From: Bacteroidaceae bacterium
GTDB taxonomy: Bacteria; Bacteroidota; Bacteroidia; Bacteroidales; Bacteroidaceae
Direction: 5' to 3'
DNA: 64,000 nucleotides
NCBI GenBank assembly: GCA_017557005.1
Contig: JAFZFZ010000073.1
Span: 1-64,000, forward strand
The position numbers and the translations under genes were made by a program. Positions 1 through 64,000 of the stretch are shown here, in pieces. Under the pieces are notes generated by a model, which was not told where the DNA came from, did no database searches, and worked only from the letters and a program-made list of their open reading frames with translations. How positions within the stretch are numbered: the stretch's first letter is position 1; each line of letters starts with the position of its first letter.

Positions 1-167
1 ATGTGTTTGCCATTGTATACAAGAAAAGCGTAGAGACTTGTCGAGCTCATCATGTTACTGGCATCGCCAAACGCCATTGTAGAAATGAACTGAGAAACAA
101 ATACCCCACGCTGTCGCATATATGGATAAAAGTGTACAGCCCACGAAGACTGTACACGCCCCTGCAT
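1..167 (-). CDS. Possible N-terminal part of an unknown ORF running off the left edge
   Basis: On the minus strand the frame is open from an in-frame TAG near 210 down to base 1. The first ATG is at 167 and about 55 residues are visible, mildly hydrophobic, with no motif I recognise. A TAATTTTG promoter-like box at 289-296 and a stem-loop at 263-282 lie upstream in the right orientation, which is the main reason to consider it real. A plus-strand frame (to 215) is also open across the same bases, so the strand is not certain. No function is proposed. Confidence 0.22.
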   Translation of the reverse strand, partial: MQGRVQSSWAVHFYPYMRQRGVFVSQFISTMAFGDASNMMSSTSLYAFLVYNGKH

Positions 168-262
168 ATGCAAAGACAGAATGAGCGCTACATTGTCCTC
201 ATCCCTCTACTGTGAAATTGGCGATTTCGTAACATGGGATAAAGCAAGAAACGCTTTCTTGA

Positions 263-282
263 CCGAGGATTTCTCCCCTCGG
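263..282 (-). other. 5'-end stem-loop of a leftward transcript
   Basis: CCGAGG and CCTCGG form a perfect 6-bp stem with an 8-nt loop. It sits directly where a leftward transcript from the 289-296 box would begin. 5' hairpins of this kind can protect mRNA ends; that role is inferred. Confidence 0.3.
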
Positions 283-288
283 ATGTTG

Positions 289-296
289 CAAAATTA
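289..296 (-). promoter_or_regulatory. Putative -7 box, leftward
   Basis: Reads TAATTTTG on the minus strand, matching the Bacteroidetes TAnnTTTG element. It would drive the edge ORF at 1-167. Confidence 0.35.
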
Positions 297-548
297 GTGT
301 ATGGCGAACGAAAAAGCAAATTTATTTGAACTTTTCTGAGCAGCCCATCTAATTTCTGTTTACATGTAAGCTATAGCCACATAAATAATTTAATTAAGCT
401 AACGAAAGTCAAGTTTATTGCCTAAGACAAATGCAAACGCTCTGAGATATTCGTTTCTCTGAGACAAAGTAAATACACTTTGCGGGTACGAAAAAACAAG
501 AATAATGAATTCTGAATTCTGTCAAAAGAACTTGTACCGACTCTCAAC

Positions 549-634
549 ACTTGTCATTTATCCGTATTCGGATTTACCAAAACTTGCCATTTATCCGTAT
601 TAGAAATATTAAAAATTTGTCATTTATCCGTATT
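549..634. repeat. Three 20-bp direct repeats with an exact 33-bp period
   Basis: Near-identical units start at 549, 582 and 615. Each ends in CATTTATCCGTATT, with only one or two differences in the first six bases. Spacers of 13 bp are unrelated in sequence. The third copy covers the expected -33 region of the promoter at 650-657, so an operator array for a DNA-binding protein is the simplest reading. Confidence 0.8.
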
Positions 635-649
635 AAGAAAAAAAATCAC

Positions 650-657
650 TATATTTG
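650..657 (+). promoter_or_regulatory. Putative -7 box of the ATPase gene
   Basis: TATATTTG matches TAnnTTTG exactly. Transcription would start near 664, leaving about 60 nt of leader before the ATG at 724. Confidence 0.6.
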
Positions 658-723
658 CACCCGAGAGAGCGAACATTTTGGTGCATATATATATTTGCAC
701 ATAAACCACTCTACATAAAGCAT

Positions 724-2004
724 ATGAAACTATCAGAAATAGAAAAAGTGCTGCTTGAACAGCAAGATGAGCTAGAGGCCCTTGAGAATGAGATCTTAAT
801 ACATCGCCCAGAAGAAGATTTGATAAATCTGAAAAGCAAGTTGGCACAAGTTGTCATCGGGGTTCGTAGAAGTGGAAAGTCAACGCTTTGCTTCAATGCC
901 CTCCGAAAAGCTGGTGTACACTATGCCTATGCCAACTTTGATGACGAGCGTTTAGAGGAGTTGCAAACCCAAGATTTGGATGATGTACTACAGACATTGT
1001 ATAAAATCTATGGAAAGTTTGACTATCTGTTTCTAGATGAGATACAGAATATAGAAGGGTGGCCCTTGTTTGTCAATCGTTTGCTAAGACAACGAATCCA
1101 CATCATAATCACTGGCAGCAATGCTAAACTGCTGAGCACAGAATTGGCCTCACATCTAACCGGGCGTCATCATAAGATTGAACTATTCCCATTCTCTTTC
1201 AAAGATTGGTGCACAATCAGAGAACTGGATTATACTCGATTAACGACCAAAAACAAAGGACTGATATCCAAGGCATACGAGAAATATTTCCAACAAGGAG
1301 GTTTTCCAGAGCTGCTCTCTGGCGAAGAAAACTCCAAGGAGTATATCAGCACCCTAATAGATAATATTATAACTCAAGATATCAAGAAGCGTTATAAAAT
1401 ACGCAACATCGATGCACTCAAAAGGCTGGCGCACCACATCCTCAACGAGACCCCCACAATCATCGTAAAGGATACTCTCCAAGAGACAATGGGAATCAAG
1501 AGTGAACGTACGCTCGGCAATTACCTTTTGTACCTGAACCAAACATACTTGACCTCGACCATAAGCAAGTACTCTCCCAAAAGCCGTGAAAGAGCGAGAG
1601 GAGAGAAGTCGTATGCGATAGACGTGTCATTTATGGATAAACGAGAGAATGCCTTTTCGGGAGACAACCTCGGCTGGAGATTGGAGACTATCGTTTATCT
1701 GGAATTGCTGCGCAGAAAAGCGGGTACAGAGAACGACATATACTATTTCCAGAATAGAAATGCTGAAGCAGATTTTGTGGTATGTGACGGAAATAAAACG
1801 CTTGCTGTATATCAAGTCAGTTATGATATCTCGAAGGAGAAGACAAGAAAGCGGGAAATCAAAGGATGTATTGCAGGTGCTAAAGCCACAAAGTGCAACA
1901 ATTTGTTCTTAATCACTAACCACGAAAGAGAAGTCATTGAGGAAGATGGATATACGATTCAGGTAATCCCTATATGGGAGTGGCTTATAACAGATGTTTT
2001 CTAA
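724..2004 (+). CDS. AAA-family ATPase with DUF4143-type C-terminal domain
   Basis: A 426-residue protein of the ATPase family (AAA_14 plus DUF4143) that is present in many variable copies in Bacteroidetes and archaea. Visible motifs are a Walker A (GVRRSGKST, about residues 46-54), a Walker B (YLFLDEIQ) and a sensor-like ITGSNA segment. The C-terminal part carries an E-A-D-F-V plus YQVSYDI pattern resembling a PD-(D/E)XK-like nuclease fold. The cellular role of the family is poorly known; many copies sit in accessory regions. I chose the ATG at 724 because the frame upstream overlaps the promoter box and the protein from 724 starts like its relatives. Codon use (frequent AGA, AT-rich third positions) differs from the next genes, suggesting later acquisition. 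No partner gene is adjacent; the gene stands alone between long noncoding stretches. Confidence 0.88.
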   Translation: MKLSEIEKVLLEQQDELEALENEILIHRPEEDLINLKSKLAQVVIGVRRSGKSTLCFNALRKAGVHYAYANFDDERLEELQTQDLDDVLQTLYKIYGKFDYLFLDEIQNIEGWPLFVNRLLRQRIHIIITGSNAKLLSTELASHLTGRHHKIELFPFSFKDWCTIRELDYTRLTTKNKGLISKAYEKYFQQGGFPELLSGEENSKEYISTLIDNIITQDIKKRYKIRNIDALKRLAHHILNETPTIIVKDTLQETMGIKSERTLGNYLLYLNQTYLTSTISKYSPKSRERARGEKSYAIDVSFMDKRENAFSGDNLGWRLETIVYLELLRRKAGTENDIYYFQNRNAEADFVVCDGNKTLAVYQVSYDISKEKTRKREIKGCIAGAKATKCNNLFLITNHEREVIEEDGYTIQVIPIWEWLITDVF

Positions 2005-2288
2005 CAAAACAAGCAATATCATGGCAAGCATTCAAATCCATGCAGGACGATACACCAACACATCGGACTTTTCTGTTCATTTGAAATAAAATCAAAACAA
2101 ATTCTTAGAAAATTCTCTATATCAAATTTTCCCCTTACATACATGTAACAAAAAAATTACAAGTCTACACGAGGAATCGTCTACAAAGGGATTCTAAAAA
2201 TCTAACGCTAGACGAAAATTGGACAAAGGCAATAAATTTGCCAGAGCCTTTCGTTAGATTTATCAGACAAAGGCTTTTTCGCAAACGC

Positions 2289-2316
2289 AAGGCTCCGGCA
2301 AATCTGCCAGAGCCTT
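2289..2316. repeat. Hairpin with 12-bp arms
   Basis: AAGGCTCCGGCA and TGCCAGAGCCTT pair with one mismatch around a 4-nt loop. The right arm is also present as a direct repeat at about 2238-2250. No T-run follows, so it is not a clear terminator. Confidence 0.5.
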
Positions 2317-2365
2317 CTGATTTCGCCCCTGTACCGTCAAGTTTCATCCCCAAACACCTTTTCTA

Positions 2366-2517
2366 GGTGAAAGAAGTTCATAAATTGGTTGGCGTTGGCA
2401 ACGTTCCACGTCGCGAATTAAAAATTAGCCTACCAGATGAAAGTTTACGTTAAGGTTATCGTTGGCGAGCGTAGCTCGCTGCCGCCAATGCCAACCCATA
2501 TATAAACTTTGCTCACC
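2366..2517. repeat. MITE-like element with 34-bp imperfect inverted ends
   Basis: The arms at 2366-2399 and 2484-2517 match as inverted repeats at 27 of 34 positions. The core is GGTTGGC-G/A-TTGGC. Inside, at 2464-2480, is a perfect small stem GCGAGC/GCTCGC. It could be a nonautonomous mobile element or a folded RNA; no transposase is present nearby. Confidence 0.5.
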
Positions 2518-2602
2518 ATAAAACTATAAAAATTGCCATCTTAAAGATTGCAATCTGCACGATTTTGCGGGTGGACGTACAATTTTCCACACACACAATA
2601 AA

Positions 2603-2685
2603 AATCGCATATGCGATTGTGCGAGAACGCATATGCGTTTTTTCCTAATCGCAGGTGCGATCAGCCCAAAAGGGATATGCGATTA
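2603..2685. promoter_or_regulatory. Cluster of ATCGCA-nn-TGCGAT palindromes
   Basis: There are four related sites: a perfect 16-bp palindrome AATCGCATATGCGATT (2603-2618), AACGCATATGCGTT (2626-2639), ATCGCAGGTGCGAT (2648-2661) and a half-site ATATGCGATT (2675-2684). The second is followed by six T's, so it may act as a terminator. The array lies about 110 bp upstream of the lyase promoter and may be operators for its regulator. Confidence 0.55.
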
Positions 2686-2795
2686 GAGAGTAATGTTTTT
2701 AATCAAATTGTTCGGCAACATGTGAACAATCACAACATTTTGATTGTTTTTTGAAAAAGTTGCTTAATTTTATTTCATTTATAAAATATATGTAG

Positions 2796-2803
2796 TACAT
2801 TTG
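2796..2803 (+). promoter_or_regulatory. Putative -7 box of the lyase gene
   Basis: TACATTTG matches TAnnTTTG, 37 nt before the ATG at 2841. Confidence 0.6.
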
Positions 2804-2840
2804 GGCGCTTTTTAGAATAACACATAAAATAGGATACGTT

Positions 2841-4289
2841 ATGAATAAGGTAAAATTTTACAAGGGTGGCGAGCAGCCGCTCGAATTGCACAAGGTGCGC
2901 GTGGTGCAGAAGTTGCACCTGGTTCCCATCGAACGCCGTATGGAGGCGTTGAAGGAAGGTGGATTCAATACTTTCCGTCTGAGTACGCTGGACGTTTATC
3001 TCGATATGCTCACCGATAGTGGTGTGAATGCCATGAGCGACAATCAGGTGGCTGCTATGATGCATGCCGATGATGCGTATGCGGGTTCACAATCGTTCAT
3101 CCGCCTGCAGAAGGCCGTAGAGGATGTGATGGGCAAGAAGTACTTGCTGCCCGCTCACCAGGGACGTGCCTGCGAAAACATCTTGGCTAAGGCGTTCATC
3201 AAGAAGGGCAACGTGGTGCCTATGAACTACCACTTCACCACTACCCTCGCCCACGTGCAGGAGATGGGTGCACGCGTAGCTGAGCTCTACTACGACCGCG
3301 CAATGGAGCTCAAGAGCGACTACCCCTTCAAGGGTAACATGAACATCGAGAAGCTGGAGGAACTGATCCTCGCCGAGGGTAAGGAGAACATCCCCTACAT
3401 CCGTATGGAGGCATCGACCAACCTCATCGGTGGACAGCCCTTCTCAATGGCTAACCTCATGGACGTGCGCCGTATTGCTGACAAGTATGGTATCATGCTC
3501 GTACTGGATGCTTCGCTCTTGGGTGAGAACGCATACCTCATCAAGCAGCGCGAGGATAAGTGGAAGGAGAACTCACTGGGCGAGATTCTGAAGATGATGA
3601 CAGGACTGGCCGATATCGTATACTTCTCGGCACGTAAGCTGACCTCATCACGTGGTGGTGGTATCTGTACCAACCAGCGCGAGCTCTATAACCAGATGGA
3701 GGCTTTGATCCCCTTGTTTGAGGGATTCTTGACCTATGGTGGTATCTCGGTGCGCGAGATCGAGGCGATGACCGTGGGTATGTATGAGACACTCGATGAG
3801 ACTGCCATCAGCCAGAGCCCCGAGTTTATCAAGTACCTCGTGACAGAGCTTGAGAAGCGCGGTGTGCCCATGGTGACACCTCCGGGTGTGCTGGGTGCGC
3901 ACGTGAATGCGATGGAGTTCTGTAGCCACATCCCTCAGGACCAGTACCCTGCCGGTGCGTTGGCCGCTGCCTTCTACCTCATCTCAGGTGTACGTGGCAT
4001 GGAGCGCGGTACTGTATCGAGCACACGTGACGAGAACGGCAACGAGATACCTGCCGACGTGGAATTGCTGCGCTTGGCTGTACCTCGCCGCGTGTTCACA
4101 CTCTCGCAGATCAACTACGTGATCGACCGCATGCACTGGCTCTACGACAACCGTCACCTCATTGGTGGATTACGTTTCGTATATGAGCCCAAGGTGCTGC
4201 GCTTCTTCATGGGTGGCCTGGAGCCCACAAGCAACTGGCCTAACCGATTGATGGAGAAGTTCCGCGAGGACTTTGGCGATAGCCTATAA
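2841..4289 (+). CDS. PLP beta-eliminating lyase (tyrosine phenol-lyase/tryptophanase family)
   Basis: A 482-residue enzyme of the family that splits tyrosine to phenol, or tryptophan to indole, with pyruvate and ammonia. Collinear family motifs are LTDSG-NAMSD, AYAGS, HQGR, GGQP-SMAN, ENAYLIKQRE, the PLP-lysine segment (SARKL, Lys266) and VPRRVFT. Residues that separate the two enzymes point to the phenol-lyase side: FTTT (Thr133, where tryptophanase has Asp), MERG (Arg where tryptophanase has Ile) and LRFF. The PLP pocket is unusual, however. The Asp-Ala-Thr/Ser-Arg motif reads DASL (Asp223 kept, Leu226 for Arg), and the loop after the lysine (TSSRGGG) differs from both families. The substrate is therefore open; annotation pipelines would probably call it tryptophanase. 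It is transcribed alone from the box at 2796, and a palindrome cluster upstream suggests specific control. Confidence 0.82.
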   Translation: MNKVKFYKGGEQPLELHKVRVVQKLHLVPIERRMEALKEGGFNTFRLSTLDVYLDMLTDSGVNAMSDNQVAAMMHADDAYAGSQSFIRLQKAVEDVMGKKYLLPAHQGRACENILAKAFIKKGNVVPMNYHFTTTLAHVQEMGARVAELYYDRAMELKSDYPFKGNMNIEKLEELILAEGKENIPYIRMEASTNLIGGQPFSMANLMDVRRIADKYGIMLVLDASLLGENAYLIKQREDKWKENSLGEILKMMTGLADIVYFSARKLTSSRGGGICTNQRELYNQMEALIPLFEGFLTYGGISVREIEAMTVGMYETLDETAISQSPEFIKYLVTELEKRGVPMVTPPGVLGAHVNAMEFCSHIPQDQYPAGALAAAFYLISGVRGMERGTVSSTRDENGNEIPADVELLRLAVPRRVFTLSQINYVIDRMHWLYDNRHLIGGLRFVYEPKVLRFFMGGLEPTSNWPNRLMEKFREDFGDSL

Positions 4290-4326
4290 GCCTACCATCA
4301 AATACATAGGCTTACATAAACGAATG

Positions 4327-4409
4327 CTTTCTGTCATTCTGAACGAAGTGAAGATTCTCATTTAGAAAACAACTGCGTATCTCTTCGCTTTGCTCAGGGT
4401 GGCAGAAAG
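4327..4409. repeat. 28-bp inverted repeat, terminator-like
   Basis: The arms at 4327-4354 and 4382-4409 match with a few mismatches; the left arm contains the GTCATTCTGAACGAAGTGAAG-type sequence seen between genes in many bacteria. T's follow the right arm, so it can end the lyase transcript. Confidence 0.6.
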
Positions 4410-4433
4410 TTTTTATTATAAAAATCACACACC

Positions 4434-7400
4434 ATGAAACGATTGCTGGGACTCGTCCTATTGGCAACATGCTTGCCATTCACCGCGGCCTTCGGGCAGA
4501 TATATAAATACATCGGATTGGACGATGGACTGAGTTCGCGTAGCACGTATGCCGTGCAGCAGGCCAACGGGGGATTCATGTGGTTTCTCACGGACAATGG
4601 CATAGACCGCTACGATGGTAGCAACATGACGAAATATACCATACGCATTGCGGGGCAGAAGTTTACGGAATACTCTACCAGCCGACTGGTGTACGATGCC
4701 GCCAATGACAACATACTGGTGGTGACAGGGCTAGGACGTGTGCTGCAATATGACCGACGCGACAATGCCTTTAGGGTAATGTACTCGCCCACCATAAGTG
4801 CCAGCAAGGCGGACATATCGGAATGTGCTATATCGCCCATCGATGAAAGGGGCAACATATGGATTCTCATTGGCGACGAGGCCTTCAGCTACAATGTGCG
4901 CACCAAGCAGGGCACGAGGCTGGCAATGGAAACGAATGGAGTGGCTCCCACCTTCTCGGCCGTGGTACCCAAAGACTCGGTCACGCTCTACATAGGTAGC
5001 AAGCAGGGGGTGTGCATAGGCCATGTAGATAAAGGGAAACTGACCCTGGAGGCCATACCCGAAACGATGAGACATGGGTTCAATGTAAACACGCTATACT
5101 ACAACGCGCGCCATGCGACCTTGCTCATCGGCACGGAGGATGCCGGCATCGGCGCATTTAGGGAGCACACAGGCGAGGTGATACACCACAAGGAGGCCTT
5201 GCCGGACATGCGTGTGACGAAGATCCTGCCTTGCGGAAACGACGATGAGGTGATATTCTCAACGAATGCGGCCTGCGTGTACCGTATGTCGATGGAGCAG
5301 TGCATGCCCACCCCTTATCTGGAGGGTGACTTCGCCACCGACTATCACATGAATACGGACAACGTGGCTGACATGTGCTTCGACAAGGATGGACAGCTAT
5401 GGCTCTGCTCATTCCCCAAGGGGCTGACAGTGTATAACGGACAGTACCCTGGATTCAACTGGCTACGCCGCTCAAACCTGAGCAACAACACGCTCACCGA
5501 CAATAGCATCAACTGCATACTGGAGGACAAGGGCAACGACCTGTGGTTTGCTACCGACAACGGCATCAGCTTGTATTGCCGTAGCACCAAGCAGTGGCAC
5601 ACGCTGCTCTCAAAGGCGGACGAATCGCCCAACCCAAACCATCACTTCCTGACCCTGTGTGAAGTGAAGCCGGGCACCATCATGGTGGGCGGATATGCAT
5701 CGGGCATATACATCGTAGACAAGGGTACACACCGTGCACGCTTCGTGAAGCCTGCATCGATGGCTCCGGAGAAGTACATACAGACCATGTATCGCGACCC
5801 TGCAGATGGTAGCATATGGATGGGAGGCGAGAACCAGCTATTCAACATCAGCTACGACACGGACATGCGGGTCAACTACGCCGAGGTGTTTGGCGGCATC
5901 AACTACATCACACAAAAAGATAGTGAGCACCTGTGGATAGGCACCAAGGAGGGATTGTACGTCTTCAACAAAAGAAGTCACGAGAAGCGCCGCATAGAGC
6001 TACCGCTGGAGAGATTCAAGGTGAACACGCTATTCCAAGATGCTGACGGCACCATATATATAGGTACGCACCACCACGGATTGCTGGTATACAATGAGGA
6101 GGAGAACTACTACCATTGGTACAACAAAAAGAACAGTGCACTCACCGACGACTGCATGAAGTGTATCATCAATGCCCGCAACGGATCGCTCTACATCAGC
6201 TCGAACGGGGGCATCGTGCGATTCAACAAGAACACGAAGCGCATCACCACATGGAGTAGCGATCAGGGTATGCAGGGCATCAACTTCGGCATACGCTCGG
6301 GCATACGCACACACCGAAACACCATCCTGTTCGGAGGCGACCAAGGAGCTATCGAGATAAGCGAAGAGGCCAGCTTGCCACACATATACCAGGCTAACCT
6401 CATACTGGCCGACCTATATATAGGAAACACGCGCGTGAACCCCAACGACAAGAAGTCGCCACTCACCGATGCGCTGAACGAAACGACACTGCTGAACCTG
6501 AGACATAGTCAGCGCGACGCGGCCATCAAAGTAAAGAATATCAACCACATATACCCATCAGATTGCCAGATAGCATGGACTACCGACCGTGACCTCAACA
6601 ATGCCACATGGCACGAGCTGAACGAGGATAACTTCATCACTCTGAACCGACTGAAACCGGGCAACTATGTGATGACGATACGCTCTACATCGAAAGAGGC
6701 GGGACAGGTGCTCGACGAGCATAGCCTGAAGCTGAGCATCAAGCCGCCTTACTACTTCTCATTGTGGGGCATCGCCATCGAACTTGCCATACTGATACTG
6801 GCCTTCGTGCTCGTAATCAAAATCACCAAGGCATCGAGCGCCATGCACGTGTCGGACGAGAAGGTGAAGTTCTTCATCAACACGGCACACGACCTGCGCA
6901 CACCCATCACACTCATCAAGGCTCCGCTCGAGGAACTGAGCGAAAGCGCTACGCTCACCACCAACGAAAAGGAGTCGATAGCACTGGCGCTGAGAAACAC
7001 CAACACGCTGGCCGAAATGACGGACAAGGCGATGAGGTACGAGATAGAGAGCATAGAGAAGGGTATGCTACGCGTGGAGTGCCATGAGGCGATAGCACAC
7101 ATCGGCAAGCAGATAGAGCGCTGGAAGATGCTGGCACAGATAAAGCAACAACAGATAGCGTATATACACCCCGACACGCCTTTCAACATTTGGGTAGATG
7201 CGCGCAAACTTAATTCTATCATCCAAAACTTGCTATCAAATGCCATCAAGTATAGCCGCGAGAAGAGCACCATCACGGTTACCCTCTACGAGGAGGAGAA
7301 GGCATGGGGTTTCCATGTGGCTGATAGCGGAATAGGCATTGACGAGCAGGAGCAGAAGAAACTCTTCCACCAACTATTCCGTGGTAGCAACGCCATCAAT

Positions 7401-8396
7401 GCCAAGGTGGCTGGAAGTGGCATCGGGCTGCTATCGATAGGCCGATACATCAAAAGCATGAAGGGTAAGATTGAGGTGAGCAGCCAACTCAACAAGGGAT
7501 CGGACTTCCACGTGCGTTTTCCCTTGGGCAAGGAGCATTACGATGCTCACACTACGCTATTCATCGAGAAACCTCACGAGGACAACACTCCACAACCGAT
7601 GCAACCCTGCACGGAGGAAGCCGTAGATGGCATGGATAATCGTACACGCCTGCTCATCGTAGAGGACAACCCGGAGCTACTGGCTTACCTGACAAAGATA
7701 TTCGAGAAGGAGTATCGTGTATATACCGCCACGAACGGCAAGGAGGCATTAGCCAAGCTGCATTACATACAACCGCTCATCGTGCTATCTGATGTGATGA
7801 TGCCCGAGATGCGTGGCGACGACTTGTGCGTATCGATCAAGAGTAACATCGACACGTCGCACATGGCGGTGGTGCTGATATCGGCCCTCTCCGACCAACA
7901 GAGCATCATCAACGGATTGTCGGTAAAGGCTGATGCGTATGTGACCAAGCCGTTCGACATGAAGGTACTGCAGCTCACACTACGCAACCTGGTGGAGAGC
8001 CGACAAAAGTTGAGAGAACGACTGGCATCGCTGGAGGATATCAATGAGAACATAGCTGACACCACATCGGAACTTGACCTCAAACTGATGAAGGAACTGA
8101 AGGAGGTTATCAGTGCTAATCTTGACAAGGCGGACTTCACTGTGGACACGCTGGCCTACGAACTGCGTGTGAGCCGCACCACGCTATATAATAAGGTGAA
8201 GGGGCTGACAGGCAACACGCCATCGGACCTTATCAGAGAGGCCCGTATCAACAAGGCCAAGAAGCTACTGAGCGAACATCGATACCAGATAGTGGAGGTG
8301 GGCGAAATGGTGGGATTCGCTGACCAGAAATATTTCCGCGAGGTATTCAAGAAAAGCGTAGGAATGACACCAAGCGAGTATGCCAAAACAAACTGA
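4434..8396 (+). CDS. Hybrid two-component system sensor/regulator (HTCS)
   Basis: A single 1,320-residue protein holding a whole signalling pathway. In order: signal peptide (1-21), periplasmic beta-propeller repeats of the Reg_prop type (about 25-690, with repeated LW-x-G-T, LWFATDNGI and IWMGG strands), a Y_Y_Y-like domain (about 690-770), one membrane span (about 775-796), a kinase core with phospho-acceptor His819 in NTAHDLRTP, a HATPase domain (N-box near 930, DSGIGID near 965), a receiver domain from about 1073 with Asp1120 in LSDVMMPE, and an AraC-type HTH at the end. In Bacteroides, HTCS proteins sense oligosaccharides and switch on polysaccharide utilisation loci. Here no susC/susD-like pair is adjacent, so its target is unknown; the lyase upstream is the nearest candidate but that is only proximity. 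All catalytic residues look intact. Confidence 0.95.
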   Translation: MKRLLGLVLLATCLPFTAAFGQIYKYIGLDDGLSSRSTYAVQQANGGFMWFLTDNGIDRYDGSNMTKYTIRIAGQKFTEYSTSRLVYDAANDNILVVTGLGRVLQYDRRDNAFRVMYSPTISASKADISECAISPIDERGNIWILIGDEAFSYNVRTKQGTRLAMETNGVAPTFSAVVPKDSVTLYIGSKQGVCIGHVDKGKLTLEAIPETMRHGFNVNTLYYNARHATLLIGTEDAGIGAFREHTGEVIHHKEALPDMRVTKILPCGNDDEVIFSTNAACVYRMSMEQCMPTPYLEGDFATDYHMNTDNVADMCFDKDGQLWLCSFPKGLTVYNGQYPGFNWLRRSNLSNNTLTDNSINCILEDKGNDLWFATDNGISLYCRSTKQWHTLLSKADESPNPNHHFLTLCEVKPGTIMVGGYASGIYIVDKGTHRARFVKPASMAPEKYIQTMYRDPADGSIWMGGENQLFNISYDTDMRVNYAEVFGGINYITQKDSEHLWIGTKEGLYVFNKRSHEKRRIELPLERFKVNTLFQDADGTIYIGTHHHGLLVYNEEENYYHWYNKKNSALTDDCMKCIINARNGSLYISSNGGIVRFNKNTKRITTWSSDQGMQGINFGIRSGIRTHRNTILFGGDQGAIEISEEASLPHIYQANLILADLYIGNTRVNPNDKKSPLTDALNETTLLNLRHSQRDAAIKVKNINHIYPSDCQIAWTTDRDLNNATWHELNEDNFITLNRLKPGNYVMTIRSTSKEAGQVLDEHSLKLSIKPPYYFSLWGIAIELAILILAFVLVIKITKASSAMHVSDEKVKFFINTAHDLRTPITLIKAPLEELSESATLTTNEKESIALALRNTNTLAEMTDKAMRYEIESIEKGMLRVECHEAIAHIGKQIERWKMLAQIKQQQIAYIHPDTPFNIWVDARKLNSIIQNLLSNAIKYSREKSTITVTLYEEEKAWGFHVADSGIGIDEQEQKKLFHQLFRGSNAINAKVAGSGIGLLSIGRYIKSMKGKIEVSSQLNKGSDFHVRFPLGKEHYDAHTTLFIEKPHEDNTPQPMQPCTEEAVDGMDNRTRLLIVEDNPELLAYLTKIFEKEYRVYTATNGKEALAKLHYIQPLIVLSDVMMPEMRGDDLCVSIKSNIDTSHMAVVLISALSDQQSIINGLSVKADAYVTKPFDMKVLQLTLRNLVESRQKLRERLASLEDINENIADTTSELDLKLMKELKEVISANLDKADFTVDTLAYELRVSRTTLYNKVKGLTGNTPSDLIREARINKAKKLLSEHRYQIVEVGEMVGFADQKYFREVFKKSVGMTPSEYAKTN

Positions 8397-8428
8397 AAGG
8401 TGTAATGACATAGATGCCGATAAAGAAG

Positions 8429-8462
8429 AAAAGTGTGCTGTTCATAACGAGCGGCACACTTT
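8429..8462. terminator. Bidirectional terminator between convergent genes
   Basis: AAAGTGTGC and GCACACTTT form a 9-bp stem between the HTCS gene and the DUF4293-like gene. Outer TGACATA/TATGTCA arms extend it. Confidence 0.65.
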
Positions 8463-8485
8463 CTATATGTCAGGCAGAGGGTTTG

Positions 8486-8959
8486 TTAGTCGCGCAAACG
8501 GAAATTATTGGCACGAGCCAACATCTTAGCCTCGGTCATACGGATAGAGTGGAAGCTCATAGCTGCAAGGATGAGCGAAACCAAGGGAAGACATACCTGC
8601 CAATTCATCTTGACAAGAGTGGTGTCGACACGCAAGATGAGCACAAAAGCCAAGAATACGATGTAGTAGCCAGCAAGCAAACAGCAGTTGAAGATGGCGC
8701 TACGCTTCTGCAATGAGAAGTTTTGGAAGAGGCTCACAAACATGGTGAAGACACTGGTAACAACTGATACAATGAGCAGAATGCCCAAAGCAGATGATCC
8801 CGCAGAGGCAGTACCCTCAGCATAGCGGCGCAATACAAAATTGGTCATCTCCACAGCAGGACTATCTTGATAGAAGAAAGTAATGAGTGGGCAACACATA
8901 CATACAATGAGTGCTACCATTGACAGCACCTGATAGATATGGTGGATATAGAACTTCAT
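8486..8959 (-). CDS. DUF4293-like four-helix membrane protein
   Basis: A 157-residue integral membrane protein with four hydrophobic segments (around 10-27, 55-77, 88-108 and 118-140), matching in length and position the DUF4293 protein that follows rpoZ in Bacteroidetes. No enzymatic motif is visible and the function is unknown. The frame is open further upstream, but the start at 8959 (MKFYIHH) gives the usual length; ATG at 8974 is an alternative. A strong hairpin with eight T's (8979-9065) ends only about 20 nt before the start. Readthrough of that element, or a promoter inside it, must control expression. Confidence 0.75.
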   Translation of the reverse strand: MKFYIHHIYQVLSMVALIVCMCCPLITFFYQDSPAVEMTNFVLRRYAEGTASAGSSALGILLIVSVVTSVFTMFVSLFQNFSLQKRSAIFNCCLLAGYYIVFLAFVLILRVDTTLVKMNWQVCLPLVSLILAAMSFHSIRMTEAKMLARANNFRLRD

Positions 8960-8978
8960 AATTAGATCAAACATTAAT

Positions 8979-9065
8979 AAAAAAAAGGACTTGGCGTTTG
9001 GCATCGTGCTATGGCTACCGACAAGAAGCGGAGCCTCCAACACTTACATACCAGACGCCAAGCCC
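8979..9065 (-). ncRNA. Structured RNA element between rpoZ and the DUF4293-like gene
   Basis: On the minus strand the segment opens with GGGCTTGGCGTCTGG (9065-9051) and closes with CCAAACGCCAAGTCC (9001-8987). These pair as a 15-bp stem with two G-U pairs, then eight U's follow. Between the arms, about 49 nt can form a further stem (GGCT-CCG with CGG-AGCC). The size and internal structure exceed a simple terminator. It begins 12 nt after the rpoZ stop and ends just before the next start. It may be a terminator-attenuator, a leader element or a processed small RNA. I do not recognise a known RNA family. Confidence 0.6.
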
Positions 9066-9077
9066 TATAATATACGA

Positions 9078-9413
9078 TTAGTCTTGACTAGCGTTCTCCT
9101 TCAAGGGATTGCGGTAGTACACTTTGTCCTCGAGAAACTCTTGTGTGGCAATGAGTGCGGGCTTGGGAAGACGCTCATAGTAGCGTGAAATCTCAATCTG
9201 CTCGCGGTTCTCAAATACCTCTTCCAAATTGTCTGATGATGAGCTAAACTCGTCGAGCTTCTTCTTCAACTCGTCCTTGATCTCTACAGAAATTTGATTG
9301 GCACGCTTGCCCATGATAGCGATTGATTCGTACACATTACCGGTCTTGTCTCTGAAATCAGACATATCACGAGTAATAGTGTTAGTAGGAGCATTGGTCT
9401 TTTTGTAATCCAT
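9078..9413 (-). CDS. rpoZ: RNA polymerase omega subunit (Bacteroidetes type)
   Basis: A 111-residue protein of the Rpb6/omega fold. The N-terminal half shows the core omega pattern (GNVYESIAIMGKRANQIS); the C-terminal half is an acidic and charged extension typical of Bacteroidetes omega (FENREQIEISRYYERLPKP). It would assist RNA polymerase assembly by clamping the beta' subunit. It sits between bamD (35-nt gap upstream) and the DUF4293-like gene, a conserved order in this phylum, which strengthens the call. Confidence 0.9.
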   Translation of the reverse strand: MDYKKTNAPTNTITRDMSDFRDKTGNVYESIAIMGKRANQISVEIKDELKKKLDEFSSSSDNLEEVFENREQIEISRYYERLPKPALIATQEFLEDKVYYRNPLKENASQD

Positions 9414-9448
9414 AGTCTATATTATAATTTGTTTGTTTATTCGTTGTC

Positions 9449-10246
9449 TTATTTTATTGCTTTTTGCGAATCACGATACATCTTATCGGCCTCCTTCATA
9501 TACTTGCTTTCGGGAAACTCATTCTTAAATGCATGATACTCATCAATGGTATCGCGATAACGATCAATCATCTTTTCCTTGACACTCTCCTTGGCCATAC
9601 CATAACGAGCACGAAGAATCAGTATCGAGAGGTCCTCGCGCAACTTGGTATAGGGATAGTCGTTGAGGGCATTCTGCGCTGTAATGATGCAGGCTTGGTA
9701 GTTGTTACCCATGTAGTTGCCCAAATCATAATAGAGCTTAGCCGAACGGTACTCCTTCTCCACCAAACGATCGTGCAGCTCATACAACATATCGTGAGCT
9801 ATCGAACGATAATCTGAATAGGGGTAATATTCGGTGAACACCTGAATCTCATTGATAGCACGGATGGTGCTTGATTGGTCGAGACGAGGGTCGGGAGTAT
9901 CCAAATAGAGAGCCTTTGCCGACATGAAACGAGCAATCTCAGCATATACACCTTTAGGATAGGTGTTGCAGTAGGTAGTAAAGTATTGTGAAGCGGTCAC
10001 ATAATCTTTCATACCGAAATAGCACATTGAAAGCATGTAGAGCGACTCTTCGGCATAGATGGTACCCTTCATGAAGGCGAGCACATCCTCGAGCAATGAG
10101 CTTGCTTGGCTATACTCTCCTTCTACATAGTATGCCTTGGCCAGCTCATACTTATAGTCATAATCCATTGACTTCTGTACCTTCGCATATTGAGTACAGC
10201 TTGCCAACATGATGGCTGAGAGTATGATTGCTACGAATTTCTTCAT
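9449..10246 (-). CDS. bamD: Outer membrane assembly lipoprotein BamD
   Basis: A 265-residue lipoprotein with signal peptide and lipobox (MLASC, Cys17) followed by TPR-type helical repeats over the whole length (motifs such as AYYVEGEYSQASSLLEDVL and SMCYFGMKDYVTASQYF). BamD docks with BamA in the machine that folds beta-barrel proteins into the outer membrane. Length and repeat pattern agree with the YfiO/BamD family. It is the first gene of the bamD-rpoZ-DUF4293 unit, with a promoter box at 10278-10285 and a weak AAGG just before ATG. Confidence 0.9.
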   Translation of the reverse strand: MKKFVAIILSAIMLASCTQYAKVQKSMDYDYKYELAKAYYVEGEYSQASSLLEDVLAFMKGTIYAEESLYMLSMCYFGMKDYVTASQYFTTYCNTYPKGVYAEIARFMSAKALYLDTPDPRLDQSSTIRAINEIQVFTEYYPYSDYRSIAHDMLYELHDRLVEKEYRSAKLYYDLGNYMGNNYQACIITAQNALNDYPYTKLREDLSILILRARYGMAKESVKEKMIDRYRDTIDEYHAFKNEFPESKYMKEADKMYRDSQKAIK

Positions 10247-10277
10247 CCTTGTATACCTACAACTAATAATTATCGTG

Positions 10278-10285
10278 CAAAGTTA
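10278..10285 (-). promoter_or_regulatory. Putative -7 box of the bamD operon
   Basis: Reads TAACTTTG on the minus strand, 32 nt before the bamD start. Confidence 0.6.
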
Positions 10286-10346
10286 CGGATAACATACGAA
10301 TAAACGGAACAAAACATCCTTTTTTTATGCTAAAAATATAAAAAAA

Positions 10347-10381
10347 GTGTGGAGCAATGCTATCCAGACATTGCCCCACAC
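10347..10381 (-). terminator. Rho-independent terminator of the 1,001-residue protein gene
   Basis: GTGTGGGGCAATG pairs with CATTGC-CCACAC (one bulge) on the minus strand, followed by seven T's. Confidence 0.75.
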
Positions 10382-10411
10382 CATTTTTTGGAATTTATAG
10401 ATATCAGTGCA

Positions 10412-13400
10412 TTACTTGATCAGCACCTTATCCACCTTCACCTGTCCGTCCGTCATGATGCTCTTAACAAGAGTAATACCCTTCTGAGGCGCTGCAATGC
10501 GTACACCATCGATTGTGTAATATTCGCATGCTGTTGCCTTAGCGCTTGACTCTACATCGATGCACTTGATAGCTGAAGGAACCTCCTCAGAATCATAGAA
10601 GAGTGTAAAGTTGTCAACCTTGAACCAGCCTTGGCCTCGTACATTCTCACCATACTCATCAGTGTCACCAGATACATCGTCCTTAGATACACCGCTTGTA
10701 TTTACATTGTTGGTACGGAAACCAATGCGTGCAACGCCATCTTCTCGAACAGCGAATGTCACTGTCATCGTATGAAGAAGGTCGGTGGTGCGGTCATCAG
10801 CGAAGCATGTATAGCCTGCATAGGTCAGGAAGGGAACAGAAGCTTCGGGGAAGTCGATATCACGCTGAGCTGCAGCCTGAGCATCCTTCGGAAGATTCAG
10901 TTCGTGTGCCTCTTCGGTAGAGAACATCTGCACATAACCGTTAGCAAAGATACGCTGAGTTGTGATGTTGTCGCCTGCCCAGTTGTTTTGTACCATAACA
11001 TCGGCTGTGAGGGTATAGGTACCCATGGGCAAACCGGTGAGTGTCTGACTCAACTCTACTTCGGGTACGCTCTCTGTCCAGATACCCCAAAGCTTATCAC
11101 CATCAGTAGGCTGACGATCAATGTAGGTACCATCATCCAAAGTTACACTGATAGCATCACCAGAGTTGATAGCACACCAACCTGTAACGTCATGAGCTGT
11201 AATCTCTGATGCAGTGTAGCATGTTTCGCCATTGAGAATAAGGTTCCATCCCTTAGGAGCATCGGCAATACCACCTGAATCACCTCCGGGCTGTGAAGAC
11301 ATATCCTCGAAACTCGGGTTCTTGATGATATAGGTAATATCCTTACCTACGAGAATCTCTGACTTCTTGCATGTCTCCAATGCCTCTTCAAGCATAGCTA
11401 TCACACCAAGAATCTCATCGTCAGCATATTCACCATACTCGTACTTATCAACGACCTCAGAGATGATATCGCTATAATCACCAGCACCAGGCAGATCGCC
11501 ATAGATACTCAAGTTCTCATCGGCTTCAGCAATGGCTTGATCCAACTTAGCATACAACTTAACCGAGCGGTCCATTGCTACCAAAAGATCTTTTGCAAGA
11601 AGGATGGCGGCATTGATTTCGGCTTGAGAGTTTGATTCACTATAATCTTCCAGCTCCTCTACTTTGCTCTCAACCATGTCATAGATGGCCTTCGACATCA
11701 AATCCTGATTATCGATGTATAAGTTCATCTGATTCACGTAGTGAGCCAATACTGACAATGCATCATCAGCGGTATAGCCCACCTTCTCAATGCGGAAGTT
11801 GTCGACCTTGAACCAACCATCACCACCGGCAGAGTTAGATGAACTGCGCAAAGCGGCTGCTACATTGCCATCGGTACGCAAACCAAAGGTGAGCTTACCA
11901 TCGTAAACATAGGCACGCACCTGCAAAGCTTGCAATTGGGTATCAGTAACGGGCTCTTCCAAACCTGCAAAGTCATATACCTCTGAGTTATCGAGCAATG
12001 AATGATCGTAATCATACTCGTAACCAAAATAGGTTGAATTCAAGTTACCAAAGATACGTTGGGTAGTACGACGCGAACCGCTACCATTGGCACCTACCAT
12101 GAGAGCAGCACTTACGATATAGGTTCCATTCTCAATGCCATCAATCGTTTGTGAGAGTTCAACGGTGGGAAGACCTGAGGTCCAAATACCGAAACCATAC
12201 TGACCATCTTTGGCATCACCTGTACAGTCGGCATTGACACCACACCAGTTTGCCACACCATGACTCTTGATCTCACTTGCTGTAGTCACGGTATCACCAG
12301 CAAGAATAAGTGTCCAGCCTACAGGAGGATTAGCAATATTAGATGTAGTACCACCGCCTTGAGCTGAGAGGTCCTCGAAACTCATATTAGTACCAAGCGA
12401 AGTGTAGTCGCCCATACCCTGGTTATGAGATGCAACGGCATCGATAATAGCCAACTTAGCTGCTGCAAGAGACTCTACATCAATCTTCGAATTAAACACC
12501 TGCATAGCAGTTGCAATAGCTGATAAAAGCACCTCATCGCCGCTCTCCTCAGCTGTATACACAGCTACATCAATCTCCTTATAGAGTGCTACCTTAGCAT
12601 CAATCACAGACTTGATATACGCAATTACCGAGTCGGTGAGCTCTACCTCGTTATAGATACGCTCAACCTCAGCAGCTGTAGCATCGAAACCTACTTCATA
12701 GCCTTCGAGTCCTACATAAGAAGTCTCAAAGTTATTGATAAGCTCATAAGCCGCAGCAAGAGATGAGTATGAAGCAACATTCTCAGCCTTCACAAAAGCC
12801 CAGTTGAGTGATGTGCTATCTGCCATCTGCACATAGGTATCAGTCAGGTCGTAAACAGGGTTGCCGATTTCATCATACAAGATATCAAAGTCGGGATGCC
12901 ATCCTGAACCGGGATATGAAATTACCCAATACTGCTGGCCCTTATTCAAGTGCATATGCAAACCAACAACGTTGGTATTATTATAATCACCTGCTATCAG
13001 TTTGTAATAGCCTTCGTAATCACCACCAACAACGGTCCATTCGGCCTCGTAGTCGCGCATGTTCACATTGGCAGTACCACTGGGTACGCACATGTAGTTG
13101 GTGGCAACAATAGAGTCAGAGCCATCAACCAATGAGGGCACAACATCATCGTGCTTAAACATCCAAGTTCCATACGATGTCTCCACAGCCTCAACCTGAT
13201 AGTCGGCATAATGAGAGTCGGCAGCACTCAGATTGTACAAAGCTCCATCCCAGCTGGTACGGCTCATATAGCCATTCGGGGTAGCCTTGTTAAACAATAC
13301 ATACTTTTCGCCTGCGGTCAAAACCTCCGTTTTCAATTGAGGGGGCTGAATCTCAGCCATCGCACTTGTGCCTGCCAATAAAAGGCCTGCAATGAGTGTA

Positions 13401-13417
13401 AATGTTTTGTTTTTCAT
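10412..13417 (-). CDS. Large secreted protein with two repeated carbohydrate-binding-like domains
   Basis: A 1,001-residue protein with a signal peptide (1-21). Two long repeats, about residues 340-560 and 700-940, share a clear order of motifs: SFED-S-QxGG, GWxLIL, TASEI, WCxxN, GIWT-xxPxVELSQT, TTQRIF, and GWFKVDNF. This layout resembles galactose-binding-like (CBM-type) beta-sandwiches. Helical linkers rich in acidic residues separate them. The extreme C-terminus (YYTIDGVRIAAPQKG to the end) resembles the cell-surface sorting/anchor domain common in Prevotella secreted proteins. No catalytic residues are recognisable, so glycan or surface binding is an inference. It lies downstream of tagaturonate reductase in the same direction with a 40-nt gap and has its own terminator. 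Confidence 0.75.
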   Translation of the reverse strand: MKNKTFTLIAGLLLAGTSAMAEIQPPQLKTEVLTAGEKYVLFNKATPNGYMSRTSWDGALYNLSAADSHYADYQVEAVETSYGTWMFKHDDVVPSLVDGSDSIVATNYMCVPSGTANVNMRDYEAEWTVVGGDYEGYYKLIAGDYNNTNVVGLHMHLNKGQQYWVISYPGSGWHPDFDILYDEIGNPVYDLTDTYVQMADSTSLNWAFVKAENVASYSSLAAAYELINNFETSYVGLEGYEVGFDATAAEVERIYNEVELTDSVIAYIKSVIDAKVALYKEIDVAVYTAEESGDEVLLSAIATAMQVFNSKIDVESLAAAKLAIIDAVASHNQGMGDYTSLGTNMSFEDLSAQGGGTTSNIANPPVGWTLILAGDTVTTASEIKSHGVANWCGVNADCTGDAKDGQYGFGIWTSGLPTVELSQTIDGIENGTYIVSAALMVGANGSGSRRTTQRIFGNLNSTYFGYEYDYDHSLLDNSEVYDFAGLEEPVTDTQLQALQVRAYVYDGKLTFGLRTDGNVAAALRSSSNSAGGDGWFKVDNFRIEKVGYTADDALSVLAHYVNQMNLYIDNQDLMSKAIYDMVESKVEELEDYSESNSQAEINAAILLAKDLLVAMDRSVKLYAKLDQAIAEADENLSIYGDLPGAGDYSDIISEVVDKYEYGEYADDEILGVIAMLEEALETCKKSEILVGKDITYIIKNPSFEDMSSQPGGDSGGIADAPKGWNLILNGETCYTASEITAHDVTGWCAINSGDAISVTLDDGTYIDRQPTDGDKLWGIWTESVPEVELSQTLTGLPMGTYTLTADVMVQNNWAGDNITTQRIFANGYVQMFSTEEAHELNLPKDAQAAAQRDIDFPEASVPFLTYAGYTCFADDRTTDLLHTMTVTFAVREDGVARIGFRTNNVNTSGVSKDDVSGDTDEYGENVRGQGWFKVDNFTLFYDSEEVPSAIKCIDVESSAKATACEYYTIDGVRIAAPQKGITLVKSIMTDGQVKVDKVLIK

Positions 13418-13457
13418 AATTCTTGATTAGTTAGTTATTGTTGGTACTCTTTTTATA

Positions 13458-14897
13458 TCAGAGAATTGTCTTCACGGTCTCAAGCATACCGATAGACTGA
13501 ATACTATCAAGGTACTGCACAACGAGATCGGTCAGACCCGGGATGGCATTGAGGTTGCTCTTCCAAATGCTCTCCTCTGCCAAAACGCCCTCGGCAACCT
13601 TACGGGTGTCACCCGTTGCCCAAAGTTCCTTGAGCAATGCCATGATTTCAGGGGCATCATTGGGAACGATCTCGGCACCATCTTCACGCACACCTCCTTT
13701 ATAATAGGTAATAATAGCAGCAAGGCCCAGCACAAGTCCCTTAGGCAACTCACCCTTACGAGCGAGATAGGTTTTGAGACCAGGAAGATCGCGAGTTTCA
13801 TATTTGGGGAACGAATTGAGCATAATGCTTGTCACCTGATGATCTACGAAGGGGTTCACAAAACGCTCAAGCACATCGGCTGCAAATTTTTGCAGTTCCT
13901 CCTTAGGAAGATTAAGAGTTTCCATCAACTCCTCGCACATCACCTTATTGATATACTTTCCTACAACAGGATGCTGGCAGGCGTCACGCACGATATTGAT
14001 ACCCGAAAGGAACGCAACAGGAGAGAGCACGGTGTGCGGACCATTGAGTAGGGTCACCTTACGCTCGTGATAGGGCTCTTCAGAGGGCACGAAGAGTACA
14101 TTAAGACCAGCCTTATCAGCAGGAAACTCATCAGCAATAGAGGCGGGAGCCTCGATCACCCAAAGGTGGAAGAACTCACCTTGAACAACCAAGTTGTCAT
14201 CGTATCCTAACTTAGCCTTGATTTCGTCAATCTCCTTACGGGGGAAACCTGGTACAATACGGTCAACGAGAGTTGCATATACACCACAAGCATTAAGGAA
14301 CCAATTCTTGAAATCGTCGCCCAACTGCCACAACTCAATATACTGAAGGATGCACTCCTTGAGCTTATGACCGTTGAGGAAGATGAGTTCGCACGGGAAC
14401 ACGATAAGTCCCTTGCTCATATCGCCCTTGAAATACTCGTAACGATGATACAACAACTGGGTCAACTTACCCGGATATGACGATGCGGGTTTGTCAGTAA
14501 ACTTACATGAAGGATCAAAGGTGATACCAGCCTCAGTCGTATTTGAGATAACGAAACGCATCTCAGGTTGCTCGGCCAACTGCATGAACTCATCGTTCTG
14601 TGTATATACATTCAATGCACGGCTAATAACATCAATCTTGGTCAAACTATTGACAGGCTCTCCATTGTCGAGACCTTGAAGATTGACATGATAGAGACAG
14701 TCCTGACCATTGAGCATATCAATCATGCCCTTTTCTATAGGCTGAACAACGACAACACTTCCATTGAAATCGGTCTTTTCGTTCATATTGAAAATAATCC
14801 AATCTACAAAGGCGCGCAGAAAGTTTCCTTCACCGAACTGAATAACCTTTTCCGGACGAATAGTCTTATTTGCCGTAGTTTTGTTTAATGCTTTCAT
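13458..14897 (-). CDS. uxaB: Tagaturonate reductase (altronate oxidoreductase)
   Basis: A 479-residue mannitol-dehydrogenase-type NAD enzyme that reduces D-tagaturonate to D-altronate in galacturonate (pectin) breakdown. The N-terminal nucleotide-binding segment (VIQFGEGNFLRAFVDWI, about 18-34) is the hallmark of UxaB/UxuB-like enzymes; the mid segment VISNTTEAGI and the substrate region KVTLLNGPHT-LSPVAFLSG are also typical. Length fits. Other uxa genes are absent from the window, so the pathway must be completed elsewhere. It lies 40 nt upstream of the large secreted protein and 81 nt downstream of the ABC gene. A weak promoter-like box (TATCTTCG) at 14931-14938 would allow separate transcription. 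Confidence 0.88.
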   Translation of the reverse strand: MKALNKTTANKTIRPEKVIQFGEGNFLRAFVDWIIFNMNEKTDFNGSVVVVQPIEKGMIDMLNGQDCLYHVNLQGLDNGEPVNSLTKIDVISRALNVYTQNDEFMQLAEQPEMRFVISNTTEAGITFDPSCKFTDKPASSYPGKLTQLLYHRYEYFKGDMSKGLIVFPCELIFLNGHKLKECILQYIELWQLGDDFKNWFLNACGVYATLVDRIVPGFPRKEIDEIKAKLGYDDNLVVQGEFFHLWVIEAPASIADEFPADKAGLNVLFVPSEEPYHERKVTLLNGPHTVLSPVAFLSGINIVRDACQHPVVGKYINKVMCEELMETLNLPKEELQKFAADVLERFVNPFVDHQVTSIMLNSFPKYETRDLPGLKTYLARKGELPKGLVLGLAAIITYYKGGVREDGAEIVPNDAPEIMALLKELWATGDTRKVAEGVLAEESIWKSNLNAIPGLTDLVVQYLDSIQSIGMLETVKTIL

Positions 14898-14978
14898 CGT
14901 AATAAATTTTTAGAGTTTTAAATATGTATGCGAAGATACAACATGCTCATTAGAAAAGCAAGCAATCAACGCAGAAAA

Positions 14979-16397
14979 TCACAAGTTCTTATGATGAGTG
15001 ATACAGGTTGGTAACTCGTCTAAATAATGGGTTACCATTATCAGTGTCTTATCGGGACGACTACAAAATGCATCTATCACCTTGCGCACCCATTCACGGT
15101 GATCCGTATCAAGTCCGTGCAATGGCTCGTCAAGAATAAGCAATTCGGGATCTTTCACAAAGGCACGTGCCAAGAGAACAAGACGCTGCTCGCCGCTTGA
15201 CAATGTGAGGAATGTGCGTTCAGCCAACTCTTCAATACCAAACACGCGCATCCACTCTTTACAAACGCCCATCTGCTCAGATCGAGGACGCTTATAGAGT
15301 CCGATACTATCATGCAGACCCGAAGCAACAATCTCTATAGAAGGCAAATCCTTCAAATAGGCTCGGTGCATTTCGGGTGACACATAACCAATGCGACGCT
15401 TGATATCCCAAATGCTTTCGCCTGTGCCTCTACGCTTACCGAATAGAGTTATATCACACGCATAGGACTGAGGATTATCGGCACACACCAAAGCCAACAA
15501 AGCCGATTTTCCGCTACCATTGCGTCCATGCAGTGCCCATCGTTCACCACGACGCACACTCCAGTCGAGATGTTCGAAAATGGTACGTTCGCCATAGCGA
15601 AGGGTCACATCACGGAAATCGATAATAGAAGAGGAGGCTGTCATATCATCGGAAGATGGGTATTGCTGAGCGGTCTGCACACAGGGTAACTCCACCTCTT
15701 GACACTGGGAAGAAGAGCATTTACTTGACCCTAACACGCGGTCATATACCGGTATTACGCGAGTAACAAAATCAGGTACCTCATCCTCTCTCGACAAGAC
15801 CAAGATAAGATGCAACCCGGTTTGGGAGATTAGGTTCTGCAACAATTCGCACAACTGATTACGCATGGGAGCATCCAACCCGATGAAAGGGTTATCCATA
15901 ATGAGCACCTGCGGAGAACTCATTAAAGCTTTTACCACTTGAAGGCGACGCAGTTCACCACTTGAAAGCATCACCAAACGCTTATCCAACAGCGAGGAGA
16001 GTCCAAAGCTCTCACAAACCCCACTACATAGTTCTTCATCTGTATAGCCAACAAACAGATCGCGCACCACAGGGAGTTCTTCCACCTCTTGTGAATGCCA
16101 TCGCTGCTGATAAAAATAACCGGAATCATTATCGCCATAGCTATCGCGAAAAGCAATATAGCGTATATTCTCGTAAGCCATACGGCTATTGCTCGCGCCA
16201 AAATCATAATGAACCTCATTCATCAAAAGCGGATAACGACCAATGATTGTATTTACCAACATTGTCTTACCACTTCCATTAGGGCCGACAATAGCCAATT
16301 GTTCTCCTTCGTTCAATACAAAGTTTATCGGTTCATGCATCCGATACAACGGGTGGCGTGCCACGCCATTCACTATCTCAACAATCTTTCTACTCAT
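14979..16397 (-). CDS. ABC-type protein with two fused ATPase domains (ModF/PhrA-like)
   Basis: A 472-residue cytoplasmic protein of two ABC nucleotide-binding domains and no membrane part. Domain 1 has Walker A GPNGSGKT (about 39-46), signature LSSGELRR and Walker B VLIMDNP, where the usual catalytic Glu is Asn. Domain 2 has Walker A GRNGSGKS, signature LSSGEQRL and an intact LLILDEP. This is the architecture of ModF and the so-called photorepair proteins, whose role is not settled. The Asn in domain 1 suggests that only domain 2 hydrolyses ATP. It follows a small AbgT-like membrane protein by 59 nt, and that gene follows a two-component system, so a membrane complex is possible but unproven. 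Confidence 0.85.
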   Translation of the reverse strand: MSRKIVEIVNGVARHPLYRMHEPINFVLNEGEQLAIVGPNGSGKTMLVNTIIGRYPLLMNEVHYDFGASNSRMAYENIRYIAFRDSYGDNDSGYFYQQRWHSQEVEELPVVRDLFVGYTDEELCSGVCESFGLSSLLDKRLVMLSSGELRRLQVVKALMSSPQVLIMDNPFIGLDAPMRNQLCELLQNLISQTGLHLILVLSREDEVPDFVTRVIPVYDRVLGSSKCSSSQCQEVELPCVQTAQQYPSSDDMTASSSIIDFRDVTLRYGERTIFEHLDWSVRRGERWALHGRNGSGKSALLALVCADNPQSYACDITLFGKRRGTGESIWDIKRRIGYVSPEMHRAYLKDLPSIEIVASGLHDSIGLYKRPRSEQMGVCKEWMRVFGIEELAERTFLTLSSGEQRLVLLARAFVKDPELLILDEPLHGLDTDHREWVRKVIDAFCSRPDKTLIMVTHYLDELPTCITHHKNL

Positions 16398-16456
16398 TTC
16401 AATCTAAAAACTTTACCTCTTATCACAATCTTGTTTCTTTATGCAAGTAGCCATCC

Positions 16457-17155
16457 TCATTTGCGACACAACGACGACACCAAAGGTACTCCATAGACAA
16501 GAAACGTAAACAACGATACAGCACTGCTACCCCACCCTAACAACTGAAAGAAGTGTGTGTAATGCAACGCAGCCACCAATTGTGATGTGATGATATATGT
16601 TACAAAATAATCGGAACAACGAGCAATCTCCGTAGTAAATGCCTTGAGTATGGACTGTGGGGTATGCCACAAACCTGCCAAGCAGCCATAGACAAGAGAT
16701 GCTGCGCATACTATCACGAAAAGTATAAAGAGCCATCCACTGGAGAGAGGGCCCCCTGCAATGTGTCCAGTCACACTGAGCAGATTACCTTTCGGTGACA
16801 GTACACCCCATAAAACCAAGACTATGCACACAAGGAAGACCACCCAAGCTATGCGTGCTGCATATTGTTGTCGGCGTGTCAAAGAGGGGCGTCTACGTTC
16901 AAGGAACAAGTGCTTCACATAGAAAACAACACCACAGCTACGAATGGCACTCATCATCATCAACACAAGCAACACATACACAATGGGCGCCGATGCGATA
17001 TGCTCAATGCTATGGCGCACAAACCAACGTGAGCTATCGGAACTAAGCAGGCTGGGCATCAGTTCTCCATCCGGAAGGACAAAGCCATACACACTGGCAA
17101 TCCATGAAAACATCACCAGTATAAAAAGCAGCAGTGTATATACAACGGAAAACAC
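16457..17155 (-). CDS. Shortened AbgT-like membrane protein
   Basis: A 232-residue protein with about six hydrophobic spans. By eye it aligns with two separated parts of AbgT (p-aminobenzoyl-glutamate transporter family). Residues 35-85 (SLLSSDSSRWFVRHSIEHI onward) resemble the N-terminal LLSVEGLHWF region. Residues 90-205 (SLTRRQQYAARIAWVVFL and AASLVYG onward) resemble the region around its fifth to seventh spans. The intervening part of about 160 residues and the whole C-terminal third, which contain both substrate-binding hairpins in full-length AbgT, are missing. So if homologous it is unlikely to transport in the same way. No frameshift or stop is visible, so it looks like a stable small protein. 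It sits between the response regulator (37 nt) and the ABC protein (59 nt). Homology is tentative. Confidence 0.6.
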   Translation of the reverse strand: MFSVVYTLLLFILVMFSWIASVYGFVLPDGELMPSLLSSDSSRWFVRHSIEHIASAPIVYVLLVLMMMSAIRSCGVVFYVKHLFLERRRPSLTRRQQYAARIAWVVFLVCIVLVLWGVLSPKGNLLSVTGHIAGGPLSSGWLFILFVIVCAASLVYGCLAGLWHTPQSILKAFTTEIARCSDYFVTYIITSQLVAALHYTHFFQLLGWGSSAVSLFTFLVYGVPLVSSLCRK

Positions 17156-17192
17156 GTCTTTATATAGGATTTATTATTGTAAAAACATAGGT

Positions 17193-17906
17193 TTAATCAT
17201 CTGCCTCCAAATGATTAGCATCAATGATATGCAATTCGATGGCACGCACCACCAGACGCGTAACATTGACTCCGCGCTGCTCTTTTTCAGTAAACAAACG
17301 AGCTATCAAGTCGGTCTGACGCTTCTCCAGCGACTTGGGGCTAAAGGGCATCGTGCGTAACTGCGCAATCATATCTTTGGTATAGCCAAGAGCCAAATGA
17401 CGGAGAAAACACTCATCATACTCATCAATATCGTATGATATAATCGCCTTTCGGCGCTGTGTATCAGCATTGACAGCCTGCTTAAAACGTGCGACAATCT
17501 TCTCCAATATGGGCTGATTAAACACTAATTGTTTGCCATCGATCACATTCTGTATCTCATTGCGCGTAATCAGTTCACCTGTCTTCAGCACAATGCCACA
17601 AGCACCAGCATCCAAGGCATCGACCCACAACTTTTCGTTGAGTATCTCACCCGTAAAAATCAATACACGCACCTCAGGATAGCGCTGCTTGATGGTTCGA
17701 CAAATGCTGACACCAATCGTCGTAGAACCACCCAAGCCAAGATCGAGCAACACCATGTCTGGGAGTTGACGCTCCATAAGCGGCCAAAACTCCTCTTCCG
17801 TCATAGCTGTGCCTATTACTTGCGCTTCGGGAATCTCGTTACGGAAGATCTCTTCGGTACCCTTAAGCTCGAGTTTAACGTCTTCAACTATTATTACTGA
17901 ATACAT
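17193..17906 (-). CDS. Two-component response regulator with a LuxR-like C-terminal region
   Basis: A 237-residue protein. The N-terminal receiver domain shows acidic Glu8/Asp9, phospho-acceptor Asp55 in VLLDLGLGG, the Thr of FTGE and Lys in IVLKTGE. The C-terminal region (about 165-225) contains LALGYTKDMIAQLRTMPFSPKSLEKR, similar in spacing to a LuxR/NarL helix-turn-helix (a GYTxxxIA then SxxSLxxR pattern), so DNA binding is likely. It starts 32 nt after the histidine kinase stop and is surely its partner. Bacteroidales commonly carry this kinase/regulator pair; its target genes are not established. The next genes in the same direction (mini-AbgT, tandem ABC) are the natural candidates. Confidence 0.85.
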   Translation of the reverse strand: MYSVIIVEDVKLELKGTEEIFRNEIPEAQVIGTAMTEEEFWPLMERQLPDMVLLDLGLGGSTTIGVSICRTIKQRYPEVRVLIFTGEILNEKLWVDALDAGACGIVLKTGELITRNEIQNVIDGKQLVFNQPILEKIVARFKQAVNADTQRRKAIISYDIDEYDECFLRHLALGYTKDMIAQLRTMPFSPKSLEKRQTDLIARLFTEKEQRGVNVTRLVVRAIELHIIDANHLEADD

Positions 17907-17938
17907 ATATTATCATTTTATAAAATTTACACTAAAAA

Positions 17939-20900
17939 TTATACTAACACTTTAGGCAAGGTAAACCAAACCATGTAACCTTCGGATGTAGGCTCGGCCT
18001 TGATACGACAACCAATATGATTGAAATTATCATCGTGCTCACGTATGATTTGTCGGCATACTATATATTCGGCACCTTGCAAGCTACCATCCGTCATGGA
18101 GGTGGTGCTGATTCGTGAAGGGTAGAAAAGTGCTTCAAGCATCTCCTCAGTAAGTGGGCACGAATTAGAGGATATAACGAACCGTACGAAATCGCCCTCG
18201 TCCTTGACTTCCAAGTGCAACTCTGCGTGTGGAGCCATCAGAAGCGCCGCATCGATGAGTTGTTCAAGCAGATAGCTAATCAGATCATTATCGCATGTAA
18301 CCGTCGCCTCATCGGTGCCAACAATCAGCACATTCGAATCGGAATGGCGATAGCGCTTACGATGATAGGCTACAGCACTTTGTAACAAACTCTGAGCATC
18401 TACCACCGCACGACGGAAAGTAACCTCATCCAACTGTCGCGAAGCACATTCGGTAAGTGTGGTAAATACCACCTTGTAATAGTCTACCAACTCCTTCATC
18501 TGCAAGCGTTCATCATGTTCGCCGATTCGGTTCACCAACTGCTTGATACGATTAGGATAATATACTGTTTCGTGCTTGATGGTTGATAAGCAGTTATCAA
18601 GTACCATATTCTGTACATGCAAACGGTTTTCCTCGTGGCGTACCCTACGCTCATTATCCTCAACGGTTTCAATATCACGATACATCACACCTACGCGTTC
18701 CATAAAAGTGTAGATGAGTACGACAAGGTAGCCCAATGCAAGCAACACGCAAATGAATATAGCTATTGAAATATTGCTATTATAACGCTGCATGCGGTTG
18801 CAATAATCTATAAGTGAGCGGTCTTCACTAATCAAGATATACAGATCATTATATATCCGATTATTATAGCGATAATCATTCCAACGCCGTAACGCGAGAT
18901 TAGCCACAGCCATTTCGTTGCGTATATCAAGTATGGTATGATAATCTGTGGCATAGTCACTGAGCCACCAGCGTATCTCCACATCAGTTTCTCCGCGATT
19001 AGCCACCAGTGGCGCAATATATTCTTCAGCATACTTGCGATGATGGGCATTCAGGTATACTAAGGCTGAGTCAGCATAGGACAAAGCCTCTTCATAGCGG
19101 CCAGCTACATTGGCAAAATAGACACTGTCGGCAAAGATTGCAGCCTGCACCAATAAAGTATCCGTTTGGGGAGGAGCTGAGAGCAGCTGTTCTTGCTCAT
19201 GGGCAGATACGTTCCATGGCAACAAGACGACGCACAACATCGTCATCAAACGACGTACCCCTTTAGGCAAACGGAACCAAAAACGACTACCCTCTCCTAT
19301 GCGACTATCAATACCCATTTGGCATAGTTCAAACAAAGCATCGGTCTTACGATATTTTTCTATAATACCCTTGCAATTGAGCAATCCGAAACCACTGCCT
19401 TTATTTTTCCGCTGTTCGGGAGGTAGGTCGTGTCCTATCTCTGCAGCATTGTACACCTTTTCACGCATGATATGAGCAACATCTTGGGCCGACATGCCTA
19501 TACCATTATCATGTACAAAGAGTTCCACGTAATCATCGCATATCTTTGCACCCACAACCACACGGCCACCCTCAGGTGTAAACTTACGGGCATTATCAGC
19601 CAAGGTATTCAGCATAAAGAAGGTGAGCGCTTTATCAGCCTTGACCACCGCGTCTGTAGGCTGCACCTCTAACGTAAGTCCCTTGAGCGCAAAATTTGCG
19701 CTGCTGCGCTCAATCATATTCAGCACTTCATTTAAAGGGAATGTTTCTATATGCAGATTAACTACTCCTTGCGTGGTCTTTACCCATTGAGCCAACACTT
19801 CGTTCTGATGGTTTATCTCATCAGACAGTTCTGCGATATAGCCCAGTTTGCGTTCTCTTTGTTCGATATCGTCCCACGCCTCAGCACGCTGTAATCGCTC
19901 AATTTCGTGAGCCATACGGTCTATATACGGAATCATACCCGTCATCATGGAGAAGGTGGCTTTGCGCACTACATTCTCACGTTTACCCTTAGCCACATGC
20001 ATTTGGTGTAGGTATACGCGCTTTTCGGTCTCCTCCAACACCTCACGCAATTGATGTTCGTAACCTTTCTGATGATGGCGCCGACGTCGAGATAACAATG
20101 CAATTATCACGACAAACACGGTTACACCTATGAGAACAAGGCCAAGAAGCAGATTCATCATGCCACGCTGGCGCTTTAGCTCCATATAACGGCCTTCAAG
20201 TTCCTTATCTTGTCGCGTTGTTTCCAATAGGTCGAGATACAGATTGCGATGATTATCCGATGCCTCCTTATTGCCTAATCCTGCATAAGCAACACTGGCT
20301 TCTTCATGTACACGATATAGAATATTTGGCATCAGCATGCTGTCTCCGAGCAATCGGAATAGTGTATCCAACGCGATTGTATAATCACCTCGCTTGTTCA
20401 GCAACGATGCTTCCACCACTTTGCCATTTGTCACGCCATACCGGTCACCATAGGACTGCAAACATTGCAATGCGTCATTCAGCAAAGAGAGAACCTTACT
20501 ATCATCATTCTCGGTCAGTTGAGAATATGAATTCGGACGATTTTGAGCCACATAGCCACTACGAACAGAATCGGACAACAATTCTGACAAACCAGACAAG
20601 GCTATTCCCTCGAAATAGATATATCCGCCCTCTCTTCCTTCACGTAAACAGGTATTAAGATGAGTATAGCGGCGTAAAATGCGTTGTTCTCTTGTGTCGC
20701 CCTCGACACCAAGCCCCAATCCCTTTAGGTATTGCAACATCAGCCATTGCACGGTATCGGTACGCAACAAATCATTTTCGTCTACGTTTGCCAACTCAGC
20801 ATGAGCCTCAGGGCGCTGCCCCATCATATGATGGTGCAAGGCGGTCACCATGCTCAAATCATTGACGACCGAACGCAAACGCGCCTTCTCGGCAGGCATA

Positions 20901-21343
20901 AATCCGTAAACCTCTTCTTCAATATGAGCTAAGCGTTGCATTGCTATCGCTCTACAATTGAAAAATGCCAAATTATCGGCTGTTCGTAAATATACTTTCA
21001 TGCGACCTACATCAGCCACCAATCGCTCCAATTCGCAACCTGACTCATCATTTACTTCGTCGTACCAATGCAAGGCTTGTTCATAATCCATCTGCATATA
21101 GGCAACAAATCCAAGCAGATTGCTTGCCACACTACGTCCGTGTCGGTAACGCGTAGCAGCCTCGTAAGCCTGAGAAGCATAATATGCTGTAGAATCCAGA
21201 TTGCGATAGCTCCACTCTCGTGCTACGCGATTAAGCCGATCTGCTTCATGTGCACCTACGGCATGACCACTGTGTGCCGAACAGCCCATAAGCCACACAG
21301 CACACATACATACTGTCAGATATCGAACAAATAGTTTCACCAT
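17939..21343 (-). CDS. Double-module sensor kinase (DUF5112/DUF5113-like) with TPR sensor
   Basis: A 1,134-residue membrane protein. The N-terminus has a lipobox-like signal (LMGC, Cys21) and a periplasmic TPR-like helical region to about 390. A membrane span (about 396-418) leads to a first cytoplasmic HATPase domain with N-box NTLADNARKF, DNGIGM (near 610) and GSGFGLLNCKG. No clear phospho-acceptor His is seen there. A second span (about 698-713, resembling a signal peptide) returns the chain to the periplasm. After a further helical sensor region, a third span (about 856-880) precedes a kinase-like module with a His924 box (STIKHETVYYP) and a weak ATPase domain lacking canonical G motifs. 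So one half looks competent for ATP binding and the other carries the likely acceptor His. This suggests cooperation within one chain. It matches the DUF5112/DUF5113 proteins I recall from Bacteroidales. The partner regulator follows. Confidence 0.85.
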   Translation of the reverse strand: MVKLFVRYLTVCMCAVWLMGCSAHSGHAVGAHEADRLNRVAREWSYRNLDSTAYYASQAYEAATRYRHGRSVASNLLGFVAYMQMDYEQALHWYDEVNDESGCELERLVADVGRMKVYLRTADNLAFFNCRAIAMQRLAHIEEEVYGFMPAEKARLRSVVNDLSMVTALHHHMMGQRPEAHAELANVDENDLLRTDTVQWLMLQYLKGLGLGVEGDTREQRILRRYTHLNTCLREGREGGYIYFEGIALSGLSELLSDSVRSGYVAQNRPNSYSQLTENDDSKVLSLLNDALQCLQSYGDRYGVTNGKVVEASLLNKRGDYTIALDTLFRLLGDSMLMPNILYRVHEEASVAYAGLGNKEASDNHRNLYLDLLETTRQDKELEGRYMELKRQRGMMNLLLGLVLIGVTVFVVIIALLSRRRRHHQKGYEHQLREVLEETEKRVYLHQMHVAKGKRENVVRKATFSMMTGMIPYIDRMAHEIERLQRAEAWDDIEQRERKLGYIAELSDEINHQNEVLAQWVKTTQGVVNLHIETFPLNEVLNMIERSSANFALKGLTLEVQPTDAVVKADKALTFFMLNTLADNARKFTPEGGRVVVGAKICDDYVELFVHDNGIGMSAQDVAHIMREKVYNAAEIGHDLPPEQRKNKGSGFGLLNCKGIIEKYRKTDALFELCQMGIDSRIGEGSRFWFRLPKGVRRLMTMLCVVLLPWNVSAHEQEQLLSAPPQTDTLLVQAAIFADSVYFANVAGRYEEALSYADSALVYLNAHHRKYAEEYIAPLVANRGETDVEIRWWLSDYATDYHTILDIRNEMAVANLALRRWNDYRYNNRIYNDLYILISEDRSLIDYCNRMQRYNSNISIAIFICVLLALGYLVVLIYTFMERVGVMYRDIETVEDNERRVRHEENRLHVQNMVLDNCLSTIKHETVYYPNRIKQLVNRIGEHDERLQMKELVDYYKVVFTTLTECASRQLDEVTFRRAVVDAQSLLQSAVAYHRKRYRHSDSNVLIVGTDEATVTCDNDLISYLLEQLIDAALLMAPHAELHLEVKDEGDFVRFVISSNSCPLTEEMLEALFYPSRISTTSMTDGSLQGAEYIVCRQIIREHDDNFNHIGCRIKAEPTSEGYMVWFTLPKVLV

Positions 21344-21349
21344 TTATGG

Positions 21350-21357
21350 CAAAGGTA
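21350..21357 (-). promoter_or_regulatory. Putative -7 box of the kinase operon
   Basis: TACCTTTG on the minus strand, only 6 nt upstream of the kinase ATG, so the mRNA would be nearly leaderless unless a later start is used. Confidence 0.5.
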
Positions 21358-21400
21358 CGAAAAAATATTCGGTGTAAGGTGTGTTATAAAAAGAAATGTT

Positions 21401-21408
21401 TACCTTTG
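21401..21408 (+). promoter_or_regulatory. Putative -7 box of the fused flavoprotein gene
   Basis: TACCTTTG on the plus strand, 69 nt before the ATG at 21478, divergent from the kinase promoter. Confidence 0.6.
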
Positions 21409-21477
21409 TGGCCAATTAACAAAAAAGATGTCTTCAGAAGACAATTCAATTATAATATATTTAATAGGTAGAAAACT

Positions 21478-23838
21478 ATGTACACCGTAGTAAGCAAACA
21501 GCAGTTTTCAGAAAAGGTATTCAAATTGGAGATTACCGCACCGCTTATCGCTCGTTCGCGCAAAGCGGGTCATTTCGTTATCGTACGCCTCGGCGAAAAG
21601 GGCGAGCGCGTACCTCTCACCATTGCAGGTGCCGATGTAGAGAAGGGCACCATCACTTTGGTTATCCAGAAAGTAGGTCACTCATCCACCCAAATATGCG
21701 ATCTTAACGTAGGTGACACTATTGCCGATATCGTAGGTCCGCTCGGACAAGCAACTCACATCGAAAATTTCGGCACGGTAGTGTGTGCCGGCGGTGGCGT
21801 AGGTGTAGCGCCTATGCTCCCTATCATCCAGGCACTGAAGGCAGCAGGCAACCGCGTCATCTCAGTACTCGCTGGTCGCTCTAAGGACCTTATCATCCTG
21901 GAAGATGAGGTGCGCCAGAGCTCTGACGAGGTGGTAATCATGACCGACGACGGCTCATACGGCAATAAGGGGCTCGTGACCGAAGGTATCGAAAGCATCA
22001 TCCAGCGCGAGAAGGTAAACAAGTGCTTCGCCATTGGCCCTGCCATCATGATGAAGTTTGTATGCCTCCTTACTAAGAAATATGAAATTCCCACTGACGT
22101 ATCGCTCAATACGATTATGGTTGACGGTACAGGTATGTGTGGTGCTTGCCGTATCACTGTAGGTGGCAAGACTAAATTTGTATGCGTCGATGGTCCCGAG
22201 TTTGACGGCCACCAAGTAGACTTCGACGAGATGCTCAAGCGTATGGGCGCCTTCAAGGAGATCGAGGTGCAAGAGATGGAGAAGCCCGAGCATACACACC
22301 CCGTACTGGCCCCCTCTAACTCCGCCAAGGGGGAGAACCTGGAAGGCTCTGAATCTTCCCCCCTTGGGGGGAACGAGGGGGGCCTATCCCTTATCGACCG
22401 CAATAGCGAGTGGCGCGAGGCTCTCCGCAAGAGCATGAAGGCTAAGGAGCGCACTACCATTGAGCGTTGCGAAATGCCCGAGCTCACCCCCGACTACCGT
22501 CGCCACCAACTGCGCGAGGAGGTAAACCAGGGACTCACCATGGAGCAGGCACTCACCGAGGCTAAGCGTTGTCTCGATTGTGCCAACCCCACCTGTATGG
22601 AGGGTTGCCCTGTAGGTATCAACATCCCCTCATTCGTAAAGAATATCGAGCGTGGCGAAATCCTTGAGGCTGCTCGCGTGCTCAAGCTTACCTCTGCCCT
22701 ACCCGCCGTATGTGGCCGTGTATGTCCGCAGGAGAAGCAGTGTGAGAGCCGTTGTATGCACCTCAAGATGGGTCACAAGCCCGTGGCTATCGGTTACCTC
22801 GAGCGCTTCGCCGCTGACTATGAGCGCGAAAGCGGCAAGGCTGCCAAGCCCGTAGTAGCTCCAACCAACGGCATCAAGGTAGCTGTAGTAGGCTCAGGTC
22901 CTGCAGGTCTCTCTTTTGCTGGCGATATGGCTAAGCAGGGCTTCGACGTTACTGTGTTCGAGGCATTGCACGAGATTGGTGGCGTACTCAAGTATGGTAT
23001 CCCCGAGTTCCGTTTGCCCAATAGCATCGTAGATGTAGAGATTGAGGGTCTCCGTCAGATGGGTGTACACTTCGAGAAGGACTGCATCATCGGTAAGACC
23101 ATCACCGTAGAGCAACTCGAGGCTGAGGGTTACAAGGGTATCTTCATCGCATCAGGCGCTGGCTTGCCCAACTTCATGAACATCCCCGGTGAGAATAGCA
23201 CAGGCATCTTCTCATCAAACGAATACCTCACTCGTGTGAACCTCATGGACGCTTCGAACCCCGAAACCGACACTCCCGTCATCTTCGGCAAGCGCGTAGC
23301 AGTTATTGGTGGTGGTAACACCGCTATGGACTCTGTACGCACAGCCTTGCGCCTCGGTGCTGAGCGTGCGATGATCATCTATCGCCGCAGCGAGGAGGAG
23401 ATGCCCGCTCGTCTCGAAGAGGTAAAGCATGCCAAGGAAGAGGGAGTAGAGTTTCTCACCCTACACAACCCCATCGAGTACATTGCCGACGAGAAGGGTC
23501 GCGTGAAGCAGGTGGTGCTGCAGAAGATGGAGCTTGGCGAGCCCGACGCAAGTGGTCGCCGCAGCCCTGTCGCTATCCCCGGCGCTACTGAGACCATTGA
23601 TATTGACATGGCTATCGTTGCCGTAGGTGTATCGCCCAACCCCATCGTACCCACCTCTGTAAAGGGTCTCGAATTGGGCCGCAAGAACACCATTGCTGTA
23701 AACGACAATATGCAGTCAAACATCCCCACAATCTATGCCGGTGGCGACATCGTACGTGGTGGTGCAACCGTAATCCTCGCTATGGGTGACGGACGCCGTG
23801 CTGCAGCCGCAATGGCCGAAAGATTGTTAGCCGACTAA
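21478..23838 (+). CDS. Fused PyrK-like/GltD-like flavoprotein oxidoreductase (NfnAB/SudAB-like)
   Basis: A 786-residue fusion. Residues 1-260 are a ferredoxin-reductase-type module like the electron-transfer subunit of dihydroorotate dehydrogenase: GGGVGVAPMLPII for NAD(P) binding and a 2Fe-2S cysteine set in GTGMCGACRITVGG...FVCVDG. Residues about 310-786 are the small-subunit-of-glutamate-synthase fold: eight cysteines for two 4Fe-4S clusters (CLDCANPTCMEGCP and CGRVCPQEKQCESRC), an FAD site (VAVVGSGPAGLS) and an NADPH site (VAVIGGGNTAMDS). Such proteins act as NADH-dependent ferredoxin:NADP+ transhydrogenase or sulfide dehydrogenase. In Bacteroidetes the fusion is usually labelled bifunctional DHOD B/glutamate synthase. 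The linker (about 278-304, rich in P, S, G) is translated from an inverted repeat of intergenic type (22309-22383). A perfect terminator palindrome follows the stop. Confidence 0.92.
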   Translation: MYTVVSKQQFSEKVFKLEITAPLIARSRKAGHFVIVRLGEKGERVPLTIAGADVEKGTITLVIQKVGHSSTQICDLNVGDTIADIVGPLGQATHIENFGTVVCAGGGVGVAPMLPIIQALKAAGNRVISVLAGRSKDLIILEDEVRQSSDEVVIMTDDGSYGNKGLVTEGIESIIQREKVNKCFAIGPAIMMKFVCLLTKKYEIPTDVSLNTIMVDGTGMCGACRITVGGKTKFVCVDGPEFDGHQVDFDEMLKRMGAFKEIEVQEMEKPEHTHPVLAPSNSAKGENLEGSESSPLGGNEGGLSLIDRNSEWREALRKSMKAKERTTIERCEMPELTPDYRRHQLREEVNQGLTMEQALTEAKRCLDCANPTCMEGCPVGINIPSFVKNIERGEILEAARVLKLTSALPAVCGRVCPQEKQCESRCMHLKMGHKPVAIGYLERFAADYERESGKAAKPVVAPTNGIKVAVVGSGPAGLSFAGDMAKQGFDVTVFEALHEIGGVLKYGIPEFRLPNSIVDVEIEGLRQMGVHFEKDCIIGKTITVEQLEAEGYKGIFIASGAGLPNFMNIPGENSTGIFSSNEYLTRVNLMDASNPETDTPVIFGKRVAVIGGGNTAMDSVRTALRLGAERAMIIYRRSEEEMPARLEEVKHAKEEGVEFLTLHNPIEYIADEKGRVKQVVLQKMELGEPDASGRRSPVAIPGATETIDIDMAIVAVGVSPNPIVPTSVKGLELGRKNTIAVNDNMQSNIPTIYAGGDIVRGGATVILAMGDGRRAAAAMAERLLAD
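22309..22383. repeat. Palindromic repeat inserted in frame in the flavoprotein linker
   Basis: The arms at about 22309-22337 and 22354-22383 are imperfect inverted repeats of G/C runs (GGCCCCCTC... and ...GAGGGGGGCC). Each arm carries its own CCAAGGGGG/CCCCCTTGG inner palindrome. Base composition is unlike the flanking coding sequence. It is read through without a stop and adds about 25 residues between the two domains. Confidence 0.75.
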
Positions 23839-23855
23839 TCACTATACCTAAAATT

Positions 23856-23889
23856 AAATGAGGGCGTATCTCGAGATACGCCCTCATTT
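23856..23889. terminator. Perfect 34-bp palindromic terminator
   Basis: A perfect palindrome centred on CTCGAG, with arms AAATGAGGGCGTATCTC and its complement, followed by T-rich sequence. It ends the flavoprotein mRNA and may also work on the other strand. Confidence 0.8.
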
Positions 23890-24017
23890 TCTATACATTA
23901 TACACATTCCTTATTTTACAAATTATTACCAAAGTCCTTTGTAATTAGGCATTAAAGGAATTATAGCAAGGTTCTTTTCTATATTCTGCAACTGCATTCA
24001 TATATTATCGATGGAGA

Positions 24018-24083
24018 CCATTCACGCAGATGCTCGCCTCCATTCACGCAGATACACGCGACCATTCGCGCGGATGGTCGCCA
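24018..24083. repeat. Tandem 22-bp repeat, three copies
   Basis: Units start at 24018, 24040 and 24062, each beginning CCATTC-A/G-CGC-A/G-GAT and ending around CGC. Copies 1 and 2 are nearly identical and copy 3 has drifted. They lie just beyond the holA stop codon. There are no spacers, so this is not CRISPR. Confidence 0.75.
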
Positions 24084-24100
24084 TCAATCAATAGAAATCC

Positions 24101-25117
24101 CTAATGTAAAATATGATATATCAGTTCGCGCAGAAGCCCCTTATCTGTAGCATTTGCACCATAGCCCTTTGAAAGAGCATCATATTTACGTATATCGCTG
24201 ATGATATACATAACTTTCCATGCATTGTAATAGCGCATGGCGGTTTGATACTCCTTGGCTTGCCATGGTGAACGCAAGTCTAAATAGGCGGCTATACCAT
24301 TTTCAGACTTATCTGGAGCATAGTAAGCCATCATCAGATTGGCATAGAAGTTGTATAGCATAGCCAAAACCATAGGCATAGCGAAACTCTTCTTGTTATC
24401 CTCCATGTACTTGGCTATGGTGTTGGCCTTAACGACATCTTTCACCATCAGTGCATTCTTCAGTTCGAACACATTGTAGTCCTTGCTGATACCAACACAA
24501 TCCTCTACCAGTTCGGGCGTAATGGGTGTATCACCTTGAGGCTTGGCGATAATGAGTTTATCTAACTCACTTGCCAATCGACTGAGGTCTGCGCCAATGC
24601 TCTCTACCATCATGTTGGCAGCCTTGACATCGATAGCTGTACCTTTTGATCGCACATAATTACTGATAAAGGAGGGCAGCATACCATCTTTGAGCTTTTT
24701 CGACTCAAACAGGCGTCCCATTTTCTCAATTTCTACCGCAACCTTCTTGCGACGGTCAAGTGTGCCGTACTTATGACAAAACACAAGTACCGTTGTTGGT
24801 TGTGGCTTCTGCAGGTAATAGACTAACTCATCCATATTGCGCAATGTTTGCGCCTCTTTTACGATGATTACCTGGTGCTCTGCCATCATCGGATAGCGCT
24901 TTGCTGCAGCCACAATACTACCGATATCAGTATCCTGGCCATATATGACCATCTGGTTAAATCCGCGTTCTTCTTCGGTAAGCACATTTTCTGCTATATA
25001 GTCAGACAGACGATCAATGTAATAGGGTTCTTCACCCATTAAGTAATATACAGAGGCAAACTGACGTGAGTTGACCTCTTTTATAATACTATCGTATGTT
25101 ACCTCTTGCTTTGCCAT
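24101..25117 (-). CDS. holA: DNA polymerase III delta subunit
   Basis: A 338-residue AAA+-like clamp-loader subunit. The N-terminal pattern (SVYYLMGEEPYYIDRLSDYI) and the segment YGQDTD...KRYPMMAEHQVIIVKEAQ are typical of HolA. The body shows LDRRKKVAVEIEK and GADLSRLASELDKLI. The delta subunit opens the beta sliding clamp during replication. Length fits. It is the last gene of a tight minus-strand run and starts 11 nt after the GH43 stop, an odd companion for a replication protein. No separate promoter box is obvious between them. Confidence 0.92.
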   Translation of the reverse strand: MAKQEVTYDSIIKEVNSRQFASVYYLMGEEPYYIDRLSDYIAENVLTEEERGFNQMVIYGQDTDIGSIVAAAKRYPMMAEHQVIIVKEAQTLRNMDELVYYLQKPQPTTVLVFCHKYGTLDRRKKVAVEIEKMGRLFESKKLKDGMLPSFISNYVRSKGTAIDVKAANMMVESIGADLSRLASELDKLIIAKPQGDTPITPELVEDCVGISKDYNVFELKNALMVKDVVKANTIAKYMEDNKKSFAMPMVLAMLYNFYANLMMAYYAPDKSENGIAAYLDLRSPWQAKEYQTAMRYYNAWKVMYIISDIRKYDALSKGYGANATDKGLLRELIYHILH

Positions 25118-25128
25118 ACTCTTTCACC

Positions 25129-26916
25129 TTATTTTTTCTTTCCCCAAAAAGTACGCTTTCCATCAGAGCTATAGCCCGCATATACGATAGTAGCTTTACG
25201 AGGCGAAGCTTCCCAATCGAGTTCACGGGCAACACATAGTTTATAAGCACCTAATCGGAGAATATTTGTTTCGGCATCAAAACTCCATCTACCACTCATT
25301 GCACCTGAAAGCGAGCCATCCTCTTTGAGGGTTAGTGTAGCAGAAGTCTGCTGCTTTTGATAATTATACTGCAATAGGATATGCTCCCATTCACCGACCA
25401 ACTCTTCGGCCGTAATCGAAGGCTGCGGAACTGCGGCATAACGCTCAGGCAATACAACAGGCCAACCAGTTTCAGTCCAAAGAATACGACGCACGTGTCC
25501 ATGCATGACTGCATTGGAGTAGGCATTGCCACGTGCACCTTCGGGCAGACGACCTTGAGATGTGTAATACCAGTTACCTTCACCATCATGAAAAACGCCA
25601 CAATGCGAGATGCCAACCCATCCACTGATACTATCGGCTACCACCTGCGGGTCAAACTTATAGGGATGCGTCACTACTGGGTAGCAGTCGCCACCATTTG
25701 TCACATTCGTACCATCCATACCATAATAGGGACCAGTAATGTTGCGAGCACGACACACACGTGTATTATAGGCTACAGCCAACTCATCATATGCCAGGAA
25801 CATATAATAATATTCCGTTTCAGGATTATATATTATCTCCGGACCTTCAGAAGCTTGCCAGCGATCACCAGTTCGACGAGTATATATACGCTTTCCATAA
25901 CGTGTGGTAGCTCCTGCTGATGTGCTGCCTATATTCCAAGGATTACCGGGATGCTCCATCAACTTTCCCGTTTCGGGATTGATTTCCACTGCAGCTATTC
26001 CCGTATGCCATGAGCCATAGATGAGCCAATGCTTTCCATCGGGAGTGACCTCGTAGGTAGGATCAATGGCATTGAAGCAAAACCAACCGCCCCACTGACT
26101 GCCTGTACCATAAGCCGAAGCACTTTTGTCAGAACTACTACTGATAACAAAGCCCTTATCCTCCCATTTGTTTGATGCAGGGTCGGTAGTTTCCATCAGA
26201 CCAATGAAAGCCCATTCACTTGGAACCAAGCAATAATACATACGATAGAGATTGTCATTAATCTTACGTACAACCGGAGCCCAATAACCCATATCAGTCA
26301 ACTTGGTTACTTGAGAGCGGCCCATACGAGAGAAATAGGCATTGACCGAGTCGAGTGCCCACTGAGGCTGATCTTCCCATAGTGTGGCCCCTAAATATTC
26401 CCAATTGACAAGGTCGCGTGAACGTCGTCCATGAAAGTGTCCGTGCCCAACATGAGAATTACCATACGAAGCATCGGTCTGATACATATAATAATAGCCG
26501 TCAGCAGCCTTCATCACCGTGGGATCATGCACATTGGCCAAGTTCCACTGAGAGCGTTGAGTCCATGAAGCAATATTCACATAGCTATCAGCATAAGTCG
26601 GTATACGCTTGTTTGATATCTTATTATAATAATCCAACTCTTTCAGCAACAAATCGCGAGGTTCATCCATCGTGATACTATCGATACCACGTACTCTGAA
26701 TGCACGTGTGGTACCATCGGTCATATGAAAGTAAAGCGAGTCGTACAATTTCACATTTCCAAGTTTTATCCTCATGCTATCGACATACGTTCCGCCAACC
26801 ACTTCCACTCGCTTGTCCGAACTATAGCGGTTCACATATATTTTCTCGGGAATGGCTTGTGCCATAGCGATACATACCATAGCGCCACATACCACCACAG
26901 CCATCAGTCGCTTCAT
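25129..26916 (-). CDS. Secreted glycoside hydrolase family 43 (arabinanase-like)
   Basis: A 595-residue enzyme with signal peptide (MKRLMAVVVCGAMVCIAMA). It has the GH43 five-bladed propeller catalytic triad: Asp131 (VHDPTV, general base), Asp285 (FNAIDPTY, pKa modulator) and Glu357 (QASEGPE, general acid). The sequence most resembles arabinan endo-1,5-alpha-L-arabinosidases, with a C-terminal beta-barrel-like domain (about 495-595). The N-terminal 100 residues form an additional domain. I place the start at 26916 because its ATGA overlaps the stop of the upstream gene; an ATG at 26925 is possible. The coupling suggests one transcript with the secreted 158-residue protein. Pectin-side-chain breakdown fits with tagaturonate reductase elsewhere in the window. 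Confidence 0.88.
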   Translation of the reverse strand: MKRLMAVVVCGAMVCIAMAQAIPEKIYVNRYSSDKRVEVVGGTYVDSMRIKLGNVKLYDSLYFHMTDGTTRAFRVRGIDSITMDEPRDLLLKELDYYNKISNKRIPTYADSYVNIASWTQRSQWNLANVHDPTVMKAADGYYYMYQTDASYGNSHVGHGHFHGRRSRDLVNWEYLGATLWEDQPQWALDSVNAYFSRMGRSQVTKLTDMGYWAPVVRKINDNLYRMYYCLVPSEWAFIGLMETTDPASNKWEDKGFVISSSSDKSASAYGTGSQWGGWFCFNAIDPTYEVTPDGKHWLIYGSWHTGIAAVEINPETGKLMEHPGNPWNIGSTSAGATTRYGKRIYTRRTGDRWQASEGPEIIYNPETEYYYMFLAYDELAVAYNTRVCRARNITGPYYGMDGTNVTNGGDCYPVVTHPYKFDPQVVADSISGWVGISHCGVFHDGEGNWYYTSQGRLPEGARGNAYSNAVMHGHVRRILWTETGWPVVLPERYAAVPQPSITAEELVGEWEHILLQYNYQKQQTSATLTLKEDGSLSGAMSGRWSFDAETNILRLGAYKLCVARELDWEASPRKATIVYAGYSSDGKRTFWGKKK

Positions 26917-27389
26917 TTTACACATAGCTTTGCGGTTTGGTTATCTACACGTAATACATATATTCCTGACGTCAATCCTTCCAACGAGACTACCCTATCG
27001 GTAATGTTCATCACAGGTTTACCATCAACCCCATACAGAACAGCCAGACGTGCATCTTCATGCAGGGTCAACATGGTGCCATCCAAGCGATATAGCATCT
27101 TCTCATCGGTCTCAACACCAATAACATCGTTTGATACAGCAAAGTACATGCTCCCTATTCGAGTATAGTCATGCGTATAGTTGCTACCGTCACGATAGTT
27201 AGCAGTCATCGTACGATCACTATATGAAAACTTCAGGCTGCGCAGGTTGGCAAGGTCAAGACTCACCACAGCACTATCAGTATAGGACACATAAAGGTCA
27301 AAGTTCTCCGTTTGCGCAACGGCACCGCCAGCACACCAAGCTATAGCGCAAGTCGCAAGTATTCGACAGATAGAACGTTCTTTTCTCAT
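26913..27389 (-). CDS. Small secreted protein with C-terminal sorting-like domain
   Basis: A 158-residue protein with a signal peptide (cleavage likely after GGAVAQ). Its N-terminal half (VSLDLANLRSLKFSYSDRTM) resembles the N-terminal domain of the GH43 next door (DSMRIKLGNVKLYDSLYFH). The last 70 residues (LYGVDGKPVMN through GIYVLRVDN) look like the secretion/anchoring C-terminal domain of Bacteroidetes exported proteins. No catalytic residues. It is translationally coupled to GH43 (ATGA overlap) and begins 6 nt after the 52-residue ORF. Function unknown. Confidence 0.75.
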   Translation of the reverse strand: MRKERSICRILATCAIAWCAGGAVAQTENFDLYVSYTDSAVVSLDLANLRSLKFSYSDRTMTANYRDGSNYTHDYTRIGSMYFAVSNDVIGVETDEKMLYRLDGTMLTLHEDARLAVLYGVDGKPVMNITDRVVSLEGLTSGIYVLRVDNQTAKLCVK

Positions 27390-27395
27390 ATTACA

Positions 27396-27554
27396 TTAGG
27401 CAGACAAAATAGTACATACTACATATACTGCAACAACTAAGGCCAACAATAGAAGAAGAAAGCCCATAGAAAATCCTTGGAATTTCTTTCTTCCTTTAGG
27501 TTGTACTGACTCTTCTATTAAAAGTTCTTCGTTATTTTCTTTATTCTTATTCAT
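27396..27554 (-). CDS. 52-residue single-span membrane peptide
   Basis: The ORF runs from ATG at 27554 to TAA at 27396. The N-terminal 28 residues are charged (many Lys, Glu, Asn); residues 29-50 form one hydrophobic span (GFLLLLLALVVAVYVVCTIL). It fits exactly in the gap between the inositol-monophosphatase-like gene (32 nt) and the secreted protein (6 nt) in the same direction, and this supports its being a gene. No homology recognised. Confidence 0.65.
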   Translation of the reverse strand: MNKNKENNEELLIEESVQPKGRKKFQGFSMGFLLLLLALVVAVYVVCTILSA

Positions 27555-27586
27555 GGGTATTATTTTTTACATAACATCTACCATAA

Positions 27587-28387
27587 TCATTGGGCAAGCG
27601 CATATGACACGACTTTCATCAACTGCTCATGTATAAGGGTATTTGAAGCCAACACCTCGCGCCCATTAAGATAAGTATCACCTCCTGTAAAATCAGTAGT
27701 AGTACCGCCAGCTTCGGAAAGTATCAAAGTTCCGGCAGCCACATCCCACGGACCAAGCAGACCTTCGATACGTCCTTCGGCACGTCCTGCTGCAACATAG
27801 CATAGTTCGGCAGCTGCCGAACCAAGCAGACGCTCAGCGCCAACAGAACCATACATCTGTGCAATGAGACCTAACACGACGGGACGAAAACGTTCACTAT
27901 CATAGGGAAAGCCTAATAGAATCTGCGCTTGACTCATATCAGCAATGGGTGATACTTGAATGGTTTGTTCATTGAGATAGGCACCTCCACCTTTATAGGC
28001 CCAAAAACATTCATCGCGACAGACTTCATAGACAACACCGAGCAGAACTTCATGCTTATTGCGCAAAGCTATACTCACGCAATAAGGCGCCATATCGTGT
28101 ATGAAGTTTGTGGTGCCATCAAGAGGATCTATCACCCAACAATACTCTTCTGTTACATATTGTTGGGTAGTCTTCTCTTCGGTTATAAAACCGGCATTAG
28201 GAAGCAAGAGTGAAAGTTGAGCAACCAAGCGCTGTTCAGATGCTTTATCAACATAGGAAACATAGTCATGAGGTCCCTTTTCCTGTACGGCCGAACGGTC
28301 AAATTTAGCACGCTCTTCCTTCAAGAAGTATCCAGTTTCTATGGCTACCTTCTTGACTTCCTGCACGAGTTGTTTCAAATCTACCAT
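27587..28387 (-). CDS. Inositol monophosphatase family protein
   Basis: A 266-residue phosphatase of the SuhB/IMPase/CysQ superfamily. Metal-binding motifs are present: Glu-Glu in FITEEKT, the signature WVIDPLDGTTNFIH (about 85-98) and WDVAAGTLILSEAGG near the C-terminus. Substrate could be myo-inositol phosphate, 3'-phosphoadenosine phosphate or another small phosphate; the motif set is closest to IMPase/SuhB. It starts 8 nt downstream of the MORN gene stop, so the two are co-transcribed. Confidence 0.9.
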   Translation of the reverse strand: MVDLKQLVQEVKKVAIETGYFLKEERAKFDRSAVQEKGPHDYVSYVDKASEQRLVAQLSLLLPNAGFITEEKTTQQYVTEEYCWVIDPLDGTTNFIHDMAPYCVSIALRNKHEVLLGVVYEVCRDECFWAYKGGGAYLNEQTIQVSPIADMSQAQILLGFPYDSERFRPVVLGLIAQMYGSVGAERLLGSAAAELCYVAAGRAEGRIEGLLGPWDVAAGTLILSEAGGTTTDFTGGDTYLNGREVLASNTLIHEQLMKVVSYALAQ

Positions 28388-28395
28388 AACATTCT

Positions 28396-29547
28396 TTATC
28401 TCGTCAAGCCATTGACATAAGTACTACTCTTTACCAAATTGCCTTCGGTATCATACTCTTTGAAAGATCCGTGTTTAAGATCGTTAACAAAGGTACCTAC
28501 CATGCGCGATCCATCGGAGAAGATTATCGTACCCTCACCATCTTTGAGACCATTTTTATACTCGCCATTATATACCGTACTATCGGACAAGGTCATGCAT
28601 CCCTTACCATGAGGAAGGTCATCAACCCATTGGCCTTCATAAACATCTCCATTAGTCCAACGGCAAATACCTTCACCATGACGTTTATTTTCACGCCACT
28701 CGCCATCATACGTTTCTCCACTGGCCATTTCATATTTACCACGACCATCAATATCGCCATTCTTGTACTCGCCGACGTATCTGCTACCATCGGCTCGGGT
28801 ATAATCACCGTATCCAGAGCGAACACCCATAACATATTCGCCTACATACACATCGCCATCGGCAAATTGATATTCTCCCTTACCATGCTGTACATTATCG
28901 TGCCATTGGCCAGAATACTCATCGCCATTTGAGTAATAGAATGTACCGGTTCCATGACGCAAGTCGGCTTTCCATTCACCTTCGTAACTGGCACCATCAA
29001 GCCAAAACATACGTCCCTGTCCCTCTTTCTTATCATTAAGCCATTCTCCGTTATAGTTCGATCCATCGTAACACCATATATATACACCCTTTCCGTGGCG
29101 CTTGCCCTCTTCCCAAAGGCCCGTATATGTATCACCATTGACATAGTACATAGTACCGAAGCCTTGTACTTTATCCATATAATAGTTGCCTTCATAACGA
29201 CGACCATCCACATAATGATAGACTCCTACACCATGTCGCACATCTTTGATCCACGAGCCTTCATATCTATCTCCGTTAGAATAGGTCATCGTGCCCTCAC
29301 CATGACGTTTTCCATATTCAAATTGACCTTGATAAATGGTGCCATTGGTATAAGTGAGTTTACCCTTTCCGTGGGGACGCATCAGCATCATATCACCTTT
29401 GTATGTTGAACCATCTTTAAGCACCTTCGACTTTTGTCGCACAAGTACTTTTTCTACCACTGATCGCTGCTGAGCTTCAGCTAACATAGGCATGCCACAA
29501 AACAGCAATGCCATTGAAAAATATTGTATCGTTCGTATCATATTCAT
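28396..29547 (-). CDS. Exported MORN-repeat protein
   Basis: About 383 residues: a signal peptide (cleaved near AEAQQ) and then 14 consecutive MORN units of 23 residues, each of the form Y-x-G-x-W/Y...HG-x-G. The repeats occupy essentially the entire mature protein. MORN repeats form an elongated beta structure that binds membranes or proteins; the bacterial role is unclear. The frame is open to 29619, but a promoter box at 29554-29561 places the transcript start almost on the ATG at 29547. I therefore use 29547 (29541 also possible). It is the first gene of the run leading to holA. Confidence 0.85.
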   Translation of the reverse strand: MNMIRTIQYFSMALLFCGMPMLAEAQQRSVVEKVLVRQKSKVLKDGSTYKGDMMLMRPHGKGKLTYTNGTIYQGQFEYGKRHGEGTMTYSNGDRYEGSWIKDVRHGVGVYHYVDGRRYEGNYYMDKVQGFGTMYYVNGDTYTGLWEEGKRHGKGVYIWCYDGSNYNGEWLNDKKEGQGRMFWLDGASYEGEWKADLRHGTGTFYYSNGDEYSGQWHDNVQHGKGEYQFADGDVYVGEYVMGVRSGYGDYTRADGSRYVGEYKNGDIDGRGKYEMASGETYDGEWRENKRHGEGICRWTNGDVYEGQWVDDLPHGKGCMTLSDSTVYNGEYKNGLKDGEGTIIFSDGSRMVGTFVNDLKHGSFKEYDTEGNLVKSSTYVNGLTR

Positions 29548-29553
29548 AATTTG

Positions 29554-29561
29554 CAAAATTA
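29554..29561 (-). promoter_or_regulatory. Putative -7 box of the MORN-to-holA operon
   Basis: TAATTTTG on the minus strand, 6 nt before the ATG at 29547; predicts a leaderless or nearly leaderless mRNA. Confidence 0.5.
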
Positions 29562-29667
29562 AGAAAAGGTGCTCGAACGAACAAAATATAGCCATAAAAA
29601 AATACCCAAAAGAGAACAAATAACACTACAGCCTCGTTTATACACCGTAAATCTTATCCTTAACAAC

Positions 29668-30183
29668 ATGAAAGCAACGCTTCTCACCTCCCTCTTTGTG
29701 GGATTATGTGCTACCACAATGGGACAATCAATTGACAACAGCACCATTACCACATTTGATCTCGACCGATACCTCGGTAAATGGTACGAGATAGCTCGTT
29801 ATGACCACGCTTTTGAACGTGACCTTGTAGCAACAACTGCCGAATATTCATTACGTAAGGATGGAAAAATCAATGTTCTTAATAGCGGACACCTAAACAC
29901 TATAGATGGTCCATATTGTGAAAGCATAGGTAAAGCCAAACCTAACAAAAACGATATGCCCGGCCAGCTACGTGTGAGCTTTTTCGGTCCGTTCTATAGC
30001 GACTATTATATCCTTGACCTTGCCCCCGATTATTCTTACTCTGTCGTAGGCAGCAGTAGCCCCAAATATCTATGGATATTGAGCCGCACACCGCAGCTCT
30101 CGGATGATGTAAAAGCTAAGATTCTATACAATCTGAAGCATCGTGGTTACGACACCACCAAGTTGGTTTGGGTGGAGCAGTGA
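29668..30183 (+). CDS. Lipocalin family protein (Blc-like)
   Basis: A 171-residue exported lipocalin. Signal peptide 1-19, then the lipocalin signature (LDRYLGKWYEIARYDHAFERDL), the mid motif PGQLRVSFFGPFYSDYYILDL and the C-terminal WILSRTPQL. This follows the bacterial lipocalin Blc, a periplasmic lipid-binding protein, but no lipobox Cys is present, so it is probably a soluble secreted form. The start at 29668 puts the signal peptide at the N-terminus; the open frame further upstream crosses the divergent promoter. Confidence 0.9.
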   Translation: MKATLLTSLFVGLCATTMGQSIDNSTITTFDLDRYLGKWYEIARYDHAFERDLVATTAEYSLRKDGKINVLNSGHLNTIDGPYCESIGKAKPNKNDMPGQLRVSFFGPFYSDYYILDLAPDYSYSVVGSSSPKYLWILSRTPQLSDDVKAKILYNLKHRGYDTTKLVWVEQ

Positions 30184-30268
30184 ACTGCCAATCATGCTAC
30201 AAAGATAAAATGTAGAGAACAAACAAAAAAACAACTCACTCATGGTACATAATTCAAATTATATTTCC

Positions 30269-30276
30269 TACATTTG
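30269..30276 (+). promoter_or_regulatory. Putative -7 box of the carboxyltransferase gene
   Basis: TACATTTG, 59 nt before the ATG at 30336. Confidence 0.6.
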
Positions 30277-30335
30277 TGGCCGACATTAGTCAACAACAAC
30301 TTTAAGAACAGAAAACACTGAGAAAAACAAAGACC

Positions 30336-32099
30336 ATGAAAAAGGAAATCAAATTCAGCCTTTTGTACCGTGACATGTTCCAGTCATCGGGCAAATACCA
30401 ACCTCGTGCTGACCAACTTGCCCGCATCGCCCCCGTCATCGTGGAGATGGGGTGTTTTGCCCGAGTTGAGACCAATGGTGGAGCCTTTGAACAGGTGAAC
30501 CTCCTCTATGGCGAGAACCCCAACACGGCGGTGCGCACCTTCACCAAGACCTTCAACGAAGCTGGCATACAGACCCATATGCTCGACCGTGCACTGAACG
30601 GTCTGCGCATGTTCCCCGTACCGGCCGACGTACGTCGCCTAATGTATAAGGTAAAGAAGGCGCAAGGTACGGATATCACCCGCATCTTCTGCGGACTCAA
30701 TGACCCGCGCAACATCATCCCCTCTATACAATATGCACTCGAAGCGGGCATGATACCGCAGGCTGCGCTCTGCATCACCCACTCACCTGTACACACCGTG
30801 GAGTACTATACCGAATTGGCCGACACGCTCATCGCAGCCGGTGCCAAGGAGATAGCACTGAAGGATATGGCCGGTATAGGCCGCCCCAAGATGCTGGGCC
30901 GCTTGGTGAAGAACATCAAGACACGCCACCCCGAGGTCATCATCCAATACCACGGCCACTCAGGCCCAGGACTCTCCATGGCCTCTATCCTCGAGGTTTG
31001 TGAGAATGGTGCCGACATCATCGATACAGCCATCGAACCCCTCTCATGGGGTAAGGTACACCCGGATATCATCTCCGTGCAAGCTATGCTCAAGGACGCA
31101 GGCTTCCAGGTGCCCGACATCAACATGAATGCCTACATGAAGGCCCGTAGCCTCACACAGGAGTTTATGGACGACTTTCTCGGCTATTTCATGGACCCCA
31201 CCAATAAGCATATGTCATCGCTCTTGCTCAAGTGCGGATTGCCTGGCGGTATGATGGGTTCGATGATGGCCGACCTCAAGGGTGTGCACTCAGGTATCAA
31301 CCTCATCCTCAAGGGACAGGGAAAGGCACCACTCAGCATCGATGACCTTGTCATCATGCTCTTCGACGAGGTGGAATATGTATGGCCAAAATTGGGCTAT
31401 CCCCCACTCGTGACTCCCTATAGCCAATACGTAAAGAACATCGCACTGATGAACCTCATGCAGCTCATCAAAGGCGAGGAGCGCTTCTCGATGATCGACA
31501 ACAATGCATGGGATATGATCCTGGGTAAGTGTGGTCGCCTACCAGGCAAGCTGGCTCCCGAGATTATAGAACTGGCCAAGAGCCAAGGACGCGAGTTCAC
31601 CGATGCCGACCCACAGAGCTACTATCCCGATGCACTCGACACCTACCGCAAGGAGATGAAGGAAATGGGCTGGGATACGGGCAAGGACGACGAAGAACTC
31701 TTCGAGTTTGCCATGCACGACCGCCAGTACCGCGACTACCGTTCAGGTGTTGCCAAGCAACGTTTCGAGACCGACCTGCAGAAAGCCAAGGATGCAGCAC
31801 TGGGTGGCACGGGCGTCACTCCCGAGCAGCTACAAGCACTCAAGCATGCCAAAGCCGATGCTATCTGTGCTCCCGAGAGCGGACAGGTGGTGTGGGAAAT
31901 CTCTGTCGAGGGCCCCTCATCGGCACCCAACGTAGGACGCAGCTACAAGGCGGGCGAACTCATCTGCCACATCACCACACGTTGGGGACAGATGGAACCC
32001 ATATATGCAGGCTTCGCTGGCCGACTGGCCGAGGTCGCAGCAAAGCAAGGCGGAACCGTAAACAAAGGCGATGTTATTGCCTATATTGAGAGAATCTGA
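30336..32099 (+). CDS. Oxaloacetate decarboxylase alpha/pyruvate carboxylase B-like protein without the biotin lysine
   Basis: A 587-residue protein with the carboxyltransferase TIM barrel and a C-terminal biotinyl-type domain. Barrel residues are conserved: Asp13 (LLYRDM), Lys176 in LKDMAGIG (carbamylated metal ligand in the family) and His206-Gly-His208 in QYHGHSGPG. The C-terminal domain (about 507-587) keeps the fold pattern (GQVVWEISVEG and YAGFAGRLAEVAAKQGGTVNKGDVIAYIERI). The A-M-K-M biotinylation motif, however, reads W-G-Q-M: Gln552 stands in place of the lysine. It therefore cannot be biotinylated at the normal site. It may use a separate biotin carrier in trans or have another function. 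No oadB/oadG or biotin carboxylase genes are adjacent. A strong terminator follows the stop. Confidence 0.85.
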   Translation: MKKEIKFSLLYRDMFQSSGKYQPRADQLARIAPVIVEMGCFARVETNGGAFEQVNLLYGENPNTAVRTFTKTFNEAGIQTHMLDRALNGLRMFPVPADVRRLMYKVKKAQGTDITRIFCGLNDPRNIIPSIQYALEAGMIPQAALCITHSPVHTVEYYTELADTLIAAGAKEIALKDMAGIGRPKMLGRLVKNIKTRHPEVIIQYHGHSGPGLSMASILEVCENGADIIDTAIEPLSWGKVHPDIISVQAMLKDAGFQVPDINMNAYMKARSLTQEFMDDFLGYFMDPTNKHMSSLLLKCGLPGGMMGSMMADLKGVHSGINLILKGQGKAPLSIDDLVIMLFDEVEYVWPKLGYPPLVTPYSQYVKNIALMNLMQLIKGEERFSMIDNNAWDMILGKCGRLPGKLAPEIIELAKSQGREFTDADPQSYYPDALDTYRKEMKEMGWDTGKDDEELFEFAMHDRQYRDYRSGVAKQRFETDLQKAKDAALGGTGVTPEQLQALKHAKADAICAPESGQVVWEISVEGPSSAPNVGRSYKAGELICHITTRWGQMEPIYAGFAGRLAEVAAKQGGTVNKGDVIAYIERI

Positions 32100-32110
32100 A
32101 AACACCTATA

Positions 32111-32149
32111 AAAAAGATGCGCGAGGCTCCACACCTCGCGTATCTTTTT
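32111..32149. terminator. Bidirectional terminator
   Basis: AAAAAGATGCGCGAGG pairs with CCTCGCGTATCTTTTT (one mismatch), between convergent genes, with T-runs for both directions. Confidence 0.8.
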
Positions 32150-32163
32150 TCCATATGTCCTAC

Positions 32164-34917
32164 TCAACGTACTATCGCAGGTTTGAGTTCGTCAGGCGAT
32201 CCATTGGTATACATATCTACCTTAGGTCCTTCCTTGATAAATAGATCGGAAATCACTGTAGGCTCTAAATTGAGCGACGGAACAAAATCCTCACTTTGCA
32301 TATAACGTATAATAGCATGACGCATCTGACGAGCAACTGGACGGTGCTCTAAGTAGTTGGTAATATCCATTGTCGTCATCAGCAATTTACCACCCGCCAC
32401 ATTGGCTTCCACAAGCATTCCAAGTTTGCGACTGATATGCCAAGTATCGATTGGCTGTATCGGCGACTGATAATCGAGAGGAAAATCAGAGAGGTTCATC
32501 ACCTGTGCTCTATTGAGCAATTCCCACCAGTTCAGATTACTCCACTCATCCGTTGGAAAACCATGCGCAAAGAGTGGATGTGAGGTTTCAATTGCAGCAC
32601 CCGTAGTGTGAGGTGGACGCATCTTAAACCAACTTGTATTCCAAAATACGGGCAAATAATGTTGCACTACATCCTTACCATAAGTAACATCTCCTGCAGC
32701 CAAAAGCAACACTTTACCTCCTTGTTTCAATATTTCTAAAGCCTCGTCAGAAAATTCTTCAGCCACGAAAATTCCCTCTTCAGAAGGAATAATTGGATTA
32801 GAAGGATAAACCCAGAAATCCCAATGATTACGACCAACAACATGGGCATTACTATTATCGATAATCTCCACATACAATGTCAACTTAGTAGGTTGGTGGA
32901 TACCATCAAGAGAACGAGTCACAACACCTGAAGCTATATTTTTACCGATAGGCAATTGGTGTAGCGGAAGCTCTTCTACAATACATTCTTCTAATCCACT
33001 CAACATATAGCGACATGTAACATCATCAAGAGGATTGCTTCCGGCATGATAAACCTCTACTGGAACACGCAGAGTGTCAGCATTTGTATATACAAACTTA
33101 GGGAAACGGGCAAGAGGAACTATCGGAGAGCAGAACTCGCGCCACTCATCAGCAGTGCAATACCCCTTCTCACGCCAATGCACATTGAGTACGCCAACAA
33201 GCGCACTACCTTGACCGCTATAGTCATTGAGTCCAAGCAATTGGAATCCGGCATAGTCTGGAGTACGCAAGTTACGCTCGGTTTCATACTTATAGGCCAG
33301 CGTCTGCAACTTTCCGCTTGCATGGAGGAATGTCTCTGCACGCGAGGCCATACCGTTTTCAGCAAGCAGATCACCAAAGATCTCAAAATTTCTCGGCTTA
33401 TAAGCTCCCGTATATTGAGATACCTCCTTTAAGTCGGGAAAAGCACACCATTGTCCTTGCTCATGTGCTATGATGGGCGAGTTGTTGGGAACTGTATCGC
33501 GATAATTGCGAGGAAAAACAAGCGATGCATAGTAATCGTCAACAGATTGCGGCGCACGTGAACTCCACTCCAATCCGCGTCCTCCACCTTTCACATGAAA
33601 CTGACTGCCATCATCCCAAGCCCATCCACCGCCTACTGAAGCGCCACAATAGACACGTGTAGAATCATAACCCACCATCTCGCGCACCCAATCATTACAA
33701 TACTCTACCCAACGGCCTGCAGGTTCATTGCCCATGGCAAACATCACAAAAGAGGGGTGATGACCATATGCATCGATGATACGTTTCGTTTCCTCCATCA
33801 GATAGCGATCTACAGCTTGCCCGCTACGCATACGAACTCCATGATTGGGCCATGATGGGCCTTCGGGCTGAAGATACATTCCCAATCTATCGGCAGCAAC
33901 AAATGCTGCTTCAGGCGGACACCATGAATGGAAGCGCACATGGTTAAGACCATACTCTTTACATTTTTCAAACACTCGCATCCATGATGCCACATCAGTA
34001 GGCGGATAACCAGTTTCGGGGAAACAACAGTTCTCTAATGTTCCACGGAACCAGATAGGCTGGTCGTTCAGATAGAATTGTCGTCCCTCTATACGAATAT
34101 CACGAATACCAAAGGTTACCTCAACAGACGTACCTTGATAATCCACAGTACGTGTATAAAGAATAGGATTGAATTCACTCCAACGACATGTATCACCATT
34201 CAGCGGCAATTCGTAATGAGCCTCATTCACCTCAATACGTACCACCCCACCCTTTACATCAGGCACGGCACGCACCCTACTTATCACAGGTGCAGAACGC
34301 AGTTCAATCGCTCCTATAACACCATTCCAGTTTCCTTGAGTCTGGTCAGTAACGCTATGTGAATCTTGCCCCACGCACACATTCTCTATTCCATTATAAA
34401 TACGCAGTTCAATCACATTATCTTCACCATACTTCACATATTCACTTACATCATATTGATGCGGAGTACTGAGCGACATCTGATGGCCTACTTCCTGTCC
34501 ATTGACATAAAGTTCTGTCTCAATATGCGGGCGCTCCAAGAACAACGTAACAGGACGTCCCTCCCAACCATTAGGAACATGCACCTTTTTGCTATACCAA
34601 GCATTTCCAACATAATATTTATCTGGAGTTAGGAAGAAGGGAAACTTCAGATTACCTTCATTACGGTAAGCAGCCAACTGAGGACTATAGTAGTAAGACG
34701 AATCATAGGTAGAACCGGTCCAACGTGTAGACAAGCTGACATCATGCCCTTTCCCATTCGTCAGCATCGATCCAGGCAATTCAATGCAATCATTGTATAT
34801 TGGTTCATCACCCATGGCAAACTGCCATTCACCTGTGAGATCAATTGTTGTGCGATTACACGACACCATTACAAGGAGTACACACCACAACACAAAAGAG
34901 ATTTTCTTATTTTTCAT
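32164..34917 (-). CDS. Glycoside hydrolase family 2 lipoprotein
   Basis: A 917-residue exported enzyme. Lipobox signal (VMVSC, Cys20), then the GH2 sugar-binding domain (NAWYSKKVHVPNGWEGRPV, about 105-125), an immunoglobulin-like domain, and the catalytic barrel starting around DIRIEGRQFYLNDQPIWFRG. The general acid/base is likely the Glu of FAMGNEP; a nucleophile candidate is the Glu in PIIAHEQGQW. The C-terminal third (about 690-900) is an additional domain resembling a glutamine-amidotransferase-like fold (GGKVLLLAAGD). Substrate (beta-galactoside, glucuronide or mannoside) cannot be read from the sequence. The start at 34917 leaves a short leader after the promoter box at 34937-34944; ATG at 34929 is less likely. 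Its outer-membrane or periplasmic location follows from the lipobox. Confidence 0.88.
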   Translation of the reverse strand: MKNKKISFVLWCVLLVMVSCNRTTIDLTGEWQFAMGDEPIYNDCIELPGSMLTNGKGHDVSLSTRWTGSTYDSSYYYSPQLAAYRNEGNLKFPFFLTPDKYYVGNAWYSKKVHVPNGWEGRPVTLFLERPHIETELYVNGQEVGHQMSLSTPHQYDVSEYVKYGEDNVIELRIYNGIENVCVGQDSHSVTDQTQGNWNGVIGAIELRSAPVISRVRAVPDVKGGVVRIEVNEAHYELPLNGDTCRWSEFNPILYTRTVDYQGTSVEVTFGIRDIRIEGRQFYLNDQPIWFRGTLENCCFPETGYPPTDVASWMRVFEKCKEYGLNHVRFHSWCPPEAAFVAADRLGMYLQPEGPSWPNHGVRMRSGQAVDRYLMEETKRIIDAYGHHPSFVMFAMGNEPAGRWVEYCNDWVREMVGYDSTRVYCGASVGGGWAWDDGSQFHVKGGGRGLEWSSRAPQSVDDYYASLVFPRNYRDTVPNNSPIIAHEQGQWCAFPDLKEVSQYTGAYKPRNFEIFGDLLAENGMASRAETFLHASGKLQTLAYKYETERNLRTPDYAGFQLLGLNDYSGQGSALVGVLNVHWREKGYCTADEWREFCSPIVPLARFPKFVYTNADTLRVPVEVYHAGSNPLDDVTCRYMLSGLEECIVEELPLHQLPIGKNIASGVVTRSLDGIHQPTKLTLYVEIIDNSNAHVVGRNHWDFWVYPSNPIIPSEEGIFVAEEFSDEALEILKQGGKVLLLAAGDVTYGKDVVQHYLPVFWNTSWFKMRPPHTTGAAIETSHPLFAHGFPTDEWSNLNWWELLNRAQVMNLSDFPLDYQSPIQPIDTWHISRKLGMLVEANVAGGKLLMTTMDITNYLEHRPVARQMRHAIIRYMQSEDFVPSLNLEPTVISDLFIKEGPKVDMYTNGSPDELKPAIVR

Positions 34918-34936
34918 GGATTCAAACATTTACTGA

Positions 34937-34944
34937 CAAAGATA
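34937..34944 (-). promoter_or_regulatory. Putative -7 box of the GH2 gene
   Basis: TATCTTTG on the minus strand, 19 nt before the ATG at 34917. Confidence 0.6.
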
Positions 34945-35030
34945 ATGAAAGACGAGAAAAATGCCAAATTTATTTAAGCATTTGACTTCAGCCCCTTCGA
35001 TATTTATCTTCGGGCGTCGACCGAAAGGTT

Positions 35031-35098
35031 CCGAGGCGCAACCTATCTTCTACAGTAAAGAGACCATAGGCAGAGAAAAAAATCAAATAAATTTGATT
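35031..35098. repeat. Diverged copy of the repeat seen at 62706/62861
   Basis: CCGAGGCGCAACCTATCT at 35031-35048 matches the right end of the 55-bp repeats near 62760 and 62915. AATCAAATAAATTTGATT at 35081-35098 is a comparable palindromic core. It lies just upstream of the PhoH-like promoter. Confidence 0.45.
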
Positions 35099-35115
35099 AT
35101 TCCCTCAGCATACAC

Positions 35116-35123
35116 TAATTTTG
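35116..35123 (+). promoter_or_regulatory. Putative -7 box of the PhoH-like/purC operon
   Basis: TAATTTTG, 18 nt before the ATG at 35142. Confidence 0.6.
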
Positions 35124-35141
35124 CATAGAAAATTAAGATTG

Positions 35142-36107
35142 ATGATAGAAAAACATATTGTATTAGAAGAAATAGATTCCGCACTCTTCTATGGTGCTAA
35201 CAATGCCAACCTACAGATGATTAAGGCATTGTTCCCTAAGTTGCGTATCATGGCACGTGGTAATGTTATTCGTGCTATGGGCGATGATGAGGTTTTGAAC
35301 ACCTTTGAGAACTACGTAAAGCAACTCGAAGAGCATGGTTCGCGCTATAATTCATTGAAGGAGGAGGTGTTGCTCGATATTTTCAATGGAAACCGTCCCA
35401 TGGTTGAGCGCGAAGGCGACGTCATCGTATTCTCCATCACAGGGCGCCCCATCACACCACGTACAGAAAATCAGCTACATTTGGTGAAGAGCTACCGCGA
35501 GAATGACATGGTGTTTGCCGTAGGTCCTGCCGGTTCTGGAAAGACCTACACCGCCATCGCACTTGCCGTACGTGCACTGAAAAACAAGGAGGTAAAGAAA
35601 CTCATCCTTTGCCGCCCTGCTGTAGAAGCTGGCGAGAAACTTGGTTTCCTTCCTGGCGACATGAAGGAAAAAATTGATCCTTACTTGCAACCCTTATACG
35701 ACGCACTCGAAGACATGATTCCTCCACAGAAGTTGAAGGAATACATGGAGCTGGGCATCATACAGATTGCACCGCTCGCCTTCATGCGTGGTCGTACACT
35801 GAACGACGCTGTTGTCATCCTCGACGAGGCACAGAACACCACCATACCGCAGCTCAAGATGTTCCTCACTCGTATGGGTATGAACACAAAAATGATTGTA
35901 ACAGGCGACCTTACGCAAATCGACCTCCCTTCATCGGTACGCAGCGGACTCTCACATGCTATGCACCTGCTACGTGGCATTAAGGGCATCGGCATCGTAG
36001 AACTCAACAAGAAGGACATCGTACGCCACAAGCTTGTAACACGCATTGTAGAGGCGTATGAGAAGGAAAAAGAAAACTTTCCTCCAGCCCCTACAAAGGA
36101 AGGGTGA
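35142..36107 (+). CDS. PhoH-like ATPase (YbeZ type)
   Basis: A 321-residue cytoplasmic P-loop protein. An N-terminal KH-like region is followed by a Walker A (GPAGSGKTYTAIALAV, about 130-145), a Walker B with VILDEAQN and a helicase-like VTGDLTQIDLP. The length and motifs fit PhoH/YbeZ, an ATPase linked to RNA metabolism and ribosome maturation with YbeY in other bacteria. I start at 35142 because the earlier ATG overlaps the promoter box. purC follows after 60 nt in the same direction, an arrangement common in Bacteroidetes. Confidence 0.9.
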   Translation: MIEKHIVLEEIDSALFYGANNANLQMIKALFPKLRIMARGNVIRAMGDDEVLNTFENYVKQLEEHGSRYNSLKEEVLLDIFNGNRPMVEREGDVIVFSITGRPITPRTENQLHLVKSYRENDMVFAVGPAGSGKTYTAIALAVRALKNKEVKKLILCRPAVEAGEKLGFLPGDMKEKIDPYLQPLYDALEDMIPPQKLKEYMELGIIQIAPLAFMRGRTLNDAVVILDEAQNTTIPQLKMFLTRMGMNTKMIVTGDLTQIDLPSSVRSGLSHAMHLLRGIKGIGIVELNKKDIVRHKLVTRIVEAYEKEKENFPPAPTKEG

Positions 36108-36167
36108 CCACCTCGGTCGTATAATTCGAATTTATAAATCAAAAATCATAACTTAAAATTAAGTAAC

Positions 36168-37106
36168 ATGGCATTAACAGCAACTGATTTCAACTTCCCC
36201 GGTCAGAAGGGAGTGTATCACGGCAAGGTACGTGATGTGTACAACATGGGCGACAAGCTTGTGATGGTAGCCACCGACCGCATCTCTGCGTTCGACGTAG
36301 TATTACCCAAGGGCATCCCTTTCAAGGGTCAGATGCTCAACCAGATTGCGGCAAAGTTCCTCGATGCTACTACTGACATTTGCCCCAACTGGAAGCTCGC
36401 TACTCCCGACCCTATGGTTACCGTAGGTGTAATGTGTGAGGGATTCCCCGTGGAGATGATCGTACGCGGCTACCTTTGTGGCTCTGCATGGCGCGCTTAT
36501 AAGAGCGGTGTGCGAGAGATCTGTGGTGTAAAACTCCCCGAGGGCATGCGCGAGAACGAGCGTTTCCCCGAACCCATCATCACTCCCACTACAAAGGCTG
36601 AGATTGGTGAGCACGACGCAGATATCTCTAAGGAAGAAATCTTGGCAAAGGGCCTCGCTACTCCTGAAGAGTATGCATTGCTTGAGCAGTATACACTTGC
36701 TCTCTTCAAGCGCGGTACCGAGATGGCCGCTGAACGTGGTCTTATCCTTGTAGACACTAAGTACGAGTTTGGTAAGCACAACGGTACCATCTACCTCATG
36801 GACGAGATTCATACTCCCGACAGCAGCCGCTACTTCTATAGTGAGGGCTACCAGGAGCGCTTCGAAAAGGGTGAGCCTCAGAAGCAGCTCTCAAAAGAGT
36901 TTGTACGAGAGTGGCTCATGAGCAATGGTTTCCAAGGTCAGGAGGGTCAGCAGGTGCCCGAGATGACCGACGAGATCGTTACCGGAATCAGCGAACGCTA
37001 CATCGAACTTTATGAGCACATTACTGGTGAGACCTTTGTGAAGGAGAACACCGAGGACATCGCAGCACGTATCGAGAAGAACGTGACTGAGTGGCTCACA
37101 AAATAA
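36168..37106 (+). CDS. purC: Phosphoribosylaminoimidazole-succinocarboxamide synthase (SAICAR synthetase)
   Basis: A 312-residue enzyme that joins CAIR and aspartate with ATP in step 7 of de novo purine synthesis. The N-terminal [36 protein letters not shown] segment, [23 protein letters not shown] and [12 protein letters not shown] are diagnostic. The 312-residue length is that of the long PurC type (yeast Ade1 and Bacteroidetes). It is the second gene after the PhoH-like ATPase and ends at a strong terminator. The purM gene lies 25 kb further on, so purine genes are scattered. Confidence 0.95.
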
Positions 37107-37164
37107 TCAACACTCATTTATTCTTTATTTCAATTAGATATATTGACTAAACATGAGTTAAAGG

Positions 37165-37192
37165 TAAAGGGCAACCCCAAGGTTGCCCTTTA
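37165..37192 (+). terminator. Rho-independent terminator after purC
   Basis: TAAAGGGCAACC pairs perfectly with GGTTGCCCTTTA, followed by TCTTTT. Confidence 0.85.
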
Positions 37193-37346
37193 TCTTTTAA
37201 GTTATCATCATAAGCATTCATGTATTTTGCTTATCTGATAGAAATACAAAAGCAAATCACAAATGACTAAAGCCTTAGAATCTATCGTTTTTAGTTTGTT
37301 TGATGTTTTTTATATCCCTCGTTACTTCTTTTATAAATTGAATTTG

Positions 37347-37354
37347 TACTTTTG
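37347..37354 (+). promoter_or_regulatory. Putative -7 box of the secreted phosphatase-fold gene
   Basis: TACTTTTG, 21 nt before the ATG at 37376. 37193-37346 is AT-rich with no other feature seen. Confidence 0.55.
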
Positions 37355-37375
37355 CAAACAAGTAAACTTCATACA

Positions 37376-38209
37376 ATGAAAAAGATACTGACAATATTTG
37401 TATTCGCACTGACGATATGCGATGCAGTAGTGGCTAAGGCGCCCAAAGAACTAAAGGTTATTTCGTTTAACATCCGTACAATAGCACGTGATGGTGACAA
37501 CAACTGGGAGAATCGCCGACATGCGACGCGCAATATGCTGAATATGCATAACCCCGACCTCTTCGGTTTGCAAGAGGCCATGAAGCCGCACTTGAAATAT
37601 ATTGATAAATTCTTCCCACAGTATAAGCGTGTAGGTGTAGGACGTGACGATGGCAAGAAGGCTGGTGAGACAATGGCAATCTACTATAACACCGAACGTT
37701 TTGAATTGCTTGATAGCGGCACATTCTGGCTGAGTGAGACTCCGAATAAGGTAACGATGGGTTGGGATGCAGCATGTTTCCGCACGGTAACTTGGGTACA
37801 AGTGCGCGATAAGGAGAGTCGAAAAAAAATATACTACTTCAATACTCACCTCGATCATAGAGGACGTGTAGCGCAGACGGAATCAATCAAACTGATTACT
37901 GAAAAGATTAGAGAGATTGCCGGACCAAGAGCTACCGTGATATTGGGTGGAGACTTCAATGTATTGCCCGAAGATACTATCCTTGCTCCCTTGCATGAGT
38001 TTATGCGCGAAGCACGCACCACAGCATCGGTAGCCGACGAGAAGGGTACTTTCAATGCGTTTGGCCGACAGAAGGAGCTACGCATATTAGACCATATGTT
38101 TTATCGTGGACGAAAAGTCACATGCAAAGAGTATCGAATATTGGATGGTGACTATGGTGCTCCATTTATATCGGATCACTATCCTGTGGAGATTATACTT
38201 ACATTCTGA
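37376..38209 (+). CDS. Secreted endonuclease/exonuclease/phosphatase family protein
   Basis: A 277-residue protein with signal peptide (MKKILTIFVFALTICDAVVA). The EEP fold motifs are in place: ISFNIR (Asn), GLQEA (catalytic Glu), FNTHLDH (His), ILGGDFNVLPED (Asp/Asn pair) and ISDHYPVE (final His). Such exported proteins may be nucleases, phosphodiesterases or phosphatases of inositol phosphates or sphingomyelin; the substrate is not evident. It is a single-gene unit with its own promoter, and a large hairpin at 38363-38410 lies downstream. Confidence 0.88.
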   Translation: MKKILTIFVFALTICDAVVAKAPKELKVISFNIRTIARDGDNNWENRRHATRNMLNMHNPDLFGLQEAMKPHLKYIDKFFPQYKRVGVGRDDGKKAGETMAIYYNTERFELLDSGTFWLSETPNKVTMGWDAACFRTVTWVQVRDKESRKKIYYFNTHLDHRGRVAQTESIKLITEKIREIAGPRATVILGGDFNVLPEDTILAPLHEFMREARTTASVADEKGTFNAFGRQKELRILDHMFYRGRKVTCKEYRILDGDYGAPFISDHYPVEIILTF

Positions 38210-38362
38210 GTATAACTATTCATTACAACAACCCGCTTCGATAAATCAAGTAACAAAGTTATATTTTTAACAGTTATTCAGCAGTTTAGATACAATATCT
38301 CCCAAAACAGGTTAGACAACATTTAATGTAGTATTGTACACAAGTCCACGAGCGACATCTAA

Positions 38363-38410
38363 AAATCGGGCGCCGCATGTACATAGATTATTGTACGCGT
38401 CGCCCGATTT
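38363..38410. terminator. Bidirectional terminator
   Basis: AAATCGGGCG and CGCCCGATTT bracket a further GTAC/GTAC inner pairing. T-rich flanks lie on both sides, between convergent genes. Confidence 0.75.
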
Positions 38411-38443
38411 AATTTATAAGTACTGTGACTTAATCTTAGCTTT

Positions 38444-39907
38444 TCATATCAGGTTATTTTTCGGTGCATTCTCCAACACTGCAACAAGGTGTTTCCACCA
38501 AAGTTCTACAGTGGGGATAAGCAAACGCTCGTCAGGTGAGTGCACACCGCGCATTGTAGGACCAAACGAAATCATATCCAAATGAGGATATTTCTCCAAG
38601 AAGAGTCCGCACTCAAGACCAGCATGGATAGCCTTTACCTTGGGCTCCTTACCGAAGAGTTGCATATATGTATCCTTAGCCACCTGCAGAATCTCAGATT
38701 TAGAATTAGGCTTCCAACCGGGATAACCTTCCCCTACCTCTACGGCAGCGCCAGCAAGTTCAAACACTGCACGCACAGAATCGGCTACATCTTTCTTCCC
38801 TGAAGCAGAAGAGCTGCGCTGCGAGAGTACAATCTTCACTTCGCCATCGGCCATACGAACAGAGGCAAGATTGCTTGATGTCTCCACTAATCCAGGCACA
38901 TCATTGCTCATAGCAAACACGCCATTGAATACTCCGTGCAAAGCACGCAGAAGGTTGGCCATAGTTGTTTTATCCATTGCTGTAGCTACAGCATCGGTAG
39001 ACTCCATGGTAAATTGTGCCTTTGTCTCGATGGCTGCATACTCAGCCTCTACCTCAGCAGCAAAGACATTGAAGTCAACGCGTACACTCTCCTTGTCTTT
39101 CCAAGGTACTGCACAGATAGCCATCGCTTCACGAGGAATTGCGTTATGCTTGTTTCCGCCCTCTATGTAAGAAAGATAGAGATCGTACTTCTCAGCTGCA
39201 GTGCAGAGGAAGCGATTGAGCACCTTATTGGCATTGGCGTGTCCCTTATTGATATCGTCACCACTATGTCCACCAAGGAGATTGTTCACTACTACCTTGA
39301 ATGCAAAGTAACCTTCGGGGACAGTAACCTCACCATACTTAAAGGTAGCATCAGTACGCACACCACCAGCACAGCCGATGAAGATCTCACCCTCATCCTC
39401 TGAGTCGAGGTTTAGCAAGATATCGCCATTCATAAAGCCGCTTTGCATAGCCATAGCACCGGTCAGACCAGTCTCCTCATCGACAGTAAACACACACTCG
39501 ATGGGACCATGCTTGATGGTATCATCAGTGAGTACAGCAAGCGCAGCAGCTACACCGATACCATTGTCAGCACCAAGTGTCGTGCCATTAGCCTTAAGCC
39601 AATCGCCGTCAATGACGAAGCGGATGGGATCCGTCATGAAATCGTGATTCACACCTTTATTGCTCTCGCACACCATGTCCATGTGCGACTGCAGGATAAT
39701 AGCTTTACGATCCTCCATGCCCGGAGTCGCAGGCTTGCTGATAACAACGTTGCCAGCCTCATCCACCTTCGTTTCCAAGCCGCGAGACTCACCGAAGTTT
39801 TTCAAAAAAGCTGTCATCTTCTCCTCATGCTTTGAAGGATGAGGAATACCGCAAATTTCTTCAAAATAGCCAAACAGAGTTGACGGTTTCAAGTTTTCAG
39901 TTTTCAT
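38444..39907 (-). CDS. pepD: Aminoacyl-histidine dipeptidase (PepD, M20 family)
   Basis: A 487-residue cytosolic zinc peptidase that splits Xaa-His and other dipeptides. It shows the PepD arrangement: QSHMDMVCE (His/Asp zinc ligands, about 73-82), GTTLGADNGIG (bridging Asp), TVDEETGLTGA (catalytic Glu-Glu), and NLDSEDEGE. The lid domain contains GGHSGDDI and the C-terminal His region (ECGLF, SFGPTMRGVHSPDE). Length and motifs fit closely. Its promoter box at 40007-40015 faces, and overlaps, the promoter of the rightward genes. Confidence 0.95.
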   Translation of the reverse strand: MKTENLKPSTLFGYFEEICGIPHPSKHEEKMTAFLKNFGESRGLETKVDEAGNVVISKPATPGMEDRKAIILQSHMDMVCESNKGVNHDFMTDPIRFVIDGDWLKANGTTLGADNGIGVAAALAVLTDDTIKHGPIECVFTVDEETGLTGAMAMQSGFMNGDILLNLDSEDEGEIFIGCAGGVRTDATFKYGEVTVPEGYFAFKVVVNNLLGGHSGDDINKGHANANKVLNRFLCTAAEKYDLYLSYIEGGNKHNAIPREAMAICAVPWKDKESVRVDFNVFAAEVEAEYAAIETKAQFTMESTDAVATAMDKTTMANLLRALHGVFNGVFAMSNDVPGLVETSSNLASVRMADGEVKIVLSQRSSSASGKKDVADSVRAVFELAGAAVEVGEGYPGWKPNSKSEILQVAKDTYMQLFGKEPKVKAIHAGLECGLFLEKYPHLDMISFGPTMRGVHSPDERLLIPTVELWWKHLVAVLENAPKNNLI

Positions 39908-39987
39908 TTTCTACCTATTTAATTGTTTATATTCTTAAAAAAAGCAAAAGTTACATGTCGCACGAAGCGATATTCACTCGTTTGTTG

Positions 39988-39996
39988 TATCTTTGC
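39988..39996 (+). promoter_or_regulatory. Putative -7 box, rightward
   Basis: TATCTTTGC, about 92 nt before the ATG at 40089 (24 nt before a possible earlier ATG at 40020). Confidence 0.6.
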
Positions 39997-40006
39997 AGTC
40001 AAATTT

Positions 40007-40015
40007 GCAAAGATA
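40007..40015 (-). promoter_or_regulatory. Putative -7 box of pepD, leftward
   Basis: The same TATCTTTGC on the minus strand, giving a leader of about 90 nt before pepD. With the rightward box it forms an inverted repeat, so the two promoters overlap head-on. Confidence 0.55.
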
Positions 40016-40088
40016 TGGCATGTCCATTGTAGATAAAACAAATATATCCGTTGACTTGCTCAATCTTTGCAACCGCAAAAATAAGAAA

Positions 40089-40304
40089 ATGGTACGTTTA
40101 TTCCTAATTTCTCTGCTAATAATTGCAATCTGCATGCTATTGATGAGTGTTACCATACTCATCAAGAAGGGAGGACGCTTCCCCAACACTCATGTATGTG
40201 GAAACAAACACTTGAGAAAACGAGGCATCACCAGTGCTCAGACACAAGACAAGCAAGCGCAACGCGAGAACAAAATGGCAGTAAAGGAAAGCATCAGACA
40301 TTAA
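40089..40304 (+). CDS. Small conserved-looking single-span membrane protein
   Basis: A 71-residue protein with one N-terminal hydrophobic span (LFLISLLIIAICMLLMSVTIL) and a basic tail containing GGRFPNTHVCGN and RGITSAQTQDKQA, a pattern I associate with small unnamed Bacteroidales proteins. The function is unknown. The ATG at 40089 places the span at the very N-terminus; an upstream ATG at 40020 in the same frame would add 23 residues. It is followed by the OmpH/Skp-like gene after 59 nt. Confidence 0.65.
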   Translation: MVRLFLISLLIIAICMLLMSVTILIKKGGRFPNTHVCGNKHLRKRGITSAQTQDKQAQRENKMAVKESIRH

Positions 40305-40363
40305 ATGCTAAAAAACGAGAAGAACAAAAGAACAAAATAAAATAATAAAAGCATACACAAACA

Positions 40364-40963
40364 ATGAAAACTATCAAAACTATTGCAACCACACTTTGCG
40401 CATCAGCCTTGATGCTGACATTCACACAATGCAACCAGGTATCACAACAGACTCCCGTAGAGACTCAAACCGTATGTTGCGACACCACACCCGCAATCAA
40501 AATTGCTTATGTTGACATCGACACTTTGCTTGTTAACTATAAGCTTTGGATTGAACTCAACGAGGAGATGATTCGCAAGGAGGAAAATATCCGTGCTACA
40601 CTTAATGAAAAAGCAAAGAGCCTACAGGCTGACTACGAGGAGTTTGAACGTAAACTCAACAACAACGCATTTGCCACACGCGAGCGTGCCGAGTCAGAGC
40701 AGAACCGAATCCTCAAGAAGAGCAAGGATTTGGAAGAATTGCAAGAGCGTTTGGGCAACGAGCTCGCAATAGAAAGTAACAAGAACAACATCCTTTTCCG
40801 TGATTCTATCAATGCTTATATCAAAGCCTATAACAAGGAAAAGGGTTACAACGTTATTCTCAGCCGTATCGGTGACAACATTCTATACATCGATAACGAA
40901 ATGAACATCACCCACGAAATTATCGAGGGTCTGAACGCTCGCTACAACGCGAACAAGAAATAA
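40364..40963 (+). CDS. OmpH/Skp-like periplasmic chaperone lipoprotein
   Basis: A 199-residue protein with a signal peptide ending near TQC (possible lipid Cys23), then KIAYVDIDTLLVNYKLW, the opening of Skp/OmpH proteins. A long charged coiled-coil region follows (about 70-145), and a short C-terminal beta part (GYNVILSRIGDNILYID). Skp-type chaperones carry unfolded outer-membrane proteins through the periplasm. Length fits. A hairpin with T's (40987-41015) follows. Confidence 0.85.
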   Translation: MKTIKTIATTLCASALMLTFTQCNQVSQQTPVETQTVCCDTTPAIKIAYVDIDTLLVNYKLWIELNEEMIRKEENIRATLNEKAKSLQADYEEFERKLNNNAFATRERAESEQNRILKKSKDLEELQERLGNELAIESNKNNILFRDSINAYIKAYNKEKGYNVILSRIGDNILYIDNEMNITHEIIEGLNARYNANKK

Positions 40964-40986
40964 AAAGAATCAACTCAACAAATAGG

Positions 40987-41015
40987 TCTCTGAGGTTATC
41001 CGCCTCGGAGATTTT
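40987..41015 (+). terminator. Terminator after the OmpH-like gene
   Basis: TCTCTGAGG pairs with CCTCGGAGA (one G-U), followed by TTTT. Confidence 0.7.
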
Positions 41016-41062
41016 CATGGATGTCAGAAATGACACCCAACACATAATAATCAACAACAATC

Positions 41063-42340
41063 ATGCGGCGTTTTTCATTCCTATTGTTTATTTGCATCTT
41101 GTTTAGCTCTTTTGCTCCGGCTCAAGAATCTTCTAAGCTAAGCGACAGCAAGTTTGCCATCAAGGTGGAACCTTTCCATGGCGCTTATACCAGCCATTCC
41201 TATCACTTTGAGAAATTCAGACCTTTCTCTCCCAAGGGCGTAAACTTAGGTCTTGAACTCCCCTCATCACAACAACGTCCTTGGCAGCAGTATTTGGGCA
41301 ACCCCACTTGGGGCGTAGGCCTTTCGGTTATTGACTTTGGACACGACATGATGGGGGAGTCAGTATCAATGTATCCCTATTTACTCATCCCCGCCGTACG
41401 TAGCAAGTATCTTGGAATCAGTTTTAAGGTAGCTGCAGGTCTTGGTGTAGTTACAGAGCATTGGTATACCGGTGATGTAGATCCCGATAATTACCAGTAC
41501 TACTCTCCCGATGTAAACACCATTTTCGGATGTTACCTCAATGCTTACCTCAGCGCAGCAGTCAACGTGAGTGTTCCCATCACACAGAATGTAGCACTCA
41601 ATGGTGAAGCCGGATACTTTCACATGAGCAACGGACGCACTTGCATGCCCAATATCGGAGCAGATATCCTCTTTGCTGGCGTAGGTGTCATCACCACCTT
41701 TAATGCGCAAGCCCAAAAAGAGCCTATCCAATTCCCAGATCTGCCTTATAAGTGGGCACTCAACATCACAGGTGCAGCAGGAGCACACAGAGCATGGATG
41801 TACTACCCCCGCTACCTCATCTCATCGTTCCACGCAGGCGCTGTCTACAGCGTGAATAATTGGTACGGAGTAGGTCTTGGCATGGACATATTCTACAATG
41901 GAGCCATCGACAAGGGCACAGGTCGCTCACTCTATCGTCAGGACAGAGAGTATACCACTATGGATAAAATGCGTGCTGGATTGGCATTGAACAATGAGTT
42001 CCGTTTTGGTGTCGTAACAGCCATGGTGGATTGGGGCGTATACTTCTTCAACCCCTCGCGCAACTACTATGACACTGACCATCCCATCTATGGCTATGGC
42101 GAACGCCCCCTATTCTACAAGAATGATGGTGCTGGTACTGATGAGGCATTCCATTACATCCGTTTCGGTATGAAGTACCGCATTTGGGATAACCTTTACT
42201 TGCAGACCTCAGCCAAGACACATATGCATATTTGCGAATATGTGGAGTTTGGTATAGGTTACCAATTCCCATTCTTGAAGAAAAGTTTGCGCAAGAACGA
42301 AAATACAATCTTCCATCACAAGAAGAACTGGTGGAAGTAA
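41063..42340 (+). CDS. PagL-like acyloxyacyl hydrolase (lipid A deacylase)
   Basis: A 425-residue outer-membrane protein with signal peptide (MRRFSFLLFICILFSSFAPA). The first 220 residues resemble the PagL/acyloxyacyl hydrolase barrel, with the His-x-Ser motif (YFHMSNG) and surrounding alternating strands. The second half adds another set of amphipathic strands ending in an aromatic strand (YRIWDNLYLQTSAKTHMHICEYVEFGIGYQF). Full-length homologues in Bacteroidetes are this long. The likely role is removal of an acyl chain from lipid A in the outer membrane. Confidence 0.82.
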   Translation: MRRFSFLLFICILFSSFAPAQESSKLSDSKFAIKVEPFHGAYTSHSYHFEKFRPFSPKGVNLGLELPSSQQRPWQQYLGNPTWGVGLSVIDFGHDMMGESVSMYPYLLIPAVRSKYLGISFKVAAGLGVVTEHWYTGDVDPDNYQYYSPDVNTIFGCYLNAYLSAAVNVSVPITQNVALNGEAGYFHMSNGRTCMPNIGADILFAGVGVITTFNAQAQKEPIQFPDLPYKWALNITGAAGAHRAWMYYPRYLISSFHAGAVYSVNNWYGVGLGMDIFYNGAIDKGTGRSLYRQDREYTTMDKMRAGLALNNEFRFGVVTAMVDWGVYFFNPSRNYYDTDHPIYGYGERPLFYKNDGAGTDEAFHYIRFGMKYRIWDNLYLQTSAKTHMHICEYVEFGIGYQFPFLKKSLRKNENTIFHHKKNWWK

Positions 42341-42360
42341 AGCCCCATTGTATAGAGATA

Positions 42361-42399
42361 AAAAATAGCAGCGAATCCATAGGACTTGCTGCTATTTTT
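42361..42399. terminator. Bidirectional terminator
   Basis: AAAAATAGCAGC and GCTGCTATTTTT pair perfectly over 12 bp between convergent genes. Confidence 0.85.
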
Positions 42400-42419
42400 T
42401 ATTATATTCTTTTGTATGT

Positions 42420-43079
42420 TTATTTCTTGACAGGACGTATGGTGTGACCATCACAACGGTCACTATTTATCGTGTAGTAGTTCTTCTTGTTGAATCCCAT
42501 ACATACCTCTAATTCGTAATCGCCACCGTAGAGCGTTGAAGACATATAGCATCCCTGCGTACCCTGGCTAGTAAAGAGATCCTCATATTGTGAGCCTGCA
42601 GCAGGAAGGAAGATACTATTACCATTACCACTTACCTTATAGCCATATACACCATTAACTGAGGTCCATTCCCACTCGCAGCACTCCATAAGCTCCTGCA
42701 TTTCAGCCTGAGTGGGCATACGCCAATCCTCCCCCCACATAATTTGAGCAATGTCGTCCGAAGGGTCAAGGACTATTTTTTCATCCTTGCCGTTATACTT
42801 GATCATCTCACCTGTACTATCATTATGCCACTTGTAGCGGGTCCAAATGCATGAATCCTTTTCCTCGGGATCACCCCATGCATAATAACCACCATACTCT
42901 TCCGGAAATTCTGCACCAATATTACAACAAGCCCATTTGACAGACAAGCCGAGATCTACTGCATGCATATGCTCCTCCTCACCACGAGGGATGTCATATG
43001 TGTTAATTTCATCTTGAGAGCAAGAAGTCAGAAAGATTGACATTACAAGAGCTAATACCGAACATACTTTCTTATTCAT
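42420..43079 (-). CDS. FISUMP/DUF1566-like lipoprotein
   Basis: A 219-residue lipoprotein (lipobox LTSC, Cys20). The mature protein shows the pattern common in Prevotella and Fibrobacter surface proteins: AVDLGLSVKWACCNIGA, GGYYAWGDPEEKD, WRMPTQAEMQEL and the final HTIRPVKK. This is a lectin-like or formylglycine-like domain (FISUMP, TIGR02145-type) of unknown function. It is monocistronic, with a promoter box at 43118-43125. Confidence 0.82.
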   Translation of the reverse strand: MNKKVCSVLALVMSIFLTSCSQDEINTYDIPRGEEEHMHAVDLGLSVKWACCNIGAEFPEEYGGYYAWGDPEEKDSCIWTRYKWHNDSTGEMIKYNGKDEKIVLDPSDDIAQIMWGEDWRMPTQAEMQELMECCEWEWTSVNGVYGYKVSGNGNSIFLPAAGSQYEDLFTSQGTQGCYMSSTLYGGDYELEVCMGFNKKNYYTINSDRCDGHTIRPVKK

Positions 43080-43117
43080 ATAATTATCCTATTTTATTGC
43101 TTTATGAGAATTTTTGA

Positions 43118-43125
43118 CAAAAGTA
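43118..43125 (-). promoter_or_regulatory. Putative -7 box of the FISUMP-like gene
   Basis: TACTTTTG on the minus strand, 38 nt before the ATG. Confidence 0.55.
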
Positions 43126-43310
43126 ACATTATTTTATCAAAGCACCAACGCGATATGTAATTTAAAATACAAACACACTATCCGTCATTGAGCAACCTCT
43201 CTTTTTAGCGCTATTCCTCTTTACGATAAGCCTACACAAGACACGCTTCTAAAAGAAAAAACAATTCATCAAAGATATAATTAGCCTCTCGTAAAGATAT
43301 CAAAAAACAA

Positions 43311-43336
43311 GAGTCACCAGAATTATCTGATGACTC
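43311..43336 (-). terminator. Terminator after tRNA-Cys
   Basis: GAGTCA-TCAGA pairs with TCTGG-TGACTC on the minus strand, followed by TTGTTTTTTG, 6 nt beyond the tRNA 3' end. Confidence 0.75.
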
Positions 43337-43341
43337 TCTTG

Positions 43342-43412
43342 AGGTACCTGGCGGATTCGAACCGCCGTAGACGGTTTTGCAGACCGTTGCCTAGCCACTC
43401 GGCCAAGGTACC
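43342..43412 (-). tRNA. tRNA-Cys (anticodon GCA)
   Basis: On the minus strand: acceptor GGTACCT/AGGTACC (7 bp), D-arm GCCGAGTGGCTAGGC, anticodon arm ACGGT-CTGCAAA-ACCGT with GCA, and T-arm GGCGG-TTCGAAT-CCGCC. It is 71 nt with U as discriminator; CCA is not encoded. It has its own promoter box and terminator. Confidence 0.97.
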
Positions 43413-43429
43413 CTTGTGGTTTGCGAGTG

Positions 43430-43437
43430 CAAAGGTA
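43430..43437 (-). promoter_or_regulatory. Putative -7 box of tRNA-Cys
   Basis: TACCTTTG on the minus strand, 17 nt before the mature 5' end, so the tRNA need not depend on the feoB transcript. Confidence 0.55.
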
Positions 43438-43461
43438 GCACTTATTTTTGGATTGACAAAT

Positions 43462-43695
43462 TTATCTCGGCCTTTTTTTACAGTTTTTTATCACACGGCC
43501 CTTTTTCGTGTATTTTTCCTCCTCTACAATCACATTTTTGGCTCCACATAGCGGACAAGAAGTTTCAGAGCATGTACCACATTGAACGTTTCCTTTTTTT
43601 GCATGGGCCAAATAATCCACAATATGCCGTATCAATAAAAATAGACATATCGCAAATATTAGACCTACTAAAAAATGCTGAAACATATTATCCAC
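43462..43695 (-). CDS. FeoB-associated Cys-rich membrane protein
   Basis: A 77-residue protein with one N-terminal span (FLVGLIFAICLFLLIRHIV) and a cytoplasmic tail with five Cys (QCGTCSETSCPLCGAKN), like the small Cys-rich protein found behind feoB in Bacteroidetes. It may bind Fe(II) or a cluster next to the channel; this is inferred from context. It starts 67 nt after the feoB stop. Confidence 0.8.
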   Translation of the reverse strand: MDNMFQHFLVGLIFAICLFLLIRHIVDYLAHAKKGNVQCGTCSETSCPLCGAKNVIVEEEKYTKKGRVIKNCKKRPR

Positions 43696-43762
43696 ATTTT
43701 AAAGTTCACATTACATCCATAAGACGCAGCAAGTCCCTCAAACTACAAATCAAACTCCTTCA

Positions 43763-46240
43763 TCATAGAAGCAATGCCACCTTATACACAACAAAAGCTA
43801 CAGCCCAAGCCAAGAAGGTAGTATACATTGCTGTAAATATAGCCCAACTCCAGCGTCCAGTTTCTTTTTTGATGGCAATAAGCGTCGCCAGACACGGGAA
43901 ATAGATTAGAACAAATATCATATATGCCAACGCTGCAGCAGGAGTCGTGACAGTCTGCAGGGCTGCCGCTATTTGCGCCTCACTTTCTACAGTTCCATCA
44001 ACCTCTTGATTTGCATAAAGAACACCAAGCGTACTTACGATCAACTCCTTGGCCCCTATTCCACTAACAAGACCAATACCCATTTTCCAATCGAACCCTA
44101 GTGGTGCAATCGCCGGTTCTATCGCTTTACCTATATAACCAATATACGAATGCTCTTGCTGTTCGGCCGGTGTGCGATACTCACTACTTCGAGGATAATA
44201 TCCGAGGAACCACACCACAATAGAAGCAATAAGAATAACACCACCCATTTTCTTCAAATACTCATACCCTTTATCCCATGTATGCTTGAAGATTACCCTC
44301 CACACAGGCTGACGATACGGAGCAAGTTCCATCACATAAGGAGCCTCATCACCACGCATCAAAGTGCGGCTTAACAGTCGCGCCACAAGCACAGCAAGAA
44401 TTATACCAGTAAGATAGAGTCCCATAAGAACTAGTCCCGAATGATGAGGAAAAAAGGCTGCCACAAAAATAATATATACCGGCAATCGAGCACTACAAGA
44501 CATCAAGGGAGTAACAAGCATCGTAATAAGCCTTCCTTTCCGACTCTCAATCATACGCGTAGCCAAGATAGCAGGCACATTACATCCAAATCCCATAATG
44601 AGTGTGATGAACGATTTTCCATGTAACCCCATGCGATGCATAGCCTTATCCATAATAAAAGCCGCACGCGACATATAGCCTGAGTCCTCCATCAATGAGA
44701 TAAAGAAGTAAAGGATCAAGATATTAGGAAGAAACACTATCACTCCCCCAACACCACCTATAATGCCATCGACCAACATATCTTTTATGGGGCCATCAGG
44801 AAACAGGTTTTCTATAAGCACGCCAGCCTGTTCTACGAGCCATTCTATCCCCTGCATCGGATACTCACCCAACACGAAGGTGGCCTCAAACATGACAAAC
44901 AAAGACAACAAGAAAATAACTACACCCCAAACCCGATGCGTCACAAGACGATCAATTCGCTGAGCAAAACGCAAATTAGGTTCACCTTCAGGATGAGGAG
45001 CTTCGATATAGGTTTCTTTTAGAGCTCCTTGCACAAAACTCTGCTTTGCTGTGCGTAAAGCATCGGACATCTTTTCACCCGTAAGACGATAATAACGGGC
45101 CTGCTCCTTATCACGTAACGAAATGACTGCAGCGCTATTAGGCATTTTTTGACGTACAAAATCCTCTATTGCGGCATCTCCATCAAGCAATGCGATAGCA
45201 ACAAAACGAGTTGAATAGCGATAACGTGTATTTACACTCTTCCATATCTCAGTACGAAGCACTTCGATACTCTGTTCCAATTCATTCCCATGATAAATAT
45301 GAATATGGCGATATGCATGCTTCTTATATCGAGTATCAAGAGTATGGTCTCGGGTAAAGTCCGCCAGATGTTCCGAATCATCATCTGCATGAATGATACT
45401 ACGATGCCATTCCTGCAACTCGCGCATCACCTCTTTATTGATTTCTCCCTCATCGTCAAGAAAATCTGCTCCTTCGTAAATATTAATAGCCAAATGAAGA
45501 AGATGTTCCATTCCCTCTTTCTCAGGACTGATGATTGGCACAACTGGAGTACCCAATAGACGGCTCAACATTTGGCTATCAAGTCGAGCCCCCTGCGCCT
45601 GCATTGCATCAAATCTATTAAGCGCAACTATTACACGCAGGTTCATATCAAGCAACTGCGCCGTCATCTGCATTGTTCGCTCTATATTTGTAGCATCCAC
45701 AACACTGATAACCACGTCAGGAGTCTCATCTACGAGGTATCGCCTTACCGTCGAGGTATCAATCGTAGGAGATGTCAACGAATAGGTATCAGGCAAATCC
45801 ACTAAATGTAAATGATAATCCTGGAACATTCGTTCACCTTTACGCAAATCACCCTCTACGCGGCTATTTCCATCCAGTGCAGTACGAAACAGCATATCCT
45901 TTCCTGATAGCGGCTGACCTACCAGCGCTATATCTATTTGATGACGACGTCGATGAGCCAGTTCTTTCAGAGCCTCAGCACTCACCTCATTCACGCCCTG
46001 TTCGCGAGCCGCCTCCTCATAGGTCAACACCTCTATCATTGAAGCTTCAGGCAATATAATCTCAGAGCGTTCACCCTCAACATCAAGGCTGATACTTCCT
46101 GCATTCGGATCTATACCCAATACTTCTATATATATACCTTTGTACAATCCGGCATCAACAGCACGTCTTCGAGCACTTCCATGCCCTTTAACCTTGACAA
46201 TGCAGCCCTTTTGACCAATATGCATTTCGGATATACGCAT
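43763..46240 (-). CDS. feoB: FeoA-FeoB fusion, ferrous iron transporter with divergent G domain
   Basis: An 825-residue protein. Residues 1-72 are a FeoA-type SH3-like domain (MRISEMHIGQKGCIVKVKGHG), then the FeoB GTPase region (about 98-260), then the membrane channel (about 420-825) with two Gate-like repeats (FGCNVPAILATRMIESRKGRLITMLVTPLMSCSARLPVY; GAKELIVSTLGVLY). The G domain departs from family consensus. P-loop GQPLSGKD has Asp for the Ser/Thr that binds magnesium, G3 reads DLPD instead of DLPG, and the switch I Thr segment (GVTV in typical FeoB) is missing. G4 is ALNRFD. The channel motifs are intact. GTP hydrolysis is therefore doubtful. The promoter box is at 46287-46294, and AAGGAG lies directly before the ATG. 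Confidence 0.93.
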   Translation of the reverse strand: MRISEMHIGQKGCIVKVKGHGSARRRAVDAGLYKGIYIEVLGIDPNAGSISLDVEGERSEIILPEASMIEVLTYEEAAREQGVNEVSAEALKELAHRRRHQIDIALVGQPLSGKDMLFRTALDGNSRVEGDLRKGERMFQDYHLHLVDLPDTYSLTSPTIDTSTVRRYLVDETPDVVISVVDATNIERTMQMTAQLLDMNLRVIVALNRFDAMQAQGARLDSQMLSRLLGTPVVPIISPEKEGMEHLLHLAINIYEGADFLDDEGEINKEVMRELQEWHRSIIHADDDSEHLADFTRDHTLDTRYKKHAYRHIHIYHGNELEQSIEVLRTEIWKSVNTRYRYSTRFVAIALLDGDAAIEDFVRQKMPNSAAVISLRDKEQARYYRLTGEKMSDALRTAKQSFVQGALKETYIEAPHPEGEPNLRFAQRIDRLVTHRVWGVVIFLLSLFVMFEATFVLGEYPMQGIEWLVEQAGVLIENLFPDGPIKDMLVDGIIGGVGGVIVFLPNILILYFFISLMEDSGYMSRAAFIMDKAMHRMGLHGKSFITLIMGFGCNVPAILATRMIESRKGRLITMLVTPLMSCSARLPVYIIFVAAFFPHHSGLVLMGLYLTGIILAVLVARLLSRTLMRGDEAPYVMELAPYRQPVWRVIFKHTWDKGYEYLKKMGGVILIASIVVWFLGYYPRSSEYRTPAEQQEHSYIGYIGKAIEPAIAPLGFDWKMGIGLVSGIGAKELIVSTLGVLYANQEVDGTVESEAQIAAALQTVTTPAAALAYMIFVLIYFPCLATLIAIKKETGRWSWAIFTAMYTTFLAWAVAFVVYKVALLL

Positions 46241-46286
46241 CTCCTTATTTTTTATTGTAATAACTTACAAAATTCTATAATTTGCA

Positions 46287-46294
46287 CAAAGATA
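46287..46294 (-). promoter_or_regulatory. Putative -7 box of feoB
   Basis: TATCTTTG on the minus strand, 46 nt before the feoB ATG. Confidence 0.6.
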
Positions 46295-46355
46295 CCCCAA
46301 ACTTCACACCCCTGCAATACCTAAAAATAGGGAAATTCCCAAATACCATAAAAAA

Positions 46356-46399
46356 CCTTGTTTACAGCCTATGTATTTTCACATGGGCCATAAACAAGG
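46356..46399 (-). terminator. Terminator of the acyl-CoA ligase gene
   Basis: CCTTGTTTA...ACATGG-like arms (CCTTGTTTATGGCCCATGT against ACATAGGCTGTAAACAAGG) form a long imperfect stem followed by six T's on the minus strand. Confidence 0.75.
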
Positions 46400-46424
46400 A
46401 ATATAACTATACTCTATTGATTCC

Positions 46425-48326
46425 TTATTTCAAAGAATCAAGGTTTTTAGCATTGAGGAAACTCTTACCTTCGGGAGTATAAAGAGCCTCGATACGATCG
46501 GCATAAGCCTTCTCAATCTTACCACGTACAATCTTCATGGTGCTGTTCATCATACCATTCTGCTCGGTGAATGCTTCGGGCAATACAGCGAAGGTACTGG
46601 GCAACCAACGATCAGGGAAGAGTTCTGCCAAGTCACCACCCTTCTTAAAGCGAGCAATGTCAGCATCAATAATCTGTACGCCAGCCTTACGACCCTCCTC
46701 GGTAGTAAGGTCAAGCCCCTGCTCCTTGAGGCGAGTACGGATATTCTCCTTATTGGGCACAAGCAATGCGATAGTATACGGTGACTGGTTGTTGTAAAGA
46801 ATCACCTGATCTACAGTGGGAAGATGCTCTACGAATGCCTCTTCGATACCCTCGGGGCTGTACTTCTCACCATCACTTGAAATAAGCAAGCTCTTGAAGC
46901 GACCCTTCACGTAGAGGAGGTTCTCCTCAGACATATAGCCAAGGTCACCTGTATAAAGCCAACCATCACGTACGGTATCGGCAGTTGAGTCGGGATTCTT
47001 CCAATAGCCCTTCATCACATTCTCACCACGTACAACGATTTCGCCAAGTTCACCTGTAGGAAGTTCCTTACCATCAGCATCGCAAATTTTCACCTCAATG
47101 GGTTTTACAAGTTTACCACTTGATCCGAAACGATAGAGATCAGGACCATTAGATGAGATTACGGGAGTAGCCTCTGACAGGCCATAGCCCTGGAACATAG
47201 GCATACCCACCCCAATATAGAACTTCTGCAAGTCCTTGTCGAGCAAAGCGCCACCGCCAACGAAGAATTTGATTTCGCCACCGAAACCTTCGCGTACCTT
47301 TGAGAAGACTACCTTGTCAAACAATGCTACGAGAGGCTTCAACAACGCACGCAAGCCCTTACGATCGAGGTTACTATCGCCATAGTAGCACTGATTGAGA
47401 GCCATACCCCAATTGAAGAGACGCATGGTCATGGCACCCTTCTTGGCTATATTACTTTCGATGCTCTTCTTGAAGTTCTTAGCCAATGAAGGCACACTGA
47501 GGATAAAGTGCGGCTTCACCTCCTTAATATTAATAGGAATATTACGCAAGGTCTCAGCACCCGTACGACCAACCTGTACAGTAGCTGCTGTAGCACCGCA
47601 AGCCATCATGATATAGAAACCTACTACATGAGCAAAACAGTGGTCGAGAGGAAGGATGATGAGCGTGCGCCATGTTTCATCAATATTAATAAGCGTATGA
47701 GCCTGCTCGACATTCGATGTATAGTTGCGGTGTGTGAGCACTACGCCCTTGGGATCAGCTGTGGTACCACTGGTATAGGTGATAGTAGCAATGTCATCAT
47801 TCTGCAAAGACTGACCTATAGCAAGAAACTCCTCCATGGTATGGGTCTTGAGCCACTCATCGCCCATCTGCTGCACCTCAGCAATTGCAATTTCACGATC
47901 CTCATACTTATCTTGTGTATCGAACACGATAATCTTCTCCACTGCGGGAAGCTTATCCTTGATCAGGCGCACCTTCTTGAGCTGAGTACCCGACACCATG
48001 ATATACTTCACATCACCATGGATAAGACGGAACATAAGGTCATTGCTCTCCTCAAGCTTGATTGACAGGGGCACATTGGCTGCACCGGCATAAAACATAG
48101 CCAACTCACCGATAACCCACATATTGCGACCCTCGCTAAGGAGTGCCATATTATCTCCCTTCTTCACACCGAGGGCTTGGAGGCCAGCACCAAGCTGGTA
48201 TACCTTCTCCTTTACCTCAGCATAGGTAGTAGGTTCAAATTCTTTATTTGTCTTTTCCAAAAGGAATGTATTGTTCGGATATTTGCGAACTGATTCTTCA
48301 AATAAATCTACTAAAGTTTTTTTCAT
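46425..48326 (-). CDS. Long-chain fatty acid-CoA ligase (AMP-forming)
   Basis: A 633-residue acyl-activating enzyme. The AMP-binding core TITYTSGTTADPKGVVLTHRN (about 180-200), the motif MFQGYGLSEATPVIS and the hinge GWLYTGDLGYMSEENLLYVKGRFKSLLISSDGEKYSPEGIEE are the ANL-family signatures, and the length is that of FadD15-like ligases. It activates fatty acids with ATP and CoA at the cytoplasmic membrane. I start at 48326 (MKKTLVDLF); the frame is open 42 nt further up but that part is not conserved-looking. Promoter box at 48384-48391. Single gene with its own terminator. Confidence 0.9.
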   Translation of the reverse strand: MKKTLVDLFEESVRKYPNNTFLLEKTNKEFEPTTYAEVKEKVYQLGAGLQALGVKKGDNMALLSEGRNMWVIGELAMFYAGAANVPLSIKLEESNDLMFRLIHGDVKYIMVSGTQLKKVRLIKDKLPAVEKIIVFDTQDKYEDREIAIAEVQQMGDEWLKTHTMEEFLAIGQSLQNDDIATITYTSGTTADPKGVVLTHRNYTSNVEQAHTLINIDETWRTLIILPLDHCFAHVVGFYIMMACGATAATVQVGRTGAETLRNIPINIKEVKPHFILSVPSLAKNFKKSIESNIAKKGAMTMRLFNWGMALNQCYYGDSNLDRKGLRALLKPLVALFDKVVFSKVREGFGGEIKFFVGGGALLDKDLQKFYIGVGMPMFQGYGLSEATPVISSNGPDLYRFGSSGKLVKPIEVKICDADGKELPTGELGEIVVRGENVMKGYWKNPDSTADTVRDGWLYTGDLGYMSEENLLYVKGRFKSLLISSDGEKYSPEGIEEAFVEHLPTVDQVILYNNQSPYTIALLVPNKENIRTRLKEQGLDLTTEEGRKAGVQIIDADIARFKKGGDLAELFPDRWLPSTFAVLPEAFTEQNGMMNSTMKIVRGKIEKAYADRIEALYTPEGKSFLNAKNLDSLK

Positions 48327-48383
48327 AAAATGGTTTTTTATATGACATGACACCATAGGCCACGCCATAGGTTTAATTAGCTA

Positions 48384-48391
48384 CAAAAGTA
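48384..48391 (-). promoter_or_regulatory. Putative -7 box of the acyl-CoA ligase gene
   Basis: TACTTTTG on the minus strand, 57 nt before the ATG at 48326. Confidence 0.55.
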
Positions 48392-48570
48392 AGCTATAGG
48401 CTTTAAAATTGCAAAAATATACTTAAAAAAGTGGCAAATGGGACGGATATGTAGGCAAATTACACAAACAAAGCACATCGAAGAGGTACAAAAATCCACA
48501 CAAATACAATGAGCGAGAGGAATACGCTTGCGTAAACCTCCCGCCCATTACACCTAAATATGTGATATTA

Positions 48571-48975
48571 TTAACGCTTCTTCAAAGTCATTACTGTATT
48601 ACCAGCAACGTCAAGAAGGTTCAAGTTGTCTCCTTCTACATTAAAGTCTACAACCACCCCCATAGCAGGAAGCATTGCATCTTCAATTGCCATATCAGGA
48701 CACATCATACGAGTGCTACCCATTGCGCCAAAAATCAAAGACTCAGCATTGATTTCTGCGGGCAAAGCACCAGTTAGATGGTTACAACCAGTACTACCAT
48801 ATACAATTTGTTCGGCTACATCGAAACCAATAAAAGCATCTACTGAGTCTGCAACAGCCATATCACCAATTGTCACAACTTTCCACTCTCCATTGAGAGC
48901 CTCAAAAGTCTTCTTTTCTGCGCAACTTACCATCATAAGTGCTGCCATTACGGCCAAAATCAAATTCTTCTTCAT
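48571..48975 (-). CDS. META-domain lipoprotein
   Basis: A 134-residue lipoprotein (lipobox MVSC, Cys18). The META/HslJ-like pattern is visible: LNGEWKVVTI, then GFDVAEQIVYGSTGCNHLTGAL, then MGSTRMMCPDM. META proteins are exported and linked in some bacteria to heat or antibiotic tolerance; the molecular role is not known. Monocistronic with a TAACTTTG box at 49010-49017. Confidence 0.85.
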   Translation of the reverse strand: MKKNLILAVMAALMMVSCAEKKTFEALNGEWKVVTIGDMAVADSVDAFIGFDVAEQIVYGSTGCNHLTGALPAEINAESLIFGAMGSTRMMCPDMAIEDAMLPAMGVVVDFNVEGDNLNLLDVAGNTVMTLKKR

Positions 48976-49009
48976 CGTTTTCTAATTCTTATTATTCAGT
49001 TTTCAGATG

Positions 49010-49017
49010 CAAAGTTA
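49010..49017 (-). promoter_or_regulatory. Putative -7 box of the META lipoprotein gene
   Basis: TAACTTTG on the minus strand, 34 nt before the ATG. Confidence 0.6.
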
Positions 49018-49076
49018 GGAAATAATTTTCAATATATATAGCCATGAGCAACAAATCAATCAAATTGAACCGCCAC

Positions 49077-50810
49077 TCACCCACCAAACAACAATTTATA
49101 ATCACGTTTTGCTGCTATATTGGTCCAATGCTCAGGCACGAATTTCCAATGATTGAGACGTTGAGGGTCTACACTTTCTCGCATCTCAATATAATTGAGC
49201 ATATAGAATCGGAGGTCAATATCCGTTGAAGAGATAACACGCTGTTCCAAATCCTTGCGAGGGATTCCTGCACCTTTGGTAAGCAACTCCCCACCACCAT
49301 TGCCTCGATATGAGTTTACTGCAACTCGATAAGTTGCTTCGAGACTGAAAGGCTTACCATCAGCCATCGTCTTTATACGAATTCGTTCACCTATAGGTTT
49401 CGTTACGTCAACCTCATAGATAATGCCTGCAGCCGAATCAAAATTATAATACAGATTCTTCAGTTGAGGTGCCTCACCACTCAGCGTAGCCTCATCAAAG
49501 AGCAACAGATGATCGTCAGCACTCTTCATCTGATTCGTCCACTGCCCATACGACATCTCCAGATAATCTTTAATCTCTTGTCCCTTCAGAAGCATCACAT
49601 AGAGCATATTCTCATAGCGATAAAAATCAAACATATCACGTATGTGAATATCCCCACCAGGGAATGATGTATCATAAGCCAAAGGGGCAGCCAGTGACAC
49701 TTGCGCCTTGGTAACATCAAGTTGCATACGATGTACGAAATCCACATAGTCTGACGGCCCAAAATAGGCATCTCTTGAATATATCTCATGGGTAGACTCA
49801 CCTATCTTCTTCGCCACATATTTGTTTACTCTCTCCATATGTGGAGCAAAATGATGCATATAAGTAGTGTCAGGTTCATACGCATCCATATCCACCAATT
49901 CTGCAGTAAGCGTTACACGCGGGTCACCATTTCTATTTACAGTAACATCCAATGTAGCTACATTGCGTGCATTGTTGGCCGGATTTATCAAAAGCACCGT
50001 ATCACCCGCTACGTTTACCACACTTGTACTGTGAGGTTCATGAATATGCCCAAAGAAGATTGCATCAAATCCCGGCACATTGACAGCAACCGACCTTGTT
50101 GCATTCTCCACAAACTCTTCTGTCACGACACCTCCATCATAGCCCGAATGAAAGATGCCAATCACCAAATCCGGACTCTCATGTTGATGCAGATAGTCCA
50201 TCCATCGCTGCGCTGCACTTTCCATATCCCTAAATTCAAGACCAGCCCATAGATTGCGGGGCAGCCAATAGGTCAACGCCGGAGTTGTAAGTCCCATGAA
50301 AGCCACCTTTACTCCTTCACGCTCAACGATCACATATGGCGGAAGGAAGAGGTGCTCAGTATCCTCAAAATGGATATTTCCACCCATTACACCACACTCC
50401 AGGTCGTTTATATATCGTTGGTAGGTAGGACCACTTGTCTCTATATCATGATTGCCCAATACTGCTGCCTCGCACCCCAAATAATTGAGCACCTCAGCAG
50501 CTAAATGACAATGTTCAAGCGCCACGGTATTGTAATAATAAGAGGTAGGTTGCCCATGCAATATATCGCCATTGTCAACATATATTACATTCTCACCAAA
50601 GACTTCAGCAGAACGCAATGAAGACAAATAGCTACTCACACGAGCCAGACTTCCCTTAGCTGGTTCGTCGTTTATGAAATCATACGGAAAGAAGTTTCCA
50701 TGCACATCACTCGTACATACAATTTTGAGGCGTACAGGCTCAGCCTCACGGCATGCGGTGAACATCAGCGCCACCACACACATCAAATAAGCTATTCTAT
50801 AATGTCTCAT
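49077..50810 (-). CDS. Exported 5'-nucleotidase/2',3'-cyclic phosphodiesterase-like enzyme
   Basis: A 577-residue periplasmic or surface enzyme with a lipobox-like signal (MFTAC, Cys20). The metallophosphatase part shows IVCTSDVHGNFFPYD, DNGDILHG, LGNHDIE, GIFHSGYDGG and FFGHIHEPHS, all metal ligands in place. The C-terminal nucleotide-binding domain contains the YRVAVNSYRGNGGG motif. Likely substrates are extracellular nucleotides or cyclic nucleotides. The start at 50810 (MRHYRIAYLMC) puts the signal peptide first; ATG at 50822 is also in frame. A weak promoter-like TTACTTTGC lies at about 50840. Confidence 0.9.
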   Translation of the reverse strand: MRHYRIAYLMCVVALMFTACREAEPVRLKIVCTSDVHGNFFPYDFINDEPAKGSLARVSSYLSSLRSAEVFGENVIYVDNGDILHGQPTSYYYNTVALEHCHLAAEVLNYLGCEAAVLGNHDIETSGPTYQRYINDLECGVMGGNIHFEDTEHLFLPPYVIVEREGVKVAFMGLTTPALTYWLPRNLWAGLEFRDMESAAQRWMDYLHQHESPDLVIGIFHSGYDGGVVTEEFVENATRSVAVNVPGFDAIFFGHIHEPHSTSVVNVAGDTVLLINPANNARNVATLDVTVNRNGDPRVTLTAELVDMDAYEPDTTYMHHFAPHMERVNKYVAKKIGESTHEIYSRDAYFGPSDYVDFVHRMQLDVTKAQVSLAAPLAYDTSFPGGDIHIRDMFDFYRYENMLYVMLLKGQEIKDYLEMSYGQWTNQMKSADDHLLLFDEATLSGEAPQLKNLYYNFDSAAGIIYEVDVTKPIGERIRIKTMADGKPFSLEATYRVAVNSYRGNGGGELLTKGAGIPRKDLEQRVISSTDIDLRFYMLNYIEMRESVDPQRLNHWKFVPEHWTNIAAKRDYKLLFGG

Positions 50811-50915
50811 CAGTAATAACACTATTAATGGATATTACTGCAAAGTAAGCAAAATAATCATATCCTTGCAACTTTTTCCTACAACAAAAGTTATTTATTA
50901 CATATTCCTACAATT

Positions 50916-51842
50916 ATGGCTTTTATCGACTATTATAAGGTTTTGGGCATCGAGCGTAATGCTTCGCAAGCAGACATCCGAAAGGCTTACCGCCGCTTGG
51001 CTAAGCAGTATCATCCCGACACCAACAAAGACAATCCACAAGCGCAAGAACGCTTTCAAGAAATCAACGAAGCCAATGCTGTACTGAGCGATCCCGAGAA
51101 ACGCAAGAAGTACGACGAGTATGGCGAACATTGGGCACATGCTGATGAATATGAGGCACAACGCCGTCAATATGAACAGCAATACGGCCGTAGTAGCAGT
51201 CAAGGATTTGGAGGATTTGACTTTGGCGGATTCGGAGACTTCACACGCTCATCGGGCAATAGTGGAGGCTTTAGCGACTTCTTCGAACAACTCTTCGGAG
51301 GCTCACGCCAACGACGCAGCAATGCACCCTTACGCGGCCAAGACTATGAAGCAGAACTTTCGCTTAGCCTACGCGATGCAGCCACTACACACAAGCAAGT
51401 GCTCACGGTAGGTGACGAGACTGTGCGCGTCACCATTCCGGCTGGCATTGCCGATGGGCAACGCCTCAAACTACGCGGCCATGGCGGTGCGGCTCCACAA
51501 GGTGGCACCCGTGGCGACCTCTATGTCACCTTCCGCATCACCCCCGACAACACCTTCACACGCGTAGGAAACGATCTACACCTCACCCTACCCATCACGC
51601 TCACCACAGCCGTGCTTGGAGGAGAAATCACCATCCCTACCCTCAACAACGATGTACGCATCAAAGTCAATGCAGGTTCTCAGCCCAACAGCAAACTACG
51701 TTTACGCGGTAAAGGCTTTCCCATATACAAACATGAAGGAAGTTATGGCGACCTCATCATCAATCTCACCATTACCCTTCCTACCACATTGAGCGAACAG
51801 CAACGGGCCCTATTTACTGAATTACAAGCAACAGGCCTCTAA
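50916..51842 (+). CDS. DnaJ-class co-chaperone (CbpA-like)
   Basis: A 308-residue Hsp40. J-domain 5-70 with the HPD motif ([11 protein letters not shown]), a Gly/Phe-rich stretch (about 95-130, [13 protein letters not shown]), then two DnaJ C-terminal beta domains ([26 protein letters not shown]). There is no Cys-rich zinc finger, so it is the class B/CbpA type. It would stimulate DnaK. It is a separate unit divergent from the 5'-nucleotidase gene. Confidence 0.92.
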
Positions 51843-51968
51843 CCAAGGCACACCAAGTCCTCTCCTATTTGCCAAAAGTATTCTGCGCATTTGCCACCGA
51901 CATAAGAAAATAGCCATTTTGAGTAAAAAGTTTGCATGGTTTATTTTCTTTTTCCCATGAAAAAATCT

Positions 51969-51976
51969 TAACTTTG
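51969..51976 (+). promoter_or_regulatory. Putative -7 box of the trmD-to-addB-like run
   Basis: TAACTTTG, 20 nt before the trmD ATG. Confidence 0.6.
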
Positions 51977-51996
51977 CGAAGTTAACAATTTAGACT

Positions 51997-52680
51997 ATGC
52001 GCATCGACATACTCACAGTATTACCCGAAATGATAGAAGGGTTCTTCGACTGCTCCATCATGGCACGAGCCAAGAAGAAGGGGTTAGCCGACATCGTAAT
52101 ACACAACATACGCGACTACACGACTGATAAGCACCGACGCACCGACGATTACCCATTCGGTGGATGCGCCGGTATGGTCATGAAGATTGAACCCATTGAC
52201 AACCTCATTACCAAGCTCAAGAGCGAACGCCACTACGACGAAGTTATCTTTACCACACCCGATGGCGAGCAGTGGAATCAGAAGATGGCCAACACAATGT
52301 CGATGTGCGAAAACCTCATCATCCTATGCGGCCACTTCAAAGGTATCGACTACCGCATACGCGAACATCTCATCACCAAAGAGGTCAGCATAGGCGACTA
52401 TGTTCTCACTGGTGGCGAGTTGGCAGCAGCGGTCATGGCCGATAGCTTGGTGCGTATCATACCCGGTGTTATCAGCGACGAGCAGTCGGCCTTGTCTGAC
52501 TCGTTCCAGGACAACTTACTAGCCCCACCCGTATATACCCGCCCTGCAGAGTATAAGGGATGGCGCGTACCTGACGTATTACTTTCGGGTCATGAGGCCA
52601 AGATACGTGAATGGGAGTTCCAGCAATCATTGGAACGCACCAAACTATTGCGCCCCGACTTGTTGGAAGGAGGTATGTAA
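51997..52680 (+). CDS. trmD: tRNA (guanine37-N1)-methyltransferase
   Basis: A 227-residue SPOUT methyltransferase making m1G37 next to the anticodon, which prevents +1 frameshifting. Signature motifs are [20 protein letters not shown], the [18 protein letters not shown] loop, [13 protein letters not shown] and the knot region [19 protein letters not shown]. It is shorter than E. coli TrmD but normal for this phylum. It is not in the usual rpsP-rimM-trmD-rplS set here. Confidence 0.95.
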
Positions 52681-52741
52681 GTATCGTCACTGCTGAATAT
52701 AAAATAAGTATTAAAAACACAACGACTAATCATAACACGCC

Positions 52742-53653
52742 ATGACAAAGAGTTTCGTAACCATTGCTGACCTCAGCAAAGAAAAGATCATGAGTCTGCT
52801 TGAGGCCGCCAGCCGATTTGAGGCAAACCCCAACCGCAAAACATTGGATGGAAAAGTAATTGCCACATTATTTTTCGAGCCATCAACCCGTACACGTCTC
52901 TCATTCGAGACAGCTGTAAACCGTTTGGCTGGTAGAGTTATCGGATTTAGTGATGCCGCCACATCAAGTTCATCAAAGGGCGAAAGCTTAAAGGACACCA
53001 TCATGATGGTAAGCAACTATGCCGACCTCATCGTGATGCGTCACCACCTCGAAGGTGCTGCACGCTATGCAAGCGAAATATCGCCCGTACCCATCATCAA
53101 TGCTGGTGACGGTGCCAACCAGCACCCTTCACAGACGATGCTTGATCTGTATTCTATATATAAGACACAGGGCACTTTGGAAAACCTCAACATCTACCTT
53201 GTGGGCGACCTCAAATATGGCCGCACAGTACACTCGCTGCTGATGGCTATGCGCCACTTCAATCCTCAGTTCCACTTTGTGGCTCCTAAGGAGTTGGCTA
53301 TGCCCAACGAATACAAGCTCTACTGCAAGGAGCATGGAATCAAGTTTGTTGAGCACACTGATTTCACCGAAGAGACAATTGCCGATGCCGATATCCTCTA
53401 CATGACCCGTGTACAGCGCGAGCGCTTCACCGACCTCATGGAATACGAGCGCGTAAAAGATGTATATATCCTTAAAGCAGATATGCTGAAGGGCACACGC
53501 GACAACTTGCGCATCCTGCACCCACTGCCCCGTGTAAACGAAATTGCGACTGACGTTGATGAGAGTCCCAAAGCATACTATTTCCAGCAAGCCAAGAATG
53601 GACTCTACGTACGCGAGGCACTTATCTGCGACTGCTTGGGTATAGAGATCTAA
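52742..53653 (+). CDS. pyrB: Aspartate carbamoyltransferase, catalytic subunit
   Basis: A 303-residue enzyme forming carbamoyl aspartate, the committed step of pyrimidine synthesis. The carbamoyl-phosphate site [15 protein letters not shown] (about 41-55), the SSSKGES loop, [12 protein letters not shown], the Arg in MTRVQRERF and the HPLPRV motif are all present. It is followed by the regulatory chain after 55 nt. Confidence 0.96.
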
Positions 53654-53708
53654 CAGACCTATTGACTTTAGAAGTTAATTGAATATTGAAAATTAAATCT
53701 GAAATCAT

Positions 53709-54170
53709 ATGAACAACAATAAAACCGAATTACTCGTTGCAGCTTTAGAGAATGGCACAGTAATTGACCACATACCTTCAGAACTCGTGTTCACCATCGC
53801 CTCACTACTCGAGTTAGATAAATTGAGTTCGAGCGTTACCATCGGATACAACCTCAACAGCAAGAAGTTGGGCAAGAAGGGCATTATTAAAGTAGCCGAC
53901 AAATTCTTTACCGACGAAGAGATAAGCCGCCTATCCATAGTAGCTCCCAACGTAGTGCTCAACGTCATCCGCAACTTTGATGTAGTAGAAAAGAAAGAGG
54001 TCATCATCCCCGATGAGCTACATGGCATCGTACGTTGCAGCAACCCCAAGTGCATCACCAACAACGAGCCTATGAACACCTTCTTCCATGTGATTGACAA
54101 GACTGAGGGTATCCTCAAATGTCACTACTGCGAGAAAGAGCAAAACAAAAGCAAAGTAAAGCTTGTATAA
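53709..54170 (+). CDS. pyrI: Aspartate carbamoyltransferase, regulatory subunit
   Basis: A 153-residue regulatory chain that binds nucleotides (allosteric control) and couples catalytic trimers. The N-terminal allosteric domain includes [13 protein letters not shown] and [15 protein letters not shown]. The zinc site is complete with four Cys: CSNPKC and CHYC near the C-terminus. Its presence predicts a classical dodecameric, feedback-regulated transcarbamoylase. Confidence 0.95.
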
Positions 54171-54178
54171 CTATGTAT

Positions 54179-54260
54179 GATTTGTGATTTATGAGATGAC
54201 GCCCCTTGTTTCATCATTTTCAATGAGGCCGAGGGCGATTCAAATCATAAATCACAAATC
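54179..54260. repeat. Long hairpin with perfect 16-bp ends
   Basis: GATTTGTGATTTATGA (54179-54194) and its perfect complement (54245-54260) enclose a second pair CGCCC/GGGCG. The same ATTTGTGATTT word recurs at about 62668 upstream of purM. It fills the gap between pyrI and the flavin reductase. Confidence 0.6.
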
Positions 54261-54279
54261 TTAAATCATAACATTCGAC

Positions 54280-54849
54280 GTGAAAGTAAACTGGAAACCT
54301 GGCACGATGATATACCCTCTGCCCGCCGTGATGGTCACCTGCGGTGCCACAGAAGAGGAGTATAACATTATCACCATTGCATGGACAGGAACGATATGCA
54401 CCAATCCGCCCATGTGTTATATCTCTGTGCGTCCAGAGCGACATTCGGCCGAGATTCTGAAACGCAACATGGAGTTTGTCATCAATCTCACCGACTCTTC
54501 TACGGCCTTTGCCACAGACTGGTGTGGTGTACGCTCGGGCAAGGACTACAATAAATTCAAGGAGATGGGGCTCACACCCGGAAAAGCCACCATCGTGCAG
54601 GCTCCCATCATCGAAGAATCCCCCTTATGCATTGAGTGTCGCGTAAAAGAGATTGTCTCATTAGGTTCGCACGATATGTATATCGCCGAAGTGGTCAACG
54701 TAATGGCCGACGACAAATATATCAATGAAGAGACTGGCAAGTTCGAGCTTGCTGACAGCGACCCACTCGTATACCTACATGGTGGATATTACCATTTAGG
54801 CGACAAAATCGGCAAGTTCGGTTGGTCAGTAGAAAAAAAGAAAAAATGA
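54280..54849 (+). CDS. Flavin reductase family protein (FMN-binding split barrel)
   Basis: A 189-residue protein with GTG start (position 54280; no ATG in suitable place, and the family N-terminus KxWxPGTMIYPLPAVMVTCG begins here). Motifs include ITIAWTGTICTNPPMCYISVRPERHS and EFVINLTDSSTAFATDWCG, matching flavoredoxin-like proteins. It would bind FMN and reduce it or transfer electrons. It follows pyrI in the same direction, an order seen in Bacteroidetes. Confidence 0.88.
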   Translation: MKVNWKPGTMIYPLPAVMVTCGATEEEYNIITIAWTGTICTNPPMCYISVRPERHSAEILKRNMEFVINLTDSSTAFATDWCGVRSGKDYNKFKEMGLTPGKATIVQAPIIEESPLCIECRVKEIVSLGSHDMYIAEVVNVMADDKYINEETGKFELADSDPLVYLHGGYYHLGDKIGKFGWSVEKKKK

Positions 54850-54852
54850 GCC

Positions 54853-55554
54853 ATGAGACGGCTAATGGTATTCGTATTGGTTCTTTCTCTTTGTTTGGTT
54901 ACCCATGCGAAACACAAGCAAGAGTCAAAAGTCAACTATGGAGTGAAAGCTGGCTTCAGCTCCACCATGTATGACATCATCCGTTTAGAAGTCAACTCCG
55001 CCCCCATCAGCGAATACTCTGCCAAGTCCGAACTCAGTTCGTTCTTCACAGTCTTTACCCGCTTCAACATAAAGCGCCATTATCTACAGACCGAACTCAG
55101 CTATAATATCAGCAACTACTCCATCCTATTCCCCTCTCACCAATGGGACCCCTCTTTGGAGAAGTCCCAACAATCGGTCATCAACACCCAAATCAATGGT
55201 TTGGAGCTACCCATCTATTATGGCTACCACATCCTAAAAGACGGGCCATACGGAATGTCTTTCTACATGGGTCCTAAAGCCAAATATGTGATTAACGAAC
55301 ATAGCCGATTCCTTTTTACCAACTTTCCCTATAGCGACATCGAAGAAGAGATTTTACCATTAAACTTCAGCCTAATGCTGGGACTTGGAGTCAGCATCAA
55401 TCGCATGTTCTTTGATTTCTCATTCGAGTATGGCCTACACAACATATCACAAGGCATCAAGAGTGTCGATAGCGAGGGCACCCCACATACCCAAGGAATC
55501 ATCTTCGACAGAAGAAAGAACGTGCTGAGTTTCTCGTTCGGCCTCATCCTCTAA
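54853..55554 (+). CDS. Small outer-membrane beta-barrel protein (PorT-like)
   Basis: A 233-residue exported protein with signal peptide (MRRLMVFVLVLSLCLVTHA). Alternating amphipathic strands (VNYGVKAGFSSTM, YLQTELSYNIS, GLELPIYYGYH, FSLMLGLGVSI, VLSFSFGLIL) predict about eight strands as in OMP_b-brl_2 proteins. No enzyme motifs. It starts 3 nt after the flavin reductase stop, hence co-transcribed. Confidence 0.8.
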   Translation: MRRLMVFVLVLSLCLVTHAKHKQESKVNYGVKAGFSSTMYDIIRLEVNSAPISEYSAKSELSSFFTVFTRFNIKRHYLQTELSYNISNYSILFPSHQWDPSLEKSQQSVINTQINGLELPIYYGYHILKDGPYGMSFYMGPKAKYVINEHSRFLFTNFPYSDIEEEILPLNFSLMLGLGVSINRMFFDFSFEYGLHNISQGIKSVDSEGTPHTQGIIFDRRKNVLSFSFGLIL

Positions 55555-55576
55555 CCTCATACACCTATTATAATAT

Positions 55577-58468
55577 ATGTATCCATTCCTCAAAGCCGTA
55601 GCAGAAGACGTCTACCACAAGTTTGGCGATAACCTATCCCGCACAGCCATCGTATTTCCAGGCAAACGAGCCGGTTTATTCTTCAACCAATATTTGGTAG
55701 AGTGTGCCGGCCATCCCTTGTGGGCACCAGCATATATTACAATCAGCGAACTGTTTGGACAATTATCGACGCTCAAGATCGAGAACCCCATCAGACAAGT
55801 ATGCCTATTACACAAGATTTTCAATCTGCATACCAAACGCAATGAGCCACTCGACGATTTCTTCTATTGGGGCGAGCTCATGCTTTCCGATTTTGACGAC
55901 ATCGACAAGAACCTGGTGCAAGCTGATAATCTCTTTGTCAATTTGGCCGATGTCAAAACCATAAATAGCCGATTCGAATTCCTCACCGAAGAGCAGAAGG
56001 CTGTACTTGAGCGTTTCTTCTCCGGATTTCGCGACGAGGAGCAGCGCACCGCACTCAAGGACCGCTTCATTGAGCTGTGGAAAGTCATGGGAACCATCTA
56101 CAAAGAGCTGCGTACACAGCTACATGCCAAGAACCTGGCATACGAAGGCATGATGTACCGCGATGCGATAGAGCATTTTGATTCTCAGCGCCTCACCTTT
56201 GACCGCTATATCATCGTAGGATTCAACGTACTCAACAAAGTGGAGCAGGAACTCTTCACCAAGTTGAAAGAAAACGGAAAAGCCATATTCTATTGGGACT
56301 ACGACCTGTACTATTACAACAACCCTCATCATGAGGCCGGCACATTCGTGCGCGAAAATATAGCGCAGTATGGCAATGCACTTACTGACAATTCCATCTA
56401 CGACAACCTCAAGCGTCTACCCGAGGTAAGCTACATTGCCGCCCCCACCGACAATGCACAAGCACGTTACCTCACCGAATGGTTGCACGCACATCATACT
56501 ACCGACAACGAGCAAGAGACAGCCATCGTACTCTGCAACGAAGACATGGCCCTCCCCGTGCTCCATGCCCTACCGTCCGAGAAGGTCAACAATGTGAATA
56601 TCACCATGGGATTCAAGCTAACGCAAACCCCAGTGTATTCGCTTATCAACAGCTACCTCACCCTACACACACGAGGTTTCGACGAAGAGAAACTGCTCTA
56701 CAAGACCAAAGAGGTAAGATTGCTGCTGACACACCCCTACATCAATGCCCTATACCCCGAATCCAAAGAGTGGTGGGAATCCATACTAAGATCAAACCGT
56801 CTGTTCCTACCTGCCGACCAACTCAGCAGCCACCCATCGTTGGGCTTCCTGTTCGTACACCACGACAACAAGTTGGGATTGCTCGACACGATAAGCCAAC
56901 TCATTGAGAGCGCCAGCCATCTGTTTGCATCCGACGACACCGACGAGCCCCAGCACACCAACGAGCTGTATGCCCAACTGTATGAAGAGGCCCTCTTCCG
57001 CATACATCAGTTTGTAAGCAGTTTCCGCACCATGCTTGAGGAGAACACCCTAAACGTCAAGCCACGCACACTCGTCCGCCTTATGCAGCGAGCTATGAAA
57101 CAAGCCTCCATCCCCTTCCATGGCGAGCCAGCCATCGGCCTGCAAGTGATGGGCGTACTGGAAACACGAAACTTGGACTTCAAGCGCATCATATTACTCT
57201 CAACCAACGAAGGCAAACTCCCCAAGAAGAGCAACGAAGCCTCCTTTATCCCATACAACCTGCGCGAAGCCTTTGGCATGACCACACTGCAACGCCAGAA
57301 TGCGGTGTATGCCTACTACTTCTACCGCATGATACAACGTGCCGAGCATGTAACCATCGTCTACAACGATGGCACAGATGGCATGAACAAGCAAGAGCCC
57401 TCACGCTACGTCATGCAATTGCAGGTAGAGTTTCCCGGCACATTGAGTTCCTATAGCCTGCAAGCCACTACACATCCCGCACAACACGACGACATCCGCA
57501 TTGAGCAGACCGACTATACTCGCCAGAAGCTACAGGAACACTTCAGATATGATTCCACAAGACGGAAGAACTACAAGCTATCGCCATCGGCAATCAACGA
57601 TTACCTCACATGTCGATTAAAGTTCTACCTACAGCATATCGAAGGACTTACCCCACCCGAGGAACTAAAGGCCGATGTTGACGTTGCCCACTTCGGAAGC
57701 ATCTTCCACAAGAGTGCCGAACTGGCCTATGAGAAGCTCACCGAGCGCGGCAATATGATACACGATTTCGAATTGGAAGCAATTTATAGCAAAGATGAGC
57801 AGCTATCCCACTTTGTTGACGAAGCCTTCCGCCTCGAATTCTTCCATACCGACAAGGGCGAGCCACTCCCCTTCAATGGCACACAGCTCATCGTCCGCCA
57901 TGCCATAAAGCGCTATCTACGCCAGCTACTCAAGATGGACGCCCAGCGCACACCATTCCAATACATTAAAAGCGAGATGAAGGTAGAGCAAACCATCACC
58001 GTTCAGAGCCATGGCACAGAGCTTCCCATACTGCTCGGTGGCACCATCGACCGCATCGACTGCAAGGAAGGCATCACCCGCATCATCGACTACAAGACCG
58101 GCGGCAAACAGAAGACGATAGAGAATGTAGAACAACTCTTCCGCACCGATAAGACACGCGACAACTACGTCTTTCAGGCCTTCTATTATGCCTACTTGAT
58201 GAAAGACAAATACGAGCAGATAGCCCCCTCGCTACTCTTCGTGCGCAACACCTCAAAAGCAGACTTTGAGCCCAACATCATCATCAACAAAAGCCCAGTC
58301 ACCGACTTTAAGGAATATAGCGACGAGTTTGGCACCCTACTCAGCCACATCATTGAAGAGATCTTCAATAGCGACATACCCTACACTGCAGCCGACAATA
58401 ACGACGCATGCCTGTATTGTAAGCTAAAAAGTATATGCCGACGCAAAGTAGAAAGCTTTTACCGATGA
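55577..58468 (+). CDS. AddB-like protein with C-terminal PD-(D/E)XK nuclease
   Basis: A 963-residue protein related to the AddB/RexB subunit of bacterial recombination nucleases. The N-terminal half resembles an inactivated helicase (AIVFPGKRAGLFFNQYL, without a proper Walker A). The C-terminal nuclease contains LSPSAINDYLTCRLKFYL, GSIFHKSAE, LGGTIDRID, RIIDYKTGG and QAFYYAYL: the catalytic D...D-x-K. Four Cys (one near residue 682 and three in CLYCKLKSIC at the end) fit the 4Fe-4S staple of AddB. It acts in double-strand break processing, presumably with an AddA-like helicase elsewhere. Confidence 0.88.
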   Translation: MYPFLKAVAEDVYHKFGDNLSRTAIVFPGKRAGLFFNQYLVECAGHPLWAPAYITISELFGQLSTLKIENPIRQVCLLHKIFNLHTKRNEPLDDFFYWGELMLSDFDDIDKNLVQADNLFVNLADVKTINSRFEFLTEEQKAVLERFFSGFRDEEQRTALKDRFIELWKVMGTIYKELRTQLHAKNLAYEGMMYRDAIEHFDSQRLTFDRYIIVGFNVLNKVEQELFTKLKENGKAIFYWDYDLYYYNNPHHEAGTFVRENIAQYGNALTDNSIYDNLKRLPEVSYIAAPTDNAQARYLTEWLHAHHTTDNEQETAIVLCNEDMALPVLHALPSEKVNNVNITMGFKLTQTPVYSLINSYLTLHTRGFDEEKLLYKTKEVRLLLTHPYINALYPESKEWWESILRSNRLFLPADQLSSHPSLGFLFVHHDNKLGLLDTISQLIESASHLFASDDTDEPQHTNELYAQLYEEALFRIHQFVSSFRTMLEENTLNVKPRTLVRLMQRAMKQASIPFHGEPAIGLQVMGVLETRNLDFKRIILLSTNEGKLPKKSNEASFIPYNLREAFGMTTLQRQNAVYAYYFYRMIQRAEHVTIVYNDGTDGMNKQEPSRYVMQLQVEFPGTLSSYSLQATTHPAQHDDIRIEQTDYTRQKLQEHFRYDSTRRKNYKLSPSAINDYLTCRLKFYLQHIEGLTPPEELKADVDVAHFGSIFHKSAELAYEKLTERGNMIHDFELEAIYSKDEQLSHFVDEAFRLEFFHTDKGEPLPFNGTQLIVRHAIKRYLRQLLKMDAQRTPFQYIKSEMKVEQTITVQSHGTELPILLGGTIDRIDCKEGITRIIDYKTGGKQKTIENVEQLFRTDKTRDNYVFQAFYYAYLMKDKYEQIAPSLLFVRNTSKADFEPNIIINKSPVTDFKEYSDEFGTLLSHIIEEIFNSDIPYTAADNNDACLYCKLKSICRRKVESFYR

Positions 58469-58582
58469 ACAAAACAGATGCTTCCCATGTTATAAGCATG
58501 TGTTTTTCATAGTAAATAGATTTTCATGTCGCCGCTTGCTTGCGAAAGTCAGCATAGACGGGGCGGAAGCGTCCGCTATCAA

Positions 58583-58617
58583 AACAGAAGCCTTGGCTCC
58601 CCACCAAGGCTTCTGTT
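58583..58617. terminator. Bidirectional terminator
   Basis: AACAGAAGCCTTGG pairs perfectly with CCAAGGCTTCTGTT around a 7-nt loop, between convergent genes. Confidence 0.85.
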
Positions 58618-58624
58618 CTTTATG

Positions 58625-59971
58625 TTAGCCAACCACTGGATGATAGGTAATCTCCACTACCTCTTGCTCATCGCCCAGCAGGCGACATTGCTCACTGGCA
58701 CGCACTCCTACGGCCCACACGATATCGTCATCGTGGCAGAGCACCCACTGTGAAGCCTTGGCTATGCGGTCTAACTTGATATCTGTATAGAGATCACTGA
58801 GGAGTTTGGTTCCCTTCAATCCGAAGGGACGGAAGCGGTCACCCTCGTGGGGATGACGCAGCGTGAGTGATGAGGTGATGCGCGATGCATCGAGCACACA
58901 CACATCCCGACTACGCGAAGCTTGCCATGACGCAGCAGGAGCAAACCGCTTGATTTCAAGCCATGCCCCATCTGGCAAAAGCATTACTCCCTCATCGGGA
59001 AGCGTAAGAGACTCATCCCCATTCATGGTCTGACGTCGGAGCATGATGCTTGTACGATCTACGAGCAACACATAGCCGTTAGCATAAAACATGCGCCCCA
59101 CTCCATCGCCAAGCATCGCACGGAAGACATCTGCTACTTGACGGCTATTGAAGCCATAAGGGTGCAATATCTCAAACAACTGCGCTTGTGGCACTTCCGT
59201 CAATCGAAGTTGCTCAATAGAGATATCCACGCCCCCTGCAACGGATGTCACTACTCGTTTGTTGTTATCTGCTATTACACCATTATATATAGTAGCCGCA
59301 TCGCCCAGATGAGTGGCTGCTTGCATGATATTAGCAGCTGCCGAGGGATTGATCTGCTGCATCAGGGGCAACAACTGTAGGCGCACCTTGTTACGGGCAT
59401 ATTCATCCGTCAGGTTAGTACTGTCGGTGACATAGGGCTGCCCTAACCCATCGAGATAATCTATCACCTCATTACGTGTGAGGCAAAGCAGTGGGCGCAC
59501 CACATGGCCATTCTTCACACGCATGCCCGTGAGTCCATTGATACCTGCTCCTCGAATGAGGTTGAGCAAGAAGGTCTCAGCAGCATCGTCTTGATGATGG
59601 GCCACTGCAACGACATCGAGCGCATTGGCCTGACGTATGCGCTCAAACTCACGGTAGCGAAGTTCGCGTGCCGCCATCTCAATAGACACGCGCTGCTGAG
59701 CAGCATAAGTCTGCGTATCAAAATGAAGCACCTCACATGGCACATTCAATGATGCGCACAAGGACACCACGAACCGTTCGTCACGATCGCTCTCATCGCC
59801 ACGCAATTGGAAGTTACAGTGTACGGCATGGCAACGATAGCCCAAGCGCAGCAAGATACGCAGTAGAGCCACCGAGTCGGCCCCACCACTCAGCGCCACC
59901 AATACATGAGCATTGGGCACCAACAATTGGTGCTGTGCAATAAAGTCGCTTACACGCCTTACCTGTACCAT
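58625..59971 (-). CDS. tilS: tRNA(Ile)-lysidine synthase
   Basis: A 448-residue enzyme that converts the wobble C of tRNA-Ile(CAU) to lysidine. The PP-loop LVALSGGADSVALLRIL (about 25-41), HAVHCNFQLRGDESDRDE, VAVAHHQDDAAETFLLNLIRGAG and VRPLLCLTRNE are diagnostic; the C-terminal domain contains LTLRHPHEGDRFRPFG. The start at 59971 (MVQVRRVSDF) gives the typical N-terminus. It lies 48 nt downstream of the aminopeptidase gene and probably shares its transcript. Confidence 0.95.
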   Translation of the reverse strand: MVQVRRVSDFIAQHQLLVPNAHVLVALSGGADSVALLRILLRLGYRCHAVHCNFQLRGDESDRDERFVVSLCASLNVPCEVLHFDTQTYAAQQRVSIEMAARELRYREFERIRQANALDVVAVAHHQDDAAETFLLNLIRGAGINGLTGMRVKNGHVVRPLLCLTRNEVIDYLDGLGQPYVTDSTNLTDEYARNKVRLQLLPLMQQINPSAAANIMQAATHLGDAATIYNGVIADNNKRVVTSVAGGVDISIEQLRLTEVPQAQLFEILHPYGFNSRQVADVFRAMLGDGVGRMFYANGYVLLVDRTSIMLRRQTMNGDESLTLPDEGVMLLPDGAWLEIKRFAPAASWQASRSRDVCVLDASRITSSLTLRHPHEGDRFRPFGLKGTKLLSDLYTDIKLDRIAKASQWVLCHDDDIVWAVGVRASEQCRLLGDEQEVVEITYHPVVG

Positions 59972-60019
59972 ACAGCAAAATAATTCAATTGGGAGGCATG
60001 CGCCTCCCAATATTTACCT

Positions 60020-61318
60020 TTATTTCAGTCCGAAGAAGGTCTTGAATGCCTTGCACACATACACCTGATCGGCTACAGTAGCAGTCTCACGCACCGAGTG
60101 CATACCCCACATCGGGTTACCCATATCCACACCGCGCATCGGGAGTTGTGAAGTAAGGATATTACCAAGGGTAGATCCACCGGCCATGTCAGAGTGGTTT
60201 ACGAAGTACTGACAAGGCACACCAGCCAAGCGACAAATCTCAGCAAACACCGCTGCCGACTCAGCATCAGTCACATATTTCTGATTTGCATTGATCTTAA
60301 TCACAGGTCCGCCGCCCATCACAGGATGATTGGTTGGGTCATGCTTCGCTGCATAGTTAGGATGCAACGCATGAGCCATATCGGCAGAGATCATAAACGA
60401 ATGCTCAAGTGCACGATACAAGCCATCGGCACTGCATCCATCATTTGTCACTACGCGCTCCAGCAGATTACGCAGCACAGGCGAAGCAGCTCCCTGCTTG
60501 GTGCCACTACCCGTCTCCTCATTGTCAAACACTGCAAGCACCTGAGTCATCGGCGAAGCACTGCTGTTGAGCAAAGCATACAATCCGGCATGCACCATTG
60601 CCAAGTCGTCGAGACGTCCACATGACACAAATTCATTGTTCAAGCCTACGAGTTCAGCCTTCTGTGTATCATAGAGTGAGAGGTCAAAGTCAAGAATATC
60701 ACCCATCTCTACACCCAACTCCTCAGCAATAACCTTTAGCAACAGATTATCAGCCTCGAGTTTATCATTGATAATACCCAATACAGGCAACATATCTGTC
60801 TGCTTGCTCAGCTTGTTACCTTCGTTCACCTGACGGTTGAAGTGAATAGCCAGATGAGGGATGAGAAGTAACGGGCGCTCTATCTTGAGACGACGCACCA
60901 CAGGCTTCAAGGGGTTTGCACCACGCAGTATCACACGGCCAGCAAGTGACAAGGGACGGTCAAACCATGTATAAAGAATAGGTCCACCATATACCTCAGT
61001 ATTGAGTTTCACCATTCCACCCTCAGAATACATTTCCGCAGCAGGCTTCACACGGAAGCAAGGCGAATCGCTGTGAGCACAAATCAGTTTGAATCCCGCC
61101 TCAGAAGGATGCTCCGTACCCATACGGAAAGCAAACACGGCCGAATTGTTCTTAGTCACGAAATATCCCTTGCCAGGAACCAGCATCGGGAAGGGCTTGC
61201 CTGCATCAAGATGAGTGAAACCTGCAGCCTTGAGCTGCTCCTCCACATACGCGGCAGCGAGAAAATTGACAGGCGATGCATCGAGCAACTCCATCAGTTG
61301 TTTTGCGATATTTTCCAT
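60020..61318 (-). CDS. M18 family aminopeptidase (aspartyl aminopeptidase-like)
   Basis: A 432-residue zinc aminopeptidase. The M18 motifs are FKLICAHSDSPCFRVKP (His/Asp metal site), FDNEETGSGTKQGA (catalytic Glu and metal Glu) and MADMAHALHPNY-type segments (MISADMAHALHPNYAAKHD), plus the C-terminal GGSTLGNI. It removes N-terminal acidic or hydrophobic residues from peptides in the cytosol. Promoter box at 61358-61365. Confidence 0.94.
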   Translation of the reverse strand: MENIAKQLMELLDASPVNFLAAAYVEEQLKAAGFTHLDAGKPFPMLVPGKGYFVTKNNSAVFAFRMGTEHPSEAGFKLICAHSDSPCFRVKPAAEMYSEGGMVKLNTEVYGGPILYTWFDRPLSLAGRVILRGANPLKPVVRRLKIERPLLLIPHLAIHFNRQVNEGNKLSKQTDMLPVLGIINDKLEADNLLLKVIAEELGVEMGDILDFDLSLYDTQKAELVGLNNEFVSCGRLDDLAMVHAGLYALLNSSASPMTQVLAVFDNEETGSGTKQGAASPVLRNLLERVVTNDGCSADGLYRALEHSFMISADMAHALHPNYAAKHDPTNHPVMGGGPVIKINANQKYVTDAESAAVFAEICRLAGVPCQYFVNHSDMAGGSTLGNILTSQLPMRGVDMGNPMWGMHSVRETATVADQVYVCKAFKTFFGLK

Positions 61319-61357
61319 ACTATATACGATTTTAACATTTTACAAATTGTTTCCCGA

Positions 61358-61365
61358 CAAAGATA
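61358..61365 (-). promoter_or_regulatory. Putative -7 box of the aminopeptidase-tilS unit
   Basis: TATCTTTG on the minus strand, 39 nt before the ATG. Confidence 0.6.
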
Positions 61366-61427
61366 CGAATAAGCGAGCGAAATGCCAAGTACTTGAGCAT
61401 TTTTACGAGCTTATCCTCACCATACAA

Positions 61428-61459
61428 CAATCCCCAATGCCAATGAGCATCGGGGATTG
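61428..61459 (-). terminator. Terminator after purM
   Basis: CAATCCCC-G/A-ATGC arms pair over 13 positions with one mismatch around CAATGA; only short T's follow. Confidence 0.6.
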
Positions 61460-61484
61460 CATGATATGATTACGAATTTGAAGC

Positions 61485-62654
61485 TTACTCGTAGTGGAAG
61501 TCGCCAAACTCACTATGGATATCGAGTTGCTTCTTATCGCTGGCCTCTACGCGACCCACGATCTGTGCATCGATACCGAAGCTTTGGCTGATCTCGATGA
61601 TGCGCTGTGCCTTGTCAGCAGGAAGATAGATTTCCATACGATGACCCATGTTGAACACCTTATACATCTCGGCCCAGTCAGTGTGGCTCTCCTCGTGAAT
61701 GGTTTTGAACAAGGGAGGCACGGGGAACATATTATCCTTGATGATATGGAGGTTATCGATGAAATGCAGAATCTTAGTCTGCGCACCGCCTGAGCAGTGT
61801 ACCATACCATGGATATCGCCACGCATCTCGTTCAATATCTGTTTGATGACGGGAGCATAGGTACGAGTGGGCGAAAGCACCAACTTACCAGCGTCGAGCG
61901 GACTACCCTCCACCTCATCTGTCAAGTGCTTGGTACCAGAATACACGAGTTCGCTGGGTACAGCCTGATCGTAGCTCTCGGGATACTTCTCAGCCAAGTA
62001 CTTAGCAAATACGTCGTGGCGAGCACTGGTAAGACCGTTACTACCCATACCACCGTTATATTCCTTCTCATAAGTAGCCTGTCCGTACGAAGCAAGGCCC
62101 ACGATTACGTCACCAGCCTGAATATTACCATTGTCAATTACATCGCTACGCTTCATTCGGCAAGTCACGGTGCTATCTACAATAATAGTACGCACGAGGT
62201 CACCCACGTCAGCGGTTTCACCACCAGTTGCATACACACCCACACCCATCTCGCGCAGTTCAGCAAGCAGTTCGTCAGTACCGTTGATAATAGCCGAGAT
62301 CACCTCGCCAGGAATCAACAACTTGTTACGACCGATGGTAGATGACACGAGGATATTATCTGTTGCACCTACGCAGAGCAGGTCATCGATATTCATGATG
62401 AGTGCATCCTGTGCAATACCCTTCCACACGCCTAGGTCGCCAGTCTCCTTCCAGTAGAGGTAAGCCAATGACGATTTAGTGCCTGCGCCGTCGGCATGCA
62501 TGATGTTGCAGTACTCCTCATCACCACCTAAGAGGTCAGGGATGATTTTGCAGAAAGCTTTAGGGAAGATACCCTTGTCGATGTTTTTGATTGCGTTGTG
62601 CACATCCTCCTTAGAGGCCGAAACACCGCGCATCATATAACGTTGGTTGCTCAT
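61485..62654 (-). CDS. purM: Phosphoribosylformylglycinamidine cyclo-ligase (AIR synthetase)
   Basis: A 389-residue AIR-synthase-family enzyme that closes the imidazole ring in purine synthesis. Motifs: HADGAGTKSSLAY (ATP-binding DGxGTK), IAQDALIMNIDDLLCVGA, GGETADVGDLVRT, IVGLASYGQATY and VHCSGGAQTKI. The 389-residue length and its YxxRGVSASKEDVH start are those of the Bacteroidetes PurM, somewhat longer than E. coli. Promoter box at 62694-62701; upstream are two 55-bp repeats. Confidence 0.92.
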   Translation of the reverse strand: MSNQRYMMRGVSASKEDVHNAIKNIDKGIFPKAFCKIIPDLLGGDEEYCNIMHADGAGTKSSLAYLYWKETGDLGVWKGIAQDALIMNIDDLLCVGATDNILVSSTIGRNKLLIPGEVISAIINGTDELLAELREMGVGVYATGGETADVGDLVRTIIVDSTVTCRMKRSDVIDNGNIQAGDVIVGLASYGQATYEKEYNGGMGSNGLTSARHDVFAKYLAEKYPESYDQAVPSELVYSGTKHLTDEVEGSPLDAGKLVLSPTRTYAPVIKQILNEMRGDIHGMVHCSGGAQTKILHFIDNLHIIKDNMFPVPPLFKTIHEESHTDWAEMYKVFNMGHRMEIYLPADKAQRIIEISQSFGIDAQIVGRVEASDKKQLDIHSEFGDFHYE

Positions 62655-62693
62655 ATTTTGTATTTATGATTTGTGATTTTTAATTTATGAATA

Positions 62694-62701
62694 CAAAGAT
62701 A
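62694..62701 (-). promoter_or_regulatory. Putative -7 box of purM
   Basis: TATCTTTG on the minus strand, 39 nt before the ATG and immediately next to the first 55-bp repeat. Confidence 0.6.
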
Positions 62702-62705
62702 CAAC

Positions 62706-62915
62706 AAGCCGAACGGAAAAACAAAATTTATTTTGTATTTTCCTGAGGCGAAGCCTATCTTCAGACTACAAAGTAGACTAAAGAGTGCAACTGACGACAG
62801 AGCGAGCGCAAAGATAAGTTAACTTAATCTTTGCCGAGCGAATAGGAAGAAAGCGAAGCTAAGCCGAACGGAAAAACAAAATTTATTTTGTATTTTCCTG
62901 AGGCGCAGCCTATCT
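62706..62915. repeat. Pair of 55-bp direct repeats
   Basis: Copies at 62706-62760 and 62861-62915 differ at one base. Each holds a palindromic core ACAAAAT-TT-ATTTTGT (62721-62736, 62876-62891). The 100 bp between them contain a near-palindrome AAAGAT-AAGTTAACTT-AATCTTT at 62811-62833. There is no gene in 62655-62924. Confidence 0.8.
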
Positions 62916-62924
62916 AAAGGGGAC

Positions 62925-64000
62925 TTAATACCACTCCTCTATTTCAGGGCGCACATTGACATAATCAGGCATGCACACACCAATATTTGCTCCAATATAG
63001 GTTGGATCACATATATAATACGTCTTGCCACGATATGTAAACCCTACGGCACTTTGTGGAGCGACAGACAGAGCTACAGCAGTACACTCATGCCCAGGAT
63101 AACCAACGAGCAGAACATCCAAACCAAGTACCTCATGTATTAAATAGGCGTAGAAAATAGAACGATCCTCACAATCACAATAGGGAAAATATAAAGTTTC
63201 ATCAAAGAAAAAACTCTTCTCTACCCCATCGCCAAACTGTTGCTCATCTGTCTTATACTCAAAAGCCTTTTGCACAAAATGCAACATAACATTAGCTGCA
63301 TCCGCTTCACCCAAGCCCGCCAGCTGTTCTTTAAGTTGCTTTACCACCATACGTTTCACCTCTGCATCAGCAGTTGAGGCCGCATAGCAATAGATATCCA
63401 TAGATGGGTATTGTTGCTGAAGGTCAATTACATTTTTGTTCACTACACCTTGTATAGATAATCCTCCATACGATAGTGCAAATGGCTGATTATTCTTTGG
63501 TAAACGATAAGCCGGATTGATTATAAGATTCATTTCTCGTCCACAATCCACGTCAGCGGGCACATCACACGAGTACATACGACTCTCATCAGGAACATTC
63601 TTCGGATATATATAATACCTGTTATTATTCACCGTCAAATAAGTATTTTCATACACCAGTTGTTCGAAGGGTAACATCAAATACACCTTATCACCTGCAA
63701 TAGCCATGCGTACATCATACCCCAAGCTAAGCATCAAGTATTGCATCATCACTCGACATGCAGCAGTATTACCTTTCGCCCAAGCCTCACAATATACCTC
63801 TATAGCCTTGAATGTACACCAATCTCCCAATCGATAATTTTCAGCATATTGCTTCATTATCTCCACACATGCCCTATTATCGCTCTCGTGTATCTTTTTC
63901 CAAAATCGCACCACCTCTTGCTGAGTAACATAGCCAAGAGCAGGTTCTACTTTCGGGGCTGGCACTGTCAATTGCAACCCATAGAGTGTAAATTGTATCT
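62925..64000 (-). CDS. Transglutaminase-like protein, truncated by the window edge
   Basis: At least 358 residues are visible; the minus-strand frame is open to base 64000 with no stop, so the true start lies beyond the window (the TTG at 63977 is internal). The C-terminal part has a transglutaminase-like catalytic pattern: Cys and Asp in PYCDCEDRSIFYAYLI, His in YPGHECTAVAL, and Asp in YYICDPTYIGANIG. The N-terminal part is a helical and beta region rich in aromatic residues. Such proteins may be proteases or crosslinkers; no signal peptide can be checked. It ends 10 nt before the repeat element. Confidence 0.7.
   Translation of the reverse strand, partial: IQFTLYGLQLTVPAPKVEPALGYVTQQEVVRFWKKIHESDNRACVEIMKQYAENYRLGDWCTFKAIEVYCEAWAKGNTAACRVMMQYLMLSLGYDVRMAIAGDKVYLMLPFEQLVYENTYLTVNNNRYYIYPKNVPDESRMYSCDVPADVDCGREMNLIINPAYRLPKNNQPFALSYGGLSIQGVVNKNVIDLQQQYPSMDIYCYAASTADAEVKRMVVKQLKEQLAGLGEADAANVMLHFVQKAFEYKTDEQQFGDGVEKSFFFDETLYFPYCDCEDRSIFYAYLIHEVLGLDVLLVGYPGHECTAVALSVAPQSAVGFTYRGKTYYICDPTYIGANIGVCMPDYVNVRPEIEEWY

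Follow-up and report, generated by a model that had tools for sequence, protein, structure and literature searches.

A FeoAB protein with a putative pseudoGTPase domain and a conserved iron channel in a clade of Bacteroidaceae

We find that a FeoAB fusion protein encoded in the window, by which we mean the whole stretch of 64,000 nucleotides analyzed here, lacks the catalytic motifs of its GTPase domain and retains its membrane channel. The protein is probably best explained as a FeoB iron channel in which the G domain has turned into a pseudoGTPase, folded, possibly nucleotide-binding and non-hydrolyzing, and we put the probability of this reading at roughly 0.6. The same type of FeoB is found in eight species of one Bacteroidaceae genus.

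The protein combines FeoA, FeoB_N, FeoB_Cyto, two Gate and FeoB_C domains, with all FeoB domains above the Pfam cut-off, and matches TIGR00437, the equivalog model for FeoB, over its full length (533 bits, cut-off 315.65). Automatic annotation thus labels the degenerate protein as a normal FeoB, which should be taken as a warning. The N-terminal FeoA fusion, already noticed in the initial annotation, is confirmed by Pfam; it is ordinary in Bacteroidaceae and, together with the placement of the protein in the corresponding clade (100/100 support), identifies a FeoAB of this family. The features of the locus are as follows.

43462-43695, minus strand: small Cys-rich membrane protein (FeoB-associated type), 67 bases downstream of feoAB; weak match to PF12669 (22.4 bits, cut-off 27)
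43763-46240, minus strand: feoAB fusion gene, 825 amino acids, putative pseudoGTPase type; from the ORF, Pfam domains, TIGR00437 and G motifs
43766-44965, minus strand: membrane channel domain, two Gate domains and FeoB_C, with Cys553, Cys582 and Cys783 kept; Pfam and site conservation
44966-45475, minus strand: helical cytosolic domain, residues 256-425; Pfam FeoB_Cyto
45476-45934, minus strand: G domain, residues 103-255; Pfam FeoB_N, 121 bits, and an NFeoB fold in the full-length model
45608-45619, minus strand: G4 NRFD, residues 208-211, base-recognition motif kept; motif alignment
45788-45799, minus strand: G3 DLPD, residues 148-151, with Gly replaced by Asp; motif alignment
45818-45865, minus strand: switch I/G2 region, residues 126-141, GVTV missing; motif alignment
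45896-45919, minus strand: G1/P-loop GQPLSGKD, residues 108-115; motif alignment, with ligand roles from the Streptococcus thermophilus equivalents (PMC3153494)
46016-46240, minus strand: FeoA domain, residues 1-75; Pfam FeoA, 34.8 bits over residues 1-71
46315-46330, minus strand: upstream element CTATTTTTAGGTATTG adjoining a TATCTTTG (-7-like) box; several sister genes are preceded by it too

We compared the G motifs with those of canonical FeoB proteins. G1 reads GQPLSGKD for canonical GNPNxGKT, G3 reads DLPD for DLPG, and the GVTV segment of switch I is absent, the window protein having six residues fewer here than canonical FeoB and its relatives three fewer. These three lesions had been described in the initial annotation and are borne out by our alignment, which adds an overlooked exchange of the P-loop Asn for Leu and seven further species. 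In the NFeoB of S. thermophilus, Asn11 binds K+, Thr15 and Thr35 bind Mg2+, and Gly56 touches the attacking water; the T35A mutation abolishes GTPase activity (PMC3153494). The Asn11 equivalent, Asn111, has become Leu in all eight species, with loss of the K+ ligand position. The Mg2+ ligand corresponding to Thr15 is likewise lost, Thr115 being replaced by Asp in the window protein and by Asn in its relatives, and the second known Mg2+ ligand, the switch I Thr equivalent to Thr35, is gone along with GVTV in 8/8. The P-loop change falls at the position of Ras S17N. In G3, Gly151 (equivalent to Gly56) is Asp in all eight proteins, and the position of Asp148 is occupied by Asn in seven of them. 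The P-loop Gly and Lys (Lys114) and the NxxD of G4 are kept throughout, with Lys or Arg at the Met position of G4 as in many G proteins, and G5 is variable. Among the G1 to G5 motifs that are intact in FeoB, G1, G2 and G3 are thus lost in every member of the group and G4 is retained. In a GTPase fold, non-conservative changes at key motif positions such as these are one mark of a pseudoGTPase, and we strongly infer from them that catalysis has been lost in the G domain. Guanine nucleotide may still be bound.

The relatives were found by scanning one genome per species and searching the genus. All seven carry GQPLSGKN and NLPD and are 76-81% identical, with open frames. The motif losses are a real trait of the clade and neither chance nor assembly error, because they are shared by genomes that were assembled separately, with every frame open. 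Alignment with Prevotella FeoB proteins had been proposed as a check; the next relatives proved to be canonical FeoAB proteins of the Phocaeicola/Bacteroides type (51-55% identical to the window protein), not those of Prevotella in particular. In a maximum-likelihood tree of 47 proteins, the degenerate type has a single origin (100/100 support) and a stem branch of 1.18 changes per site nested inside the Bacteroidaceae FeoAB clade. A sample of 399 genomes of the family contained no further member. In another subclade of the same genus, seven genomes have a distantly related FeoB whose motifs are intact (GQQNSGKT).

We next consider conservation, with near-invariant sites defined against 95 canonical FeoB sequences. 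In the membrane domain, 86 of the 91 such sites are kept by all eight proteins and five are altered; in the G domain, the number kept is 21 of 39. The pore cysteines Cys553, Cys582 and Cys783 and the Gate motifs of a FeoB pore are retained. Taken with the loss of the ligands in 8/8, this gives good support to the original suggestion of a damaged GTPase site above an intact channel. It is from the conserved channel, as our sole basis, that we infer continued Fe2+ transport through the pore. The altered G1 segment ALVGQPLSGK and the altered G3 segment LPDTYSLTS are identical at the amino-acid level in the eight species and vary synonymously at 9/10 and 9/9 codons, respectively; the altered P-loop and G3 are therefore under purifying selection. 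The pN/pS values of 0.20 for the G domain and 0.09 for the membrane domain are rough, because synonymous sites are near saturation. Set against canonical pairs with the same membrane-domain identity, the G domain is less well conserved (0.76 versus 0.92), and switch I, its fastest-evolving part, much less so (0.63 versus 0.94). Switch I was thus freed from constraint, whereas the altered P-loop and G3 became fixed. Evolving faster than in the matched pairs, the G domain may be partly decaying.

A profile search of the assemblies found one FeoB_C gene in each genome with the degenerate type except G007. Other PF02421 matches in the window's own genome were rejected as a second FeoB, there being a single FeoB_C match. 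The second, canonical FeoB of G007 (L151) lies on a 6.3-kb contig (C64), where the gene adjoining feoB duplicates a gene found elsewhere in G007 (100% and 77%) that has one copy in the genus's other genomes. Given this extra copy, at 77% identity, the contig is most likely contamination, and we rejected this FeoB as well. The search for a normal FeoB that had been called for thus returned no other candidate. The genomes with the degenerate FeoB are 67-92% complete, and it is very unlikely that a canonical copy is hidden in all of them. Iron may enter by another route, since most of these genomes have a ZIP-family transporter; Nramp gave no match over the cut-off in the genus.

A full-length AlphaFold model shows a well-formed G domain (Z about 31 against the NFeoB crystal structures 3tah and 4non, and rmsd 1.1-1.7 against isolated G domains). 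The alignment behind the full-length model consists mostly of canonical sequences, and a model built from the degenerate sequences alone did not recover the fold (pLDDT 39). The models are therefore compatible with the NFeoB fold and do not demonstrate a nucleotide pocket.

The Cys-rich partner reported to follow feoB is present, with its weak PF12669 match, and small ORFs of a similar kind follow canonical feoB at three other loci (L015, L023 and L039). Upstream, the element CTATTTNTAGGTATTG is an imperfect palindrome that adjoins a TAnnTTTG box before several degenerate feoB genes; feoB genes of Phocaeicola and Bacteroides have a Fur-like TATTTAAAAACAATCTAAATA in its place. The conserved element and the small partner suggest that it continues to operate as a feo locus. 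We rejected the element as the mark of a genome-wide regulon, since at the stringency used its own genome yielded just one other site, which had one mismatch. Elsewhere in the window, PurC (36168-37106) is 96-99% identical across the subclade, compared with 57-72% for two other genes against one relative, and is thus either very constrained or recently exchanged. At 42420-43079 on the minus strand lies a small ORF that resembles a lipoprotein and weakly matches FISUMP/Lcl_C.

The G domain could also neither bind nor hydrolyze nucleotide and serve only as a scaffold keeping the helical domain and FeoA attached to the channel, with the pore constitutively open or gated by FeoA. The missing Mg2+ and K+ sites and the freely varying switch I fit this idea, but a bare scaffold would not seem to need the P-loop Gly/Lys and G4 NxxD kept in 8/8, nor amino-acid sequences frozen in G1 and G3, and we regard it as unlikely. 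That slow hydrolysis persists by an altered, Mg2+-independent or trans-supplied mechanism would be in line with the retention of Lys114 and with the canonical Bacteroides FeoAB, which is already very slow and not stimulated by K+ (PMC8980893). Yet in the S. thermophilus protein, removing just the switch I Thr is enough to abolish activity (PMC3153494), and here several required residues have gone together, making persistent hydrolysis highly improbable.

Still less probable is a protein that no longer imports iron and acts as a sensor or as a carrier of another metal. The long stem branch and the five changed membrane-domain sites could be read in this way; the pore cysteines, Gate motifs and 86/91 sites are retained, however, the small Cys-rich partner has been kept, and the proteins are nested among FeoAB. 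The initial proposal of a regulatory protein or another metal consequently finds no support. A gene on its way to becoming a pseudogene is hardly credible: four genomes of the genus, 62-79% complete, gave no FeoB match, but FeoB is present in 8 of about 12 subclade genomes, near what completeness predicts, all copies are open, pN/pS is well below 1 and the motifs are frozen.

For a FeoB channel with a pseudoGTPase domain, we envisage a G domain that would be unable to hydrolyze GTP and may still bind guanine nucleotide. Fe2+ would move down its gradient via the Gate pore, which would be held permissive, or have its gating set by nucleotide occupancy or contact with FeoA, and not by hydrolysis. 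We give even odds to the specific claim that this lineage imports ferrous iron without GTP hydrolysis, using the G domain as a nucleotide-binding gate or as a FeoA docking scaffold. If so, hydrolysis would not be needed in principle for FeoB transport. Against our preferred reading, catalysis is reported to be essential for uptake in characterized systems (PMC10353542). Published work debates whether FeoB is a transporter or a GTP-gated channel, and a clade of gut bacteria that forms a natural test of the need for GTP hydrolysis therefore makes the question testable. Here, a FeoB without a catalytic site, under selection and the sole FeoB found, would separate channel function from hydrolysis without engineered mutants.

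We found no papers on a pseudoGTPase FeoB in the open-licence literature, and three known systems allow for comparison. The S. thermophilus NFeoB has the G-domain fold in common with our proteins, but its Asn11, Thr15, Thr35 and Gly56 are all substituted or deleted in this clade. The Bacteroides fragilis FeoAB belongs to the same FeoB clade and has the same FeoA-G-helical-channel architecture (PMC8980893). Its NFeoAB hydrolyzes GTP, if slowly, whereas the clade described here is without the Mg2+, K+, switch I and G3 residues. In the B. fragilis fusion, hydrolysis is slowed by FeoA, which has been proposed to keep the channel switched on (PMC8980893); this suggests by analogy how hydrolysis could become dispensable. 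Septin pseudoGTPases have a related GTPase fold, have lost catalytic residues and are still used by the cell, and class II pseudoGTPases keep nucleotide binding (PMC10731463). Septins are filament subunits, whereas here the domain is part of a membrane channel, and unlike in the septins, the losses in this clade include the Mg2+ ligand of the P-loop.
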